From contig NZ_SMLB01000024.1 of the NCBI RefSeq assembly GCF_004349105.1, positions 1 through 64,000 on the forward strand: 64,000 nucleotides of DNA, given 5' to 3'. Origin of the DNA: Jiangella aurantiaca (lineage in GTDB: Bacteria > Actinomycetota > Actinomycetes > Jiangellales > Jiangellaceae). Below the pieces are notes generated by a model. It searched no databases, was not told the origin of the DNA, and worked only from the letters and a program-made list of their open reading frames with translations. Positions 1 through 64,000 of the stretch are shown piece by piece (the first letter of the stretch is position 1; each line of letters begins with the position of its first letter). The translations under genes and the position numbers were made by a program.

Positions 1-329
1 GACGCGGCGGGCTGATCGACCGGCGCCGGCGGGCGCGGGGCAGGCTTCGCCGCCGGCGCGGCGGGTGCCGACGCCGGTGCGGCCGCATTGGGCGTGCTGG
101 GGGTAGGGGCTGCCGGCCTGGCCGTCGGGCCAGGGCGGCCGGGAGACCGCTTCGCTCCCTTGCCGGTTCCTTGGTTGGCGAACGCCTCACGGAGCTTGCG
201 GACCACGGGAGCCTCGACAGTCGACGATGCCGACTTGACGTACTCTCCGAGGTCGCCCAGCTTGCCGAGGACGTCCTTGCTCGTCACACCGAGCTCTTTC
301 GCGAGCTCGTGTACCCGGACCTTTGCCAC
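1..329 (-). CDS. infB: Translation initiation factor IF-2, N-terminal part (truncated by window edge)
   Basis: Minus-strand GTG at 329 gives [50 protein letters not shown], the IF-2 N-domain, followed by an Ala/Pro-rich segment; lies downstream of nusA and ylxR. Confidence 0.93.
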
Positions 330-419
330 TGCTCTCCTTCTCGGCCCGGGCGTGTCGGCTCGGACCGGCTAGGTGGTGCGCGTGCTCATCGCTGCGTGCT
401 CATCGAGCGCTCGTGAGCG

Positions 420-758
420 TCACGTCGTGTCTCCTTCATCCATTCCGGCCGGCCGTTGCGGCCGACCGGGTCGATCCTCGTGCTCGGCGAGCCATCGACG
501 CAGCTCAGCACCGTCGAGCGGCCCCTCGGCGCGTAGTGCGCGCGAGAACGCCCGACGACGCTCGGCTTGGTCGAGGCACCCCTGGCTCGGGTGCAGGTAC
601 GCACCGCGGCCCGGGAGCCGGCCGTCGAGGTCGGGAACCAGCGCCCGTTCGGCGCCGGCACCGCCCGCGACGACGCGGAGCAGTTCGGACTTCACCACAC
701 GAGACCGGCATCCTACGCAGGTTCGCACAGGCGACCGGCCGGACGCGCGGTCATTCAC
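420..758 (-). CDS. ylxR: YlxR/DUF448 family protein
   Basis: ORF 112 aa with motif RTCVGCRSRVVKSELLRVV...GRGAYLHPSQGC; sits between nusA and infB. Confidence 0.9.
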   Translation of the reverse strand: MNDRASGRSPVRTCVGCRSRVVKSELLRVVAGGAGAERALVPDLDGRLPGRGAYLHPSQGCLDQAERRRAFSRALRAEGPLDGAELRRWLAEHEDRPGRPQRPAGMDEGDTT

Positions 759-791
759 TCGAACAGTTTAGCGTCTATCGGGCCTGAACGG

Positions 792-1793
792 TCACGCGGG
801 CGCTCCGGCACCCCGATCGGAGGTCTCGGGCTCGGTGTCGGGGCGGATGTCGATGCGCCATCCGGTCAGCCGCGCGGCCAGTCGTGCGTTCTGTCCCTCA
901 CGGCCGATGGCCAGCGAGAGCTGGAAGTCGGGCACCGTCACGCGGGCCGACCGGGCGGCGGCGTCGACGATCTCGACCCGCTGCACCCGGGCCGGCGACA
1001 GCGCGTTGGCGACCAGCTCAGCGGGGTCCTCGGACCAGTCGACGATGTCGATCTTCTCGCCGTGCAGCTCCGTCATGACCGCACGCACCCGCGAGCCCAT
1101 CGGCCCGATGCAGGCGCCCTTGGCGTTGACGCCCGGCACCGTCGAATAGACGGCGATCTTGGTGCGGTGGCCGGCCTCGCGGGCGATGCCGGCGATGTGC
1201 ACGGTGCCGTCGGCGATCTCGGGGACCTCGAGCACGAACAGCTTCTTCACCAGGTTCGGGTGGGTCCGCGAGACGGTGACGATGGGGCCGTGCTGGCCCT
1301 TGCGCACCTGCACGACGTAGCAGCGGATGCGGCTGCCGTGCTCGTAGCGCTCCCCCGGCACCTGCTCGGCCGGCGGCAGCACCGCCTCGACCTTGCCGAG
1401 GTTGACCATGACGGTACGGGGGTCGCGGCCCTGCTGGATGGTGCCGGAGACGATCTCGCCCTCGCGGTCGAGGAAGTCGCCGAACGTGTTCTCGTCCTCG
1501 GCGTCGCGCAGCCGCTGCAGGATCTCTTGCTTCGCGGTGGTGGCGGCGATGCGGCCGAAGCCGGCCGGCGTGTCGTCCCACTCGCGCACGACGGCGCCGT
1601 CGTCGTCGACCTCTTGCGCCCAGACGGTGACGTGGCCGGTCTTGCGGTCCAGCTCGACGCGGGCGCGCGGTTGGTGACTCTCGGAGCGCTGGTAGGCGAG
1701 CAGCAGCGCACGCTCCGTCGCCTCGACGACCAGGTCGAAGGAGATGTCCTTCTCTCGCTCCAGTGCTCTCAGGAGCGAAAGGTCGATGTCCAC
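792..1793 (-). CDS. nusA: Transcription termination/antitermination factor NusA
   Basis: [35 protein letters not shown]..., S1/KH motifs, [35 protein letters not shown] start at 1793 chosen inside the longer ORF. Confidence 0.96.
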
Positions 1794-1797
1794 GCTC

Positions 1798-2292
1798 TCA
1801 GTCCTCTTCCTCGAAATCGTCGAGATCGGTGTCGTCGGTCTTGCGGAACTCGACCTGCACCTTGGCCTTGCGGACGTCGGCATAGGCCAGCACGCGGCTG
1901 GCGCCGTCGACGTCCAGGACGGCGGAGTCGTCGTCGGCCGACACGACGCGGCCGGTGACGTCGCCGCCGTCGTGCAGGATGGCGCGCACCAGCCGGCCCG
2001 TCGCGCGCGACCAGTGCCGCGGCAGCGTCAGCGGCCGGGAGACGCCCGGCGAGCTGACCTCGAGGGTGTACGGGTGGTCGCCCATGGCGCCGGAGTCGTC
2101 GAGCGCCTTGGAGATGTGCCGCGACACCTCGGCGCAGCGGTCGAGGTCGACCCCGCCGTCGGCGTCGACGATGATGCGCAGCCGGCTGCGGCGGCCGGCC
2201 TGGGACAGCTCCAGCGACTCGAGGTCGAGCCCCTCCGACGCCACCACGGGCTCGATGACCTGCTCCAGAAGGTCACGAGTAGCCGATGTCAT
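1798..2292 (-). CDS. rimP: Ribosome maturation factor RimP
   Basis: [61 protein letters not shown]...; first gene of the nusA operon. Confidence 0.94.
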
Positions 2293-2427
2293 CGGATGCC
2301 CCTTCCTCGATGTCGAGTTGTCTCCGGCCGTCTCATGGAATGGCGGAGTTCTTGACTCTCTGCCGCCAAGAGTAGCCAAGACTACAGCGCAGACCGGTGA
2401 TCCACGGGCCGGTTCGCACCGGTTACG

Positions 2428-2940
2428 GTGTCCCCCGTGACGCAGAGGGTGGACGAGGGCCGGCGGCGGCTGCTCGCGCTGGTCGCCGGGGCTCCGGTGC
2501 TCGCCGCCGCGCTGGCCGCGTGTGGTGCCGACCCGCGTCCGAAAGCCGCTCCGGGCCCCCGCGCGCCACTCGACGCGGACGTGAAGCTGCGCTGGCGCGC
2601 GGTGCACAGCGAGCAGACGCTGCTGGCGCTGCACGCGGCCACCGTCGCGGCGTATCCGGACCTCGCCGCTCGGCTGCAGCCGCTGACGGCGCACCACGAC
2701 GAGCACCTGGCCGCGCTGCGGGCCGACGGGCCGCTGCCGTACGGCGGCGGCGACGGCACGGCCGCCGCTCCGGAGGTGGCCGCCGACCCTGCTGCCGCGC
2801 TGGCCGCCGTCGCCGACGCCGAGCGGGCCGCCGCCGACGCGTGCGTCGTCGCCGCGCTGGCCGCAGCCGGGCCGCGGCTGGCGGCCGTCCTCGCGTCCAT
2901 CGCCGCGTCCGAGGCCGGCCATGGGGTGGTGCTGGCATGA
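2428..2940 (+). CDS. Putative lipoprotein, ferritin-like/DUF4439-type
   Basis: RRRLLALVAGAPVLAAALAACGADP lipobox followed by an Ala-rich helical domain; overlaps the next ORF by ATGA. Confidence 0.6.
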   Translation: MSPVTQRVDEGRRRLLALVAGAPVLAAALAACGADPRPKAAPGPRAPLDADVKLRWRAVHSEQTLLALHAATVAAYPDLAARLQPLTAHHDEHLAALRADGPLPYGGGDGTAAAPEVAADPAAALAAVADAERAAADACVVAALAAAGPRLAAVLASIAASEAGHGVVLA

Positions 2941-3401
2941 CGACGACCCCGGCGCCGACGCCGTCCGCCTCCGCAGCTTCCGCCGACGCCGGTGTCGAGG
3001 CCGCCCAGGCGGCGCTGGCCGGCGAGCACGCGTGCGTCTACGGCTACGGCGTGGTCGGCGCGCACCTGCCCGACGGCGCGGAGCCGGCGCACGCCGCGCT
3101 GGCCGCGCACCGGTCCCGCCGCGACGAGTTGACCGCGCTGATCGGCGACGCCGGCGCCGACCCGGTCGCGGCCGAGCCCCGCTACGCGCTGCCCTCCCCC
3201 GTCACCGACGAGGCGTCCGCGCAGGCGCTGGCGGTGCTGCTGGAGGAGCGGCTCGGCGCACTGTACGCGGACGTCGTCGGCACCGCCACCACGCCGGAGC
3301 TGCGCGAGTTCGCCGTCCGCGGCGTCGTCATGGCCGCCGTCCAGGCGCTCGCCTGGGGCGGGGCACCGACCGCGTTCCCCGGCCTGGACGGCCGGGTCTA
3401 A
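2937..3401 (+). CDS. Ferritin-like DUF4439 domain protein
   Basis: AAQAALAGEHACVYGYGVVGAHLPDG...HRSRRDEL...LPSPVTDEASAQALAVLLEERL; start codon overlaps the upstream stop. Confidence 0.75.
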   Translation: MTTTPAPTPSASAASADAGVEAAQAALAGEHACVYGYGVVGAHLPDGAEPAHAALAAHRSRRDELTALIGDAGADPVAAEPRYALPSPVTDEASAQALAVLLEERLGALYADVVGTATTPELREFAVRGVVMAAVQALAWGGAPTAFPGLDGRV

Positions 3402-3415
3402 CCGACCGCCCCCTT

Positions 3416-3495
3416 CCGCGTTGATCTTGGAGTTGTTCGGCAATTGCGGGGTGAAATGTCCGATAGATGGCCGAACAACTCCAAGATCAACGCGG
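3416..3495. repeat. Dispersed palindromic repeat family A, copy 1
   Basis: 26-bp perfect inverted arms ccgcgttgatcttggagttgttcggc / gccgaacaactccaagatcaacgcgg around a 28-nt loop; near-identical loop in copy 2 at 7075. Confidence 0.85.
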
Positions 3496-4428
3496 GTCGG
3501 GCGGGCCGGAAAGGGGCGCCGTGCGGTCGAACACGTCGCCCATGAAGGTGACCAGCTGCGCCGCCACCTCGGCGGCGTGCGTCTCGAGGAACAGGTGCCC
3601 GCCGTCGTAGATGTGCGCCTCGAGGGTGTCCATGTCCTCGTGGTAGGCCAGCACCTCCGCGATGTCGAAGTACACGTCGTGCCGGCCCCATAGCACCAGG
3701 CACTGCGGCTGGTGTTCGCGGTGGTAGGCGGCGATGTCGGGGAACCGGGCCACATGGTGCTGGTAGTCGACGAAGAGCTGGAAATGCGCCTCGATGTTGC
3801 CGGGCCGCGTGAGTCGTTCCCAGTCCAGGTGCCACGTCTCGCGCGGCTGCAGGGCCTGCAATTCTGGCGACAGCCCGCTGAGGTACTGGTCGCGGGTGCC
3901 GTCGAAGGTCAGCCAGTCGGGCAGAGCCGCGCGGTTCTCCTCGGTAGGCTCCGCCCAGTATCGGCGCGCGGTGTCCCAGGTCTCGCCCAGGCCCGCCTCG
4001 TGGGTGTTGCCGTTCTGCACGACCAGCCCCAGGACCCGTTCCGGGTGGCGCAAGGCCATGAGGTACCCGACCGGCGTGCTGTAGTCGGTCACGAAGAGGA
4101 CGTAGCGCCGCACGCCCAGGTCGTCGACCAGGGCCTCGATGGCCTGGGACAGGTGTTCGTAGGTGTACACGTACTCGTCCGGTGGCGGCGCGTCGGAGAA
4201 CCCGAACCCGGGCATGTCCGGCGCGACGGCGTAGAACTGCTCGCCCAGCACCGGGAGCACCGCGCGGAACGAGTGCGACGAGGCCGGGAAGCCGTGCAGC
4301 AGCAGCACCGCCGTCGACGACGGGACGCCCGCCTCGCGGTAGTGCAGCCGCAGCCCGCCGGCGTCGCGGAACAGGTGCCTGGTCTTGGCTGCGTGTCTCA
4401 TGCCCCGTAACCGCACCCAGGCCTTCAC
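3487..4428 (-). CDS. Alpha/beta hydrolase
   Basis: LHYREAG...[39 protein letters not shown]..., VLWGRHD; GTG start overlaps the sthA stop; stop codon lies inside repeat A. Confidence 0.85.
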
Positions 4429-5858
4429 CGGTTATTCCGGCCGAACCTAAGGTCGAAGCGGTCCAGCGCGCGCAGCTTGTTGGTGACGTCGAGCGCCGCG
4501 ACCTTGTAGGCCTCGGACAGCGTCGGGTAGTTGAACACAGTGTCGACGAGGTAGTCGACGGTACCGCCGCAGCCCATGACCGCCTGCCCGATGTGGACGA
4601 GGTCGGCCGCGCCGGTGCCGAACACGTGGACGCCGAGGATGTGCCGCGTCGTCGGTGAGACCAGCAGCTTCAGCATGCCGTAGGAGTCGCCGACGATCTG
4701 GCCGCGGGCCAATTCGCGGTAGCGGGAGATGCCGACCTCGTACGGGACGGCCTCCTGCGTGAGCTCGACCTCGGTGCGGCCGCAGTAGGAGATCTCCGGG
4801 ATCGTGTAGATGCCGATGGGCTGGATCTCGCGCAGCTCGTTGGCGGGCTCGCCGAACGCGTGCAGCGCCGCGAGACGCCCCTGGTCCATGCTGGTGGCGG
4901 CCAGTGCCGGGAAGCCGATGACGTCGCCGACGGCGTAGATGTGCGGGACGCTGGTGCGGTACCGGGCGTCGACGGCGATGCGGCCGCGCGCGTCGGCGGT
5001 GAGGCCGGCCGCGTCGAGGCCCAGTTCGGCGGTGACGCCCTGCCGCCCGGCGGAGTGCATGACCGTCTCGGCCGGGATCCGCTTGCCGCTGGCCAGCGTG
5101 GTGACGGTGCCGTGCGAGCCGATCTCGACCTTCTCGACCTCTTCGCCGAAGCGGAACGTCACCGAGAGGTCGCGCAGGTGGAACTTCAGCGACTCGACCA
5201 CCTCGGGATCGCAGAACTCCAGCATCTGCGCCCGCTTCTCGACGACGGTGACGCGGGTGCCGAGCGCGGCGAACATCGACGCGTACTCGATGCCGATGAC
5301 GCCCGCCCCGACGACGACCATGGAGTCGGGGATGCGCTCGAGCGTCAGGATGCCGTCGGAGTCGACCACCCGGCCCTCGTCGAACTCGACGTGGGCCGGG
5401 CGGGCCGGCGTCGTGCCCGTCGCGACGACGATGGTCGCGGCGGTGATCTGGCGGTGCTCCCCCGGCCCCTCGACGGCGACGGTGTGCGGGTCGACGAAAC
5501 GGCCGCTGCCGACCACGAGATCGACGTGGTTGCGGAATAGTTGCGCCCGCACCACCTCGATCTCGCGGCCGATGACGTGCTGGGTGCGGGCCAGCAGGTC
5601 CTGCACGGTGATCTCGTGCTTGACGCGGTACGACTGGCCGTAGAGCTCGCGCATGGACAGGCCGGTGAGGTAGAGCACGGCCTCGCGCAGCGTCTTCGAC
5701 GGGATGGTGCCCGTGTTGACGCAGACGCCGCCGATCATGTGCCGGCGCTCGACGACGGCGGCCCGTTTGCCCAGCTTGGCCGCGCCGATGGCGGCCTTCT
5801 GCCCGCCCGGGCCGGAGCCGATGACGAGGAGGTCGTAGTCATACCCGGGTTCGTCCAT
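4425..5858 (-). CDS. sthA: Si-specific NAD(P)(+) transhydrogenase (soluble pyridine nucleotide transhydrogenase)
   Basis: [61 protein letters not shown]...; two dinucleotide-binding motifs and C-terminal dimerisation domain. Confidence 0.92.
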
Positions 5859-5890
5859 GCGCGCTCCTGCCGCCGCTGTTGATGTCCACG

Positions 5891-6802
5891 CTAACGGCGG
5901 CGGCCGGTCGCCGTCATCACCACTGCCGACCCGATCAACACGGCGCCGGCCAGTCCTGCCGCGCCGAGCCGCTCGTCCAGCACGACGGCGCCCAGCGCGG
6001 CCGCCGTGAGCGGCTCGAGCAGCGAGAACAGCGCCGCCGAGCCGGTCGCGACGGTGCGCAGGCCGGTGAAGTACAGCCCGTACGCCAGCGCCGTCGGAGC
6101 CAGCCCCAGGAACAGCAGCAGCCCGATCGCCCCGGCGTCCAGGCCGACGCCGACGCCGCCGGTCAGCGCCGCGATCGGGAGCAGCAGCAGGCCGCCCGCG
6201 CAGAACGAGAGGCCCGCCGTCGGCAGCGGCCCGATGTCGTCGACCGGCCGGGCGCCGAGCATCGTGATGGCGGCGAAGCCGGCCGCCGAGGTGAGCGCGC
6301 ACACCGTCCCGGCCAGCACCGCCGCCGGGTCGCCGGCCCCCGGCGTGCCCACCAGCAGCGCGAGGCCGGCGATCGCCGTCGCGATGGCCACCAGGATGCG
6401 TCCGTCCGGCCGCCGCCGGCCGACGCCGCTCTCAGCGAGCACGACCAGGACGGGCGACGCGCCCAACGTGACGAGTGTGGCCAGGCTGACCGACGTCAGC
6501 GAGACGGCGGCGAAGTAGCAGCTCTGGTACAGCGCGGCCAGCGCGCCGAGCAGTAGCAACCGGCGGACGCCGCGGCCGGAGAGGCGCAGCCGGTGCAGCC
6601 GGCCGGTCGCCAGCAGCCAGACGACGACCAGCCCGCCGCCCACCAGCAGCCGGAACGCGGCGACGGCCAGCACGCCGAGGCCGGTGCGATCGATGAGCAG
6701 TGCCCCGGTGAGGCCGCCGGTGCCCCAGAGGACGCCGGCGCCCATGACGGAGAGCAGGTCGGTGCGCGCCGACGATGGCGCGAGGGTTCGAGTGTGTTCC
6801 AC
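5891..6802 (-). CDS. EamA/DMT family transporter
   Basis: Ten-TM hydrophobic [41 protein letters not shown]...; GTG at 6802 preceded by AGGAG (the longer ORF start at 6853 lacks comparable support). Confidence 0.88.
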
Positions 6803-6960
6803 GGATCGGCTCCTGCGACGTGAAGAGGGATGAGACGCGCGGGAGCGGGACACGCAGGAGTGCGCGAAGAAGCCGGCCGCCCGTCAGAGGGGCAGCCGGC
6901 GCGCTGAGACGCGCCCCGCTAGGAAGCGGAGGGCGGGCTGACCGGGAACAACCGATGCAT
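6803..6960 (-). promoter_or_regulatory. Candidate attenuator / 5' leader of the EamA transporter gene
   Basis: TATGAT -10-like box 7 nt upstream of ATG at 6960; hairpins 6898-6915 and 6872-6900 share 3 nt; arms 6853-6860 and 6810-6817 could sequester the SD. Confidence 0.6.
6919..6960 (-). CDS. Candidate leader peptide MHRLFPVSPPSAS
   Basis: 13-codon ORF with ATG at the predicted +1 (leaderless) and stop 3 nt before the first hairpin. Confidence 0.5.
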   Translation of the reverse strand: MHRLFPVSPPSAS

Positions 6961-7074
6961 GAGCGGGATCATACGGGAACGGCGGGCGAGCGACCGGCGC
7001 GGCACCGGCCCGGCCCCGGTCGACGACGATCGCGCCTGGCCACCCTCCTTGTGCGAGCACCTCACCGCACGCAA

Positions 7075-7148
7075 TGTTGATCTTGGAGTTGTTCGGCCGT
7101 TGCGGGGTGAAATGTCCGATAGATGGCCGAACAAGTCCAAGATCAACA
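7075..7148. repeat. Dispersed palindromic repeat family A, copy 2
   Basis: tgttgatcttggagttgttcggcc...ggccgaacaagtccaagatcaaca; loop tgcggggtgaaatgtccgatagat shared with copy 1. Confidence 0.85.
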
Positions 7149-7179
7149 CTGGGTGGGGGTTCGACGGATGGCGCTGCGG

Positions 7180-8961
7180 TCAGCCGGCGACGACCTCGCG
7201 CAGGCGCTCGACGACGGCGTCGACGGGGACCTCCTCGCGCTCACCGGTGGCGCGGTCCTTGATCTCGACGACGCCGTCAGCCAGGCCGCGGCCCACCACG
7301 ACGATGGTCGGCACGCCGATCAGCTCGGAGTCCTTGAACTTCACCCCCGGGCTGACGCCCTTGCGGTCGTCGTAGAGCACCCGGATGCCGGCCGCGTCCA
7401 GCTGCGACGCGAGGCCCGCGGCGGCCGTGAACACGGCGTCGTCCTTGCCGGTGGCGACCAGGTGGACGTCGGCCGGCGCGACCTCGCGCGGCCAGATGAT
7501 GCCGGCGTCGTCGTGCGAGTTCTCGACGATGGCCGCGACCGCGCGCGACACGCCGACGCCGTAGGAGCCCATGGTGACGGTCACCAGCTTGCCGTTCTCG
7601 TCGAGCACCTGCAGGCCGAGCGCGTCGGCGTACTTGCGGCCGAGCTGGAAGATGTGCCCCATCTCGATGCCGCGCGCGGTCTCGAGCGGGCCGGAGCCGT
7701 CGGGCGCGGGGTCGCCCGCGCGCACCTCGGCGGCCTCGATGGTGCCGTCGGGCGTGAAGTCTCGCCCCGCGACGAGGTCGATGACGTGCTTGCCGGGGGT
7801 GTCGGCGCCGGTGACCCAGCGGGTACCCTCGACGACCCGCGGGTCGACGAGGTAGCGGATGCCGGAGGCGTTCTTCTCCCCCAGGACACCGGGGCCGATG
7901 TAGCCGCGAGCGAGCGCCGGGTGCTTCTCGAAGTCGGCCTCGGTGAACGGCTCCAACTCGGCCGGCTCGATCTGCGCCTGCAGCCGCTTCTCGTCGACCT
8001 CGCGGTCGCCGGGGACGCCGACGGCGAGCGGCTCGCGGGTGCCGTCGGGGTGGTGCAGGATGACCAGCACGTTCTTCAGCGTGTCGGACGCCTGCCAGGG
8101 CCGGTCGGCGCGCGGGAACCGCTCGTTGAGGTGGTCGACCAGCGTCTCGATGGTCGGTGTGCCGGGGGTGTCCTCGACGTGCGCCGCGGGGACGTCGTCG
8201 TAGGGCCGCGGGTCCGGCACCGGCGTGGTGACGGCCTCGACGTTCGCCGCGTACCCGCCGGGCGAGCGGACGTAGGTGTCCTCGCCGTTCTCTGCGGTGG
8301 CCAGGAACTCCTCACTGGCCGAGCCGCCCATCGCGCCGGACGTGGCCTGGACGATGACGTAGTCGAGGCCGAGGCGGTCGAAGATCTTGATGTAGGCCCC
8401 GCGGTGCGCCAGGTATGACCGCATGAACGCCTCGTCGGAGACGTCGAAGGAGTAGGAGTCCTTCATGACGAACTCGCGGCCGCGCAGGATGCCGGCGCGC
8501 GGCCGGGCCTCGTCGCGGTACTTGGTCTGGATCTGGTACAGCGCCAGCGGAAGATCCTTGTACGACGAGTACAGGTCCTTCACCAGCAGCGTGAACATCT
8601 CCTCGTGCGTGGGGCCGAGGAGGTAGTCGCCGCCCTTGCGGTCCTTGAGCCGGAAGATGGTGTCGCCGTACTCCTCCCACCGATGTGTGGCCTCGTAGGG
8701 CTCGCGCGGCAGCAGCGCCGGGAAGTGCACCTCCTGCGCGCCGATGGCGTTCATCTCTTCGCGCACGACGTTCTCGATGTTGCGCAGCACCGTGTAGCCC
8801 AGCGGCAGCCACGAATAGATGCCGGGAGCGGCGCGGCGGATGTAGCCGGCGCGGACCAGCAGTTTGTGGCTCGGCACCTCGGCGTCGACCGGATCCTCAC
8901 GCAGGGTTCGCAGGAACAACGTCGACATGCGCAGGATCACGGGGTTCTCCAGGGCTTCCAC
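7180..8961 (-). CDS. proS: Prolyl-tRNA synthetase
   Basis: [84 protein letters not shown]...; the true start may be internal (about 8928-8940). Confidence 0.96.
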
Positions 8962-9022
8962 GGACGGATCGGGCAGGGTTCGACAACGAAAGGACGAGGA
9001 TAACCGCCCGGTCAGCGGGTGG

Positions 9023-10243
9023 TCACGGGGATTCGAGCATGGTCAGCCCGGCGGCCGCACCACCGCGGCTCAACACGATCTCGGCGGTGCGGTCGCGCGC
9101 CTGCCGCAGCCGGGCCGCCGTCGCCGTGCCGGTGTCGCCACTGGCCAGCGCCGCGGGCACGTCGAGCACCTCGACCGGCGGCTGGTAGGTCTGGTAGAGC
9201 GGCAGGAACTCGGCGTTCGTGACGGCGAAGCCACCGTCCTGCTCCGCGAACGTGAAGCGGGTGAGCAGGCCCTCGGCCTTCGGGCCCTCAGGCTCGGCGT
9301 GGTTGGCCATGAGGTTGCCCATGCCGTAGACGACCCACTCGCCGCCGACGTTCTCGATCGGCTGCACGACGTGCGCGTGGTGGCCGAGCAGCAGGTCGAT
9401 GTCGGGCGACGCGATGAGCTGCGGTGCGAGGTCGCTCTGCAGCTGGTTGGGCTCGTGGACGTACTCGTCGCCCCAGTGCAGCGCCGTGACGACGACGTCG
9501 GCGCCCTCGGCGCGGGCGGTGGCGGCGTCGGCCAGGATGCGGTCCAGGTCGATCTCGTTGCCGCGCCAGGTCTCGCCGTCCGGCGCCGGGATGCCGTTGA
9601 AGCCGAACGTGTACGACAGCAGCGCGACGTCGACAGGGCCGCCGTCGGTCGCGACCTCGACGTGGGTGATCTGCTGCGCCTCGTCGGGCGTGCGGGCCGA
9701 GCCGGCGTGTGCCAGCCCGGCGGCGTCGAGGGTGGCCAGCGTGCGGTCGACGCCGTCGGCGCCCTGGTCGAACGTGTGGTTCGACGCGGTGGTGCAGGCG
9801 TCGTAGCCGGTCTCGGCCAGCGCGGTGGCGACCTGCGGCGGGCCGGAGAACATCGGATAGCCCTCGTACGGCCCGCTGGCCGGCGCGAGCGGCACCTCGA
9901 GGTGGCAGACGGCCAGGCCGGCGCCCTGGACGATCGGCGCGATGTTCGCCAGCTGCGGCGCGAAGTCCATCTCCTCGCCCGGCCCGGCGTCGTTGCGCGC
10001 CTGCGTCCACAGCCGTTCGTGCAGCAGCACATCACCGGTCGCGACCAGCGTGAACGTGCGGGGATCCGGCGTCGGAGTCGGCGTCGGAGTCGGCGTCGGG
10101 GTCGGCGACTGTGGCGTCGACGGAGCGGCGGGCGAGGAGGGCGCGGCGCCGGGATCGTCACCGTCGTCGCCCCCGCAGGCGGTGGCGGTGAGGATGCCTG
10201 CGACGGCGAGGGCAGCGACGAGCCGGGGGGTGCGGCTGTTCAT
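9023..10243 (-). CDS. CapA family lipoprotein (poly-gamma-glutamate synthesis-type metallophosphoesterase)
   Basis: Lipobox [12 protein letters not shown]-repeat linker, [19 protein letters not shown]..., [29 protein letters not shown]. Confidence 0.88.
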
Positions 10244-10264
10244 CGTGCACAGTCTGCCCGACGT

Positions 10265-11110
10265 TCAGAACATGATGGTCGCGAACCGGCCGACCTCGGT
10301 GAAGCCGACCCGGCGGTACGCGCCGCGGGCGGCGACGTTGAAGTCGTTCACGTAGAGCGTGACGGCCGGCGCGATCTCGCGCAGCGCATACTCGACGACG
10401 GCCGCCATGCCGCCGACGGACAGCCGCTCGCCGCGTCGCTCGGGCCGCACCCAGACGCCCTGCACCTGGCAGGCGTGCGGTGTGACGGCGCCGATCTCGG
10501 CCTTGAAGACGATCTCGCCGTCCTCGAACCGGGCGAACGCGCGGCCGGCCCGGACCAGCTCGGTGAGCCTCGCCTTGTAGTACGCGCCGCCGTCGGTGCT
10601 GGTGGGTGAGACGCCGACCTCCTCGGTGAACATCGCGATGGCGGCCGGCAGCAGCACGTCGATCTCGTCCGGGCGCACCCGGCGGACCAGCGGGTCGGCG
10701 GGGACGACCGGTGCCGAGCTGATCGCCATGACCGGCTGGCAGGCGCGCACCTCGCGGGCCGGGCCCCACTCGGGGCGGAGCAGGTCCCACATCGACAGCA
10801 CCGCGTCGGCCGGTCCGACGATGGACGAGCACCGGCGGCCGCGGCGGACGGCGAGGTCGGCGAACGTGCGGGCGGCCCGGGCCGACGCCGCGACCGGCAC
10901 CAGGTTCGCGCCGGAGTAGCACAGCGACCGCAGCCGCTGGTCCTCGTAGTAGCCCCAGAGCTCGCCGGCCAGTCGCGACGGTGCCAGCCCCGACGCGTGC
11001 ACCCGGGAGCCGACGAACACGTCGAGGCAGGGGTCGCGGTCGAGCAGCGCGACAGTGTCGTCCAGGTCGGCCTGGCTCAGCGGCCGGACCGCCGTCGACG
11101 TCCCGATCAC
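10265..11110 (-). CDS. GNAT family N-acetyltransferase with N-terminal DUF4081-like domain
   Basis: VRPLSQADLDDTVALLDRDPCLDVFVGSRV..., VQGVWVRPERRGERLSVGGMAAVVEYAL, LYVNDFNVAARGAYRRVGF; upstream of CapA, downstream of ispG. Confidence 0.85.
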   Translation of the reverse strand: MIGTSTAVRPLSQADLDDTVALLDRDPCLDVFVGSRVHASGLAPSRLAGELWGYYEDQRLRSLCYSGANLVPVAASARAARTFADLAVRRGRRCSSIVGPADAVLSMWDLLRPEWGPAREVRACQPVMAISSAPVVPADPLVRRVRPDEIDVLLPAAIAMFTEEVGVSPTSTDGGAYYKARLTELVRAGRAFARFEDGEIVFKAEIGAVTPHACQVQGVWVRPERRGERLSVGGMAAVVEYALREIAPAVTLYVNDFNVAARGAYRRVGFTEVGRFATIMF

Positions 11111-11138
11111 GTCGCCCCCTCTCCCCCGAGCGCCGCCG

Positions 11139-12299
11139 TCAGGCGACGGTGATCACCGGCCCGCCGTCGCCGTCGCCGGCGTCCATCGTCTCGGCGATCC
11201 GCATGGCCTCTTCGATCAGTGTCTCGACGATCTCCGACTCGGGCACCGTCTTGACGACCTCACCCTTCACGAAGATCTGGCCCTTGCCGTTGCCGGATGC
11301 TACGCCCAGATCGGCCTCGCGCGCCTCCCCGGGGCCGTTCACCACGCAGCCCATGACGGCGACCCGCAGCGGGACCTCCATGCCCTCCAGGCCTGCGGTG
11401 ACGCGGTCGGCGAGGGTGTAGACGTCGACCTGGGCACGGCCGCAGGACGGGCAGGACACGATCTCGAGCTTGCGGGGGCGCAGGTTCAGCGACTGCAGGA
11501 TCTGGTTGCCGACCTTGACCTCTTCGACCGGCGGCGCGGACAGCGAGACCCGGATGGTGTCGCCGATGCCCTTCGAGAGCAGCGCGCCGAACGCCGTCGC
11601 CGACTTGATGGTGCCCTGGAAGGCCGGTCCGGCCTCGGTGACGCCGAGGTGCAGCGGCCAGTCGCCGCGCTCGGCCAGCAGCTCGTAGGCGCGGACCATG
11701 ACGACGGGGTCGTTGTGCTTCACCGAGATCTTGAAGTCGTGGAAGTCGTGCTCCTCGAACAGCGACGCCTCCCAGACGGCGGACTCGACCAGCGCCTCCG
11801 GCGTGGCCTTGCCGTACTTGGCCAGCAGCCGAGGGTCGAGCGAGCCGGCGTTGACGCCGATGCGCAGCGAGATGCCGGCGTCCTTGGCCGCCTTGGCGAT
11901 CTCGCCGACCTTGTCGTCGAACTTCTTGATGTTGCCCGGGTTGACGCGGACGGCGGCGCAGCCGGCGTCGATGGCCGCGAAGACGTACTTGGGCTGGAAG
12001 TGGATGTCGGCGATGACCGGGATCTGCGACTTCTTCGCGATGGCCGGCAGCGCGTCGGCGTCGTCGGCGCTGGGCACGGCGACCCGGACGATGTCGCAGC
12101 CGGCCGCGGTGAGCTCGGCGATCTGCTGCAACGTCGCGTTGATGTCGACCGTCGGCGTCGTCGTCATGGACTGGACGCTGATGGGTGCGTCGCCGCCGAC
12201 CTCGACCTTGCCGACGCGGATCTTGCGCGACTTGCGCCGTGGCACGAGCACCGGCGGTGGTAGCTGCGGCATCCCCAGGGCGACATTCATCGACTTCAC
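11139..12299 (-). CDS. ispG: 4-hydroxy-3-methylbut-2-enyl diphosphate synthase (flavodoxin)
   Basis: [52 protein letters not shown]..., [18 protein letters not shown]. Confidence 0.97.
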
Positions 12300-12321
12300 T
12301 CTCTCCTTGCTTCTCGCGGCG

Positions 12322-13638
12322 CTAGCCCAGTAGCCGGACGGGGTTCACGAGGTCGGCGTAGATCAGCAGCGCGCTCATGCCGATGAGCACGACGGCGACC
12401 CCGTACGCCAGTGGGAGCGCCTTGGCGACGTCGACAGGCTGCGGCTCGGGCCGGCGGAACACCTTGGCGAAGGCCCGCTTGATGGCCTCCCAGATGGCGC
12501 CTGCGGCGTGCCCGCCGTCCAGTGGCAGCAGCGGCACCAGGTTGAAGATGGCGATGGCCATGTTGAACGAGGCCAGCATCATGACGAACGTGGCCACCCG
12601 CTGCGCCGCGGTGAGACCGTCGGCCGACGCGATCTCGCCGCCGATGCGCCCGGCGCCGACGATGCTCACCGGCGTGTCGGCGCCTCGGTCGGCGCCGCCG
12701 AAGGCCGCGTCCCACACGTCGACCATGCGCTGCGGGATGCGCGACATGGCCTCGGCGGTGTTGCTGATGAAGCCGCCCGTCCACGCGAGCGTGCCGCCGA
12801 CGTCCTCCTGCTCGAAGTGGTCGAGCGTCGGGGCGATGCCGAGGAAGCTGGTCTCGATGGTGGCGCCCTCGGGGCCGTCGGGGTCGGGCCGCTCGGCCAC
12901 GATGAGGTCGGGCGCGAGGTCGATGCGCTGCCCGTCGCGCTCGATGACCATGGCCATGGGGCCCTCGCCCGCGGCCTGGATGGCGGCCGAGACCTCGGTC
13001 CAGCTGGTGACCGGCGTGCCCTCGATCTCGACCACGCGGTCGCCGGGAAGGATGCCGGCCGCCGCCGCGGGCGCGACCGTGTCGGTGTCGTTGCACTCGG
13101 TGCGGTTCTCCGAGGCCGGGATGACGCACTCGTTGACGACGCTGACGAGGGGGGCGAACACCGGCTTGTCGGGGTTGCCGAACGTCATGAGCACGCCGCC
13201 GGCCAGCACGATGGCCAGCACGATGTTCATGGCCGGGCCGCCCAGCATGATGATCAGCTTCTTCCACCACGCCTTGCGGTAGAAGACGCGGTCCTCGTCG
13301 CCGGGGCCGATCTCCTCACGCGAGGCGTTGCGGGCGTCGCGGGCCATGGTCTGGAACAGGCCGGTGCTGGACTGCCGCAGCTGTGTGGCGTCGCCGCCGG
13401 GCTCGGGCGGGAACATGCCGATCATGCGGACGAAGCCGCCCAGAGGGATGGCCTTGACGCCGTACTCCGTCTCGCCGCGCTTGCGCGACCACACCGTCCG
13501 GCCGAAGCCGATCATGTACTGACTGACCTTGACGCCGAACAGCTTCGCCGGCACGAGGTGGCCGATCTCGTGCAGCGCGATCGAGACGATGAGCCCGACC
13601 GCGAACAGCACGATGCCGACGACGGCGAGCAGGTCCAT
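12322..13638 (-). CDS. rseP: M50 family site-2 metalloprotease (RseP/Rip1-like)
   Basis: [20 protein letters not shown] (HEXXH), PDZ segment [25 protein letters not shown]. Confidence 0.93.
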
Positions 13639-14858
13639 CAGTGTTCCTCTTCCGATCCGGCGAGCTCGCGCGCCCGGGCTCGGGCCCAGTGCTCCGCGGC
13701 CGCCACGTCGTCGACGCTCCGTGCGTCACCACCACCGTACTCGTCAAGGATACGGTCGATGGTGTCGACAATGCCCACGAACGGCAGCCGGCCGGCGACG
13801 AACGCCGCCAGGCACTCCTCGTTGGCCGCGTTGTAGACGGCGGGCGCGAGGCCTCCGCGCATGCCCGCCGCTCTGGCGAGCTCGACCGCCGGGAAGGCGT
13901 CGTTGTCGAGCGGCTCGAACTCCCACGTGGAAGCCTTGGTCCAGTCGCAGGCGGGCGCGGCGTCGCGCAGGCGGTCCGGCCACGACAGCGCCAGCGCGAT
14001 CGGGATGCGCATGTCGGGCGGACTGGCCTGCGCGATCGTCGAGCCGTCGACGAACTCGACCATCGAGTGGACGATCGACTGCGGGTGCACGACCACCTCG
14101 ATCGCGTCGAACGGCACGTCGAACAGCAGGTGCGCCTCGATCAGCTCCAGCCCCTTGTTCACCAGGTTCGCCGAGTTGATGGTGACGACCGGGCCCATGC
14201 TCCAGGTGGGGTGCGCCAGCGCCTGCTCGGGTGTGACGTCGCTCATCTGCGCGCGCGTGCGGCCGCGGAACGGGCCGCCGCTGGCGGTGAGGACGAGCTT
14301 GCGGACCTCTCGGCTGGTGCCGGAGCGGAGGCACTGGGCGAGCGCGCTGTGCTCGCTGTCGACGGGGACGATCTGGCCGGGTTTGGCCTTGGCCTTCACG
14401 AGGGGACCGCCCGCGATGAGGGACTCCTTGTTCGCCAGAGCCAGGGTGCGGCCGGCCTGGAGGGCAGCGAGAGTCGGGGCGAGGCCGATGGAGCCGGTGA
14501 TGGCGTTGAGGATGACGTCCGCTTGCTGGGTGGCCGCGAGCTCGGCGGCGGCGTCCGGGCCGGCGAGGACCTTGGGGACGCGGTACTCCCCCGTCTCGTA
14601 TCCGCGCTTGCTCGCCTCGGCGTAGAACGCGAGGAGAATGTCCTCGGCGGCGCCCGCCTTCGCGACCGCGACGGTCTCGACGCCAAGCTCCAGCGCCTGC
14701 GCTGCTAGGGACGCCGGGTCTCCCCCGCCGGCCGCCAGCCCGGAGACGCGGAGGTGGTCCGGGTTCCGCTTGACGACGTCGATGGCCTGAGTGCCCACCG
14801 AACCGGTCGAACCGAGGATGACGACGTCGCGGACGCTTGGCATGGGCCTATTCTCCAC
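13638..14858 (-). CDS. dxr: 1-deoxy-D-xylulose-5-phosphate reductoisomerase
   Basis: [37 protein letters not shown]..., [35 protein letters not shown]. Confidence 0.97.
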
Positions 14859-14875
14859 CGCGGACGAGAGAGGGG

Positions 14876-15114
14876 TTTGCCGCGTTGGCCAGCCCCCTGC
14901 TCTCCATTGTCCGGGGCGCGGAAGTTGATCACGTTCAGCACGAAAACTCGTGTCGCACTACGCCTGTAAACGTGTCGACGCTCCAGAAATCCTCATGATG
15001 GCCCACCCCGGCCACCGGCAAGCGATTACCGACGCCCACACCCTTGATCATCAAGGATCCACCCCGCCATAGGGTGTCGAATCCTTGATGATCATGGAGG
15101 AACCGCTGTCGGGA
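14876..15114. repeat. MITE-like intergenic repeat family B, copy 1
   Basis: About 230 bp, near-identical to 62257-62490 (about 66 nt identical from gaagttgatcacgttcagc to gacgctccag); contains GATCATCAAGGAT/ATCCTTGATGATC inverted repeat; left edge matches the TIR of the 37 kb copy. Confidence 0.85.
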
Positions 15115-15366
15115 CGGGCCACTCTCTCCGCGGCCCTGCCAACGGCTCAAGGACGGGCCAACGCGACCGTTTCCATCCGTTTCCGCGCCACACAGTCGAA
15201 TGTCCTGGGTGTTTCGCGCGTCACGGGAAGATCTGCAGTTCGGTCTCGATCCCGCAAAGGCGGCAGGACGTTCACCCGCACCACAGGTCCAGACCATTGA
15301 CGGCAAGTCTGGCCCAGTGGTAGACCAACCGGCCAACAGGTCTACTGGCGCGACTCCGCGTGTCGA

Positions 15367-17265
15367 ATGCGAGGTACCCCCATGGCGACATCCGTTCCCC
15401 GCGCCCGAGCGCACCGAACACACCACCGCGGCAGAGTCGGCCGGTTCGCCGCCGGCGTGGCAGCGGCCGCGCTGGCGGTCTCCGGGCTGGCGGCCGCCGG
15501 GCTCCCCGCGACCGCGGCGACCGACGATGCCGAGCCGACGTCTTTGACGATCGCCGTGTCGCAGGAAGTCGACTCGCTGAGCCCGTTCGTCGCGGTGCGG
15601 TTGATCACGACCAACATGCACCGGTGGATGTACGACTTCCTCACCAACTACGATCCCGAGACCGGTGAGACGATCCCCGCCCTGGCGGAGGACTGGGAGA
15701 CGTCCGAGGACGGCCTCACCTGGACCTACCTCATCCGCGAGGGAGTCACCTGGAGCGACGGCGAGCCGGTCACGGCCGAGGACGTCGCCTGGACGTTCAA
15801 CACGATGATGACCGACCCGGCCGCCGCCGAGGCGAACGGCAACTTCGTCGAGAACTTCGCGTCCGTCACCGCCACCGACGAGCACACCGTCGAGATCGTC
15901 CTCAACGAGCCGCAGGTCACCATGCTCGCGCTGGACGTGCCGATCCTGCCGGAGCACATCTGGTCGCAGGTCGACGACTTCGGCGCGTTCAACAACGACA
16001 CCGAGTTCCCGATCGTCGGGAACGGCCCGTTCATCCTCACCGACTACCAGCCGAACGTGTCGATCACGCTGGAGGCCAACCCGGACTACTGGCGGGGCGC
16101 GCCGAAGTTCGACCAGCTGGTCCTGCGCTACATCGACGACCCGGACGCGCAGGTCGAGGCGCTGCGCAGCGGCGAGGTCGACTTCGTCTTCGGCCTGACG
16201 CCGGCGCAGTACGAGACGCTGCAGAACGAGGAGAACATCACCGTCAACGCCGCCGAGGGCAAGCGGTTCCAGGCGGTCACGCTCAACCCCGGCGCTCGGC
16301 TGCAGGACGGCACCCCGTTCGGCGACGGGCACCCGGCGCTGCAGGACCCCGTCGTGCGCCAGGCGCTCGTGCACACCATCGACCGCGAGGCCATCTACGA
16401 GGTCGCCTATGGTGGCCTCGGCGAGGCCAACGGCGGGTACATCCCGTCCCGCTACGACACCTTCCACTGGGAGCCCGAGGGCGACGAGGAGATCGGCTTC
16501 GACATCGACGAGGCGAACCGGCTGCTCGACGAGGCCGGCTACGCGCCCGGCGGCGACGGCATCCGCGTCGGGCCCGACGGGCGGCCGCTGTCGTTCCGGT
16601 TCAACGTGCACGGCGACAACCCGCAGTACATCCAGGCCGCCGAGATGATGGCCGAGTGGGCTCGCGAGGCCGGCATGGAATTGCGCGTCGAGCCGGTGTC
16701 CGAGGTCGGCTCGCTGCTCGACGAGGGCACCTACGACATCCTCACCACCGGCTGGAACGTCAATCCGGACCCGAACTACGTCCTGTCGATCAACCTGTGC
16801 AGCGGGCTGCCGACGGAGCTCGGCGGGCCCTACCTGTCCGACGCGTACTACTGCAACGAGGAGTACGACCGGCTCTACGGCGAGCAGCTGTCCGAGCTGG
16901 ACGTCGACGCCCGCGCCGAGATCGTCAAGGACATGCAGCGCACGCTCTACGAGGACAACATCTTCGTGGTGTGGGGCTACGCCAACCAGCTCGAGGCGTA
17001 CCGCAGCGACGTCATCGCCGAGATGACCCCGCAGCCGGACCCGGGCGGCAACTTCTGGGGCCAGGACGGCTACTGGAGCTGGTGGTCCGCGGTCCCCGTC
17101 GGCGAGGAGGACGACGCGGCGGCCGGCGCCGACGAGGGCGGCTCCGACGACGGCGGCTCGAACACCGGGCTGATCATCGGCATCGTCGCCGTCGCGATCG
17201 TCGTGCTGCTGCTGGTCGTGCTCCTGCTCCGCCAGCGGACGGCCACCGCGGACGACCGCGAATAG
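15367..17265 (+). CDS. ABC transporter substrate-binding protein (family 5, peptide) with C-terminal TM anchor
   Basis: Signal peptide; SLTIAVSQEVDSLSPFVAVRLITTNMHRWMYDFL...; C-terminal LIIGIVAVAIVVLLLVVLLLRQR; followed by permeases and ATPases. Confidence 0.9.
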   Translation: MRGTPMATSVPRARAHRTHHRGRVGRFAAGVAAAALAVSGLAAAGLPATAATDDAEPTSLTIAVSQEVDSLSPFVAVRLITTNMHRWMYDFLTNYDPETGETIPALAEDWETSEDGLTWTYLIREGVTWSDGEPVTAEDVAWTFNTMMTDPAAAEANGNFVENFASVTATDEHTVEIVLNEPQVTMLALDVPILPEHIWSQVDDFGAFNNDTEFPIVGNGPFILTDYQPNVSITLEANPDYWRGAPKFDQLVLRYIDDPDAQVEALRSGEVDFVFGLTPAQYETLQNEENITVNAAEGKRFQAVTLNPGARLQDGTPFGDGHPALQDPVVRQALVHTIDREAIYEVAYGGLGEANGGYIPSRYDTFHWEPEGDEEIGFDIDEANRLLDEAGYAPGGDGIRVGPDGRPLSFRFNVHGDNPQYIQAAEMMAEWAREAGMELRVEPVSEVGSLLDEGTYDILTTGWNVNPDPNYVLSINLCSGLPTELGGPYLSDAYYCNEEYDRLYGEQLSELDVDARAEIVKDMQRTLYEDNIFVVWGYANQLEAYRSDVIAEMTPQPDPGGNFWGQDGYWSWWSAVPVGEEDDAAAGADEGGSDDGGSNTGLIIGIVAVAIVVLLLVVLLLRQRTATADDRE

Positions 17266-17272
17266 GAGCTCA

Positions 17273-18307
17273 ATGGCTGATTCGGCACTGCCGACCGCGC
17301 CGGTCCCGCAGCTCGCGCAGAGCGTGCGGGACCGGTCCGGCGTCCGGCGCAGGCTCCGGTACTACGGCGAGAAGCTCGGCGGCTCGCTGGTCTCGCTGTT
17401 CGCCGTCATTCTGACCAGCTTCTTCCTGTTCCGCATCATCCCGGGCGACCCGGTGCGGACGATGACGCACGGCCGTCCGGTGAGCATCGAGCAGCAGGAA
17501 CAGCTGCGCCGCGAGTTCGGCCTGGACAAGCCGCTGGCCGAGCAGTTCTGGTCGTACCTGACGGGCGTGCTGCGGCTGGACTTCGGCGACTCGTTCCAGT
17601 TCAACCGGCCGGTCACCGACCTCATCGGCGAGCGGCTGTGGCCGACGGTGTTGTTGGTCGGCACCAGCGTGGTGATCTCGGCGGCGCTCGGCCTCTGGCT
17701 GGGCGTGCGCGGCGCATGGAACCACGGCAGCCTGAGCGACCGCGTCAACACCGGCGTGGCGCTGACGCTGTGGTCGGTGCCGAGCTTCTGGCTGGGCCTG
17801 ATCCTCATCGTGATCTTCGCCTCCGGCGCCGGCTGGTTCCCGACCAGCGGCATGGAGAGCACCGCCGTCGAGGGCTGGGAACGCATCCCCGACGTCGCGC
17901 ACCACATGGTGCTGCCGCTGGTCACGCTGGTGGCCGTGGTGTATGCGCAGTACCTGATGATCATGCGGTCGTCGCTGCTGGACGAGATGGGGAGCGACTA
18001 CATCGTCACCGCTCGGGCGAAGGGGCTGCGCGACCTCATCGTGCGGCGCCGCCACGCCGTCCCGAACGCGCTGCTGCCCACCGTCACGCTGATCTTCGTC
18101 AACCTCGGCTTCGTCGTGTTCGGCGCCGTGCTGGTCGAGACGATCTTCAGCTGGCCGGGCCTGGGCCAGCTGTTCTACTCCGGCCTGAGCGTGCCGGACC
18201 TGCCGCTCGTGCAAGGGCTGTTCATCCTGTTCTCCGCGGCGGTGATCCTCATGAACCTGCTGGCCGACCTGCTCTATCCCATTCTCGACCCGCGGGTGCG
18301 GCCATGA
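17273..18307 (+). CDS. Dipeptide/oligopeptide ABC transporter permease (DppB-type)
   Basis: SLFAVILTSFFLFRIIPGDPVRTM..., AKGLRDLIVRRRHAVPNALLPTVTL. Confidence 0.92.
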   Translation: MADSALPTAPVPQLAQSVRDRSGVRRRLRYYGEKLGGSLVSLFAVILTSFFLFRIIPGDPVRTMTHGRPVSIEQQEQLRREFGLDKPLAEQFWSYLTGVLRLDFGDSFQFNRPVTDLIGERLWPTVLLVGTSVVISAALGLWLGVRGAWNHGSLSDRVNTGVALTLWSVPSFWLGLILIVIFASGAGWFPTSGMESTAVEGWERIPDVAHHMVLPLVTLVAVVYAQYLMIMRSSLLDEMGSDYIVTARAKGLRDLIVRRRHAVPNALLPTVTLIFVNLGFVVFGAVLVETIFSWPGLGQLFYSGLSVPDLPLVQGLFILFSAAVILMNLLADLLYPILDPRVRP

Positions 18308-19188
18308 ACGGGCTGGTGTGGGCGCGGCGACGGCGGACGGCCGCACGGTTCTGGTCGCAGTTCCGGCAGAACAAGGCCGGCGTGTTCGGGCTGGTCGTGC
18401 TCGCGCTGTTCGTGCTGACGGCACTACTCGCGCCGGTCCTCACGCCCGACAACGCGCTGAGCGTCACCCGTCCGCCGGGCTCGCCACTGGACGGGCCGAG
18501 CGCGGACTTCCCGCTGGGCACGGACCGGTCCGGCCGCTCGATGGTCGACATGATCATCTGGGGGTCGCGGGTCTCGCTGACGGTGGGATTCTGGGCGACG
18601 TTCATCTCGATCGCCTTCGGCACGCTGTTCGGGATCCTGGCCGGGCACTTCGGCGGCTGGGGGTCCAGCCTGCTGATGCGGGTGACCGACTGGTTCCTCG
18701 TCATGCCGTCGCTGGTCCTGGGCGTCGCGCTGGCCGCGGTCCTGGGCCGCAGCCTGACGACGATCATCGTCGCGATCGGCGTGACGTCCTGGCCGACGAC
18801 GGCCCGGCTGGTGCGCGCGCAGACGCTCGCCGTCGAGGCCCGGCCGTACATCGAGCGGGCCAGGGCGCTGGGCGGCGGGCACCTGCACGTCATGAGCAAC
18901 CACGTGCTGCCCAACGTGATGCCGATCGTGCTGGCGCAGACGACGCTGATGGTGGGGTCGGCGATCCTGACGGAGTCGACGTTCGCGTTCCTGGGGCTCG
19001 GCGACCCGACGACGGCGTCTTGGGGCGCGACCATCCAGGCGGCGCGCGACGTCGGCGCCGTCAGCTCCCGCATGTGGTGGTACATCCTGCCGCCGGGCAT
19101 CGCGATCGTGCTGGTCGTGCTGGCGTTCACGCTGGTCGGCCGGGCGATCGAGGGCGTCCTGAACCCGAAGCTGAGGGAGCGCCTCTGA
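18304..19188 (+). CDS. Dipeptide/oligopeptide ABC transporter permease (DppC-type)
   Basis: FPLGTDRSGRSMVDMIIWGSRVSLTVGF...; ATG overlaps the upstream stop. Confidence 0.92.
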   Translation: MNGLVWARRRRTAARFWSQFRQNKAGVFGLVVLALFVLTALLAPVLTPDNALSVTRPPGSPLDGPSADFPLGTDRSGRSMVDMIIWGSRVSLTVGFWATFISIAFGTLFGILAGHFGGWGSSLLMRVTDWFLVMPSLVLGVALAAVLGRSLTTIIVAIGVTSWPTTARLVRAQTLAVEARPYIERARALGGGHLHVMSNHVLPNVMPIVLAQTTLMVGSAILTESTFAFLGLGDPTTASWGATIQAARDVGAVSSRMWWYILPPGIAIVLVVLAFTLVGRAIEGVLNPKLRERL

Positions 19189-20186
19189 TGAGCCTGCTCG
19201 AGGTCGACGACCTGACCGTGACGTATCGGACCGGGGGCGGGGACGTGCCGGCCGTCCGCGGCGTGAGTTTCGCGCTGGAGGCCGGACAGAAGCTCGGTCT
19301 GGCCGGCGAGTCCGGCTGCGGCAAGTCGACGATGGCGCTGGCGCTGCTGCGGCTGTTGCCGAAGACCGCTCGTCTTACCGGTGAAATCCGGTTCGATGGT
19401 GAGGACATCCTGACGATGTCGTGGGGGCGCCTGCGGGCGGTCCGCTGGGCCGGCGCCTCGATCGTCTTCCAGGGCGCGATGCACTCGCTCAACGCCGTCC
19501 AGCGGATCGGCGCGCAGATCGCCGAGCCGATCCGGCTGCACTCGAAGGCCACCGAGGCCGAGATCCGGCGGAAGACCGGCGAGCTGCTCGAGCACGTCGG
19601 CCTGCCGGCCCGGCGCGCCGACGCGTACCCGCACGAGCTGTCCGGCGGGCAGCGGCAGCGGGTGATGATCGCGATGGCGCTGGCCTGCGACCCGAAGCTG
19701 ATCGTCGCCGACGAGCCGACGACCGCGCTGGACGTGATGATCCAGGCGCAGATCCTGACGCTGATCGAGTCGCTGGTCGCCGAGCAGGACATCAGCCTGC
19801 TGATGATCAGCCACGACCTGTCCGTGCTCGCCGACACGTGTGACCGGCTGGCCGTCATGTACGCCGGCCGGATCGTCGAGGAGGGCCCGGCCGCGGCGGT
19901 GTTCGGCGCGGCCCGGCACCCATACGGCCAGGCGCTGGCGGCGGCGTTTCCGCGGATCGGCGACCCGGCGTCGCGGCGGCGGCCGCAGGGGCTGGCCGGC
20001 GACCCGCCCGACCCGGCCGAGCTGCCCACCGGCTGCGCGTTCCATCCGCGCTGCCCGGCCCGGTTGGACCACTGCGACCGCGTCGACCCGGCACTGTGGC
20101 CCACGGCCGACGATGACCGGCGGGCCGCCTGCGTCCACGTCCTGCCCGACGAGGGTCTCTCCCTTCTGACGAAGGAGCCGGCGTGA
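19188..20186 (+). CDS. Dipeptide/oligopeptide ABC transporter ATP-binding protein (DppD-type)
   Basis: Walker [48 protein letters not shown]. Confidence 0.94.
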   Translation: MSLLEVDDLTVTYRTGGGDVPAVRGVSFALEAGQKLGLAGESGCGKSTMALALLRLLPKTARLTGEIRFDGEDILTMSWGRLRAVRWAGASIVFQGAMHSLNAVQRIGAQIAEPIRLHSKATEAEIRRKTGELLEHVGLPARRADAYPHELSGGQRQRVMIAMALACDPKLIVADEPTTALDVMIQAQILTLIESLVAEQDISLLMISHDLSVLADTCDRLAVMYAGRIVEEGPAAAVFGAARHPYGQALAAAFPRIGDPASRRRPQGLAGDPPDPAELPTGCAFHPRCPARLDHCDRVDPALWPTADDDRRAACVHVLPDEGLSLLTKEPA

Positions 20187-21193
20187 GCGACCCGATCCTG
20201 TCCGCCGAGGACGTACACGTCGAGTTCGAGGCCCGCCGCGGCGGCGGCCGCGCTCGCGCCGTCGACGGCGTCAACCTCGACATCGCGCCGGGCGAGATCG
20301 TCGCGCTGGTCGGCGAGTCCGGGTGCGGCAAGACGACGCTGGCCCGCACCCTGCTCGGGCTGGAGCGGCCGACGTCGGGCCGGGTGCTGCACCGTGGTAC
20401 TCCCCTGGCGTACACGTCGAAGGCGCTCAAACGGTTCCGCCGCGACGTCCAGCTGGTGCTGCAGGATCCGAGCGGCTCGCTGAACCCGCGGCACACCGTC
20501 TACGACGCCGTCGCCGAGGGGCTGCGCATCCACGGCGACGTCCCGAACGAGCGGGAGCGGGTCGCCGACGCGCTGTCGCGGGCCGGGCTGCGGCCGCCGG
20601 AGCGGCTCTTCCTGCGCTTTCCGCACGAGCTGTCCGGCGGGCAGCGGCAACGGGTCGTGATCGCCGGCGCGCTGGTGCTGGAGCCGAACGTCATCGTCGC
20701 CGACGAGCCGGTCGCGTCGTTGGACGCGTCGGTGCGCGGCGAGATCCTGGCGCTGCTGCTGCGGCTGCGTGACGAGCTGGGGCTGGCGGCGCTGGTGGTG
20801 ACGCACGACCTCGGGCTGGCGTGGAACATCGCCGACCGGGTCGCCGTCATGTACCTGGGCCGGATCGTCGAGACCGGGCCGGTGGAGAAGATCCTCACCG
20901 CGCCGGAGCACCCGTACACGCAGGCGCTGCTGTCGGTTCTGCCGGACGCGCCCGGCTCCCCCGTCGTCCTGCAGGGCGAGCCCCCGGACCCGACGCGGAT
21001 CCCGTCCGGCTGCCGGTTCCACCTGCGCTGCCCAGTGCTGGCGTCGGGCGCCGCGGCGACGGCCGGGGTGGACGGCGCCTGCCGCGGCGAGGACCCCGGT
21101 GTGCTGGCCGGCGGGACGGCCGTCCAGGCGGCCTGCCACTACGCGCGGGCGGTCAGCTCCTCGACGGGTCAGGCTGCGGCAGCCCGGCCCTGA
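20183..21193 (+). CDS. Dipeptide/oligopeptide ABC transporter ATP-binding protein (DppF-type)
   Basis: [55 protein letters not shown]. Confidence 0.94.
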   Translation: MSDPILSAEDVHVEFEARRGGGRARAVDGVNLDIAPGEIVALVGESGCGKTTLARTLLGLERPTSGRVLHRGTPLAYTSKALKRFRRDVQLVLQDPSGSLNPRHTVYDAVAEGLRIHGDVPNERERVADALSRAGLRPPERLFLRFPHELSGGQRQRVVIAGALVLEPNVIVADEPVASLDASVRGEILALLLRLRDELGLAALVVTHDLGLAWNIADRVAVMYLGRIVETGPVEKILTAPEHPYTQALLSVLPDAPGSPVVLQGEPPDPTRIPSGCRFHLRCPVLASGAAATAGVDGACRGEDPGVLAGGTAVQAACHYARAVSSSTGQAAAARP

Positions 21194-21767
21194 CGAGGGT
21201 GAACGCCTCGGCGATCAGGTCGCGCAGCGGGCGGTCGTGCTGACCCAGCGCCCAGAGGTCCATGGCCGTCTTGACCGCGTGGCCGGCGGCGCCGGCGATG
21301 AGGTGCGGGTAGAGGTCGATGCTCGCGTCGGTGCCGGTGCGGGCGGCGATCGTCTCGGCGAACCGGCGGCGCATGGTCTCGAGGGCGGAGAGCTGGCTGG
21401 CGATGACCGCCGGGTTCGCCTTGATCATCTCGAGTTGCCTGATCAGGCGGGCATGGCCGTCGGGGCTCTCGTCGACGGAGTCGAGGAACACGCGCTGCAG
21501 GCTGTCCCACATGGGCTCGTCGGCGGGCCGCTTCTCGAGCTCGTCGGTGAGCCGGTCGGCCCAGTCGACGATGGAGGCGACGATCGCCTCCTCGCGGCTG
21601 GAGAAGTAGTTGTGGAACGTGCGGGGCGAGACGTCGGCGGCCGCGGCGATCGCCTCGACGGTGACGTGCTCGACCCCCAGCTCGACGGCGAGCCGGTTGG
21701 CGGCGGCGCTGAGCGCGGCGCGAGTGGCCGCCTTCTTGCGCTCGCGCAGGCCCACTTCTACTGTCAT
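21153..21767 (-). CDS. TetR/AcrR family transcriptional regulator
   Basis: MTVEVGLRERKKAATRAALSAAANRLAVELGVEHVTVEAIAAAADVSPRTFHNYFSSREEAI; 3' end overlaps the convergent DppF gene. Confidence 0.92.
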   Translation of the reverse strand: MTVEVGLRERKKAATRAALSAAANRLAVELGVEHVTVEAIAAAADVSPRTFHNYFSSREEAIVASIVDWADRLTDELEKRPADEPMWDSLQRVFLDSVDESPDGHARLIRQLEMIKANPAVIASQLSALETMRRRFAETIAARTGTDASIDLYPHLIAGAAGHAVKTAMDLWALGQHDRPLRDLIAEAFTLVRAGLPQPDPSRS

Positions 21768-21925
21768 GTCAACTACTTTATCGAAAAGTTGCAGAGTCCG
21801 CAAAACTGCTGAGTGAGAAAAGTTGCGCGCGGCTGCCTCTCGCCGCCGGCGACGGCGTGCGCCGGACAGGCGGACGGGCGGCCGGGACCTCTCCGTCCGG
21901 CCGCCCGTCCTCTTCACCGGGGGGT

Positions 21926-24148
21926 CTAGCGCTGTGCCGGCTCCCGCTCCGGCTCCAGTTCCGCCTCGGGCTCCTCTCGGAGCTGGCGGGCCAGCTTCTC
22001 GCCCTCGACGTCGACGTTCGGGAGCAGGCGGTCGAGCCAGCGCGGCAGGTACCAGGCCCGGCTGCCCAGCAGCGTCATGACTGCAGGGACGATCGTCATG
22101 CGGACGACGAACGCGTCGAACGCGACCGCCGCGGCCAGTGCGAGGCCGACCTGCATGATGATGTCCTCACCGCCGAAGATGAAGGCGGCGAACACGCTGA
22201 TCATGATCATCGCGGCGGCGCTGACCACGCGGGCGCCGTGCTGGAAGCCGATGACCACCGACTCCGTGGGCGACGCGCCGTGCACGTGTTCCTCGCGCAT
22301 CCGGGTGACCAGGAAGACCTGGTAGTCCATCGCGAGGCCGAACACCACGCCGATGAGGAAGATCGGCAGCATGCTGACGATCGGGCCGGTCTGCTCGATG
22401 CCCAGCAGGCCGTTGAACCAGCCCCACTGGAACACCGCCACGATGGCGCCGAACGTGGCGCCCATGGTGAGCAGGAACCCGAGCGCGGCCTTGAGCGGCA
22501 CGAGGATCGATCGGAACACCACCGTCAGCAGGATCAGCGACAATCCGACGACCAGCAGCAGGTACGGCAGGAGCGCGTCGGCCATCCGCTCGGTGAAGTC
22601 GATGTTGATGGCCGTCACACCCGTGACGGCGAGCGTCGCGCCGGTCTCGTCCAACAGGATCTCGCCCTGGTCGCGGATGGTCGCCACCAGGTCTTCGGTC
22701 TCCGCGCTGCCGGGCGCGGTCTCGGGCACGAGGTTGACGATGGCGGTGTCGCCGGCCTGGTTGAACATCGGAGGCGAGACCGAGACGACGCCGTCGATGC
22801 CGCCGAGCGTCGCGACGACCTCATCGGCCGCCGCCTGCGGGTCGTCGGTCGTGGTGCCGTCGACCACGATTGTCAGCGGGCCGTTGAAGCCGGCGCCGAA
22901 TCCCTCGACGGTCAGGTCGTAGGCCTTCCGCTGCGTGCTGTCGGGCGGTGAGCTGCCTTCGTCGGGCAGGCCCAGGCGCAGGTCCAGCAGCGGAGCCGCC
23001 AGGGCGATCATGGCGGCACCGGCGACGACGAGCACCGGGATCGGCCGGCGGGTGACCAGGTTCGCCCAGCGCCGGCCCAGGGTGGGCTTGCCGCCGTCGC
23101 CTTCGGGATCGCGCACCTTCCGCAGGCCCGGGATGCGCCCGCCCATGACTCGGTGCTTGGCGAAGCCGAGCAGGGCCGGCAGGAGGGTCAGCGCGATGAT
23201 GACGGCCATGCCGACGGTGAGCGCCGCGGCCAGGCCCATCTCCGTCAGCATCGGGATGCCGACGACGAACAGGCCGGCCAGCGCGATCATGACGGTCAGC
23301 CCCGCGAACACGACGGCGGAACCGGCGGTGCCCACGGCACGGCCGGCCGCCTCCTCGCCCTCGCGGCCGATCGCCAGCTCGTGCCGGTACCGCGACACGA
23401 TGAACAGCGCGTAGTCGATGCCGACGGCGAGCCCGAGCATGAGGGCGAGCGTGGGCGTACTGGAGCCGATGTCGATGAACCCGCTGGCGGCGGTGATCGC
23501 CGAGATGCCGATGATGATGCCCAGGATGGCCGTCAGCAGCGGGAGCCCCGCGGCGATCAGCGAGCCGAACGTGAGGACGAGGACCACCGCCGCCACGGCG
23601 ATGCCGACGAACTCGGTGCCGCCGCCCGGCTCCTCCTCGGCCATGGCCGCTTCGCCGCCGAGCTCCACCGTCAGGCCGGCGTCGCGTCCGGTCTCGGCCG
23701 CCTCGAACAGCGCATCCCTGGCCTCGTCGGTCAGGTCGGCGAACTGGACGGAGTAGGTCACCTGCGAGAACGCGATGCTCTGGTCCTCGGACACGGTGCC
23801 GGCCTCGAAGGGATCGGGCACCTGCGCCACCTGCGGCGCCGTGGCGAGCTCGGCCAGAACCCCCTCTACGGCGGACTGGTTCTGGGGGTCGGTGAGGGTC
23901 TCGCCCTCGGGTGCGGCGAACACGACCCGCGCCTGCGCCCCGTCGGTGTTGCCGCCGGGGAAGCGCTCGTCGAGGAGATCGAATGCCTCCTGGGACTCGG
24001 TACCCGGGATGGAGAACGAGTCGGACGTGGGCCCGGAGAGCGTCGCCGCACCCACCCCGACGAGGGCGACGAGGCCGAGCCAGATGGCCAGCACCACCCC
24101 GCGGCGCCGATACGAGAACCGGCCGAGCCGGTAGAGGAATGTCGCCAC
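21926..24148 (-). CDS. MMPL/RND family transporter
   Basis: VATFLYRLGRFSYRRRGVVLAIWLGLVALVGVGAATLSGPTSDSFSIPGTESQEAFDLL...; two MMPL TM blocks; upstream of the TetR gene. Confidence 0.93.
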   Translation of the reverse strand: MATFLYRLGRFSYRRRGVVLAIWLGLVALVGVGAATLSGPTSDSFSIPGTESQEAFDLLDERFPGGNTDGAQARVVFAAPEGETLTDPQNQSAVEGVLAELATAPQVAQVPDPFEAGTVSEDQSIAFSQVTYSVQFADLTDEARDALFEAAETGRDAGLTVELGGEAAMAEEEPGGGTEFVGIAVAAVVLVLTFGSLIAAGLPLLTAILGIIIGISAITAASGFIDIGSSTPTLALMLGLAVGIDYALFIVSRYRHELAIGREGEEAAGRAVGTAGSAVVFAGLTVMIALAGLFVVGIPMLTEMGLAAALTVGMAVIIALTLLPALLGFAKHRVMGGRIPGLRKVRDPEGDGGKPTLGRRWANLVTRRPIPVLVVAGAAMIALAAPLLDLRLGLPDEGSSPPDSTQRKAYDLTVEGFGAGFNGPLTIVVDGTTTDDPQAAADEVVATLGGIDGVVSVSPPMFNQAGDTAIVNLVPETAPGSAETEDLVATIRDQGEILLDETGATLAVTGVTAINIDFTERMADALLPYLLLVVGLSLILLTVVFRSILVPLKAALGFLLTMGATFGAIVAVFQWGWFNGLLGIEQTGPIVSMLPIFLIGVVFGLAMDYQVFLVTRMREEHVHGASPTESVVIGFQHGARVVSAAAMIMISVFAAFIFGGEDIIMQVGLALAAAVAFDAFVVRMTIVPAVMTLLGSRAWYLPRWLDRLLPNVDVEGEKLARQLREEPEAELEPEREPAQR

Positions 24149-24417
24149 CGATGAACTCCAAGCGTGTGAGAAGTGCGACGTCAGAACACCACGGCGAACC
24201 TGTGAGCAGCCTGAGAGCGCCGTGCGCTGGGGCCCACCTCGATGTGAGACTGCGACTACCAGCCTGCCCCATGCGCAATCTGACACTAACTCACTTCTTG
24301 CGGATCGTGCAAATCTTCCTGTTGGGCAAGTTTGTTTCCCGGGCCTGACGGCCGCTGGTCACCTCCCCGTCGCCCGATCCCTGACCGCTGGTCACCTCAG
24401 CCACTTACCGTCCGGCC

Positions 24418-26067
24418 ATGACGATCCGAGCGCGCAGACGCGCAGCTGTGACGGCAGCACTGATGAGCGCCGCGGTGGCCGCCCCGCTGGCGGTCATGGA
24501 GACGACGGCGGTGGCCGAGGAGTCGCGCCTGGGTCAGCAGACCCTGTGGCGCGAGAGCTTCAACGGGCTGTCCGGCGAGGTCGCCGACGGCGGCTACACG
24601 CACGAGCCGCCGCGCGGCTGGGCCGTCGAGGTGGCTCCCGAGATGCGGGCCGGCGGCGTCGACGACTGGCGCGGCTGGTCGTTCACGACGCGTGAGAACT
24701 GGACGGCGGCCGAGGACCAGATGCGGTTCCGGTTCGCCCGCGCGGACGACGTCATCGCCGTTGCCGACTCCGACGAGTACGACGACGCCGCCGGCGCCGC
24801 CGATCGGTTCGACAGCACGCTGGCCTCGCGGCCGGTGCGGGTGTTCGGGCACGACGAGCTGGAGCTGACGTTCGACTCCCACCTGCGGCCGTGGACCGGC
24901 CAGTCCGCCACGGTCACCGTCGAGTTCGACGGCAGCGGCGAGGAGACCACGCTGCTGCGCTACGACTCCACGAACACGACGAACAACTACGACGGCGAGC
25001 TCGCCAACAGCACCGAAGCGCTGCGCTTCGCCGTCCCCGACGGCGTACGGCAGGCCGTGTTCCGGTGGCGCCTCGAGGCGCCGCGCAACTCCTGGTACTG
25101 GGCGATCGACAGCGTGTCCGTGCGCACCACCGCGACGCCCACGCCGTCGCTGGAGGATGCGACATCGCTGTGGGTGGTCAGCGACATCCAGGGCCATCCG
25201 CGCGACTTCGCCCACGGCCTGCGCGACCTCGACGCCGTCCGGCCCGACGGCGCCGGCCTGCTGATCGCCGGCGACATCGTCCCGACCGGCACGGCCGCAG
25301 AGTGGCAGCAGATCCACGACGTCGTGGACGGCGCGGAGGCGGCGGGGATCATGCCGTCGCAGCTGGTGGCGGCCATCGGCAACCACGAGAGCTACGCGGC
25401 CGAGTCCTGGGAGACGCTGCGCGACCGGTTCCTGGACTTCGCCGGGCGGGACAAGGTGTACGGCGAGTACGTGCTGGAGGGCGGCGGCGGTGAGGTGCCG
25501 GTGCTGGTGATCGGGCAGGAGTTCCCGCGGCCGCCCGAGGTCGGCATGTCAGACGATCAGGTCGCGTGGCTGGACGAGCGCCTCGACTACTGGACCGCCC
25601 AGCGCAAGCAGGTCATCGTCATGACCCACTTCCCCCTCGGCGACACCGTCTCCGCGTCGTGGATCCCGTGGTACCACGAGCACCACGAGCGGAACGCCGA
25701 GCTCACCGCCATGCTCGGCGACCACCCGAACGCGATCTTCCTCAGCGGCCACACCCACTACCCGTTCGAGCTCGGCGATTGGGCCGTCCGGCGGCGCGTG
25801 CCCGGCGGCCATCCGGACGGCTTCCTCGCCATCAACACCGGCGCCATGCACGTCGAGTGGGACGCCCGCGGCGAGAACACCAGCAGCATCAGCGAGATCG
25901 TCACCCGCGACATCAACCGCGGCCTCACCATCGACGTCTACGCCGACCGCGTCGTCATCGAGGCGCGCGACTTCGGCCTCGCCGGCGCCACCGGCGACAA
26001 CGACGTCAACGAGGTGCTCCGCCACCTCGAGGTCGGCAACCCGCTGCTGCACGGCCGGCCGCGCTGA
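24418..26067 (+). CDS. Secreted calcineurin-like metallophosphoesterase
   Basis: Signal peptide, beta-rich N-domain, LWVVSDIQGHPRDFAHGLRDLDAV...LLIAGDIVPTGT, AAIGNHESY, VMTHFPLGDTV, FLSGHTHYP. Confidence 0.9.
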   Translation: MTIRARRRAAVTAALMSAAVAAPLAVMETTAVAEESRLGQQTLWRESFNGLSGEVADGGYTHEPPRGWAVEVAPEMRAGGVDDWRGWSFTTRENWTAAEDQMRFRFARADDVIAVADSDEYDDAAGAADRFDSTLASRPVRVFGHDELELTFDSHLRPWTGQSATVTVEFDGSGEETTLLRYDSTNTTNNYDGELANSTEALRFAVPDGVRQAVFRWRLEAPRNSWYWAIDSVSVRTTATPTPSLEDATSLWVVSDIQGHPRDFAHGLRDLDAVRPDGAGLLIAGDIVPTGTAAEWQQIHDVVDGAEAAGIMPSQLVAAIGNHESYAAESWETLRDRFLDFAGRDKVYGEYVLEGGGGEVPVLVIGQEFPRPPEVGMSDDQVAWLDERLDYWTAQRKQVIVMTHFPLGDTVSASWIPWYHEHHERNAELTAMLGDHPNAIFLSGHTHYPFELGDWAVRRRVPGGHPDGFLAINTGAMHVEWDARGENTSSISEIVTRDINRGLTIDVYADRVVIEARDFGLAGATGDNDVNEVLRHLEVGNPLLHGRPR

Positions 26068-26078
26068 CGTTCCCGCTC

Positions 26079-26128
26079 GATGGGTGAGCCTCTGGTGTTG
26101 CCATAGCGACACCAGACGCTCACCCATC
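26079..26128. terminator. Imperfect long hairpin between the metallophosphoesterase and the toxin-like gene
   Basis: gatgggtgagc-ct-ctggtgt...acaccag-ac-gctcacccatc; no T-tract. Confidence 0.5.
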
Positions 26129-26157
26129 CACTACCGTGGACGCGGTAGATCGGCACG

Positions 26158-27276
26158 ATGCAGGGCGGCTCCGTGACCACCTCGGCGGACGGCGACGGCG
26201 TGCGGCACGCCGCGGAGTCGCTGCGCGCCGCCAACGACGCGCTCCCCGACATCGCGGGCCGAGTCGACGACCGGATCCGCGGCGTCGTTGAACGTGCCGC
26301 TGCCGACATCGAGCGGGCTGCGCACGCCGTGCAGGGCTCGGTCAGGGGCGAGCTGCTGGAGTCGGCGCACGAGATCAGACTGATCGGCACCCGAATGACC
26401 GCGGCCCGCGAAGACGCGTTCTCCGAGGTCGCACACGTGCTCACGGGGTATGCCGACGAGATCGCCGCCCTCCTCCGCGCCACCGGTTCAGGCTCCGGGG
26501 TGCGGCTGACGGACATCTCGGTCGACCCGCTGCCCGAACCTCCGCCGAGCACGGTTACCAGTGCCCAGGAGACCGCAGTCATCGCCCAGAACGTCCCGGA
26601 TGCCGACGCCCACCGGCGGGCGATCGACGCGGTCGTAGCCTGCTGCCCGGTCGAGTACCAGCCGCTCATGCGCGACCTACTGACGGGGCAGTCGGCGCAC
26701 GCGATCGAGCGCCATGGCCACCACCTCACGCCGGTGCAGATGGTCGCCCGGCTGCAGTGGCTGCTCGACCCCGCCAGCGTAGATGGGTGGCGGCTGAACG
26801 CGGACGGGTCCGCCGACTCCTGGCGCCAGCGCCGCCGCGGAACGCACCAAGTCGGCACGTCGAGCGGCTACTACACCTCGCCCGAAGCGTTCGCCAAGCC
26901 GTTCCTCGCGCTACTCCGTGCCGCCGGTCTCAATCGAGCGGAGCTCGACACATATCTCGACTCCAAAGCGGCCGGCGAAACAATCATCAAGGTGTTCCTC
27001 CGCACTTCGGACACCGGTGTCACGGCACAGGACGTGTACACCCAGCGGGCGCCGGGAACCGACACGAGGGACGGCAAGAAGATGTGGAAGCGAGCACGTC
27101 GAGGCGCCATGGCCGGACATGGGGAAATGCCCGGTGTTCGCGAGCACGACATGGTGAAGCGTGGCAAGCGTCCAGGTAGCCTGATCGTCCTCGCGAAGGG
27201 CCAGGACGAGTCGTGGCGGCTGATCACGAGCTATTTCGCCGACGATCCGCACCGAGTCGATTACATGGAGTTGTGA
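26158..27276 (+). CDS. Putative secreted polymorphic-toxin-like protein (helical N-terminus, variable C-terminal domain)
   Basis: 372 aa; coiled-coil-like N-terminal ~100 aa; C-terminal ERHGHHLTPVQMVARLQWLLDP...; next ORF starts 1 nt into its stop codon; family not recognised with certainty. Confidence 0.5.
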   Translation: MQGGSVTTSADGDGVRHAAESLRAANDALPDIAGRVDDRIRGVVERAAADIERAAHAVQGSVRGELLESAHEIRLIGTRMTAAREDAFSEVAHVLTGYADEIAALLRATGSGSGVRLTDISVDPLPEPPPSTVTSAQETAVIAQNVPDADAHRRAIDAVVACCPVEYQPLMRDLLTGQSAHAIERHGHHLTPVQMVARLQWLLDPASVDGWRLNADGSADSWRQRRRGTHQVGTSSGYYTSPEAFAKPFLALLRAAGLNRAELDTYLDSKAAGETIIKVFLRTSDTGVTAQDVYTQRAPGTDTRDGKKMWKRARRGAMAGHGEMPGVREHDMVKRGKRPGSLIVLAKGQDESWRLITSYFADDPHRVDYMEL

Positions 27277-27929
27277 TGGAGCAGACGCCTGACTTCAACC
27301 GATGGATGAAGGTCTTCAGCCACGATCAGGATGAGCTGCTCGACTTCTACTACGAGGCGTGCGAGAGCGTGCCGCAGTGGCTGGAGACGAACCACAACGA
27401 CATCCGGCGGTTCCGCGAGGAGCTCGCCGCGCACATCCGTGACTCGTCAGAGCCGCCGTTCCCGTCGGAGACGCAGTGGACGACCGATGAGATCCTGCGC
27501 GACCTGTGGTTCGACGTGTTCGGGGCGGAGCCGCCGCCTGGCGACCCGTACCCGGTCCCGCGAGAAAGCTGGGGACGGCATCGTATGACCACGTACATGG
27601 AGGACATCCCCACGAAGGACACGTCGCGCGTCCCGGAGTCGACCCGACAGTGGCTCGCGGCGCGAGGGGTGACGTTCGAGGATCTCGCGGCGTACCACGA
27701 GCCGGGGGCGGAGGTGGAGTACTCGCGGCCGGAGCCGCCGGGATTCCGGAAGTGGCTCGAGGAACTCACGGCGGCCGGCCGGCGGTCGGCGCCTGCAGAG
27801 GGCGAGCGGGCCGCCGAGGCGCGGGCCGACCTAATGGACGCGAAGCAGAGCTATCTCAGCACCGGGCACGAGGAGCAGGCGGCCGCCGTCGACAAGATCC
27901 TGGCCGACCGCGAGCCGCGCGACGAGTGA
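27276..27929 (+). CDS. Putative cognate immunity/partner protein
   Basis: MEQTPDFNRWMKVFSHDQDELLDFYYEACESVPQWLETNHNDIRRFREELAAHI...; acidic, translationally coupled (TGATG) to the upstream toxin-like gene. Confidence 0.45.
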   Translation: MEQTPDFNRWMKVFSHDQDELLDFYYEACESVPQWLETNHNDIRRFREELAAHIRDSSEPPFPSETQWTTDEILRDLWFDVFGAEPPPGDPYPVPRESWGRHRMTTYMEDIPTKDTSRVPESTRQWLAARGVTFEDLAAYHEPGAEVEYSRPEPPGFRKWLEELTAAGRRSAPAEGERAAEARADLMDAKQSYLSTGHEEQAAAVDKILADREPRDE

Positions 27930-27949
27930 GCAGCCGCGTCCGTCCATGA

Positions 27950-27992
27950 TCATCCAGGATCGACCACGTCATGGTGTGGTCGATCGTGGATG
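27950..27992. terminator. Palindromic hairpin between convergent genes
   Basis: tcatccaggatcgaccac-gtcatg-gtgtggtcgatcgtggatga; lies between the + partner gene and the - S66 gene. Confidence 0.55.
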
Positions 27993-28009
27993 ATGAAGGG
28001 TGCGGCGGG

Positions 28010-28948
28010 TCAGACGAGTGCGTCCACGTCGAGGGTCAGGGTGCCGGCGTCGGCGTCCAACGTCGCAGGGACGCCCAGCGGGACGGTGATGGTCGACGGG
28101 CCGTGGCCGAAGCCGAGCTCCGTCATGATCGGCACGCCCAGCGGACCCAGCCGGTCCAGCATCAGTTCCTCCACCGGCTCGCAGTCGTGCCACGAGCCCA
28201 GGGCGATGCCGGCGACGCCGTCCAGCCAGCCGGACCGCAGCAGATGGGTGAGGAACCCGTCCAGCCGGTACGCCTTCTCCCCCACGTCCTCCAGCAGCAC
28301 GATGCCGCCCGCGGCCGAGGGCAGCCCGGTCGGGGTGCCGATCTCGGCGGCCAGCAGCGCCAGGCAGCCGCCCACCGTCACGCCGGACGCCACCCCCGGC
28401 ACCAGCGTCCGTGCCGACGGCGCCCCCAGCACCCGCGCCTCCAAAGACGACGGAGAGAACAGCATCGACCGCAACCCGGACGCCGTCGACGCCGACGTGA
28501 CGAACGCCTCCGTCCCGACCATCGGGCCGTGCACGGTCGCCACCCCCAGCAACCTGGCGAACGCCGAGTGCAGCGCGGTGATGTCGCTGTACCCGACCAA
28601 CACCTTGGGCTCGGCATGGACCATCGCCGCCCAGTCCATCAGCGACACCACCCGCTGCACGCCGTACCCGCCGCGCGCACACAGCACCGCCGCCACGGAC
28701 GGGTCGCACCACGCCTCCTGCAGGTCCGCCGCCCGGTCAGCATCCGCACCGGCGAGGTACTCGAACGACGGGTGCGTCGACAGCACGTGCGGCATGACCA
28801 CGACGTCGAGCCCCCAGGACCGCAGGATCGCGCACCCGGCGTCCAGGCGGTCCTTCGGCACCGGACCGGCCGGCGAGACGACGGCGACGCGGTCGCCCGG
28901 GACGAGGCGGCGCGCGCGGACCAGCGGCCGCAACGGCACGCCCGTCAC
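28010..28948 (-). CDS. S66 family LD-carboxypeptidase (LdcA/MccF-like)
   Basis: GDRVAVVSPAGPVPKDRLDAGCAILRSWGLDV..., LCARGGYGVQRVVSLMDW, KVLVGYSDITALHSAF, GPMVGTE. Confidence 0.92.
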   Translation of the reverse strand: MTGVPLRPLVRARRLVPGDRVAVVSPAGPVPKDRLDAGCAILRSWGLDVVVMPHVLSTHPSFEYLAGADADRAADLQEAWCDPSVAAVLCARGGYGVQRVVSLMDWAAMVHAEPKVLVGYSDITALHSAFARLLGVATVHGPMVGTEAFVTSASTASGLRSMLFSPSSLEARVLGAPSARTLVPGVASGVTVGGCLALLAAEIGTPTGLPSAAGGIVLLEDVGEKAYRLDGFLTHLLRSGWLDGVAGIALGSWHDCEPVEELMLDRLGPLGVPIMTELGFGHGPSTITVPLGVPATLDADAGTLTLDVDALV

Positions 28949-30906
28949 GACGGCGTGAACCCGAAGACCTTCGCGTACAGCGCCAGCTCCTTCTCCAGCG
29001 CCGTCACGATGGTCTCCTTGCGACGGAAGCCGTGCTGCTCCCCCTCGAAGGTGACGTACTCGTGCTCCACCCCGAACTCGGCCACCCGCTCGGCGAACCG
29101 CGCCGTCGGGCCGGGCGGGCAGACCTCGTCCTCCAGCCCCTGGAGCAGCAGGAACGGGACGGTGAACTTCTCCGGCACGTTGATCGGCGACCGCTCGCGG
29201 TACCGCTCCTCGGCCTCCGGCCACGGCCCGACCAGGCCCTCGAGGTACTGCGACTCGAAGTCGTGCGTCTCGCCGGTCCGGAACGCCACCAGGTCCAGCA
29301 CGGGGTACATGATCGTCGCGCAGGCGAACACGTCCGTGAACGCCAACGCCGCCGCCGACGTCCAGCCGCCGGCAGAACCGCCGCGGATCGCCAGCCGCGA
29401 GCCGTCGGCCAGTCCCTCGTCGACCAGCTCCTTCGCCGCGGCGACGCAGTCCTCGACGTCGACGATGCCCCAGGTCTCGCGCAGCCGCTCGCGGTACTCG
29501 CGGCCGAACCCGGTGGAGCCGCCGTAGTTGACCTCGACGACGCCGAGGCCGCGGCTGGTGAAGTACGCGACCTCGAGGTCGTACACCATCGGCACCCGGC
29601 CGGTCGGCCCGCCGTGCGCGAACACGATGTACGGCGGCTTCTCCCCGCCGACGCCGCCGAAGCGCAGCCCCGACGGGGGGTACACGATCGCGTGGACGTC
29701 ACGTCCGCCCGGCCCGGAGAACGTGCGCACCTGTGGCAGCGGCAGCGACGTCACCGGCACGGACAGCACCGACGGCACCACCGCCGACACCGCGCCGACC
29801 GACGCCTCGACCACCTCGAACGGCGTGACCGGCGACGCGGCGACGCCGTACACCGTCCGTCCGGACACCGCCAGCGTCGGCGCCCACTCGGTGTGCTCGT
29901 CCTCGAGCAGGTCGTAGAGCAGTCCGGATTTCGTGTCCAGCAGGTTCAGCCGCGCCGACGCCCGGCCACGGATCACCGCGACCTCGTCCTCGCCGATCGG
30001 CACGAACCAGCGCAGCCCCAGCTGCCACAGCGGACCGGCGAACTCCTCGGCCCGCTCGCACAGCACCTCCGGCTCGGCGCCCCCGTCGTCGGACAGCCGC
30101 ACCCGGTGCAGGTTCCACCAGCCGGTCCGGTCGGTCGCGATCAGCAGCGCGTCCGACGTCTCCCACTCGGCCTGTGCGATCGACTCCGACGGCCCACCGG
30201 CGACGGTGACGGGCTCACCGACGTGAGCCGTCCCGCCGTCGGACGACACCGGCGCCACCCGCAGCAGCGTCCCGTCCCACGGCATGTTCGGGTGGTCCCA
30301 GCCGATCCACGCCAGCCGCTGACCGTCCGGCGACGGCCGCGGGCAGGCCAGGAAGTGGGTGTCCTCGACCAGCACCCGCATCTCGCCGGAGCCGTCCAGC
30401 GGCACCGCCACCAGCGCACGCCGCAGATCCGTCGGCGCCGGGCCGGTGTGCTCCTCGCGGATGCACCAGATCTCGGTTCCCGACGGCGCCAGCACCGGCT
30501 CGGCGTACCGCAGCCCCGATGGGATCGACGGCGACGGCGTCAGCGCCACCGGCTCCTCGCCGGAGCCCGGGACGAACCGGTACAGCCGCTGGTCGGAGTA
30601 CTCGGCGAACACGACGGCGGCGGCACCGGCTCCACCGGCCGCGCCCGGCACGACCACGTAGGCGAGCCCGCCGTACTCGTGCACCCGGCTGCGCACGTTC
30701 CACGGCGCCGGCAGCACGATCTCCGGCTCGTCGGCGCCGTCGGGCAGCCGCAGCAGCGCGACCCGGCCGCCCTCCGCCGGCTGCGGGTGCACCCACCACA
30801 GGGCGCCGCCGGCGTGGCTGATCCAGCCGGGACGGCCGTCGTTCTCGGCGACGATCTCGGCGGTCACCGGCGACGGCCAGCTGCCGTACGGTGCGGTCTC
30901 GGGCAC
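28945..30906 (-). CDS. S9 family prolyl oligopeptidase-type peptidase
   Basis: PYIVFAHGGPTGRVPMVYDLEVAYFTSRGLGVVEVNYGGSTGFGREYRERLRETWGIVDVEDCVAAAKELVDEGLADGSRLAIRGGSAGGWTSAAAL. Confidence 0.93.
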   Translation of the reverse strand: MPETAPYGSWPSPVTAEIVAENDGRPGWISHAGGALWWVHPQPAEGGRVALLRLPDGADEPEIVLPAPWNVRSRVHEYGGLAYVVVPGAAGGAGAAAVVFAEYSDQRLYRFVPGSGEEPVALTPSPSIPSGLRYAEPVLAPSGTEIWCIREEHTGPAPTDLRRALVAVPLDGSGEMRVLVEDTHFLACPRPSPDGQRLAWIGWDHPNMPWDGTLLRVAPVSSDGGTAHVGEPVTVAGGPSESIAQAEWETSDALLIATDRTGWWNLHRVRLSDDGGAEPEVLCERAEEFAGPLWQLGLRWFVPIGEDEVAVIRGRASARLNLLDTKSGLLYDLLEDEHTEWAPTLAVSGRTVYGVAASPVTPFEVVEASVGAVSAVVPSVLSVPVTSLPLPQVRTFSGPGGRDVHAIVYPPSGLRFGGVGGEKPPYIVFAHGGPTGRVPMVYDLEVAYFTSRGLGVVEVNYGGSTGFGREYRERLRETWGIVDVEDCVAAAKELVDEGLADGSRLAIRGGSAGGWTSAAALAFTDVFACATIMYPVLDLVAFRTGETHDFESQYLEGLVGPWPEAEERYRERSPINVPEKFTVPFLLLQGLEDEVCPPGPTARFAERVAEFGVEHEYVTFEGEQHGFRRKETIVTALEKELALYAKVFGFTPS

Positions 30907-30931
30907 AGGGCTCTCCCAGCAGAAAACGAGG

Positions 30932-32227
30932 TCAGGTGGTCAGGAAGCGGTCCAGTACCCGGACGCCGAACTCCAACGCGTCGACGGGCACCCGCTCGTC
31001 GACGCCGTGGAACAGGGCCGAGTAGTTCAGGTCCGGCGGCAGCCGCAGCGGCGAGAAGCCGTACCCGGTGATGCCGAGCCGGGAGAACTGCTTGGCGTCG
31101 GTGCCGCCGGCCATGCAGACGGGGACGACATGGGCGTCCGGGTCCTCGGCCCGCAGCGCGTCGGCCATCGCGGCGAACGTGGGAGACGTCGGGTCGGCGG
31201 ACAGCGCGACCTCGGCGTGCTCGTACTCCCACGTCACCGCCGGCCCGATCAACGACGTGACAGTCGCCTCGAACTCCTCGCGGGCGCCGGGCACCACGCG
31301 GCCGTCGACGAACGCCGTCGCGGTCTCCGGGATGACGTTCACCTTGTAGCCGGCGCTCAGCATCGTCGGGTTCGTGCTGTTGCGCAGGACGGCCTCGACC
31401 AGCTCCCGCGCCGCCCCGAACCGCTGCATCAATCGGCCGACGTCGACATCTCCCGTCAAGTCGACGGGCACGCCGAGCGCCGCGCCGATCCCCTCGAGCG
31501 ACGCGCGCACCGTCGGTGTCAGGCGCACCGGCCACTCGTACTCGGCCAGCCGGCGTACCGCACCGGCCAGCGCCGCCACCGCGTTGTCGCCGTTGATGCG
31601 CGACCCGTGCCCGGCGCGGCCCTTCGCGGTCAGCTTCAGCCAGGCGGTCCCCCGCTCGCCCGCGGCGACCGGGTACAGGCGCGCCCCGCCCGCGTGGAAG
31701 GTGTAGCCGCCGGACTCGCTGATCCCTTCGGTGACGCCCTCGAACAGGTCGGCGTGGTGGGTGACCAGCCAGGTGGAGCCGTGCGCGGCGCTGGCCTCCT
31801 CGTCGGCGGTGAAGGCGAGGACGACGTCGCGAGCGGGCCGGCGGCCCTCCTGCGCCCAGGCCCGCACGACGGCGAGCATCATCGCGTCCATGCCCTTCAT
31901 GTCGATGGCGCCGCGGCCCCACAGCATGCCGTCGCGGACCTCGCCGGAGAACGGGTGCACCGACCAGTCGGCGGCCTCGGCCGGCACGACGTCGAGGTGA
32001 CCATGGACGAGGATCGGGTCGCGGCCGGGGTCGGTGCCCTCGATGCGGGCGACGACGTTCGCGCGGTTCGGCGCCGACTCGATCAGCGTGGCGTCGATGC
32101 CCGCCTCGGCCAGCTTCTCGGCCACGTACTCGGCGGCCGGCCGCTCCCGCCCGGTGCCGTCGCCGGGGTTCGTGGTGTCGATGCGGATGAGGTCGGCGGC
32201 GAGGGTCAGGACATCGGGCTCAGCCAT
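30932..32227 (-). CDS. M20 family metallopeptidase
   Basis: LIRIDTTNPGDGTGRERPAAEYVAEKLAEAGIDATL..., LVHGHLDVVPAEAADWSVHPFSGEVRDGMLWGRGAIDMKGMDAMML. Confidence 0.94.
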   Translation of the reverse strand: MAEPDVLTLAADLIRIDTTNPGDGTGRERPAAEYVAEKLAEAGIDATLIESAPNRANVVARIEGTDPGRDPILVHGHLDVVPAEAADWSVHPFSGEVRDGMLWGRGAIDMKGMDAMMLAVVRAWAQEGRRPARDVVLAFTADEEASAAHGSTWLVTHHADLFEGVTEGISESGGYTFHAGGARLYPVAAGERGTAWLKLTAKGRAGHGSRINGDNAVAALAGAVRRLAEYEWPVRLTPTVRASLEGIGAALGVPVDLTGDVDVGRLMQRFGAARELVEAVLRNSTNPTMLSAGYKVNVIPETATAFVDGRVVPGAREEFEATVTSLIGPAVTWEYEHAEVALSADPTSPTFAAMADALRAEDPDAHVVPVCMAGGTDAKQFSRLGITGYGFSPLRLPPDLNYSALFHGVDERVPVDALEFGVRVLDRFLTT

Positions 32228-33056
32228 AGTGGTTCTCGATACCGTTCGAGATCAGGGTCGTGACCGCCTTGAAGCAGCGGATCAGGTCGTGGGCGGTCGC
32301 GGCGGTGTAGCGCACCCGGCGCTCGGCGACACGCTCCACCGTCGGGACCATACCGGCGAAGTCGGCCAGCTGGGTGGCGTCGACCTCGATCTCGACGGTG
32401 AACGGCCCGCGGCCCGTGGCCGGCTCGTGCCGGACGGCGAGCGCGGCGGCCGCCTTCGCCTCGGCGCGGATGTCCTCGAACGTCCGCGCGGGCGGGCGGC
32501 AGCGGGCCGCGTAGCGCGACACGTAGTCCTTGACGGCGGCCGTGCGGGCCATCGGCGCGTACGTGGCGGCGTCGGCGCAGGCGCGGTCGTCGCCGGTGAC
32601 CAGTACCACCGGCGTGCCGTATTCGGCGGCGACCAGCGCGTTCAGCCGGCCCTCGCTGGCGGGGTCGCCGTCGACCCAGACCCCGGTGATGGAGTTGGGG
32701 AGGTACGTGTGCGCCAGGACGCCCTCAGCGCCGGCGCCCGCGTGGTAGCCGAGGAACACGACGCCGTCGACGTCGCCGGTCTGGATGCCCTCGACCATGG
32801 TCAGCGCCTTGTGTCGGCCGGTGATCATGGTCGCGCGCTCGTCCAGCTGCTCCAGCAGCAGGTTGCGCATGGTCGCGTGCGCCTCGTTGACCAGCACCTC
32901 GTCGGCGCCGCCGTCGAAGAGCCCGGCGATCGCACCATTGACGTCGGAGGTGAACATCGCCCGGCAGCGCTGCCACTGCTCCGTCCCCGGCTCGACGTCC
33001 GCGGGCCAGGTGACACCGGTCGCCCCCTCCATATCGGCCGAGATCAGCACCTTCAT
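32220..33056 (-). CDS. M55 family D-amino acid aminopeptidase (DppA-like)
   Basis: MKVLISADMEGATGVTWPADVEPG...FTSDVNGAIAGLFDGGADEVLVNEAHATMRNLLLEQLDERATMITGRHKALTMVEGIQ. Confidence 0.92.
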   Translation of the reverse strand: MKVLISADMEGATGVTWPADVEPGTEQWQRCRAMFTSDVNGAIAGLFDGGADEVLVNEAHATMRNLLLEQLDERATMITGRHKALTMVEGIQTGDVDGVVFLGYHAGAGAEGVLAHTYLPNSITGVWVDGDPASEGRLNALVAAEYGTPVVLVTGDDRACADAATYAPMARTAAVKDYVSRYAARCRPPARTFEDIRAEAKAAAALAVRHEPATGRGPFTVEIEVDATQLADFAGMVPTVERVAERRVRYTAATAHDLIRCFKAVTTLISNGIENHYG

Positions 33057-33062
33057 AGGGGG

Positions 33063-33623
33063 TTACGGTAGCTGGTCGCCGTCACGCGCCGGCGGTCGGT
33101 CCTCCGCACCGAACCGCCGGGTCAGGTCGCCCAGCAGCGTCTTCAGCAGCTCCGCCAGTGCCGCGCGTTGCGCGTCGTCGAGGCCGTCGAGCAGCGTCTC
33201 CTCGTGCCGGAGCAGGTCGGCGACGACCCGCTCGTTCAGCGCCCGCCCCTCGTCGGTGAGCGCGACGACGGCCGAGCGCCCGTCGGCGGCGGACCGTTCG
33301 CGGCGCACCAGCCCGGCGGCCTCGGCACGGGCGATCCGCTGCGAGATCGCGCCCGCCGTGACGAAGCTGCGCGCGGCGATCTGCCCCGGCGTCAGCCGGT
33401 ATGGCGGCCCGCTGCGGCGCAGCGTGCTGAGCAGGTCGAGCGTCGGGTTGTCGATGCCGAGCCGCTCGAGCGTACGGCGGCGGTCGTCGGCGAGCAGCTG
33501 CCCGAGCCGCCAGATGCGGGTGATGACGCCGATCGAGCCGACCGGGACGCCGGGCAGCTCGCGCCGCCAGGCCACCTGAATGCGGTCCGGCCCGTCCTCG
33601 GCGCGCTCGGGGTAATCTGTCAT
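33063..33623 (-). CDS. MarR family transcriptional regulator
   Basis: GIDNPTLDLLSTLRRSGPPYRLTPGQIAARSFVTAGAISQRIARAEAAGLVRRERSAADGRSAVVALTDEGRAL; divergent from the SDR gene. Confidence 0.92.
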   Translation of the reverse strand: MTDYPERAEDGPDRIQVAWRRELPGVPVGSIGVITRIWRLGQLLADDRRRTLERLGIDNPTLDLLSTLRRSGPPYRLTPGQIAARSFVTAGAISQRIARAEAAGLVRRERSAADGRSAVVALTDEGRALNERVVADLLRHEETLLDGLDDAQRAALAELLKTLLGDLTRRFGAEDRPPARDGDQLP

Positions 33624-33630
33624 CGGCAGA

Positions 33631-33644
33631 TACTTTAGCACTAA
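33631..33644. promoter_or_regulatory. Candidate MarR operator
   Basis: Perfect palindrome CTTTAG-CA-CTAAAG in the 32-bp gap between the divergent MarR and SDR genes. Confidence 0.65.
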
Positions 33645-33655
33645 AGGAGTCTTCG

Positions 33656-34390
33656 ATGAGTGCACGCACGATCGTCGTCACCGGCGGCGGGACCGGCATC
33701 GGGCGGGCGGTGGCCGCGGGCTTCGCGGCCACCGGCGACACCGTGGTGGTGACCGGACGGCGGCGCGAGCGGCTGGACGAGGCGGTCGCCGAGCTGGGTC
33801 CGACGGCGAGCGCGGTGGACTTCGACGCGGCCGACCCCGCCGCCGTCACCGCGGCGCTGGACCGGCTGCCGGCGACAGTGGACGTTCTCGTCAACGCGGC
33901 CGGCGGCAACACCGGCCTGGACCACCCGGCGCCGGAGCCCGGCGACCTGGCCGCCGAGGCGGCCGCCTGGCGGGCGAACTTCGACGCCAACGTGCTGACC
34001 GCCGTGCTCGTGACGACCGCGCTGCTGCCGCGGATGCCGTCGGGCGGGCGGATCGTCACGATCGGCTCGATCGCCGCCCGGCGCGGCGGCGGCGACTACG
34101 GCGGGGCGAAGGCGGCCATCGAGGCGTGGACGGCGTCACTGGCGGCCAAGATCGGGCCGCGCGGCCTCACCGCCAACGTCGTCGCCCCCGGCCTCACCAC
34201 CGGCACCGAGTTCTTTCGCGGCCGGCTCACCGACGCGCGGCGCGACCGCCTGGTGAACGAGACCATGACCAAGCGCGAGGGCACGACCGAGGACGTCGCG
34301 GCCGCCGTGCACTACCTGGCCGCGCCCGGCGCCAGGCACGTGACGGGCCAGGTCCTGCACGTCAATGGCGGCGCTTACCTCGGTCGGTGA
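33656..34390 (+). CDS. SDR family oxidoreductase
   Basis: TIVVTGGGTGIGRAVAAGFAATGDTVVVTGRRRERL..., NAAG, YGGAKAAIEAWTASLA, HVNGGAYLGR. Confidence 0.92.
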   Translation: MSARTIVVTGGGTGIGRAVAAGFAATGDTVVVTGRRRERLDEAVAELGPTASAVDFDAADPAAVTAALDRLPATVDVLVNAAGGNTGLDHPAPEPGDLAAEAAAWRANFDANVLTAVLVTTALLPRMPSGGRIVTIGSIAARRGGGDYGGAKAAIEAWTASLAAKIGPRGLTANVVAPGLTTGTEFFRGRLTDARRDRLVNETMTKREGTTEDVAAAVHYLAAPGARHVTGQVLHVNGGAYLGR

Positions 34391-34456
34391 GTCCGCGGCG
34401 CCCTGGGGATGCCGCCCCCGCCCGCCTCGGCACCGCCGGCGACGTCAGGTACCGCT

Positions 34457-35587
34457 TCAGGGGGCGACGACCTCGACCTCGTAGCCGTCGTCGTTCTCCA
34501 TGTAGGCCGCGTAGTGGTGCGGGCCGCCGGCGTGCGGGTGGCGGTCGGCGAACATGAGGTGCCAGCCGTACGCCGGCGCCTCGGACACGATGCGGTCGAC
34601 CATCCACTGCTCCGGCACCGCCAGCGCCAGGTGGTTGAGGCCGGGGGCCTTGCGGTCGTAGGCGACCCAGCTGAGGTCGGGCGAGCATTCGATGACGACG
34701 TACGGGCCGCCGCCGGGTGCCTGCCAGGACCGGCCGTTCTCCCAGGCCTGGAAGAGCGTCCAGCCCAGCCGCTCGAACAGCCAGCCGAACGAGCGGGTGG
34801 CGGCGTCGAGGTCGCGGACCCAGATCTCGATGTGGTGCAGGCCGGTGGACGGCGTGCTCGACGGCGCCAGCGAGGAGTCCTCGACGGCCGGCTCCGGCGC
34901 CCGCTGGTACTGCTCCTGCTGCTGCGGGGCGGCGGCCGGCGCGGGCGACTGGCCGAAGGACGGGTCGAGCGCGCGCAGCACGGGGTCGAGCTCGTTCACC
35001 GCGGAGTCCGTGAGCGGGTCGTACGCCTGGGTGTCGTACTGGCTGGTGCCGTGCGACGTCGCGTGCGATGTGTCGTAGTAGGCCGCCGGGTACGACGGGT
35101 TCGACGGCGGGCCGGCCGGGCTGGGCGGCGGGCCGTAGCCACCGCCGGCGGGCGGCGGCATGACCGGCGGCGCCGTTGGCGGCGGCGCCGTTGGCGGCTG
35201 CGCCACCGGCGGCGCGACCGGGCCGCCCATGGCCGGCGCTCCGCCGGGGAGGCCGGGGCTGCCAGGCGGCAGCCCGGGGCCTTGCGCGTAGGCGTTCGCC
35301 GGCACCTGCTGGTGCTGCTGCGACTGCTGCGCAGCGGCCTTGCGGCGAGTCCGCAGCTCCGACGCGGCGGCGTCGAGCCAGTCGTCGACGTCGTCCATGA
35401 CGTAGCCCTCACGCATACGGACGACCTTGAACTCCTCGGCCTCGATCTGCTCCGGGGTGACGGCACGCCCCGAGGGCCGCCCCTCCAGGGCGTCGATCAC
35501 CAGGTCGACGAAGTCGTCGACGGCGTCCAGGTCATAGCCCTCACGCATACGAGTAGTGCGGAACTCAGGCTCACGACTGACGGCCAC
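34457..35587 (-). CDS. DivIVA-domain/VOC (glyoxalase) fusion protein
   Basis: Two DivIVA-like repeats (FRTTRMREGYDLDAVDDFVDLVIDAL; FKVVRMREGYVMDDVDDWLD), Pro/Gly/Gln-rich linker, then LHHIEIWVRDLDAATRSFGWLFERLGW... VOC domain. Confidence 0.8.
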   Translation of the reverse strand: MAVSREPEFRTTRMREGYDLDAVDDFVDLVIDALEGRPSGRAVTPEQIEAEEFKVVRMREGYVMDDVDDWLDAAASELRTRRKAAAQQSQQHQQVPANAYAQGPGLPPGSPGLPGGAPAMGGPVAPPVAQPPTAPPPTAPPVMPPPAGGGYGPPPSPAGPPSNPSYPAAYYDTSHATSHGTSQYDTQAYDPLTDSAVNELDPVLRALDPSFGQSPAPAAAPQQQEQYQRAPEPAVEDSSLAPSSTPSTGLHHIEIWVRDLDAATRSFGWLFERLGWTLFQAWENGRSWQAPGGGPYVVIECSPDLSWVAYDRKAPGLNHLALAVPEQWMVDRIVSEAPAYGWHLMFADRHPHAGGPHHYAAYMENDDGYEVEVVAP

Positions 35588-35715
35588 CAGGTGTCACTCT
35601 CCTCCCGAACACAGATCGGCCGGTTCCGGGCGATTTCCCGACCAGCGAGCCCAGCCAGCTCACCGCCCGGGAAGCCGATATCCCCCGAGACCGGCCGAGC
35701 AAAGCGCAATGCATA

Positions 35716-36849
35716 CTAATCACCAACGGTAGCCAACTGGCCACACGCCCCGTCGATGTCGCTCCCCCGGGTGTCCCTGATGGTGACCGGAACACCCCGT
35801 TCTTCCAGCGCGGCGACGAACGCCGCCTCGTCCTCCGGCCGCGACGCGGTCCACTTCGAACCCGGCGTCGGGTTCAGCGGGATCGGGTTGACGTGGACCC
35901 AGCCCCGGCCGCGCTCGTTGAGCAGCTTGCCGAGCAGATCACCGCGCCACGCGTGGTCGTTGATCTCGCGGATCAGCGCGTACTCGATGGACACCCGGCG
36001 GCCGGTCTTCTCGAAGTAGGCCCGCGCGGCGTCGAGCGCCTCGCCGACCTTCCAGCGGGTGTTCACCGGCACCAGCTCGTCGCGCAGCTCGTCGTCGGGC
36101 GCGTGCAGCGACAGCGCCAGACGGACGCCCAGATGCGCGGCGGCCAGCTTGTCGATGGCCGGCACCAGCCCGACGGTCGACACCGTCACGCCGCGCCGGC
36201 CGATGCCCAGGCCCGACGGCGCGGGGTCGGTCATGCGGCGCACGGCGGTGACGACGGCCTTGTAGTTGGCCAGCGGCTCGCCCATGCCCATGAAGACGAC
36301 GTTGGTGACCCGTCCGGTTCCCCCGGCGATCTCGCCGGCCGCCAGCATGCGCTCGGCCGCCACGACCTGCTCGACGATCTCGGCCGCCGACATGTTGCGG
36401 GTCAGGCCCTGCTGACCGGTGGCGCAGAACGGGCAGTTCATGCCGCAGCCGGCCTGGCTGGACACGCACAGTGTGACCCGCGGCCGGTCGCCGGTGTAGC
36501 GCATGAGCACGCTCTCGACCAGTGCGCCGTCGAACAGCCGCCACAGCGTCTTGCGGGTGGTGCCGCCGTCGGTCTCGAGGTGCCGGACCGCGGTGGTGAG
36601 GGTCGGCAACATGGTCGCCGCCAGCGTGTCGCGCACGGCCGCCGGCACGTCCGTCATCTGCGCGGGATCGTTGACGTGGCGGGCGAAGTAGTGCCGGGAG
36701 AGCTGGTCGGCCCGGAAGGGCTGCTCACCGAGCTCGGCCACCGCCTGGCGGCGAGCGTCGACGTCGAGGTCGGCGAGATGGCGGGGCGGTTTGCCACGCC
36801 GGGCAGGGACGAGCGTGAGCTCACCGGGTCTGGGCATGATGGCGACCAT
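35716..36849 (-). CDS. rlmN: 23S rRNA (adenine(2503)-C(2))-methyltransferase RlmN
   Basis: [36 protein letters not shown] radical-SAM motif, [29 protein letters not shown]. Confidence 0.95.
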
Positions 36850-37089
36850 TGTCCCACGTTCGGTGCGCTGATGACGTATGTCGAGGTCGAGGGGGCCGAT
36901 CGGCCGGTGCGGCAGGGGCCTGATCGGACCGTTCGACAACGGCCGTCACCGGGCAGCGCCGCCGTCGCCGACTTCGAGAGCCATCTCACACCAGCATCGT
37001 CCGCGCGTCATCACGGTTCCGCGGATCGGTCGCAGCCGGGTCGTTCGCTGTCGGTCGGCGCAGACGGTCGCCCGCGGTGCGCCGGCGGT

Positions 37090-37455
37090 TGCCGCGTTGG
37101 CCGTCCCCCTGCCGCCACAGCGTCCACGTGGCGAGACTTGCCGGTGATTCGGGGGCCATCACGAGGACTACCCGAGCATCAACACGCCTACAACCGTGTT
37201 GAGGCTCGGGTAATCCTCGTGATGTCCGCGATCGTTCATGATCATGGCGCTCCAGCAGCCCGCGACGGACCGCAACGTCGGCTGCGAACCCCGAGGCGTG
37301 CCCAGACTCGCCCCGTCCCCCTGATAGCTGCCCGTTCTTGGCCGCGGAGCCGCGGGTCAAGTGCGCCCGTCGTCGCGGAGCGACCCCAATAGCGGACTTG
37401 AGGCGCGGGTTCGCGGCCAAGAGAATGGGCAGCAGGGGGACGGCCAACGGTGCAA
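37090..37455. repeat. MITE-like intergenic repeat family B, copy 2 (with TIRs)
   Basis: 18-bp perfect TIR cgttggccgtccccctgc (37095-37112) / gcagggggacggccaacg (37432-37449); internal core related to copies at 14.9, 55.8 and 62.3 kb. Confidence 0.82.
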
Positions 37456-37489
37456 CTCCAACGACCGGCACACCGAGCACACCCCGAGG

Positions 37490-38335
37490 TCAGGCCGTCA
37501 CGACGTACTCGAGCACCAGCCACACCAGCGGCGCGGTCGGGAGCAGGGAATCGAGGCGGTCCATGAGGCCGCCGTGGCCGGGCAGCAGCTGGCTCATGTC
37601 CTTGATGCCGAGGTCACGCTTGATCAGCGACTCCCCCAGGTCGCCGAGCGTGGCGCCGACGACGCCGACCACGCCGAGGACGACGCCGGTCCACCACGGC
37701 GCGTCGAAGGCGTACACGGCCACCAGGACCGCCGCGCCGACGCCGAGGAGCAGCGAGCCGCCGAACCCCTCCCACGACTTCTTCGGGCTGACGCTCGGCG
37801 CCATCGGGTGCCGGCCCGCCAGCACGCCGGCGAACAGGCCGCCGGTGTCCGAGGCGACCACGACGACGAGCAGCGCGAACACCCGCCAGGCGCCGTCGTC
37901 GGGACGCACCATGAGCAGCGCGAAGCCCGCGAGGAATGGCACGTAGACGCTCGTGAAGATGCCCGCCGACACGTCGCGCAGGTAACCGGGACGGGGGTCG
38001 CCCAGCCGCCACGCGCACACCGCGGCCACCGTCAGCCCGAGGCCCACCAGCAGCGGCGAGCCGCCGCCGAGGTACGCACCCACCAGCATGAGGACGGTGC
38101 CGAGCACCACGGGAACGACCGGGACCTGGATCGACCGCGCGCCGAGCGCCGTCGCCAGCTCCCAGACCGCCACCACCATCACGACGACGACGAGACCGGC
38201 GAACGCCGCCTCCAGCAGGAACAACGTGCTGAGCACGAGCGCGCCCAGGCCGAGGCCGACCAGCGTCGCGGCTCGGAGGTCGCGGCCGGCCCGCCCGTGC
38301 CGGCGTGATCGGCTGCCCGTCGGCCCGTCCGTCAT
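37490..38335 (-). CDS. cdsA: Phosphatidate cytidylyltransferase
   Basis: Multi-TM protein; SDTGGLFAGVLAGRHPMAPSVSPKKSWEGFGGSLLLG...GDLGESLIKRDLGIKDMSQLLPGHGGLMDRLDSLL. Confidence 0.95.
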   Translation of the reverse strand: MTDGPTGSRSRRHGRAGRDLRAATLVGLGLGALVLSTLFLLEAAFAGLVVVVMVVAVWELATALGARSIQVPVVPVVLGTVLMLVGAYLGGGSPLLVGLGLTVAAVCAWRLGDPRPGYLRDVSAGIFTSVYVPFLAGFALLMVRPDDGAWRVFALLVVVVASDTGGLFAGVLAGRHPMAPSVSPKKSWEGFGGSLLLGVGAAVLVAVYAFDAPWWTGVVLGVVGVVGATLGDLGESLIKRDLGIKDMSQLLPGHGGLMDRLDSLLPTAPLVWLVLEYVVTA

Positions 38336-38361
38336 CACCACGTGTGTAGTCGCCGGCACCC

Positions 38362-38922
38362 TCAGACCTCGAGGAGCTCGGCTTCCTTGTGCTTGAGCAG
38401 CTCGTCGATCTGCTCGACGTAGGACTTGGTCACGTTCTCCAGCTGCTTCTCCGCGCGCGCGACGTCGTCCTCGCCGACCTCGCCGTCGCGGGCCAGCTTG
38501 TCGAGCGTCTCCTTGGCGTGCCGGCGCACGCTGCGGATGGACACCCGGGCGCCCTCGGCCTTCTCGCGCGCGAGCTTGATGTACTCGCGGCGACGCTCCT
38601 CGGTGAGGGTGGGCAGCACGACGCGCAGGATGTTGCCGTCGTTGGTGGGGTTGACGCCGAGGTCGGAGTCGCGGATGGCCCGCTCGATGGCCCCGAGCGA
38701 GCCCTTGTCGTAGGGCTGCACGGTGATCATACGAGCGTCGGCCACGTGGAACGACGCGAGCTGGCTGACCGGGGTCGGGGCACCGTAGTAGTCGACCACG
38801 ATCTTGTTGAACAGCGACGGGTGGGCGCGCCCGGTGCGGATGGAGGCAAAGTCCTCCTTGCCGACGGACACGGCCTTCTCCATCTTCTCCTCGGCCTCGA
38901 GGAGGGTCTCGTCGATCACCAC
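38362..38922 (-). CDS. frr: Ribosome recycling factor
   Basis: [91 protein letters not shown]. Confidence 0.98.
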
Positions 38923-38958
38923 TACTCCTTCGCTTGCTGTGTGGCGACGATCCTAGCT

Positions 38959-39014
38959 GCCTTTACCTTGCAGGACTTGCCGCCGTTGGGACCTTGCGGT
39001 CGGCCTTCGGCTAG
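38959..39014 (+). repeat. Dispersed repeat family C, copy 1
   Basis: cctttaccttgcaggacttgccgccgttgggaccttgcggtcggccttcggctag; aligns with 49925-49981 and 61008-61060. Confidence 0.65.
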
Positions 39015-39039
39015 AACCGTCGCGGCGCTGCCGCCGTGT

Positions 39040-39834
39040 TCAGGCCTCGACGATCGTCTCGATGTTCGACGCGACCAAGGTACCGATGCTCTCGCCGCGG
39101 ATGGCACGGGCGATGCCGTTCGGTTCACCGAGTCCGAACACGACGATCGGCAGCTGGTTGTCCATGCACAGGCTGAAGGCGGCGGGGTCGGCGACGTTGA
39201 GCCGCTGCCGCAGGACGTCGGCGTAGGTGATGCTGCTGTACTTGCGGGCCGACGGGTCCTTGCGGGGGTCGGCCTCGTAGACGCCGTCGACGCCGTTCTT
39301 GCCCATGAGCAGGCGGTCGCAGCTGATCTCCAGCGCGCGCTGGGCGGCGACGGTGTCGGTGGTGAAGTACGGCATGCCGGCGCCGGCACCGAAGATGACG
39401 ACGCGGCCCTTCTCCAGGTGCCGGGCGGCGCGGCGCGGGATGTACGGCTCGGCGACCTGGCCCATGGTGATGGCCGTCTGCACCCGGGTGTCGACGCCCA
39501 GGTGCTCGAGGAAGTCCTGCAGCGCCAGGCAGTTCATGACGGTGCCCAGCATGCCCATGTAGTCGCCGCGGGCGCGGTCCATGCCGTGGTGCTGCAGCTC
39601 CGCGCCGCGGAAGAAGTTGCCGCCGCCGACGACGATGGCGACCTGCACGCCGTCGTTGACGACGACCTCGGCGATCTGGCCGGCGATGCCCTTGACGACC
39701 TCGGGGTCGACGCCGACGGCGCCGCCGCCGAACACCTCACCGGACAGCTTCAGCAGCACCCGCGTGGGCGCACCTGCCGGGGCGTCGGGCACGGCAGAGG
39801 CCGGCACCGGTGCGGTTCCGTTGGTCTCCGTCAC
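39040..39834 (-). CDS. pyrH: UMP kinase
   Basis: [86 protein letters not shown]. Confidence 0.97.
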
Positions 39835-39884
39835 GGTGCCGGCCTCCTGTGCGTCGAGATGGGTGTCCTGAGCGCCCCGGGCCG

Positions 39885-40709
39885 TCAGGCTTCGAGGCGG
39901 ACGATCCGCTGGATCGTGACGCCGGCCTCGGCCATCACGGCGCCGACCGACTTCTTCGACTCCTTGACCGACGGCTGGTCGACCAGCACGGTCTCCTTGA
40001 AGAAGCCGTTGACCCGGCCCTCGATGATCTTCGGCAGCGCCTGCTCGGGCTTGCCCTCCTCGCGGGCGGTGGCCTCGGCGATGCGCCGCTCGTTCTCGAC
40101 GACGTCGGCGGGGACCTCGTCGCGGGTGGCGTAGGTGGCCTTCAGCGCGACGACCTGCATGGCGGCGTCGCGGGCGGCCTGCTGGGCCGCCTCGGAGCCG
40201 TCGGAGGTGTACACGACGAACGAGCCCACCTGCGGCGGGAGGTCGGCGGCGCGCTTGTGCAGGTAGGTGGCGTACTCACCCTCGACGACGGACAGGCCGC
40301 CGATCTCGAGCTTCTCGCCGATGACCGCGGCGGCGGCGTCGACGGCCTCGCCGACCTTGCGGCCGTCAGCCAGCGCCACACCGAGCAGCGCGTCGACGTC
40401 GGCCGGCTTCGCCTCGGCCGCGGCGGCGACGATGTCGGCCGCGAGCTTCTGGAAGTCGGCGTTCTTCGCGACGAAGTCGGTCTCACAGGCCAGCACGATC
40501 ATGGCCGGGCCGTTGGCCGCGACCAGGCCGTTTGCCGTGGTGCGCTCGGCGCTGCGCTTGGCGGCCTTGGCGGCGCCCTTGATCCGCAGCGTCTCGATGG
40601 CCTGGTCGAAGTCGCCGCCGGTCTCCTCCAGCGCCTTCTTGGCGTCCATCATGCCCGCACCGGTGGCATCGCGCAGCCGCTTGACGTCGGCCGCAGTGAC
40701 GTTCGGCAT
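39885..40709 (-). CDS. tsf: Elongation factor Ts
   Basis: [63 protein letters not shown]...[15 protein letters not shown]. Confidence 0.97.
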
Positions 40710-40752
40710 CCTCACACTTCTCTCTTCATCGTTCACTGGCGTGGTCTGGTGG

Positions 40753-40782
40753 CCGGCCCGGGCGGGAGTCCGCCCGGGCCGG
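40753..40782 (-). terminator. Hairpin between rpsB and tsf
   Basis: 13-bp perfect arms ccggcccgggcgg-GAGT-ccgcccgggccgg; no U-tract. Confidence 0.65.
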
Positions 40783-40791
40783 TGATGATCG

Positions 40792-41772
40792 TCAGGCCTG
40801 CTGAGTGGCCGGCTCGTCGACGGGCGCCGCCTCGGCCTCGGGAGCCTCGGGGGCAGCCTCGGCCTCGGGGGCCTCGGTGGCCTCCGAAGCAGCCTCGGCC
40901 TCGGGAGCCGCCGCTTCGGCCTCGGGAGCCGCGGTGGCCTCGGGAGCGGCCTCGGCCTCGGGGGCCGCCTCGGCGGCCGCGGGCGCCTCGGCCGGCGACT
41001 GCTGCAGCAGCTCCTTCTCCCACTCGGCCAGCGGCTCGTCCGAAGCCAGCTCGGCGCCGTCGGCCGCCTCGCCACGCTGACCCGCACGGCCCAGCAGGCC
41101 GTCGGCGACGGAGTCGGCGACGACGCGGGTCAGCAGGCTGACCGCGCGGATGGCGTCGTCGTTGCCCGGGATCGGGTAGTCGACCTCGTCGGGGTCGCAG
41201 TTGGTGTCGAGGATGGCCACGATGGGGATGCCGAGCTTACGGGCCTCGTCGACGGCGAGGTGCTCCTTCTTGGTGTCGACGATCCACACCGCGCTGGGCA
41301 CCTTGGCCATGTTGCGCACGCCGCCGAGGGTGCGCTCGAGCTTGTCCTTCTCACGCTTGCGCATGAGAAGCTCCTTCTTCGTCAGACCGGAGCCGGCGAC
41401 GTCGTCGAAGTCGAGCTCCTCGAGCTCCTTGAGCCGCTGCAGCCGCTTGTTGACGGTCTGGAAGTTGGTCAGCATGCCGCCCAGCCACCGCTCGGTGACG
41501 AAGGGCATGTTGACGCGGGTGGCCTGCTCGCGCACGGCCTCCTGGGCCTGCTTCTTCGTGCCGACGAAGAGCACCGTGCCGCCGTGGGCGACGGTCTCCT
41601 TGACGAACTCGTAGGCGCGGTCGATGTAAGACAGCGACTGCTGCAGGTCGATGATGTAGATGCCGTTGCGCTCGGTGAAGATGAAGCGCTTCATCTTCGG
41701 GTTCCAGCGGCGGGTCTGATGCCCGAAGTGCACGCCGCTCTCGAGCAGCTGGCGCATGGTGACGACGGCCAT
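40792..41772 (-). CDS. rpsB: 30S ribosomal protein S2 with long Ala/Glu/Pro-rich C-terminal tail
   Basis: [61 protein letters not shown]...; tail [30 protein letters not shown]... Confidence 0.97.
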
Positions 41773-42040
41773 GGCCTCGTCTCCTCCTCTCGCGCCGGTC
41801 GCGGAGCGTCCGACGCGTTGTTCCGGTTCATCGCGACGGTGGTCGGCCGCCGCGCCTGGTGCCCACCGGCCTACCGCCACCCGCCGACCGCTCTCGCGGA
41901 CGTCGGGACCGACGACGAAGGACCGTGCTCAGGGCACGCGAATTTGACCCAGGGGATCTGGGCCGCTCACCAGTGTACGGGACGGCTGCCCTCCACCTCC
42001 AACCACCAGGAGACCTCGCGTCCTCAGAGCCCCGGCACGC

Positions 42041-42083
42041 GTTGATCTTGGAGTTGTTCGGGTATAGCTACTCCACGATCAAC
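42041..42083. repeat. Dispersed palindromic repeat family A, short copy 3
   Basis: gttgatcttggagttgttcgggtatagctactccacgatcaac; left arm identical to copies 1 and 2, conserved loop missing. Confidence 0.7.
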
Positions 42084-42162
42084 ACTCGCGGTCGCCGCGG
42101 TCGAGCGTGTCGGCGAACTGACCCCCGGCTGACCGCCCGGCGTTCACCGTCGGTTCACGGCC

Positions 42163-42768
42163 ATGCGGTTGGCTACCGGCGTGCTCCCCGCCCATCCGTT
42201 CGGCCCGCCTCTGGTCGCCACCATCAGCACCGACGGCTCGCAGGTCACGCTGCAGTGGGCCGCGGCCGACGACGACTGGGTGTCGCTGGGCGAGCACGTC
42301 GGCGCGTTCGACGTCCCCGACGCGGACGCGCTGACCGGCGCGGAACTGCTGGCCCGCTCCCCCGGCGTCTCCGACTACCTGCTGGAGCACCTGACGGTGA
42401 CCCAGGACGGCGCCGCCTGCGCGGGGCGCGTCGATCTCATCGACCCGCTGGGCGAGGGCGCTCGGCTCGTCTACGACTGCGCCGCGCCGGTCACCGAGGT
42501 GGAGCTGACGGTGTCGGCACTCACGGATCTCAACGCGAGCTACCGGACGGTGGTGTCGACGGAGGGGTCGTCGGCGCAGACGCTGTTCACCGCCGACACC
42601 GCCACCCAGCCGTGGGACTTCACAGCCGGCGACGGGACGTCGTCGGCGCTGCCGCTGCTGGTCGCGGCCGGCGCGCTGCTGCTGCTCGGCGCCGTCGCCG
42701 GCGCGCTGTGGTGGCGACGGTCGACTGCCCGCCCCACACTTCAGCCGGAGCCGGTCACCGGTCCGTGA
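42163..42768 (+). CDS. Putative membrane-anchored extracytoplasmic protein
   Basis: [39 protein letters not shown]...; C-terminal [23 protein letters not shown]; faces away from rpsB. Confidence 0.55.
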
Positions 42769-43711
42769 CGCCGTGCAGGTGGCAGGCCGCGGCCTGTTCC
42801 GGCCCGGTCGGCTGCAGCACGGGGTCGTGGTCCGGGCACGGCTCGAACACCTTCGGGCAGCGGGTCCGGAACCGGCAGCCGGACGGCGGATCGGCCGGAC
42901 TGGGCACGTCCCCGGTCAGAACGATCCGCTGCCGCGACCGCTCGCGCGTCGGCTCGGGCACCGGCACCGCGGACACCAGCGCCTCCGTGTACGGGTGCGC
43001 GGGCGTGCCGGACACCGACGAGCCGGCGCCGATCTCGACGACCCGGCCCAGGTACATGACGGCGACGCGGTCGGCCACCTGCCGCACGGCCGCGAGGTCG
43101 TGCGAGACGAACAGGTAGGTCAGCCCGAACTCGCGCTGCAGCCGGACCAGCAGGTTCACCACCTGTGCCTGCACGGACACGTCGAGCGAGGCGATCGGCT
43201 CGTCGCAGACGACGAAATCCGGCTCGCCGGCCAGCGCCCGGGCGATGCCGACCCGCTGCCGCTGTCCGCCGGAGAACTCGTGCGGATACCGGCCGCGGTG
43301 GTCGGGGTTCAGCCCGACTACCTCCATCAGCTCGCCGACCCGGGCCCGCCGCGCCGCCCGTCCCTTGTGCAGGCCGTGGATGGCCAGCGGCTCGCCGATC
43401 GATTCCGCGACCGTGCGCCGCGGGTCCAGCGACGCGTACGGGTCCTGGAAGATCATCGCGGTCCGCCGGCGCAGCGCCCGCAGCTCGCGCCGTCCGGCCG
43501 CCGTCACGTCCAGGCCGTCGAACTCCACCGTCCCGTCCGTCGGCTCGACGAGCCGGAGCAGCGCGTTCCCCAGTGTGGACTTGCCGCACCCCGACTCGCC
43601 GACCAGTCCCAGCGTCTCGCCGCGACGGACCTCGAGGTCGACGCCGTCGACGGCGCGCACCGGGCCGAAGTGGACCCGCAGGCCGGAGGCCCGCACCAGC
43701 ACGTCACTCAT
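42755..43711 (-). CDS. Dipeptide/oligopeptide ABC transporter ATP-binding protein (DppF-type), second operon
   Basis: [61 protein letters not shown]. Confidence 0.94.
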
Positions 43712-44712
43712 GCGTGTCCTCCCCTGGCGACGTAGAAGGTCGCCGCCCGGTGCTCGGCGGCGCTGCCCGGTACCGGGGCCAGCGGCGGCGGCTCCGTCGC
43801 GCAGCGCGCGTCGGCGCGGACCGGGCAGCGCGGGTGGAACGCGCAGCCGGGCGGCAGGTCGGCGGGGTCCGGCGGCAGGCCCGGCATCGTCACCAGCTCG
43901 GCCCGCTCGCGAGCCGGCCGCGGGTCGTCCACCACCGGCAGCGCACCGAGCAGCCCGCGGGTGTACGGGTGCGCGGGCCGGCCGAACAGCTCGTCGACGG
44001 CGCCCTCCTCGACGCACCGGCCGGCGTACATGACGACGACGTGGTCGGCGATGCCGGCGACGACGCCGAGGTCGTGGGTGATCCACACGACGCCCATGCC
44101 GTGCTCGTCCTGCAGCCGCTCGATCAGCTCCAGGATCTGCGCCTGCACGGTGACGTCGAGCGCCGTCGTGGCCTCGTCGGCGATCAGCACCTTCGGGTTT
44201 CCGGCCAGCGCGATCGCGATCATGACCCGCTGGCGCATGCCGCCGGAGAGCTGGTGCGGGTACGCGCGCAGCCGGGCGGCGGCGTCGGGGATGCCGACCT
44301 CGGTGAGCAGCTCCGCGGCGCGCGAGCGGACGCCGTCGTCGGACACCTTCTCGTGCGCCCGCAGTGCCTCGCCGATCTGCCGCTCGACGGTCAGCACCGG
44401 GTTGAGCGAGGTCATCGGGTCCTGGAAGACCATGCCGATGCCGGCGCCCCGGACCCGGCGCAGCTCCTCCTCGGACCGCCCGATCAGCTCGGCGCCGTCG
44501 AACACCGCGCTACCGCGCACCTGCGCGGTGCCCGGCAACAGACCGAGGAGCGCGAGCGAGCTGACGCTCTTGCCCGAGCCGGACTCGCCGACGACGGCGA
44601 GCGTGCGGCCCGGGTGCAGCTCGAACGAGAGGCCGTTGACGACACGGGCCGGGCCGCGCCGGGTGCGGAAGGCGACATGCAGGTCGTCGACGGCGAGCAC
44701 GGGGGCGGTCAT
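43708..44712 (-). CDS. Dipeptide/oligopeptide ABC transporter ATP-binding protein (DppD-type), second operon
   Basis: [52 protein letters not shown]. Confidence 0.94.
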
Positions 44713-45572
44713 CGGGTCGCTCCAGAAGTCGCCATGGCCTGGCGTTGCCGCGGGTCGAGCACGTCGCGCAGCGCGTCGCCCAGCACGTTGAACGCGAGCA
44801 CCGTCACGAAGATCGCCAGGCCCGGGAAGACCGCCATCCACCAGGCCTGTTCGACGAAGCCGCGGCCCTCTGCGAGCATCCGGCCCCACGACGGGTCCGG
44901 CGGCTGGGTCCCCAGGCCGACGAAGCTCAGCGCCGCCTCGGACAGGATCGCGAACGCGAGGCTGATCGACGTCTGGACGATGATCGGCGCGGTCACGTTC
45001 GGCAGCACGTGCCGGCCGATGATGCGCAGGTCGCCGGCGCCGGCCGAGCGGGCCGCCTTCACGTAGACCTCCTCGCGGACGCTGAGCACGCTGGCGCGGG
45101 TGATGCGCGCGAAGATCGGCGTGTAGACGATGCCGATCGCGATCATCGCGTTGGTCGAGCCCGGCCCGAGGATCGCCAGCACGGCGATCGCCATGAGCAT
45201 CGCCGGGAACGCGAACAGCACGTCCGACAGCCGCATCAGCACGTCGTCGACCCAGCGGCCGTAGTAGCCGGCCAGGAGGCCGATCAACACGCCGGCGACC
45301 AGCGAGATCCCGACGGCGACGGCGCCGACTCGCAGCGACACCTCCGCGCCCAGGATCACCCGCGACAGCACGTCGCGGCCGAGCTCGTCCGTGCCGAACC
45401 AGTGGTCGCCGCTGGGGGCCTGCAGCCGGCTCGACACGTCGGTGCCGGTGGCGTCGTGCGGGGCGAGGCGCTCGCCGAGGACGGCGGTGAGGACGAGGAC
45501 GGCGAGCACCGCGGCCGCGACGATCGCCGTCGGGCCGCGGAACAGCAGCCGGAGCGTCTCGCCGGCCCTCAT
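44709..45572 (-). CDS. ABC transporter permease (DppC-type), second operon
   Basis: HWFGTDELGRDVLSRVILGAEVSLRVGAVAVGISLVAGVLIGLLAGYYGRWVDDVLMRLSDVLFAFP. Confidence 0.93.
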   Translation of the reverse strand: MRAGETLRLLFRGPTAIVAAAVLAVLVLTAVLGERLAPHDATGTDVSSRLQAPSGDHWFGTDELGRDVLSRVILGAEVSLRVGAVAVGISLVAGVLIGLLAGYYGRWVDDVLMRLSDVLFAFPAMLMAIAVLAILGPGSTNAMIAIGIVYTPIFARITRASVLSVREEVYVKAARSAGAGDLRIIGRHVLPNVTAPIIVQTSISLAFAILSEAALSFVGLGTQPPDPSWGRMLAEGRGFVEQAWWMAVFPGLAIFVTVLAFNVLGDALRDVLDPRQRQAMATSGATR

Positions 45573-46522
45573 CGCGCGCTCCGGTAGGTGATGCGCGGGT
45601 CCAGCCGCGCGTACGCGAGGTCCACCAGCAGGTTGACCAGCAGGAAGATGACGGCGAACAGCAGCACCGCGCCCTGCAGCACCGGGTAGTCGCGCGACTC
45701 GACCGCCTGGAAGGCCAGCTGCCCGAGCCCCGGCCAGGCGAACACGTACTCCACCACCACGACGCCGGACAGCAGGTAGGCCAGCTGCACGCCGCCCACC
45801 GTCACCAGCGGGACCAGGGCGTTGCGCAGGACGTGCCACGTCAGCACGTCGCGGGCGCGCATGCCCTTGGCCCGGGCGGTCCGCACGTGGTCCTGGCCGA
45901 GCGACTCCAGGACCGACGAGCGGACGAACCGGGTGAGGATCGCGCCGCTGGAGACGCCCGCGGTGATGGCCGGCAGGATCAGGTGGCGGGCCCAGTCGAC
46001 CGGGTCCTCCGTCAGCGCGACGTAGCCGGCCGACGGGAGCCAGCCCAGCGTCCCGGCGAACACCAGGATCAGCATGATGCCGAGCCAGAAGTCCGGCACG
46101 CTCAACCCGGCCTGGCTGGAGAGGCTGGCGAACCAGTCGACCGGCTTGCGGGGGTTGAGGGCGGAGAGGGTGCCGAGCGGGATCGCGATGAGCAGCGCGA
46201 CGACGATGGCGGCGACGGCGAGGCTCAGGGTCGCGGGAACCCTTTCGAGGATCAGCGACAGCACCGTCTCGCCGGTGCGGAAGCTGACGCCGAAGTCTCC
46301 GGTGAGGGCGTTGCCGATCCAGGTGACGAATTGCACCGGCACCGGGTCGTCGAGGCCGGCACGTTCGCGCAGCGCCTGGTAGGTCTCGGGGTCGGCCTGC
46401 TGGCCGAGCGCGGCGCGGATCGGGTCCCCCGGCACCAGCTGCATGATCGCGAAGACCAGCACGCTGACGCCGAGCAGCACCGCGACCGACTGTGCCAGCC
46501 GCCGCAGCGCGTACCGCGTCAC
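45569..46522 (-). CDS. ABC transporter permease (DppB-type), second operon
   Basis: VTRYALRRLAQSVAVLLGVSVLVFAIMQLVPGDPIRAALGQQADPETYQALRERAGLDDP. Confidence 0.93.
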   Translation of the reverse strand: MTRYALRRLAQSVAVLLGVSVLVFAIMQLVPGDPIRAALGQQADPETYQALRERAGLDDPVPVQFVTWIGNALTGDFGVSFRTGETVLSLILERVPATLSLAVAAIVVALLIAIPLGTLSALNPRKPVDWFASLSSQAGLSVPDFWLGIMLILVFAGTLGWLPSAGYVALTEDPVDWARHLILPAITAGVSSGAILTRFVRSSVLESLGQDHVRTARAKGMRARDVLTWHVLRNALVPLVTVGGVQLAYLLSGVVVVEYVFAWPGLGQLAFQAVESRDYPVLQGAVLLFAVIFLLVNLLVDLAYARLDPRITYRSAR

Positions 46523-48120
46523 TCCGGCAGCCTCACGGTCTCGAAGTTGATCGCCTTGTCGGCGCGCACCTCGTAGCCCTCCAGGCCCGGGACCCACGCC
46601 TGCACGACGTCCGGGTTGTACAGGTAGAGGTAGCTGACGTCGTCGACGATCAGCTCCGCCGCCTGGTCGTAGAGCGCCTTGCGGGCGTCCTGGTCGGTCT
46701 CGGCCGCCGCTTGGTTGAGCAGTTCGTCGACCTCGGGGTTGCAGTAGCCCTGGAAGTTCGACGTCCCCTCGCAGACGTGCTGCGCGTGGTAGAAGCCGAA
46801 CGGGTCCAGGTTGCCCAGCCAGCCGAGCAGGAACGCGTCGTAGTCGCCGGCGGCCTGGCGGTCCAGCCAGGTGGCGAACGCCTCCTGCTCGATGCCGACC
46901 TCGACGCCGACCTCGGCCAGTTGCGCCTGGATGACCTGCGCCGCCTGGACGGTCTCCGGGTACTCGTCGGTGACCATGAGTCCCATGGGCTGGGGGCTCT
47001 GTGCCGCTGTCTGCTCGATGAGCTGGGTGGCCTGGTCGGGGTCGTGCTCGAATGGGGCGTACTCGTGGTACCAGCGGCTCTGCTCCGGGATCGCCGTCTG
47101 GTTGGTCGTCGCCGCGCCGAACCGGGCCGCCTCGGTGACCTCGTCGCGGTCGATGCCGAACGCGACGCCGCGGCGGAAGTCGCGGTTGTCGAACGGCGGG
47201 CGGGCCTGGTTCATTGCGAGGTACCAGTAGTCGACGCTCGGGGTGACGCCGAGCTCGACCTGGTCGTCGTCCTGCAGGCCCTCGATGTCCTGCGGCGGGA
47301 CGTTGTCGGTCCAGTGGACGTCACCGGAGCGGAGGGCGGTGAGCGCGGCGGCCGGTTCGCTGACGTACTGGAACTCGACGCCGTCGACGAGGGCCGGGTC
47401 GCCCCAGTAGTCGTCGTAGCGGGACAGGGTGACGCCGTTCGCGCCGACGTCCTCGAGGGTGAACGGGCCGGTACCGACGGCGGTGGTCGCGAGGTCGGTG
47501 GCCTCGGCGGAGCCCTCGGGGATGATCGCCATGCCCTTGAAGCCGCCGATGTTGTCCAGCAGGGCGGGCGTCGGCGTGGTAAGGGTGATCGCGACCGTCT
47601 GCGGGTCGGGCGCGTCGATGCTCGCGACGCTGGCGAAGCGGTAGGCGTTGGCCAGCTGCTCGTTGATGATGCGGTTGTAGGAGTAGACCACGTCCGCCGA
47701 GTCGAACGCGCTGCCGTCGTGGAAGGTGACGGCCTCGCGGAGGGTGAACGTCCAGGTGAGGCCGTCGTCGCTGGTGGTCCACTCGGTGGCGAGGCTGGGC
47801 TGGAACTCGCCCTCCGCGTCCGGGACGACGAGCGTGTCGTAGACGTTCTCGAGCACCTGGAAGCTGGCGTAGGCCTGGGTCTTGTGCGGGTCGAACTGGT
47901 CCGGCTGGGCCGAGATCGCGGCGACGAGCGTGCCGCCGTCGCTGCCGCCGCCGTTGCCGCCATCCGCGGCGTCGCCTCCGCCCTCGCCGCCGGCCGGGTC
48001 GTCGAGATCGACATCATCCCCGCCGCCGCACCCGGCGCTGACCAGCGCGATCACCGCCAGAGCGGCCACATGACCGACCGTGTGACCACGGACCTTTCCA
48101 CGATTCATGTCAGCACCCAT
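46519..48120 (-). CDS. ABC transporter substrate-binding lipoprotein (family 5), second operon
   Basis: Lipobox LVSAGCGGGDD; GTLVAAISAQPDQFDPHKTQAYASFQVLENVYDTLV... Confidence 0.93.
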   Translation of the reverse strand: MGADMNRGKVRGHTVGHVAALAVIALVSAGCGGGDDVDLDDPAGGEGGGDAADGGNGGGSDGGTLVAAISAQPDQFDPHKTQAYASFQVLENVYDTLVVPDAEGEFQPSLATEWTTSDDGLTWTFTLREAVTFHDGSAFDSADVVYSYNRIINEQLANAYRFASVASIDAPDPQTVAITLTTPTPALLDNIGGFKGMAIIPEGSAEATDLATTAVGTGPFTLEDVGANGVTLSRYDDYWGDPALVDGVEFQYVSEPAAALTALRSGDVHWTDNVPPQDIEGLQDDDQVELGVTPSVDYWYLAMNQARPPFDNRDFRRGVAFGIDRDEVTEAARFGAATTNQTAIPEQSRWYHEYAPFEHDPDQATQLIEQTAAQSPQPMGLMVTDEYPETVQAAQVIQAQLAEVGVEVGIEQEAFATWLDRQAAGDYDAFLLGWLGNLDPFGFYHAQHVCEGTSNFQGYCNPEVDELLNQAAAETDQDARKALYDQAAELIVDDVSYLYLYNPDVVQAWVPGLEGYEVRADKAINFETVRLPE

Positions 48121-48377
48121 ACCCGTCTACTCGCATGGTTCACACCCGTTTCGTCGCACCCGTCTCGCTCTCGACCCTTCCGGCCAGGGGGGTGGGGTCG
48201 TCCAGTCGAGCCCCGCGCGAGCCCTCCTTCGTTGCGACTTCGTGATGCACCTGTGAGCGGATCGCCTGGCGTGTCGCGTGCGCCGCGTTGTCCACAGCCC
48301 TGACGAGTTCGCGGAGTTGTCCCCAAATCCGCTCCGGCCCGCTGCCCCGGCCCGCTTCGGCGCGGAGGCTCGCAGAC

Positions 48378-49454
48378 ATGAGCCCTCTTCTCGCCGCCCT
48401 CCTCCTGATCGCTCTGCTCCCCGCCGCCGCAGCACCCGCCGACGCGGCGCCCGCGGCCGCGCTCCCACCCGGCGCCGGCTGGGTCTATCCGGTCGGTCCG
48501 CCGGGCGGTCCGGTCGAGGTCGTCAACGGCTTCGATCCCCCGGACCAGCCCTGGCTGGCGGGTCACCGCGGCGTCGACATCGCGTCGACCGCAGGCGCCG
48601 AGGTGCGCGCCGCCGGCCCGGGCACCGTCAGCTACGCCAGACCACTCGCCGGCCGCGGCGTCGTCGTCATCGACCACGGGCCGCTGCGCACCACATACGA
48701 GCCCGTCACCCCGATCGTCACCGTCGGCGACGAGGTCGGCGCCGGGCAGCCCATCGGCACGCTGGAGTCCGCCGGGAGCCACTGCGCGCCCGCGGCCTGC
48801 CTGCACTGGGGCGCGCGGGAGGGCGAGCGGTACACCGACCCGCTCGCGCTGATCGGCGGCGGATCGGTGCGGCTGCTACCGCTCGGCCCGCGGACCCTCA
48901 CCGGCGGCCCACCACCTCCCCCGACGCAGCCGCCGTCGTCAGGCGGGTTGGCCTGGCCGGTCGCCGCGCCACGGATCACGTCGCCGTACGGGATGCGGAT
49001 CCACCCGATCACCGGCGAACGCAAACTGCACGACGGCCTCGACCTCGCCGCCGCCTGTGGCGCGCCGATCCGCGCGGCCGCCGCCGGCCGGGTGACCGCA
49101 GCCGGCATCCGCGGACCGTACGGCCTGCAGCTCACCGTCGACCACAGCCGGATCCGCGGCACCCCGCTCACCACGTCCTACAGCCACCTGTCGGCGTTCT
49201 CGACGGCGGCGGGCCAGCCGGTCCGAGCCGGCCAGGTGATCGGCCGGGCGGGCACGACGGGCCTCTCCACCGGCTGCCACCTGCACTTCATGGTCTACGC
49301 CGCCGGCCTGGTCACCGACCCCGTGCCATGGCTGCCCACCTCGGACTCCGTCACGACAAGTGACCCTGCCAAGGCGATCCGCGGAGTCGTCGACGGAAGC
49401 GACACACAGGTGATCGTCCACGCCATGCCCGCCCGCCGCCAGCTCCTGAGGTGA
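48378..49454 (+). CDS. Secreted protein with two M23 (LytM) peptidase-like domains
   Basis: Signal peptide MSPLLAALLLIALLPAAAAPADA; domain 1 GHRGVDIASTAGAEVRAAGPGTVSYA...; domain 2 HDGLDLAAACGAPIRAAAAGRVTAAG...GCHLHFMVYAAG. Confidence 0.88.
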   Translation: MSPLLAALLLIALLPAAAAPADAAPAAALPPGAGWVYPVGPPGGPVEVVNGFDPPDQPWLAGHRGVDIASTAGAEVRAAGPGTVSYARPLAGRGVVVIDHGPLRTTYEPVTPIVTVGDEVGAGQPIGTLESAGSHCAPAACLHWGAREGERYTDPLALIGGGSVRLLPLGPRTLTGGPPPPPTQPPSSGGLAWPVAAPRITSPYGMRIHPITGERKLHDGLDLAAACGAPIRAAAAGRVTAAGIRGPYGLQLTVDHSRIRGTPLTTSYSHLSAFSTAAGQPVRAGQVIGRAGTTGLSTGCHLHFMVYAAGLVTDPVPWLPTSDSVTTSDPAKAIRGVVDGSDTQVIVHAMPARRQLLR

Positions 49455-49459
49455 TCGCC

Positions 49460-49674
49460 ATGCCACTTTCTTTCCAGCAGATCCTCGACCACGCCGACGA
49501 GCTGGCTCGTGTCTTCGAGGAGTATGAACCGCGCACCGCCGACGGCGGCGGGCCATCCTGAGCGCCGTCGCCGCCGCCCGGGCGGACGGCTTCTCGTGGT
49601 CGGTCATCGGCGCGTACCTCGGCACGTCCGGTGAGGCCGTTCGGCAGCGGTACGCCAAGCTCATCGCGGCCTGA
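49460..49674 (+). pseudogene. Frameshifted small HTH protein gene
   Basis: MPLSFQQILDHADELARVFEEYEPRTADGGGPS* then, after a frame change, AILSAVAAARADGFSWSVIGAYLGTSGEAVRQRYAKLIAA*. Confidence 0.6.
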
Positions 49675-49875
49675 GGAGGTGTCGGCGGCGTTTCGGCGCC
49701 GTCACGTTCGGGCGCATCGGGCGGAATCGGTTGTGCCGCGGATCACCTCTGCGCACTCTTGAGTGATCCATCCACAGGGGGCTGACGTCAGGCCTCGCGG
49801 TCGGCCGACACGGTGTGAACTTCGCGGGGCCAGGCCTGTATCCCCGACTTCTCGCGTCCGGAGCTGAAGTCCGCC

Positions 49876-51228
49876 ATGTCCGTCCCTGTGTCCCCGGCCC
49901 TCGCCCTCAACGAAGCCGAAGTTTCCTTTCCCTTGTGGGACGCATCGCCGCCTGAGACCTCGCGGTCGGCTTCGGGGCTAGCCGACAAGCGGCGTCATGG
50001 CCTGCCCGTCCTGCCGCTCGGGTTCGGTGAGGCCGGGCTGCCGGTACACCCGGCGCTGCGCGAGGCGCTGGCCATCGGGAGCAGCCGGAACGCCTACGGG
50101 CCGGTGGCGGGGACGGCTGAGCTGCGCGAGGCGGCGGCCGGCTACTGGGCGCGCCGCGGCCTGCCGACCGACCCGGACCTGGTCGTGGCCGGCCCTGGGA
50201 GCAAGCCGCTGCTGTATGGGCTGCTGCTCGGCCTCGGCGGCGACATCGTCGCGCCGTCGCCGGGCTGGGTGAGCTCCCGGGCGCAGGCGCGGCTGACCGG
50301 CCACCGGCCCATCCACGTGCCGACGGGACCGGGTCGAGGCGGCGTGCCACGACCCGAACTCGTCGCCGACGCCGTGCTGGCGGCCCGCGCCGCCGGCCGC
50401 ACCGTCCGCAGCGTCGTCGTCACGACACCGGACAACCCGACCGGCGACGTCCCGTCGCGCAGCACCGTCGAGCAGATCGCCCAGGTGGCTCGCGAGCTGG
50501 ACCTCGCCATTGTCTCCAACGAAATCTACCGCGACCTCGTGCACGACCCCAGCACGTTCGTGCACAGCCCGGCCGAGTTCGCGCCGGAACGGACGATCGT
50601 CACCACGGGGCTGTCGAAGAGCCTGGCCCTGTGCGGCTGGCGGCTCGGCGTCATGCGGCTGCCCGACAGCCCGCTCGGCCGGTCGCTGCTGGCCGACGTG
50701 CTGGGCGTCGCCAGTGAGGTGTGGTCCAGCCCCGCGGCGCCGGTCCAATACGCCGCCGCGTACGCGTTCGGCGAGCCCGAGGAGCTGACCGAGCGGGTCG
50801 AGCGGAGCCGCCGCCTGCACGGCGCCGTCGTCCGGGCGGTGGCGGAACGTCTCAAGCGCGCGGGCGCCGCCCTGCCGACCCCGCGGGCCGGCTTCTACCT
50901 CTACCCCGACTTCGGCGGTTGGAGCGGTTACCTCGAGCGTGAGCACGGCATCACCACCGGCCGGCAGCTGGCCGCCCACCTGCTGGACGCGTTCGGCCTC
51001 GGCGGACTGCCCGCGGCCGACTTCGAGGGCGGCCACGACGCGCTGCGGCTGCGCCTGGCGACGAGCCTCCTCTATGGCGACACCGACGTGCAGCGCTACG
51101 CCGCCCTCGCCGCCGACGACCCCACGCGGCTGCCCTGGATCCGGGCGCACCTCGATCGCCTCGACGAGATCCTCACCGGCCTCGCCCGGCACGCCGACCC
51201 CGTCCACGCCCGCGGCCTGGCCTGCTGA
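49876..51228 (+). CDS. PLP-dependent aminotransferase class I/II
   Basis: NAYGPVAGTAELREAAAGYWARRGL..., VTTPDNPTGDVPSRSTVEQIAQVARELDLAIVSNEIYRDLV, GLSKSLALCGWRLG; N-terminus overlaps repeat family C. Confidence 0.85.
   Translation: MSVPVSPALALNEAEVSFPLWDASPPETSRSASGLADKRRHGLPVLPLGFGEAGLPVHPALREALAIGSSRNAYGPVAGTAELREAAAGYWARRGLPTDPDLVVAGPGSKPLLYGLLLGLGGDIVAPSPGWVSSRAQARLTGHRPIHVPTGPGRGGVPRPELVADAVLAARAAGRTVRSVVVTTPDNPTGDVPSRSTVEQIAQVARELDLAIVSNEIYRDLVHDPSTFVHSPAEFAPERTIVTTGLSKSLALCGWRLGVMRLPDSPLGRSLLADVLGVASEVWSSPAAPVQYAAAYAFGEPEELTERVERSRRLHGAVVRAVAERLKRAGAALPTPRAGFYLYPDFGGWSGYLEREHGITTGRQLAAHLLDAFGLGGLPAADFEGGHDALRLRLATSLLYGDTDVQRYAALAADDPTRLPWIRAHLDRLDEILTGLARHADPVHARGLAC
49925..49981 (+). 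repeat. Dispersed repeat family C, copy 2
   Basis: cctttcccttgtgggacgcatcgccgcctgagacctcgcggtcggcttcggggctag; related half-unit ctgacgtcaggcctcgcggtcggc at about 49781. Confidence 0.7.
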
Positions 51229-51268
51229 CCCGGCGGGGCGATCAGCGGGTCACGGCCCAGCAGCGCCC

Positions 51269-52198
51269 TCAGGCGCGTGGATGGGCCTGCTGGTAGGCCT
51301 TGCGCAGCCGCTCGACCGAGACGTGCGTGTAGATCTGTGTCGTGCCGAGCGAGGCGTGCCCGAGCAGCTCCTGGACGCTGCGGAGGTCGGCGCCGCCCTC
51401 GAGCAGGTGCGTCGCCGCCGTGTGGCGCAGCCCGTGCGGCCCGAGATCGGGCGCGCCGGACACCGCGCGCAGCCGGCGGTGCACGACGGTGCGCGCGGTG
51501 CGCTGGTCGAGCCGCCGGCCGCGCACCCCGACGAACAGCGCCGGGCCCGCCGCGGGCGTGGACAGCGCCGGACGGCCGGTGCGCAACCACGCATCGAGCG
51601 CTTCCGCCGCCGGCACGCCATAGGGCACCGTCCGCTCCTTGCTGCCCTTGCCGAGGACGCGGACGACCCGCCGTCCCTCGTCGAGGTCGTCGACGTCCAG
51701 GCCGACCAGCTCGCCGACCCGGATGCCCGTCGCATACAGCAGCTCCAGCAACGCGTGGTCGCGCAGGTTCACCGGATCGCCGTCCGAGGCGTCGTCGGCG
51801 GCCGCGTCCATCAGCGTGGCGGCCTCGCCCGCACGCAGCACCTCGGGGAGCGTCCGGCGGGCCTTCGGCGTGGCCAGCACGCTACCGACGTCCTCACCCA
51901 GCAGCCCGGTGCGGTGCGCCCAGGCCGTGAAGACCCGCGCCGCCGAGGCGCGCCGGGCCAGCGTGGCGCGCGACCGGCCGCGGGTGCTCTGCCCCGCCAG
52001 CCAACTGCGCAGAGCGGCGAGGTCGAGCTGGCCGACCTCGGTGCGACCGAGCCGCGTCAGATGCGTCATGAGCGACGCGACGTCTCCCGTGTAGGCGCGG
52101 ACGGTGTGCTCGGACCTGTTCCGCTCCGCCGCCAGGTGCCGCGCGAACTCTGCGACGGCGCCGGCCAGCGCCTCGGGCAGATCCTCATCGGCGTCCAT
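51269..52198 (-). CDS. xerC: Tyrosine recombinase XerC
   Basis: [42 protein letters not shown]..., [43 protein letters not shown]. Confidence 0.92.
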
Positions 52199-52262
52199 GC
52201 CTCCAGGATCGCCCGGCGGCGTCGTCGGCGCCTGCCGCCACGCGGGTGGCGGGTCGCGACCG

Positions 52263-52469
52263 TCAGTCTTCGAGGACGAAGGTGACCTCCATGGCCACCT
52301 GGTAGGCGACGATCTCGCCGTCGCGGATCTCGACCTTCTGATCCTGGATCCACGCTCCGGAAACGTTGCGAAGTGTCTGGTTCGCCCGCGCGATACCCAC
52401 GCGGACGGCGTCGTCGAAGCTCGTCTCGGACCGCGCGCTGATGTTGGTGATGCGTGCGACAGAGCCCAT
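52263..52469 (-). CDS. Dodecin family protein
   Basis: [68 protein letters not shown] (68 aa). Confidence 0.93.
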
Positions 52470-52548
52470 GAGCGGATCCCCTCTCCCTGTCGGCGCCGCC
52501 GGATGGCGTGGCGCCCCGTTGCGTCCATGCATACCCCTTCCAGCCAGG

Positions 52549-53724
52549 TCATGCGCGGGCTTCCAGTGGACTGATCGTCGAACCGAGCCGCCAGCCACCG
52601 TCCACATGAGTGACCCAGCTGCCGGCGGCCAGCTCGTTCAGCACCGTCGCGACCGCTTCGTCGGGCAGGCCGGTCCGCCGCGCAAGGCCGGCGACGGTCT
52701 CGAGCGCACCGGCCTGCATCCGCTCGCGGACCATCGAGTGGACCGGCAGCAGGTCGTCGATGGGCCGCGACTCGCGCTCCGGGTCCGGGGGCGTGTAGGC
52801 GCCGAGCCGGCCGATCGCCTCGAGCACGTCCGCGACGCCGGTGACCAGCGTTGCCGCGCCGTCGCGGACGAGGTTGTGGCAGCCGGCGGAGAGCGCTGAA
52901 GTGATCGGCCCAGGCACGACGAGCGTCTCGCGGCTGAGCTTCTGCGTCCACGCCGCCGTGCTGAGCGCGCCAGACCGCGGCGCCGCCTCGACGATGACGG
53001 TTCCGGCGCTCAGAGCTGCGATGATGCGGTTACGGGCGAGGAACCACGCACGCATCGGCCGGCTGCCGGGCGGCACCTCGCTGACGAGCACGCCGTCGGC
53101 CGCGATGCGTTCCAGGAGCTGGGCGTGGCTGGCTGGGTACGGCACGTCGACGCCGCAGGCGAGGACCGCGACGGTCGGCCCGCCGACGCCGAGGGCGCCC
53201 CGGTGGGCGGCGGCGTCGATGCCGAACGCCGCACCCGAGACGACCGTCCGGCCGGCCAAGGCGAGATCGGTCGCCAGGTCGGACGCGACCCGCTCGCCGT
53301 AGCGAGAGCAGTTGCGCGACCCGACGACCGCGACCGCCGACTCCGCCAGGGCCGCGACGTCACCGTCGCCGGACAGCCACAACCCCAGCGGCGGTGGAAC
53401 CTTCTCGCCGTAGTCCAGCGTCGCCGCCATGTCGTCGAGCGGTGCCGGCCAGCCCGGCTCGTCCGGGCACAGGTACCGGATGCCGAGCCGCTCGGCACGC
53501 TCGAGCACCTCGGCGCCGTCGACCTGCTCGGCCCGCCGCCGCAGCACCCGAGACTTGTCGAGGGCGTCGTCGCCCTGGCGGATCGCCCGCCAGGTCGCCT
53601 CGGCTCCGGCGTCGCGCACCCGCAGTGCGATCGCCTTGTTGCCCGGCTCCGTGACGGCGGACAGCGCGGCTCGGGCGGCGCGTTCGGCGGACGACCGGGC
53701 CACGCGCGACTGTTGGGCGCTCAT
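52549..53724 (-). CDS. dprA: DNA-processing protein DprA
   Basis: [48 protein letters not shown]..., [35 protein letters not shown]. Confidence 0.95.
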
Positions 53725-55253
53725 ACATCCTCCCCCAGCCGGAGCCGGAGCGCCGTGCGCACGTCCGCGGCGGTGGGCCGGTCGCGGCCGGCGAGGTCCG
53801 CGACCGTCCAGGCGACCCGCACCACCCGGTCGACCCCGCGCAGCGTGAGGCTGCCCTCCCGGACCGCCCCGAACGCCGGCGCCGTGACGTCGGCCGGGAG
53901 CCTCAGCTCGCGGCGCAGAAAGGGGCCGGGCAGCTCGCCGTTGCACTGCCACGGCGTGCCGTGCAGCCGCTGCTCCTGCCGTGCGCGTGCCTCGGCGACG
54001 CGGTCGGCGACCACCTTGCTCGGCTCGGCGGCGGCGTCGAGTTCGGCCATGGTGGGCGCGTCCACCGCCACCCGGATGTCGACGCGGTCGCGGACCGGGC
54101 CGGACAGCCGCTGGCCGTACCGGCGGACCGCGTCGGGGCGGCAGGTGCACTCGTGCACGGTGCTGCCGAAGTTGCCGCATGGGCACGGGTTCTGCGCGAG
54201 CACCAGCAGGAACCGGGCCGGGAACACCGACGTGGCGTCAGAGCGCGCCAACGTCAGGGTGCCGCTCTCGAGCGGCTGTCGCAGCGAGTCGAGCACCCGT
54301 GGCGGGAACTCCGGCGCCTCGTCGAGGAAGAGCACGCCGCGGTGCGCCAGACTGGCCGCGCCCGGCCGTGGCATTCGCGACCCACCGCCCACGATCGAGA
54401 CGAGCGACGAGGTGTGGTGCGGGTCGGCGAACGGCGGCCGGACGATGAGCGGCCGGCCCGGCGGCAATACGCCCGCGATCGAGTGGATCGCCGTGACCTC
54501 GAGCGACTCGTCGGGCGAGAGGTCGGGCAGCAGCGACGGCAGCCGGCGGGCCAGCATGGTCTTACCCGAGCCCGGCGGACCGGTGAGCAGCAGGTGGTGA
54601 TGCCCTGCGGCGGCGATCTCGACCGCACGCTTGGCTTCGGCCTGGCCGGCCACGTCAGCCAGGTCGAGATCGTCGTCAGCGGCCGGTGCGAGCACGTCGG
54701 CCGGGTCGTCGACCTCGTCGAGCGGCTCGTCCGGGATCTCCGTCCCGCGGAGGAACGCCAGCACCTGCCGCAGCGATCTGGCGCCGAACACCCGGATGCC
54801 AGGGATCAGCCGCGCCTCGGCCGCGTTGGCCTCGGGGACGACCGCGCGGCTCAACCCGGCCCGCTCCGCTGCCAGGACGGCGGGCAGTACCCCGCGGACC
54901 GGCCGCAGCCGCCCGTCCAGCGCCAGCTCGCCCAGGAACGCCATGCCGTCGAGGGCGGCCGGTGACACCTCCTCGGCCGCCGCCAGGATCGCTACGGCCA
55001 CACCGAGGTCGAAGTGACTGCCGCGCTTGGGCAACGCCGCCGGTGACAGGCTCACCGTGATCCTCTGCAGCGGCCACGGTTCACGACTGGACATGATGGC
55101 GGCGCGCACGCGGTCGCGCGACTCGTGCAGCGACGCATCCGGCAGACCGACCAACGAGAACCCGGGCATGCCGCCGATGTGCACCTCGATGTCGACAACG
55201 GTGCCCCGGCCCCCGACGAGCGCCACACCGTGGCACCGCGCCAGGCGCGTCAC
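53721..55253 (-). CDS. YifB/ComM family Mg chelatase-like AAA ATPase
   Basis: VDIEVHIGGMPGFSLVGLPDASLHESRDRVRAAIMSS..., LLLTGPPGSGKTMLARRLPSLLPDLS. Confidence 0.95.
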   Translation of the reverse strand: MTRLARCHGVALVGGRGTVVDIEVHIGGMPGFSLVGLPDASLHESRDRVRAAIMSSREPWPLQRITVSLSPAALPKRGSHFDLGVAVAILAAAEEVSPAALDGMAFLGELALDGRLRPVRGVLPAVLAAERAGLSRAVVPEANAAEARLIPGIRVFGARSLRQVLAFLRGTEIPDEPLDEVDDPADVLAPAADDDLDLADVAGQAEAKRAVEIAAAGHHHLLLTGPPGSGKTMLARRLPSLLPDLSPDESLEVTAIHSIAGVLPPGRPLIVRPPFADPHHTSSLVSIVGGGSRMPRPGAASLAHRGVLFLDEAPEFPPRVLDSLRQPLESGTLTLARSDATSVFPARFLLVLAQNPCPCGNFGSTVHECTCRPDAVRRYGQRLSGPVRDRVDIRVAVDAPTMAELDAAAEPSKVVADRVAEARARQEQRLHGTPWQCNGELPGPFLRRELRLPADVTAPAFGAVREGSLTLRGVDRVVRVAWTVADLAGRDRPTAADVRTALRLRLGEDV

Positions 55254-55615
55254 TGTGCACCCCGCACGTGTACGACCTGCGGGTCACCGCGGCGGCGCCG
55301 GTGGACCGCGACGACGTCGACCCGCAGGCCGGCGGCCGCGCGGCCGGCCTCGTCGCGCCAGCGCCGCGCAAGCCGGTGGAGTCTGGCCAGCTTCTCCGGC
55401 GTGACGGCCTCGAGACCCGAGCCGAACCCGAGGCCGCTGCGCGTCTTCACCTCGCACACCACGACCGTGGTGCCGTCGAGCGCGACGATGTCGATCTCGC
55501 CGATGTCGCAGCGCCAGTTGCGCTCGAGCACGACGAACCCGGCCCGCTCCAGATGCTCCACGGCGACCTGTTCGCCGTAGGCCCCGATGCTGTCCTTGAG
55601 TCGCACCGGCCTCAC
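55250..55615 (-). CDS. YraN family (UPF0102) protein
   Basis: GAYGEQVAVEHLERAGFVVLERNWRCDIGEIDIVALDGTTVVVCEVKTRSG. Confidence 0.94.
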   Translation of the reverse strand: MRPVRLKDSIGAYGEQVAVEHLERAGFVVLERNWRCDIGEIDIVALDGTTVVVCEVKTRSGLGFGSGLEAVTPEKLARLHRLARRWRDEAGRAAAGLRVDVVAVHRRRRGDPQVVHVRGAQ

Positions 55616-55714
55616 CTCCCGCCACGAGCCTTGCCGGATCGGGCGGCCGGTTCGACCGCGAAATCGCGGAATGTGGACAACGGGCGAAGTCCATGGAGCC
55701 TGTGGATGGTGGCG

Positions 55715-56085
55715 CGGCAGCTATCCGGGGGACGGGGCGAGTCTGGGCACACCTCGATGTGCCGTGGCGTGCACCTGCAGTCTGTAGACGACCGTGATCA
55801 TCAAGGATCGCCTGCATCACCAGAATTCTTGGAGCCTCGACACGATTGCAGGCGTGGTGATGCTCCAGGAAACGTGGTGACGTGCCCGGATCACGGTGAA
55901 TCACATCGTGGACGCCGCGCGTCGCCAGATTCCCCCGTCCGCCTGATAGCGCCCAGAGCCGCGGAGGCGCGGGTCAAGTCCAAGCCCCCCAACCACAGCG
56001 AGCCCCGACCCCAGCGGGCGCGGACTTGAGGCGCGGGTCCGCGGCAAAGACAATCGGGCAGCACGGGGACGGCCAACGGCACAGA
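55715..56085. repeat. MITE-like intergenic repeat family B, copy 3 (rearranged)
   Basis: Reverse complement of cccagactcgccccgtccccc(t/g)gatagctgcc at 55725-55760; core gagcctcgacacgattgcaggcgtggtgatgctc; right edge cacggggacggccaacg. Confidence 0.7.
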
Positions 56086-56344
56086 CCCCAGCCAACGTGC
56101 CACCCACGCAACGAGAGCCGTCCGCCGAGCACGCGGCGACGCCACCGACGACGCCGAACCACCCACCCGGGACGCGCTGATCGTCGTCCACCGCGGCGAA
56201 CCCCACAGGTGAGAAGCACCCACGGAAGCAGCAGAAGAGCCCCAGAAGGTCAACGTGACCTTGGCCGAGGCGAGCCCGGCCCAGGACGGAGGTCGAAGGC
56301 GGCCCAGGGCCGAGGCCTGCTCAGCCCACGCGGGGCAACTGGCG

Positions 56345-56653
56345 TCAGGACTTGGGGATCTCCAGGTCGCTCTTGGCGAGCTCCTCGACGTTGACGTCCT
56401 TGAACGTGACGACCTTGACGTTCTTGACGAAGCGCGCCGGGCGGTACATGTCCCACACCCAGGCGTCGCTCATGGTGACCTCGAAGTAGACGTCGCTGCC
56501 TTCGCCGCGCACTTGGAAGTCCACGTTGTTGGTGAGGTAGAACCGCCGTTCGGTCTCGACCACGTACGAGAACAGGCCGACCACGTCGCGGTACTCGCGA
56601 TAGAGCGAAAGCTCCATCTCGGTCTCGTACTTCTCGAGATCCTCAGCACTCAT
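56345..56653 (-). CDS. DUF2469 family protein
   Basis: MSAEDLEKYETEMELSLYREYRDVVGLFSYVVETERRFYLTNNVDFQVRGEGSDVYFEVTMSDAWVWDMYRPARFVKNVKVVTFKDVNVEEL. Confidence 0.95.
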   Translation of the reverse strand: MSAEDLEKYETEMELSLYREYRDVVGLFSYVVETERRFYLTNNVDFQVRGEGSDVYFEVTMSDAWVWDMYRPARFVKNVKVVTFKDVNVEELAKSDLEIPKS

Positions 56654-57339
56654 AGGTCGGGTTCCCCTTTCCAGCCTTCGTCTCCAAGGGATACCACGCG
56701 CGCGACGTTGGCGTAGGACCGACGGTGAACCGGGCTCGGCCCGTACGCCGCCAGCGCCTGCTGGTGCTCGTCGGTCACGTAGCCCTTGTGCGCGTCGAAC
56801 CCGTAGTGAGGCCACTGTTCGTGCAGCTGACACATGATGCGATCGCGGGTGACCTTGGCGATGACGGACGCCGCGGCGATGCAGGCGGCGACCTGGTCGC
56901 CCTTCCACATCGCGAGGCCCGGCACGCCCAGCCCGGTGACCGGGAAGCCGTCAGTCAGCACGTACGACGGCGAGGGGTCGAGGCGGGCAAGGGCACGGCG
57001 CATGGCGATGATGTTGCTGCGGTGCAGCCCGACGCGGTCGACCTCGTCGGGCGGGACGATGATGACGGACCAGGCGACCGCACGGGCGACGACCTGGTCG
57101 TAGGCGCGTTCGCGGGCGGGCGGCGTCAGCAGCTTGGAGTCGGCCAGGCCCGGGATCTCGCCACGCTTGCCGGGCGCCAGCACCGCCGCCCCGACCACCA
57201 GCGGGCCGGCGCACGCGCCCCGTCCGGCCTCGTCGGCGCCTGCGACCGGCGCGAACCCGGACCGGGCCAGCGTCCGTTCGTAGGCGTACAGTCCGGCGTC
57301 GCGCCGGACCAGGATGCGTCGTCGGGCGAGTGTGTGCAT
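56650..57339 (-). CDS. rnhB: Ribonuclease HII
   Basis: FAPVAGADEAGRGACAGPLVVGAAVLAPGKRGEIPGLADSKLLTPPARERAYDQV...SVIAKVTRDRIM. Confidence 0.96.
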   Translation of the reverse strand: MHTLARRRILVRRDAGLYAYERTLARSGFAPVAGADEAGRGACAGPLVVGAAVLAPGKRGEIPGLADSKLLTPPARERAYDQVVARAVAWSVIIVPPDEVDRVGLHRSNIIAMRRALARLDPSPSYVLTDGFPVTGLGVPGLAMWKGDQVAACIAAASVIAKVTRDRIMCQLHEQWPHYGFDAHKGYVTDEHQQALAAYGPSPVHRRSYANVARVVSLGDEGWKGEPDL

Positions 57340-57345
57340 GACGGG

Positions 57346-58170
57346 TCAGGGTTCGGGGACGTCGTCGAACACGCCGTCGCTGCTGATGCCGTCCCAGCGG
57401 GCGAACGGCCAGGCGATGGCGAACGCCCGCCCCACGACGAGGTCCTCGGAGAACGTCCCATGGATGCGGGAGTCGCCGGAGTTGGAGCGGTGATCGCCCA
57501 TGACGAACAGCTCGCCGTCGGGAACGGTCCGCTCGAACTCGTTGAGCGACGGCGAGTCGCCCGGGTAGAGGTAGGCGGACTCGTCGATGGGCGTGCCGTT
57601 GACGGTGATGTGCCCGGAGTCGTCGCAGCAGGCCACGGTGTCGCCGCCGACGCCGATGACCCGCTTGATCAGGTGCTCTTCGGCGTCATCGGGCAGCACG
57701 CCGACGAACTCGAAGACGTCCTTGATGGCGCCGCCGACGCCGGAGCCGCCGGACGGCGCTTGGTCGCCGAGCCAGCGGTCGGGGTCCTCGAACACGACGA
57801 CGTCGCCGCGATGGATGTCGCCGAACTGCAGGCTGATCTTCGACACGAGCACGCGGTCGCCCACCAGCAGGGTGTCTTCCATCGACCCGGACGGGATGAG
57901 GAAGGCCTGCACGAGGAAGATGCGCACGACCGTCGCGATGAGCAGGGAGAGCGCCACCACGATGGCGGTCTCTTTGAAGAAGGCGGCCAGCCCGTTCCGA
58001 GAGCCGGCGCTGGCCGTCTCGGTGCCGTCGCCACCGCGACGTGGGCTCCTGTCGCCTTCCCGAGGCACGCTCTCCTCGGTCACGGCATCTCCCTGGGATA
58101 TCCGGGGCGAGCCCGGCGAAGAGTCGAACGCTTCCGGTGGCACGTGAGCAACAATACGTGCCTCCGGCAC
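57346..58170 (-). CDS. lepB: Signal peptidase I
   Basis: FLVQAFLIPSGSMEDTLLVGDRVLVSKISLQFGDIHRGDVVVFEDPDRWLGD..., KRVIGVGGDTVACCD, LFVMGDHRSNSGDSRIHGTF. Confidence 0.96.
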   Translation of the reverse strand: MPEARIVAHVPPEAFDSSPGSPRISQGDAVTEESVPREGDRSPRRGGDGTETASAGSRNGLAAFFKETAIVVALSLLIATVVRIFLVQAFLIPSGSMEDTLLVGDRVLVSKISLQFGDIHRGDVVVFEDPDRWLGDQAPSGGSGVGGAIKDVFEFVGVLPDDAEEHLIKRVIGVGGDTVACCDDSGHITVNGTPIDESAYLYPGDSPSLNEFERTVPDGELFVMGDHRSNSGDSRIHGTFSEDLVVGRAFAIAWPFARWDGISSDGVFDDVPEP

Positions 58171-58223
58171 GCTACCCGGTGGCGGTGCCGTGCCGTTGCC
58201 ACCGGGTTCCCCTGGAGGGAGCG

Positions 58224-58574
58224 TCAGGCCGTCTCGCGCTTCTCGCGGATCTTGGCGGCCTTGCCGCGCAGGTTGCGCAGGTAGTAGAGCTTCGCCCGGC
58301 GGACGTCACCGCGGGTGACCAGCTCGATCTTCTCGATGACCGGGGTGTGCACCGGGAACGTGCGCTCGACCCCGACGCCGAAGCTCACCTTGCGGACGGT
58401 GAACGTCTCGCGGATGCCCGAGCCCTGGCGGCGGATGACGACGCCCTGGAAGACCTGGATACGGGACCGGTTGCCCTCGACGACGCGGACGTGGACCTTG
58501 AGGTTGTCGCCCGCGCGGAAGGCCGGGATGTCGTCGCGCAGCTGCGCGGAATCGACGGAGTCGAGCAGGTGCAT
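58224..58574 (-). CDS. rplS: 50S ribosomal protein L19
   Basis: [113 protein letters not shown]. Confidence 0.98.
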
Positions 58575-58704
58575 GATCGTGTTCGCTCTCTCGCGGGCGC
58601 CACGGGTCGCCTACGGCTTCAGGTGTTGTCAGGGTCGGTGTGCCCGGGTCTTCGCGTCGGCGCTCCCCCCGTGGCAGGGGCGTCGCGAGCCGGGTACCAG
58701 CGGA

Positions 58705-59487
58705 TCAGTCTGCCACAGACGGCGGCGGAACCGGAAACCCGGCCTCGTCGAGCACCTCCCGGTCGCGGGCGTCGAGCGCCGCGGGATCGAGCCGGGCGAC
58801 GAGGTCCGGACGGCGCTCGGCGGTGCGCCGCAGCGCCTGGTCGCGCCGCCACCGGGCGACGTTGCCGTGGTGGCCCGAAAGCAACACCTCGGGGACGTCC
58901 AGCCCGCGCCACGTCGGCGGCTTGGTGTAGACGGGGTACTCGAGCAGGCCGTCGGCGCCGTGCGACTCCTCGACCAGCGACTCCGGGTTGCCGACGACGC
59001 CGGGCAGCAGCCGGGCGACCGCCTCGACGACGACGAGCGCAGCAACCTCGCCACCGTTGAGCACGTAGTCGCCCAGCGACAGCTCGGTGACGGGCATCCG
59101 GGTCGCGGCGTCCTCGACCAGGCGCGCGTCGATGCCCTCGTACCGTCCGCAGGCGAACACCAGCCACGGCTCGGCGGCCAGCTCATGCGCGAGGTCCTGG
59201 GTGAACGGCCGGCCGGACGGCGTCGGCACCAGCAGCCGCGGCACGCGGCCGTCGGCACCGGAGCCGACGACGTCGTCGAGCGCCGCGCCCCACACGTCCG
59301 GCTTCATGACCATGCCGGCGCCGCCGCCGTACGGCGTGTCGTCGACGGTGCGGTGCCGGTCGGTGGCCCAGTCGCGCAGGTCGTGGACGCGCAGGTCGAG
59401 CACGCCGGCCTCGCGCGCCTTCCCGACGAGGGACAGGTCCAGCGGCGTGAGGTAGTCGGGGAAGATCGTGACGACGTCGATTCTCAT
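58705..59487 (-). CDS. trmD: tRNA (guanine(37)-N(1))-methyltransferase
   Basis: [66 protein letters not shown]..., [14 protein letters not shown]. Confidence 0.97.
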
Positions 59488-59990
59488 TCGAACAACCCTG
59501 GCGGCGGGTCGACGATCAGCCGCGACCCGGCGACGTCGACTTCCGGCACGATCTCGGTGACGAACGGCACCAACGCCTCGCCGCCGCCCGTGCGCTCGAC
59601 GGAGAGGATGTCCTGGCTCGGCGCGTGGATGATCTCGCGGACGACGCCCAGCTCGTCGCCGTCGACCCCGACGACGGTCAGCCCGACCAACTGGTGGTCG
59701 AAGAACTCGTCGGGGTCGCCGGTGGTGGCGTCGTCGGGGATCTCGGCCAGCAGCAGGATGCCCCGCAGCCCCTCGGCGGCGGTGCGGTCGGTAACGCCGT
59801 CGAACGCGACCAGCAGCCGCCCGCTGTGCCAGCGGGACCCGAGGACGGTCAGCGGGCCCCGCCGGGCGGGGTCGGTCGCGAGGACGGCGCCGTCAGCGAA
59901 CCGCTCGTCGGGCGTGTCGGTGCGCACCTCGACGTTGACCTCGCCGCGGATGCCGTGCGCGCGACCGATGCGCCCGACGGTGACGATCAC
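59484..59990 (-). CDS. rimM: Ribosome maturation factor RimM
   Basis: [41 protein letters not shown]..., [28 protein letters not shown]. Confidence 0.96.
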
Positions 59991-59997
59991 CGTGGTG

Positions 59998-60234
59998 TCA
60001 GCGCCCGTCGACGTCGACGAAGTCGATGCGCACGCCGCTGTCGGACAGTGCTGCGACGACAGTGCGGAACGACGTGGCCGTGCGGCCGCCGCGGCCGATG
60101 ACCTTGCCGAGGTCGTCCGGGTGGACGCGGACCTCGAGCAGCCGGCCGCGGCGGAGCTGACGCGTGCGCACGCTGACGTCGTCGGGGTGGTCGACCACCC
60201 CGGCGACCAGGTGCTCCAGCGCCTCGGCGAGCAT
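59998..60234 (-). CDS. KH-domain RNA-binding protein (KhpA/YlqC-like)
   Basis: [63 protein letters not shown]. Confidence 0.94.
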   Translation of the reverse strand: MLAEALEHLVAGVVDHPDDVSVRTRQLRRGRLLEVRVHPDDLGKVIGRGGRTATSFRTVVAALSDSGVRIDFVDVDGR

Positions 60235-60839
60235 CAGGACTCGTCCGTGCTCGCCTCGGCGGCCGGCGCATCGTCGGCCTTGGCCTTGGCCTCGGCGGCA
60301 GGCGCCTCGGCGGCGGGCGCCTCGGCGGCGGGCGCGTCGTCGGCCTTGGCCTCCGAGGCCTTCGGGTCCTCAGCCGGCGCCTCGTCGGCCTTGGCGTCCT
60401 TGGCCTTCGCGTCCTCGGCCTTCGCCTCGGCCTTCTTGGCGGCGGACTTCTTGGCCGGCTTCTTCCTCGGCGTGGTGGCCTCTGACTTCGGCTCGCCGTG
60501 CACCTCGGCCAGCGCGGCGTCGAACGCGGCGCGCTTCTCGGGCTTCGGCTCGGCGACCTTCAGCGTGCCCTCGGCGCCCGGAAGGCCCTTGTGCTTCTGC
60601 CAGTCACCCGTGACCTTGAGGATCGCCAGCACCGGCTCGGTCGGCTGCGCGCCGACGCCCAGCCAGTACTGCGCGCGCTCGGAGTCGACCCGGATGAGGC
60701 TCGGCTCGAGCTTGGGGTTGTACAGGCCGATCTCCTCGATGGCCCGGCCGTCGCGCTTGGTGCGCGAGTCGGCCACGACGATGCGGTAGTGCGGCGCGCG
60801 GATCTTGCCCATCCGCTTCAGCTTGATCTTGACAGCCAC
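60234..60839 (-). CDS. rpsP: 30S ribosomal protein S16 with long Ala/Lys/Glu-rich tail
   Basis: [70 protein letters not shown]; tail [33 protein letters not shown]... Confidence 0.97.
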
Positions 60840-61007
60840 TGGGGTGGAGTCTCCTTGGAATGTTCACGCACGGGTGAGCCGTCGTCACCTGAGTGGGGCA
60901 CCGGTCACGACGGTTCGATGGATCCGGTGTTCGAGGGTGAGAGGGCCGCACGACCGCCGGTTCAGCAGGCCATTGTGCCAGATCGCGGTGCCTGGACCCA
61001 ACTGGCC

Positions 61008-61060
61008 CCCTTTCCCTCGTGGGACTCATCCCTGCCTGGGACCTCGCGGTCCCCGCTTGC
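61008..61060 (+). repeat. Dispersed repeat family C, copy 3
   Basis: ccctttccctcgtgggactcatccctgcctgggacctcgcggtccccgcttg; related half-unit ctgacgtcagaccttgcggtcggc at about 61299. Confidence 0.68.
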
Positions 61061-61299
61061 GCGAGAGGCGGTCGGCCAGCTGGCCGGCCAGCGGAGCCAG
61101 GAACACCGGCACGCCGAGTGTGATGAAGACCAGACCGGCGGCGGCATTGCTGCCGGTCAGGTCCTTGGCCCAGATCGCGAGGTGAGGAAGAGCGCGCTGT
61201 CGCCGAAGTTGCTGAAAGTCCAGGCGACGGTGAGCCGGCGGAACGGCCGGTGCGTCAGCGCGGACGGCACCGGCTCAGGCCGCGCTGTTCGTCGGGAGA
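61061..61299 (-). pseudogene. MFS transporter N-terminal remnant (frameshifted, truncated)
   Basis: VSRRTARPEPVPSALTHRPFRRLTVAWTFSNFGDSALFLT / frameshift / LAIWAKDLTGSNAAAGLVFITLGVPVFLAPLAGQLADRLSRKRG, ending at repeat C. Confidence 0.75.
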
Positions 61300-61529
61300 C
61301 TGACGTCAGACCTTGCGGTCGGCTGCCGCCGCCTCAGCCGGTGGACGGCGGGCCGGCCCTCGCCCGTCGCCCGGGCGCGGCGGTCGAGCAGTGCGGCCAG
61401 CCGGGCGGAGCGGTCGGCCCAGCGGCGCAGGCGGGCGGTGCGGGCCAGGGCGCGGCGGGCGCGGAGGTGGGCGGCGGACGCGCGCCGCTCGGCGTGCGGG
61501 TCGTAGTAGAGGCTGGGGTCGACGAACAT
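61275..61529 (-). CDS. Small Arg/Ala-rich hypothetical protein
   Basis: ORF MFVDPSLYYDPHAERRASAAHLRARRAL... 10 nt downstream of the ArsR gene; 3' end runs into repeat C half-unit. Confidence 0.35.
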   Translation of the reverse strand: MFVDPSLYYDPHAERRASAAHLRARRALARTARLRRWADRSARLAALLDRRARATGEGRPAVHRLRRRQPTARSDVSLPTNSAA

Positions 61530-61538
61530 GGCGGTCTC

Positions 61539-62150
61539 CTACTGCTGGTCAGGGGCGGCGGCGGAGTGGTGGACGATGTCGGGGTCAGGGGCCAGCGCGC
61601 CGAGGAAGTGCACGACGCGGGCGCCGTCGGGCCGGGCGGAGGGATCGTCGCGACGATCGGCGAAGCGCTCGAAGAGCTCGCTCTGGAACTCGGCGAGCCG
61701 CTCGATCATCTCGGTCAGCTCGTCGCGGGTCATCCAGTACGCCGAAGTGTTGATGACCATGGACTGGAGCCAGTCGGGCCCGAGCTCCGCGGCCCGGCCG
61801 ATCGTCCGGAGCAGCCGACCCGCCTCGCGCTCGACGATGACCCGCGCGAACGCCGACGCCTCCCGGACCGACTCCGGGTTCTCGACGTCGGGCCCGACGG
61901 TGCGGCTGCGGCTGGCCAGGCGCCACGGCTTCTCGCGCCCGCGCGGCTCCCCCGGCTCGATGTAGCCGTACTTGGCGAGCATGCGCAGGTGGAACGAGCA
62001 GCTCGCGACGCTCTCACCGGTGCGCTCGGCGCACTGGGTGGCGGTCAGCTCGGGTTCGAGACCCAGCAGGTCCATGAGCTGGAGGCGCAGTGGATGCGCG
62101 AGGGCCCGCATGGACTGCGGATCGGTGACCTTCTGCTCCTTGTCGACCAT
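61539..62150 (-). CDS. ArsR family (winged HTH) transcriptional regulator
   Basis: MVDKEQKVTDPQSMRALAHPLRLQLMDLLGLEPELTATQCAERTGESVASCSFHLRMLAKYGYIEPGEPRGREKPWRL. Confidence 0.92.
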   Translation of the reverse strand: MVDKEQKVTDPQSMRALAHPLRLQLMDLLGLEPELTATQCAERTGESVASCSFHLRMLAKYGYIEPGEPRGREKPWRLASRSRTVGPDVENPESVREASAFARVIVEREAGRLLRTIGRAAELGPDWLQSMVINTSAYWMTRDELTEMIERLAEFQSELFERFADRRDDPSARPDGARVVHFLGALAPDPDIVHHSAAAPDQQ

Positions 62151-62163
62151 GAGGTAAAGGTAG

Positions 62164-62187
62164 CTTGCTAAAGACTTCTTTAGCAAG
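62164..62187. promoter_or_regulatory. Candidate ArsR-family operator
   Basis: Perfect palindrome CTTGCTAAAGA-CT-TCTTTAGCAAG just upstream of the regulator start. Confidence 0.75.
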
Positions 62188-62256
62188 CGATGTTGAGCAA
62201 GGAGTCTTGACTATGGGTGGGCGTTGGCTGGGCCGTGCGCTGGCCGGGGTCGTACC

Positions 62257-62490
62257 GTCGGCCAGCCCCTGCTGCTTTCGATTCTCGGGGGCCGCGGAAG
62301 TTGATCACGTTCAGCACGAAAACTCGTGTCGCACTACGCCTGTAAACGTGTCGACGCTCCAGGAACCCTCATGATGGCCCACCTCGGCCACCGGCAAGCG
62401 ATTACCGACGCCCACACCTGTGATCATCAAGGATTCACCCCGCCATAGGGTGTGGAATCCTTGATGATCATGGAGAAACCGCGGTCGGGG
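62257..62490. repeat. MITE-like intergenic repeat family B, copy 4
   Basis: Near-identical to 14876-15114, same orientation. Confidence 0.85.
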
Positions 62491-62576
62491 CCCTCACTAG
62501 GCGTCTTCACGGTTCACCAGGCCTGCATGGGTGGTAGAGCGGGAGCACGCCTACTTCACGTGATCAACTCATCGGG

Positions 62577-63662
62577 TCAACGAATGACGCGACCTCGAAG
62601 GACGATCCGGACCGGCTCGAGCAACGTGTCCGGCGAGACGCGCGGATCCTCCGCGTACACGCACAGGTCCGCCGTCGCCCCCTCGTCCAGCAGGCCGCTC
62701 CCACCCAGCAGGTACGACCGTGCCCTCCAGGAGGCCGCCGCCACCGCGTCCTCCGCCGGGATGCCGGCGGCGACGAGCTCCAGCACCTCGCGGGCGATCA
62801 GTCCGTGCGGAAGCTGGCCGCCGGCGTCGGTGCCGGCGAACACGGGCACGCCGGCGTCGAAGGCGTCGCGGACGTTCTGGTAGCGCCGCTCGTGCAGGGA
62901 CCGCATGTGCGAGGCGTAGGCGGGGAACTTCGCCTCCCCCTGAGAGGCGAACTTCGGGAAGTTGGCGATGTTCACCAGCGTCGGAACCAGCGACACCCCC
63001 CGCGAGGCCATCACCGACACGAGGTCCGCCGACAACCCCGTCCCGTGCTCGATGCCGTCGATGCCCGCATCCAGCAGATCAGGCAGCGCGTCCTCGCCGA
63101 AGACGTGCGCCGTGACGCGGGCGCCCAGCTCGTGCGCCCGTGCGATCGCCGCGTCGAGCGCCCACCGCGGCCAGCAGGGCGAGAGGTCGCCGGTCTCGCG
63201 GTCGATCCAGTCGCCCACGAGTTTGACCCAGCCGTCACCGCGCCGGGCCTCCTGCTCGACGTAGGCGACGAGCTCGTCGGGCTCGATCTCCCAGCCGAAG
63301 TTGCGCAGATAGCGCTTGGTGCGGGCGATGTGCCGGCCGGCGCGGACGATGCGCGGCAGATCGGGCCGGGCGTCGATCCAGCGGGTGTCGGCGGGCGAGC
63401 CGGCGTCGCGGATGAGGAGGACGCCGGTGTCGCGGTCGGTGAGCGCCTGCTGCTCGGCGACATCGTCGGGCACGGCGCCGTCGGCGGCGAGGCCGACGTG
63501 ACAGTGGAGGTCGACGAGGCCGGGCAGGAGCCAGCCCGTCCCGACCGTCGACGCCCCGGGGACGGGGTCGTAGGTGACGACCCCGTCGCGCACCCAGAGG
63601 TCGCGGTGCTCGGCCTCGGGCAGCACCACGCCCCGGACGTGCAGGGCGGGGGAAACGCTCAC
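62577..63662 (-). CDS. Amidohydrolase family protein
   Basis: GTGWLLPGLVDLHCHVGLAADGAVPDD..., GARVTAHVFGEDALPDLLDAGIDGIEHGTGL, VFAGTDAGGQLPHGL. Confidence 0.92.
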   Translation of the reverse strand: MSVSPALHVRGVVLPEAEHRDLWVRDGVVTYDPVPGASTVGTGWLLPGLVDLHCHVGLAADGAVPDDVAEQQALTDRDTGVLLIRDAGSPADTRWIDARPDLPRIVRAGRHIARTKRYLRNFGWEIEPDELVAYVEQEARRGDGWVKLVGDWIDRETGDLSPCWPRWALDAAIARAHELGARVTAHVFGEDALPDLLDAGIDGIEHGTGLSADLVSVMASRGVSLVPTLVNIANFPKFASQGEAKFPAYASHMRSLHERRYQNVRDAFDAGVPVFAGTDAGGQLPHGLIAREVLELVAAGIPAEDAVAAASWRARSYLLGGSGLLDEGATADLCVYAEDPRVSPDTLLEPVRIVLRGRVIR

Positions 63663-64000
63663 CGCCGCTTCAGGAACTGCGTGATGTCGTCGGGCAACTC
63701 GAAGTCGCCGGCAGCCTCGCCGTCGGCCGGCCCGCCGAACGCCGAGGGCACCTGGCCGGCCTGCGGTTCCGCCGAGCGCCGCTCGTCGGCGGCGGCGAGC
63801 TGGGCCGCGCGCTTGGCCGGGTTGCCCGAACGGGCGCCGCGCTTGCCCTTCTTGCCCTGCTTCGGTTGCTTGCCCTTGCTCTTCTTGCCACCCATGCCGG
63901 GCATCCCGGGAATGCCGCCCCCCATGCCGGGCATGCCGGGCATCCCGCCGAGTCCGCCGAGCTTGCCCCGCGCGGCCTGGCTCATCATCTCGCGCGCCAT
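63659..64000 (-). CDS. ffh: Signal recognition particle protein Ffh, C-terminal (M domain) part, truncated by window edge
   Basis: MAREMMSQAARGKLGGLGGMPGMPGMGGGIPGMPGMGGKKSKGKQPKQGKKGKRGARSGNPAKRAAQ... Confidence 0.88.
   Translation of the reverse strand: MAREMMSQAARGKLGGLGGMPGMPGMGGGIPGMPGMGGKKSKGKQPKQGKKGKRGARSGNPAKRAAQLAAADERRSAEPQAGQVPSAFGGPADGEAAGDFELPDDITQFLKRR

What the first reader, a model, noticed from the sequence alone, without database searches (positions are those of the whole stretch)
6803..6972. Candidate attenuator with leaderless mini-ORF upstream of an EamA transporter
Seen on the minus strand: TATGAT (-10-like) ends 7 nt before an ATG at 6960, so a transcript starting at that ATG would be leaderless. 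It encodes MHRLFPVSPPSAS*. Three nt after the stop is a perfect 6-bp hairpin GGCGCG-TCTCAG-CGCGCC (6915-6898). Its 3' arm shares 3 nt with an 11-bp hairpin GCCGGCTGCCC...GGGCGGCCGGC (6900-6872, one G-U pair), so the two cannot both form fully. Further down, CTCCTGCG (6860-6853) can pair with CGCAGGAG (6817-6810), which contains the AGGAG SD of the transporter GTG at 6802. By established attenuation logic, ribosome position on the mini-ORF could choose between structures. The inducer is unknown; the Pro/Ser-rich peptide end could mean stalling at PP or sensing of an amino acid or antibiotic.
Basis: partly seen in the sequence, partly recalled or inferred. Interest (0 to 1): 0.78.

Follow-up and report, generated by a model that had tools for sequence, protein, structure and literature searches.

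The report
Polyproline leader peptide controls EamA transporter
In front of a membrane transporter gene in a soil actinobacterium lies a tiny 13-residue gene and a set of competing RNA folds, kept across many actinobacterial genera, which very probably switch the transporter on when a ribosome gets stuck at a run of prolines; I found no earlier description of this switch in the literature I could search, and its trigger is unknown.

Summary
The window is Jiangella. The leader occurs once per genome, upstream of the EamA orthologue, in all 12 Jiangella and 5 sister-genus genomes held. A scan of 84,980 species found 72 near-identical mini-ORFs ([MV]HRxxP[IV]TPPPxx*) in about 17 named actinobacterial genera. 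All 72 start 6-8 nt after a TAnnnT box; 70 precede EamA (2 are cut by contig ends). Streptomyces has VLPPPxx* in 30/30 orthologues examined. The conserved core is an erm-like four-segment translation attenuator: S1 (proline codons) pairs with S2 (just after the stop), S2 with S3, S3 with S4 (the transporter's Shine-Dalgarno). S2:S3 covaries strongly (matched versus swapped p about 3e-16). Fold simulation opens the Shine-Dalgarno when the ribosome edge fits a stall at Pro9. Inducer and substrate are unknown. Closest known systems: leaderless polycysteine attenuators of mycobacteria, proline-codon leaders mgtL/mgtP, Pro-Pro arrest peptides. No description of this leader was found in the papers held.

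The parts
6968..6973 (-). -10 element TATGAT; transcript probably starts at the ATG 6960 (leaderless)
   Evidence: a TAnnnT ends 6-8 nt before the start codon in 72 of 72 pattern-found relatives; the start site itself was not measured
6919..6960 (-). Leader peptide mini-ORF MHRLFPVSPPSAS* (family consensus [MV]HRxFP[IV]TPPPxx*; this copy has PPS)
   Evidence: amino acids kept with synonymous codon changes
6926..6931 (-). S1: CTCCGC at the last Pro/Ser codons (CCCCGC in relatives), pairs with S2
   Evidence: S1:S2 matched better than swapped, p = 8e-4
6910..6920 (-). S2: AGCGGGGCGCG, overlapping the stop codon; pairs with S1 or with S3
6898..6915 (-).
6872..6900 (-). Terminator-like hairpin GCCGGCTGCCC...GGGCGGCCGGC, Jiangellaceae only; tail TTCTTCG is weakly U-rich (TTTTTTT in L014)
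   Evidence: two pairs with changes on both sides; no terminator-like site by consensus scan
6844..6854 (-). S3: CGTGTCCCGCT, pairs with S2 (11 bp, two G-U)
   Evidence: strong covariation over 100 loci
6838..6846 (-). Anti-Shine-Dalgarno part of S3: GCTCCCGCG; pairs with S4 (8 bp, one mismatch) and shares GCT with the S2:S3 helix
6853..6860 (-).
   Evidence: absent from L004, L007, L008, L011, L012
6809..6817 (-). S4: CGCAGGAGC containing the Shine-Dalgarno AGGAG
5891..6802 (-). EamA-family transporter gene, GTG start, controlled by the leader
   Evidence: PF00892, E = 3.3e-29, two stretches

Best explanation
This is a ribosome-arrest translation attenuator. The transcript starts at the mini-ORF start codon (inferred from the -10 position). 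With no ribosome on the leader, S1 pairs with S2, and S3 pairs with the Shine-Dalgarno of the EamA gene, so little transporter is made (inferred from folding). When a ribosome slows at the Pro-Pro(-Pro) codons it covers S1 and frees S2; S2 pairs with S3, which weakens the S3:SD lock, and the transporter is translated. A ribosome that passes the prolines and reaches the stop covers S2, so the lock stays closed. In Jiangellaceae a terminator-like hairpin between S2 and S3 may add a transcriptional layer. The switch would respond to anything that prolongs Pro-Pro bond formation: low EF-P activity, low Pro-tRNA, a peptidyl-transferase inhibitor, or a small molecule sensed together with the nascent chain. 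Which of these applies is not shown. Shown by sequence comparison: the conserved peptide, promoter position, S2:S3 covariation and EamA linkage. Inferred: transcription start, stalling, induction and direction of regulation.
For: One leader per genome, always before EamA, in 17/17 Jiangella and Phytoactinopolyspora genomes. 70 of 72 pattern-found mini-ORFs precede EamA, the other two being truncated by contig ends; the four non-actinobacterial pattern hits are long ORFs without EamA. No other gene family recurs next to them across many genera. TAnnnT 6-8 nt before the start in 72/72. S2:S3 duplex in 100 loci: matched -21.5 kcal/mol versus -17.7 swapped and -16.7 shuffled, p = 3e-16; many G-C/C-G and A-U exchanges among 63 distinct helices. 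Folding with the ribosome-covered part excluded opens the SD most when the ribosome's 3' edge lies 3-6 nt before the end of the stop codon, in 42 of 65 loci (p about 1e-7), which with a 16-nt footprint puts codon 8-9 in the P site, at the first Pro-Pro bond. Streptomyces: V-L-P-P-P in 30/30 orthologues with varying synonymous V and L codons. Class-wide sample chosen without regard to the peptide: leaders ending PPP-xx-stop in about half of 32 distant EamA homologues.
Against: No expression, transcription-start or ribosome-profiling data were available. The S2:S3 and S3:SD helices share only three nucleotides, and predicted SD opening is modest (mean 0.06 to 0.16; only 0.07 in the window); the simulated peak is not seen in Streptomyces. 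Swapped-partner support for S3:S4 is weak (p = 0.025). The window's own peptide has PPS instead of PPP. The peptide positions used in the genome-scan pattern were fixed by the pattern itself. The 16-nt ribosome footprint is an assumption. Related genomes are not independent samples, so the p-values overstate.
Confidence: 0.84

Rival explanations
1. Amino-acid-supply attenuator: the proline codons measure charged tRNA-Pro, as trpL measures Trp, and the EamA protein moves proline or a related compound.
For: Runs of identical codons before a stop are the hallmark of such leaders; leaderless polycysteine leaders of mycobacteria work this way (PMC9031893 citing Canestrari 2020). The EamA gene lies just downstream of proS in the window and in some other Jiangella.
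Against: An exporter induced by lack of its substrate makes little sense. proS is not next to the leader outside Jiangella, and no proline genes recur nearby. Non-proline residues (I/V and T, or V and L) are nearly as invariant as the prolines despite synonymous changes.
Confidence: 0.25
2. Drug-responsive arrest leader: a ribosome-targeting antibiotic stalls the ribosome at T/S-Pro-Pro, and EamA is an efflux pump for it, like erm or cmlA leaders.
For: The four-segment architecture is that of drug-inducible translation attenuators (own knowledge); the product is a transporter of a superfamily that holds exporters; no conserved metabolic neighbours; patchy distribution (6 of 201 genomes in one family have a close EamA).
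Against: No drug is known to me that stalls specifically at PPP; the review of context-specific inhibitors held mentions polyproline as an intrinsic stall. No link to resistance or biosynthesis clusters was seen.
Confidence: 0.3
3. trp-type transcription attenuator as the main mechanism: antiterminator 6915-6898 against terminator 6900-6872.
For: Both hairpins and their 3-nt overlap are kept in Jiangellaceae, with a few compensatory changes; L014 has TTTTTTT after the stem.
Against: The tail TTCTTCG in the window is weak and no terminator is called. The hairpin pair is not conserved outside Jiangellaceae, while S2:S3 and the SD lock are.
Confidence: 0.2
4. The conserved mini-ORF is a reinitiation or coupling device that raises basal EamA translation, not a sensor.
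For: Leader genes raising downstream translation have been proposed (PMC4833913, listed).
Against: The mini-ORF lies about 115 nt from the EamA start behind stable stems, and this view gives no reason for the invariant PPP or the covarying segments.
Confidence: 0.06

Closest known systems
Leaderless polycysteine short ORFs of mycobacteria (Canestrari et al. 2020; cited in PMC9031893 and PMC13236596)
   Same: Actinobacterial, leaderless short ORF with a run of one codon, controls the downstream gene by attenuation
   Different: Cysteine instead of proline; controls cysteine genes; here an EamA transporter and conserved non-proline residues before the run
mgtL / mgtP proline-codon leaders of Salmonella (PMC6460261)
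   Same: Short ORF with proline codons controls a transporter; sensitive to EF-P and Pro-tRNA
   Different: mgtL prolines are interspersed; transcription attenuation of Mg2+ transporters; ORF inside a long leader RNA; unrelated sequence and hosts
CruR RAPP arrest uORF of Bordetella (PMC9426467)
   Same: Pro-Pro near the C terminus of an upstream ORF arrests the ribosome and keeps the downstream gene on
   Different: A 145-residue copper-sensing protein with Rho-dependent control; no four-segment RNA switch
erm-type translation attenuators (own knowledge)
   Same: S1:S2 / S2:S3 / S3:S4 logic with the Shine-Dalgarno in S4
   Different: Product is a transporter, inducer unknown, presumed arrest at PPP
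FXXYXIWPP selected arrest motif (described in PMC13410324)
   Same: Aromatic at -4 and Ile at -2 before Pro-Pro, as in F-P-[IV]-T-P-P (also Y-K-V-T-PPP in L199)
   Different: A laboratory-selected peptide; T instead of W at -1; resemblance only, not a test
Streptomyces and Corynebacterium amino-acid leaders (PMC1262725, PMC8079986)
   Same: Leader peptides (leaderless in Streptomyces lividans) with alternative hairpins in actinobacteria
   Different: No proline leader or EamA target appears in the passages found

Membership tests
Ribosome-mediated translation attenuator | Short translated ORF upstream of the regulated gene | tested here: met
   Conserved 11-17 aa ORF with synonymous variation; translation itself not measured
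Ribosome-mediated translation attenuator | Alternative pairings S1:S2 / S2:S3 / S3:S4 | tested here: met
   S2:S3 p = 3e-16, S1:S2 p = 8e-4, S3:S4 p = 0.025 matched versus swapped
Ribosome-mediated translation attenuator | Stall position frees the SD | tested here: inconclusive
   Fold simulation peaks at the expected edge in 42/65 loci but opening is modest and absent in Streptomyces
Ribosome-mediated translation attenuator | Inducer-dependent ribosome stalling | not testable with these tools
   Needs toeprinting, Ribo-seq or reporters
trp-type transcription attenuator | Intrinsic terminator with U-tract between leader ORF and gene | tested here: inconclusive
   Conserved stem in Jiangellaceae, weak tail, none called
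trp-type transcription attenuator | Regulatory codons match the pathway of the product | tested here: inconclusive
   Substrate of EamA unknown; no proline genes recur next to the element, proS only in some Jiangella
Leaderless polycysteine attenuators | Run of cysteine codons, cysteine genes downstream | tested here: not met
   Proline run; EamA downstream
Leaderless transcript | -10 box 6-8 nt before the start codon | tested here: met
   72/72; transcription start not measured
EamA (DMT) transporters | PF00892 repeats | tested here: met
   Two stretches, E = 3.3e-29; below NCBIfam cut-offs for named exporters
Known Rfam leader families | Score above gathering threshold | tested here: not met
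   No Rfam match

The most novel reading that the evidence does not exclude
A class-wide arrest peptide whose proline stall is set by a specific cytosolic small molecule (the substrate of the EamA transporter) or by EF-P activity itself: a dedicated ribosome-based sensor that controls an exporter and that has not been described.
Probability: 0.4. Interest if true: 0.85.

Novelty: new variant of a known kind. Interest (0 to 1): 0.68.

Why it matters
It appears to be an overlooked regulatory leader present across actinobacteria, including Streptomyces, tied to one type of transporter whose substrate is unknown. Finding what stalls the ribosome at PPP would reveal the signal and probably the substrate. 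It is also a natural set of short, conserved polyproline leader peptides, with lineage-specific residues before PPP, for studying how the nascent chain and EF-P set stalling.

Tried and rejected
Rfam: nothing. Neighbouring genes as a clue to function: none recur across many genera except EamA; proS linkage is local. PDB by sequence and NCBIfam: no specific substrate. Plasmid copies: only two Streptomyces plasmids with a distant EamA, not followed. A consensus promoter scan finds no sigma-70 -35/-10 pair, so the promoter rests on the conserved -10 alone. Extension of EamA to an earlier GTG at 6853 was considered and rejected because the conserved SD and start are at 6817-6802. RNAalifold consensus on 15 close sequences gave little covariation because they are too similar; the cross-genus comparison was needed. 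Literature: no paper with this leader; most subscription journals and all preprints are outside the library, and one search failed on syntax.

Full report
WHAT IS IN THE WINDOW. On the minus strand a TATGAT (6973-6968) ends 7 nt before the ATG at 6960, which opens MHRLFPVSPPSAS*. After it come the two overlapping hairpins, and then the SD and GTG (6802) of an EamA transporter (PF00892). The leader folds far better than its shuffles (z = -4.2). There is no Rfam match.

CONSERVATION NEAR HOME. The window's assembly belongs to the genus Jiangella: contigs of its same-genus relatives match named Jiangella records by length (G002:C416 and J. rhizosphaerae, 36,748 bases; G007:C23 and J. endophytica, 567,723 bases). 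All 12 Jiangella and 5 Phytoactinopolyspora genomes with the EamA orthologue carry the mini-ORF. A covariance model finds exactly one strong leader per genome in 17 of 22 genomes of the order, always at that gene; the next best matches are at chance level. The window's copy is the only one with PPS in place of PPP.

CONSERVATION FAR AWAY. An exact pattern for start-HRxxP[IV]TPPP was scanned over 84,980 species. It hit 76 stretches. Four are non-actinobacterial, long ORFs with no EamA gene: chance. The other 72 are 12-17-codon ORFs in Jiangella, Phytoactinopolyspora, Nocardia, Pseudonocardia, Actinophytocola, Kibdelosporangium, Prauserella, Saccharomonospora, Actinosynnema, Actinocrispum, Herbihabitans, Solihabitans, Plantactinospora, Micromonospora, Catenulispora, Trebonia and unnamed Streptosporangiales and other MAGs (and one record labelled Rhodococcus rhodnii); 70 lie before an EamA gene and two are cut off by contig ends. 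None of the pattern's letters concern the promoter, the ORF length or the downstream gene, so those three features are independent evidence. A TAnnnT box ends 6-8 nt before the start in 72/72. Among neighbours within these 8-kb stretches only EamA recurs across many genera.

SAMPLES NOT CHOSEN BY PEPTIDE. Starting from EamA instead of the peptide, 30 of 30 Streptomyces orthologues examined have a leader with VLPPP followed by two or three codons and stop. In a class-wide sample about half of 32 more distant EamA homologues have a leader ending in PPP plus one to three codons and stop (for example MTYRTGLFVTPPPYAS, MTPFTVSPPPAR, MQTFLTPPPPAV); a few of these (L173, L179, L184) were read from the printed sequence because the script's -10 filter missed them. 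Two further loci in the Nocardia-type family read VNPRFRCTPPPTS and VHRIYKVTPPPAR. The element is patchy: in that family only 6 of 201 genomes have a close EamA.

THE SWITCH. Reading the 72 leaders side by side shows one constant plan. The segment that begins in the stop codon (S2, for example AGCGAGGTG in Nocardia, AGCGGGGCC in Pseudonocardia, AGCGGAGCG in a Streptosporangiaceae MAG) has its complement about 36-48 nt upstream of the SD (S3: CACCTCGCT, GGCCCCGCT, CGCTCCGCT). S3 runs straight into TTCCGCGAC, which is complementary to the SD region GTCGCAGGAG. S3 also mimics the end of the mini-ORF (S1). Over 100 loci the S2:S3 duplex is much stronger than with partners swapped between genera (p = 3e-16); S1:S2 is clearly (p = 8e-4) and S3:S4 weakly (p = 0.025) better. 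The base-pair table shows G-C/C-G, A-U and G-U exchanges at most positions. In the window S2 is 6920-6910, S3 6854-6844, the anti-SD 6846-6838 and S4 6817-6809.

A SIMULATION. Folding only the RNA downstream of a ribosome placed codon by codon, the SD opens most when the ribosome's 3' edge is 3-6 nt before the end of the stop codon (42 of 65 loci of the MHR type; mean 0.16 against 0.06 before and 0.07 after; p about 1e-7). With a 16-nt footprint this puts codon 8-9 in the P site, that is, at the first Pro-Pro bond. The effect is small in absolute terms, is only 0.07 in the window, and is not seen in Streptomyces; the S2:S3 and S3:SD helices share just three nucleotides. I therefore call the stall position supported, not shown.

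PEPTIDE OR CODONS? In Streptomyces Val and Leu before PPP are invariant in 30 loci while their codons vary (GTG, GTA, GTC, GTT; CTG, CTT, CTC). In Jiangellaceae Ile/Val-Thr is kept. Selection acts on the peptide and not only on proline codons or on RNA pairing, which favours a nascent-chain-assisted arrest over a simple tRNA-Pro gauge. The laboratory motif FXXYXIWPP (described in PMC13410324) has the same spacing of aromatic and Ile before Pro-Pro; this is a lead only.

TRANSCRIPTIONAL LAYER. Elsewhere the segment between S2 and S3 is variable. I take it as a possible local addition.

COMPARISON. The nearest described systems are the leaderless polycysteine attenuators of mycobacteria, the proline-codon leaders mgtL and mgtP, the RAPP arrest uORF CruR, and erm-type translation attenuators (own knowledge). 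The element works like these; it is a member of none by sequence, codon or target. The two surveys of actinobacterial leaders held do not mention it in the passages searched, and literal searches for the peptide found nothing relevant. Absence from this library is not proof of novelty.

OPEN. Inducer, substrate, transcription start, stalling and direction of control are all untested. The probabilities given to the rival explanations concern partly overlapping questions (mechanism and inducer) and need not sum to one.

Noticed in passing
window 3420-3491, 7076-7147, 42041-42062: A palindromic repeat of about 72 bp (arms GTTGATCTTGGAGTTGTTCGGC) occurs twice complete and once as a single arm; one copy lies between proS and the leader. 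No match expected by chance.
   Followed up: partly
L102, L105, L115, L116 (leader region): Extra DNA, in part hairpin-forming, appears to be inserted between the mini-ORF stop and the S2 segment, with an S2-like segment still present further down: natural insertions that may or may not keep the switch working.
   Followed up: no
L004 (Jiangella), leader: One-base deletion in the proline codons shifts the leader frame and gives MHRLFPITPPPLPSGARPSAPAAL.
   Followed up: no
L021, L156 (Streptomyces): A second EamA-like gene seems to lie directly upstream of the leader; a pyridoxamine-oxidase-like gene and a GntR/MocR-like regulator gene lie downstream in L021 (reading of translations only).
   Followed up: no
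L090: Record labelled Rhodococcus rhodnii NRRL B-16535 carries a leader nearly identical to that of Kibdelosporangium aridum (L126), so the label or assembly may be wrong.
   Followed up: no
window 6919-6960: The window's own leader peptide is the only one of the family seen with PPS and with Ser for Thr before it; it may stall less.
   Followed up: partly
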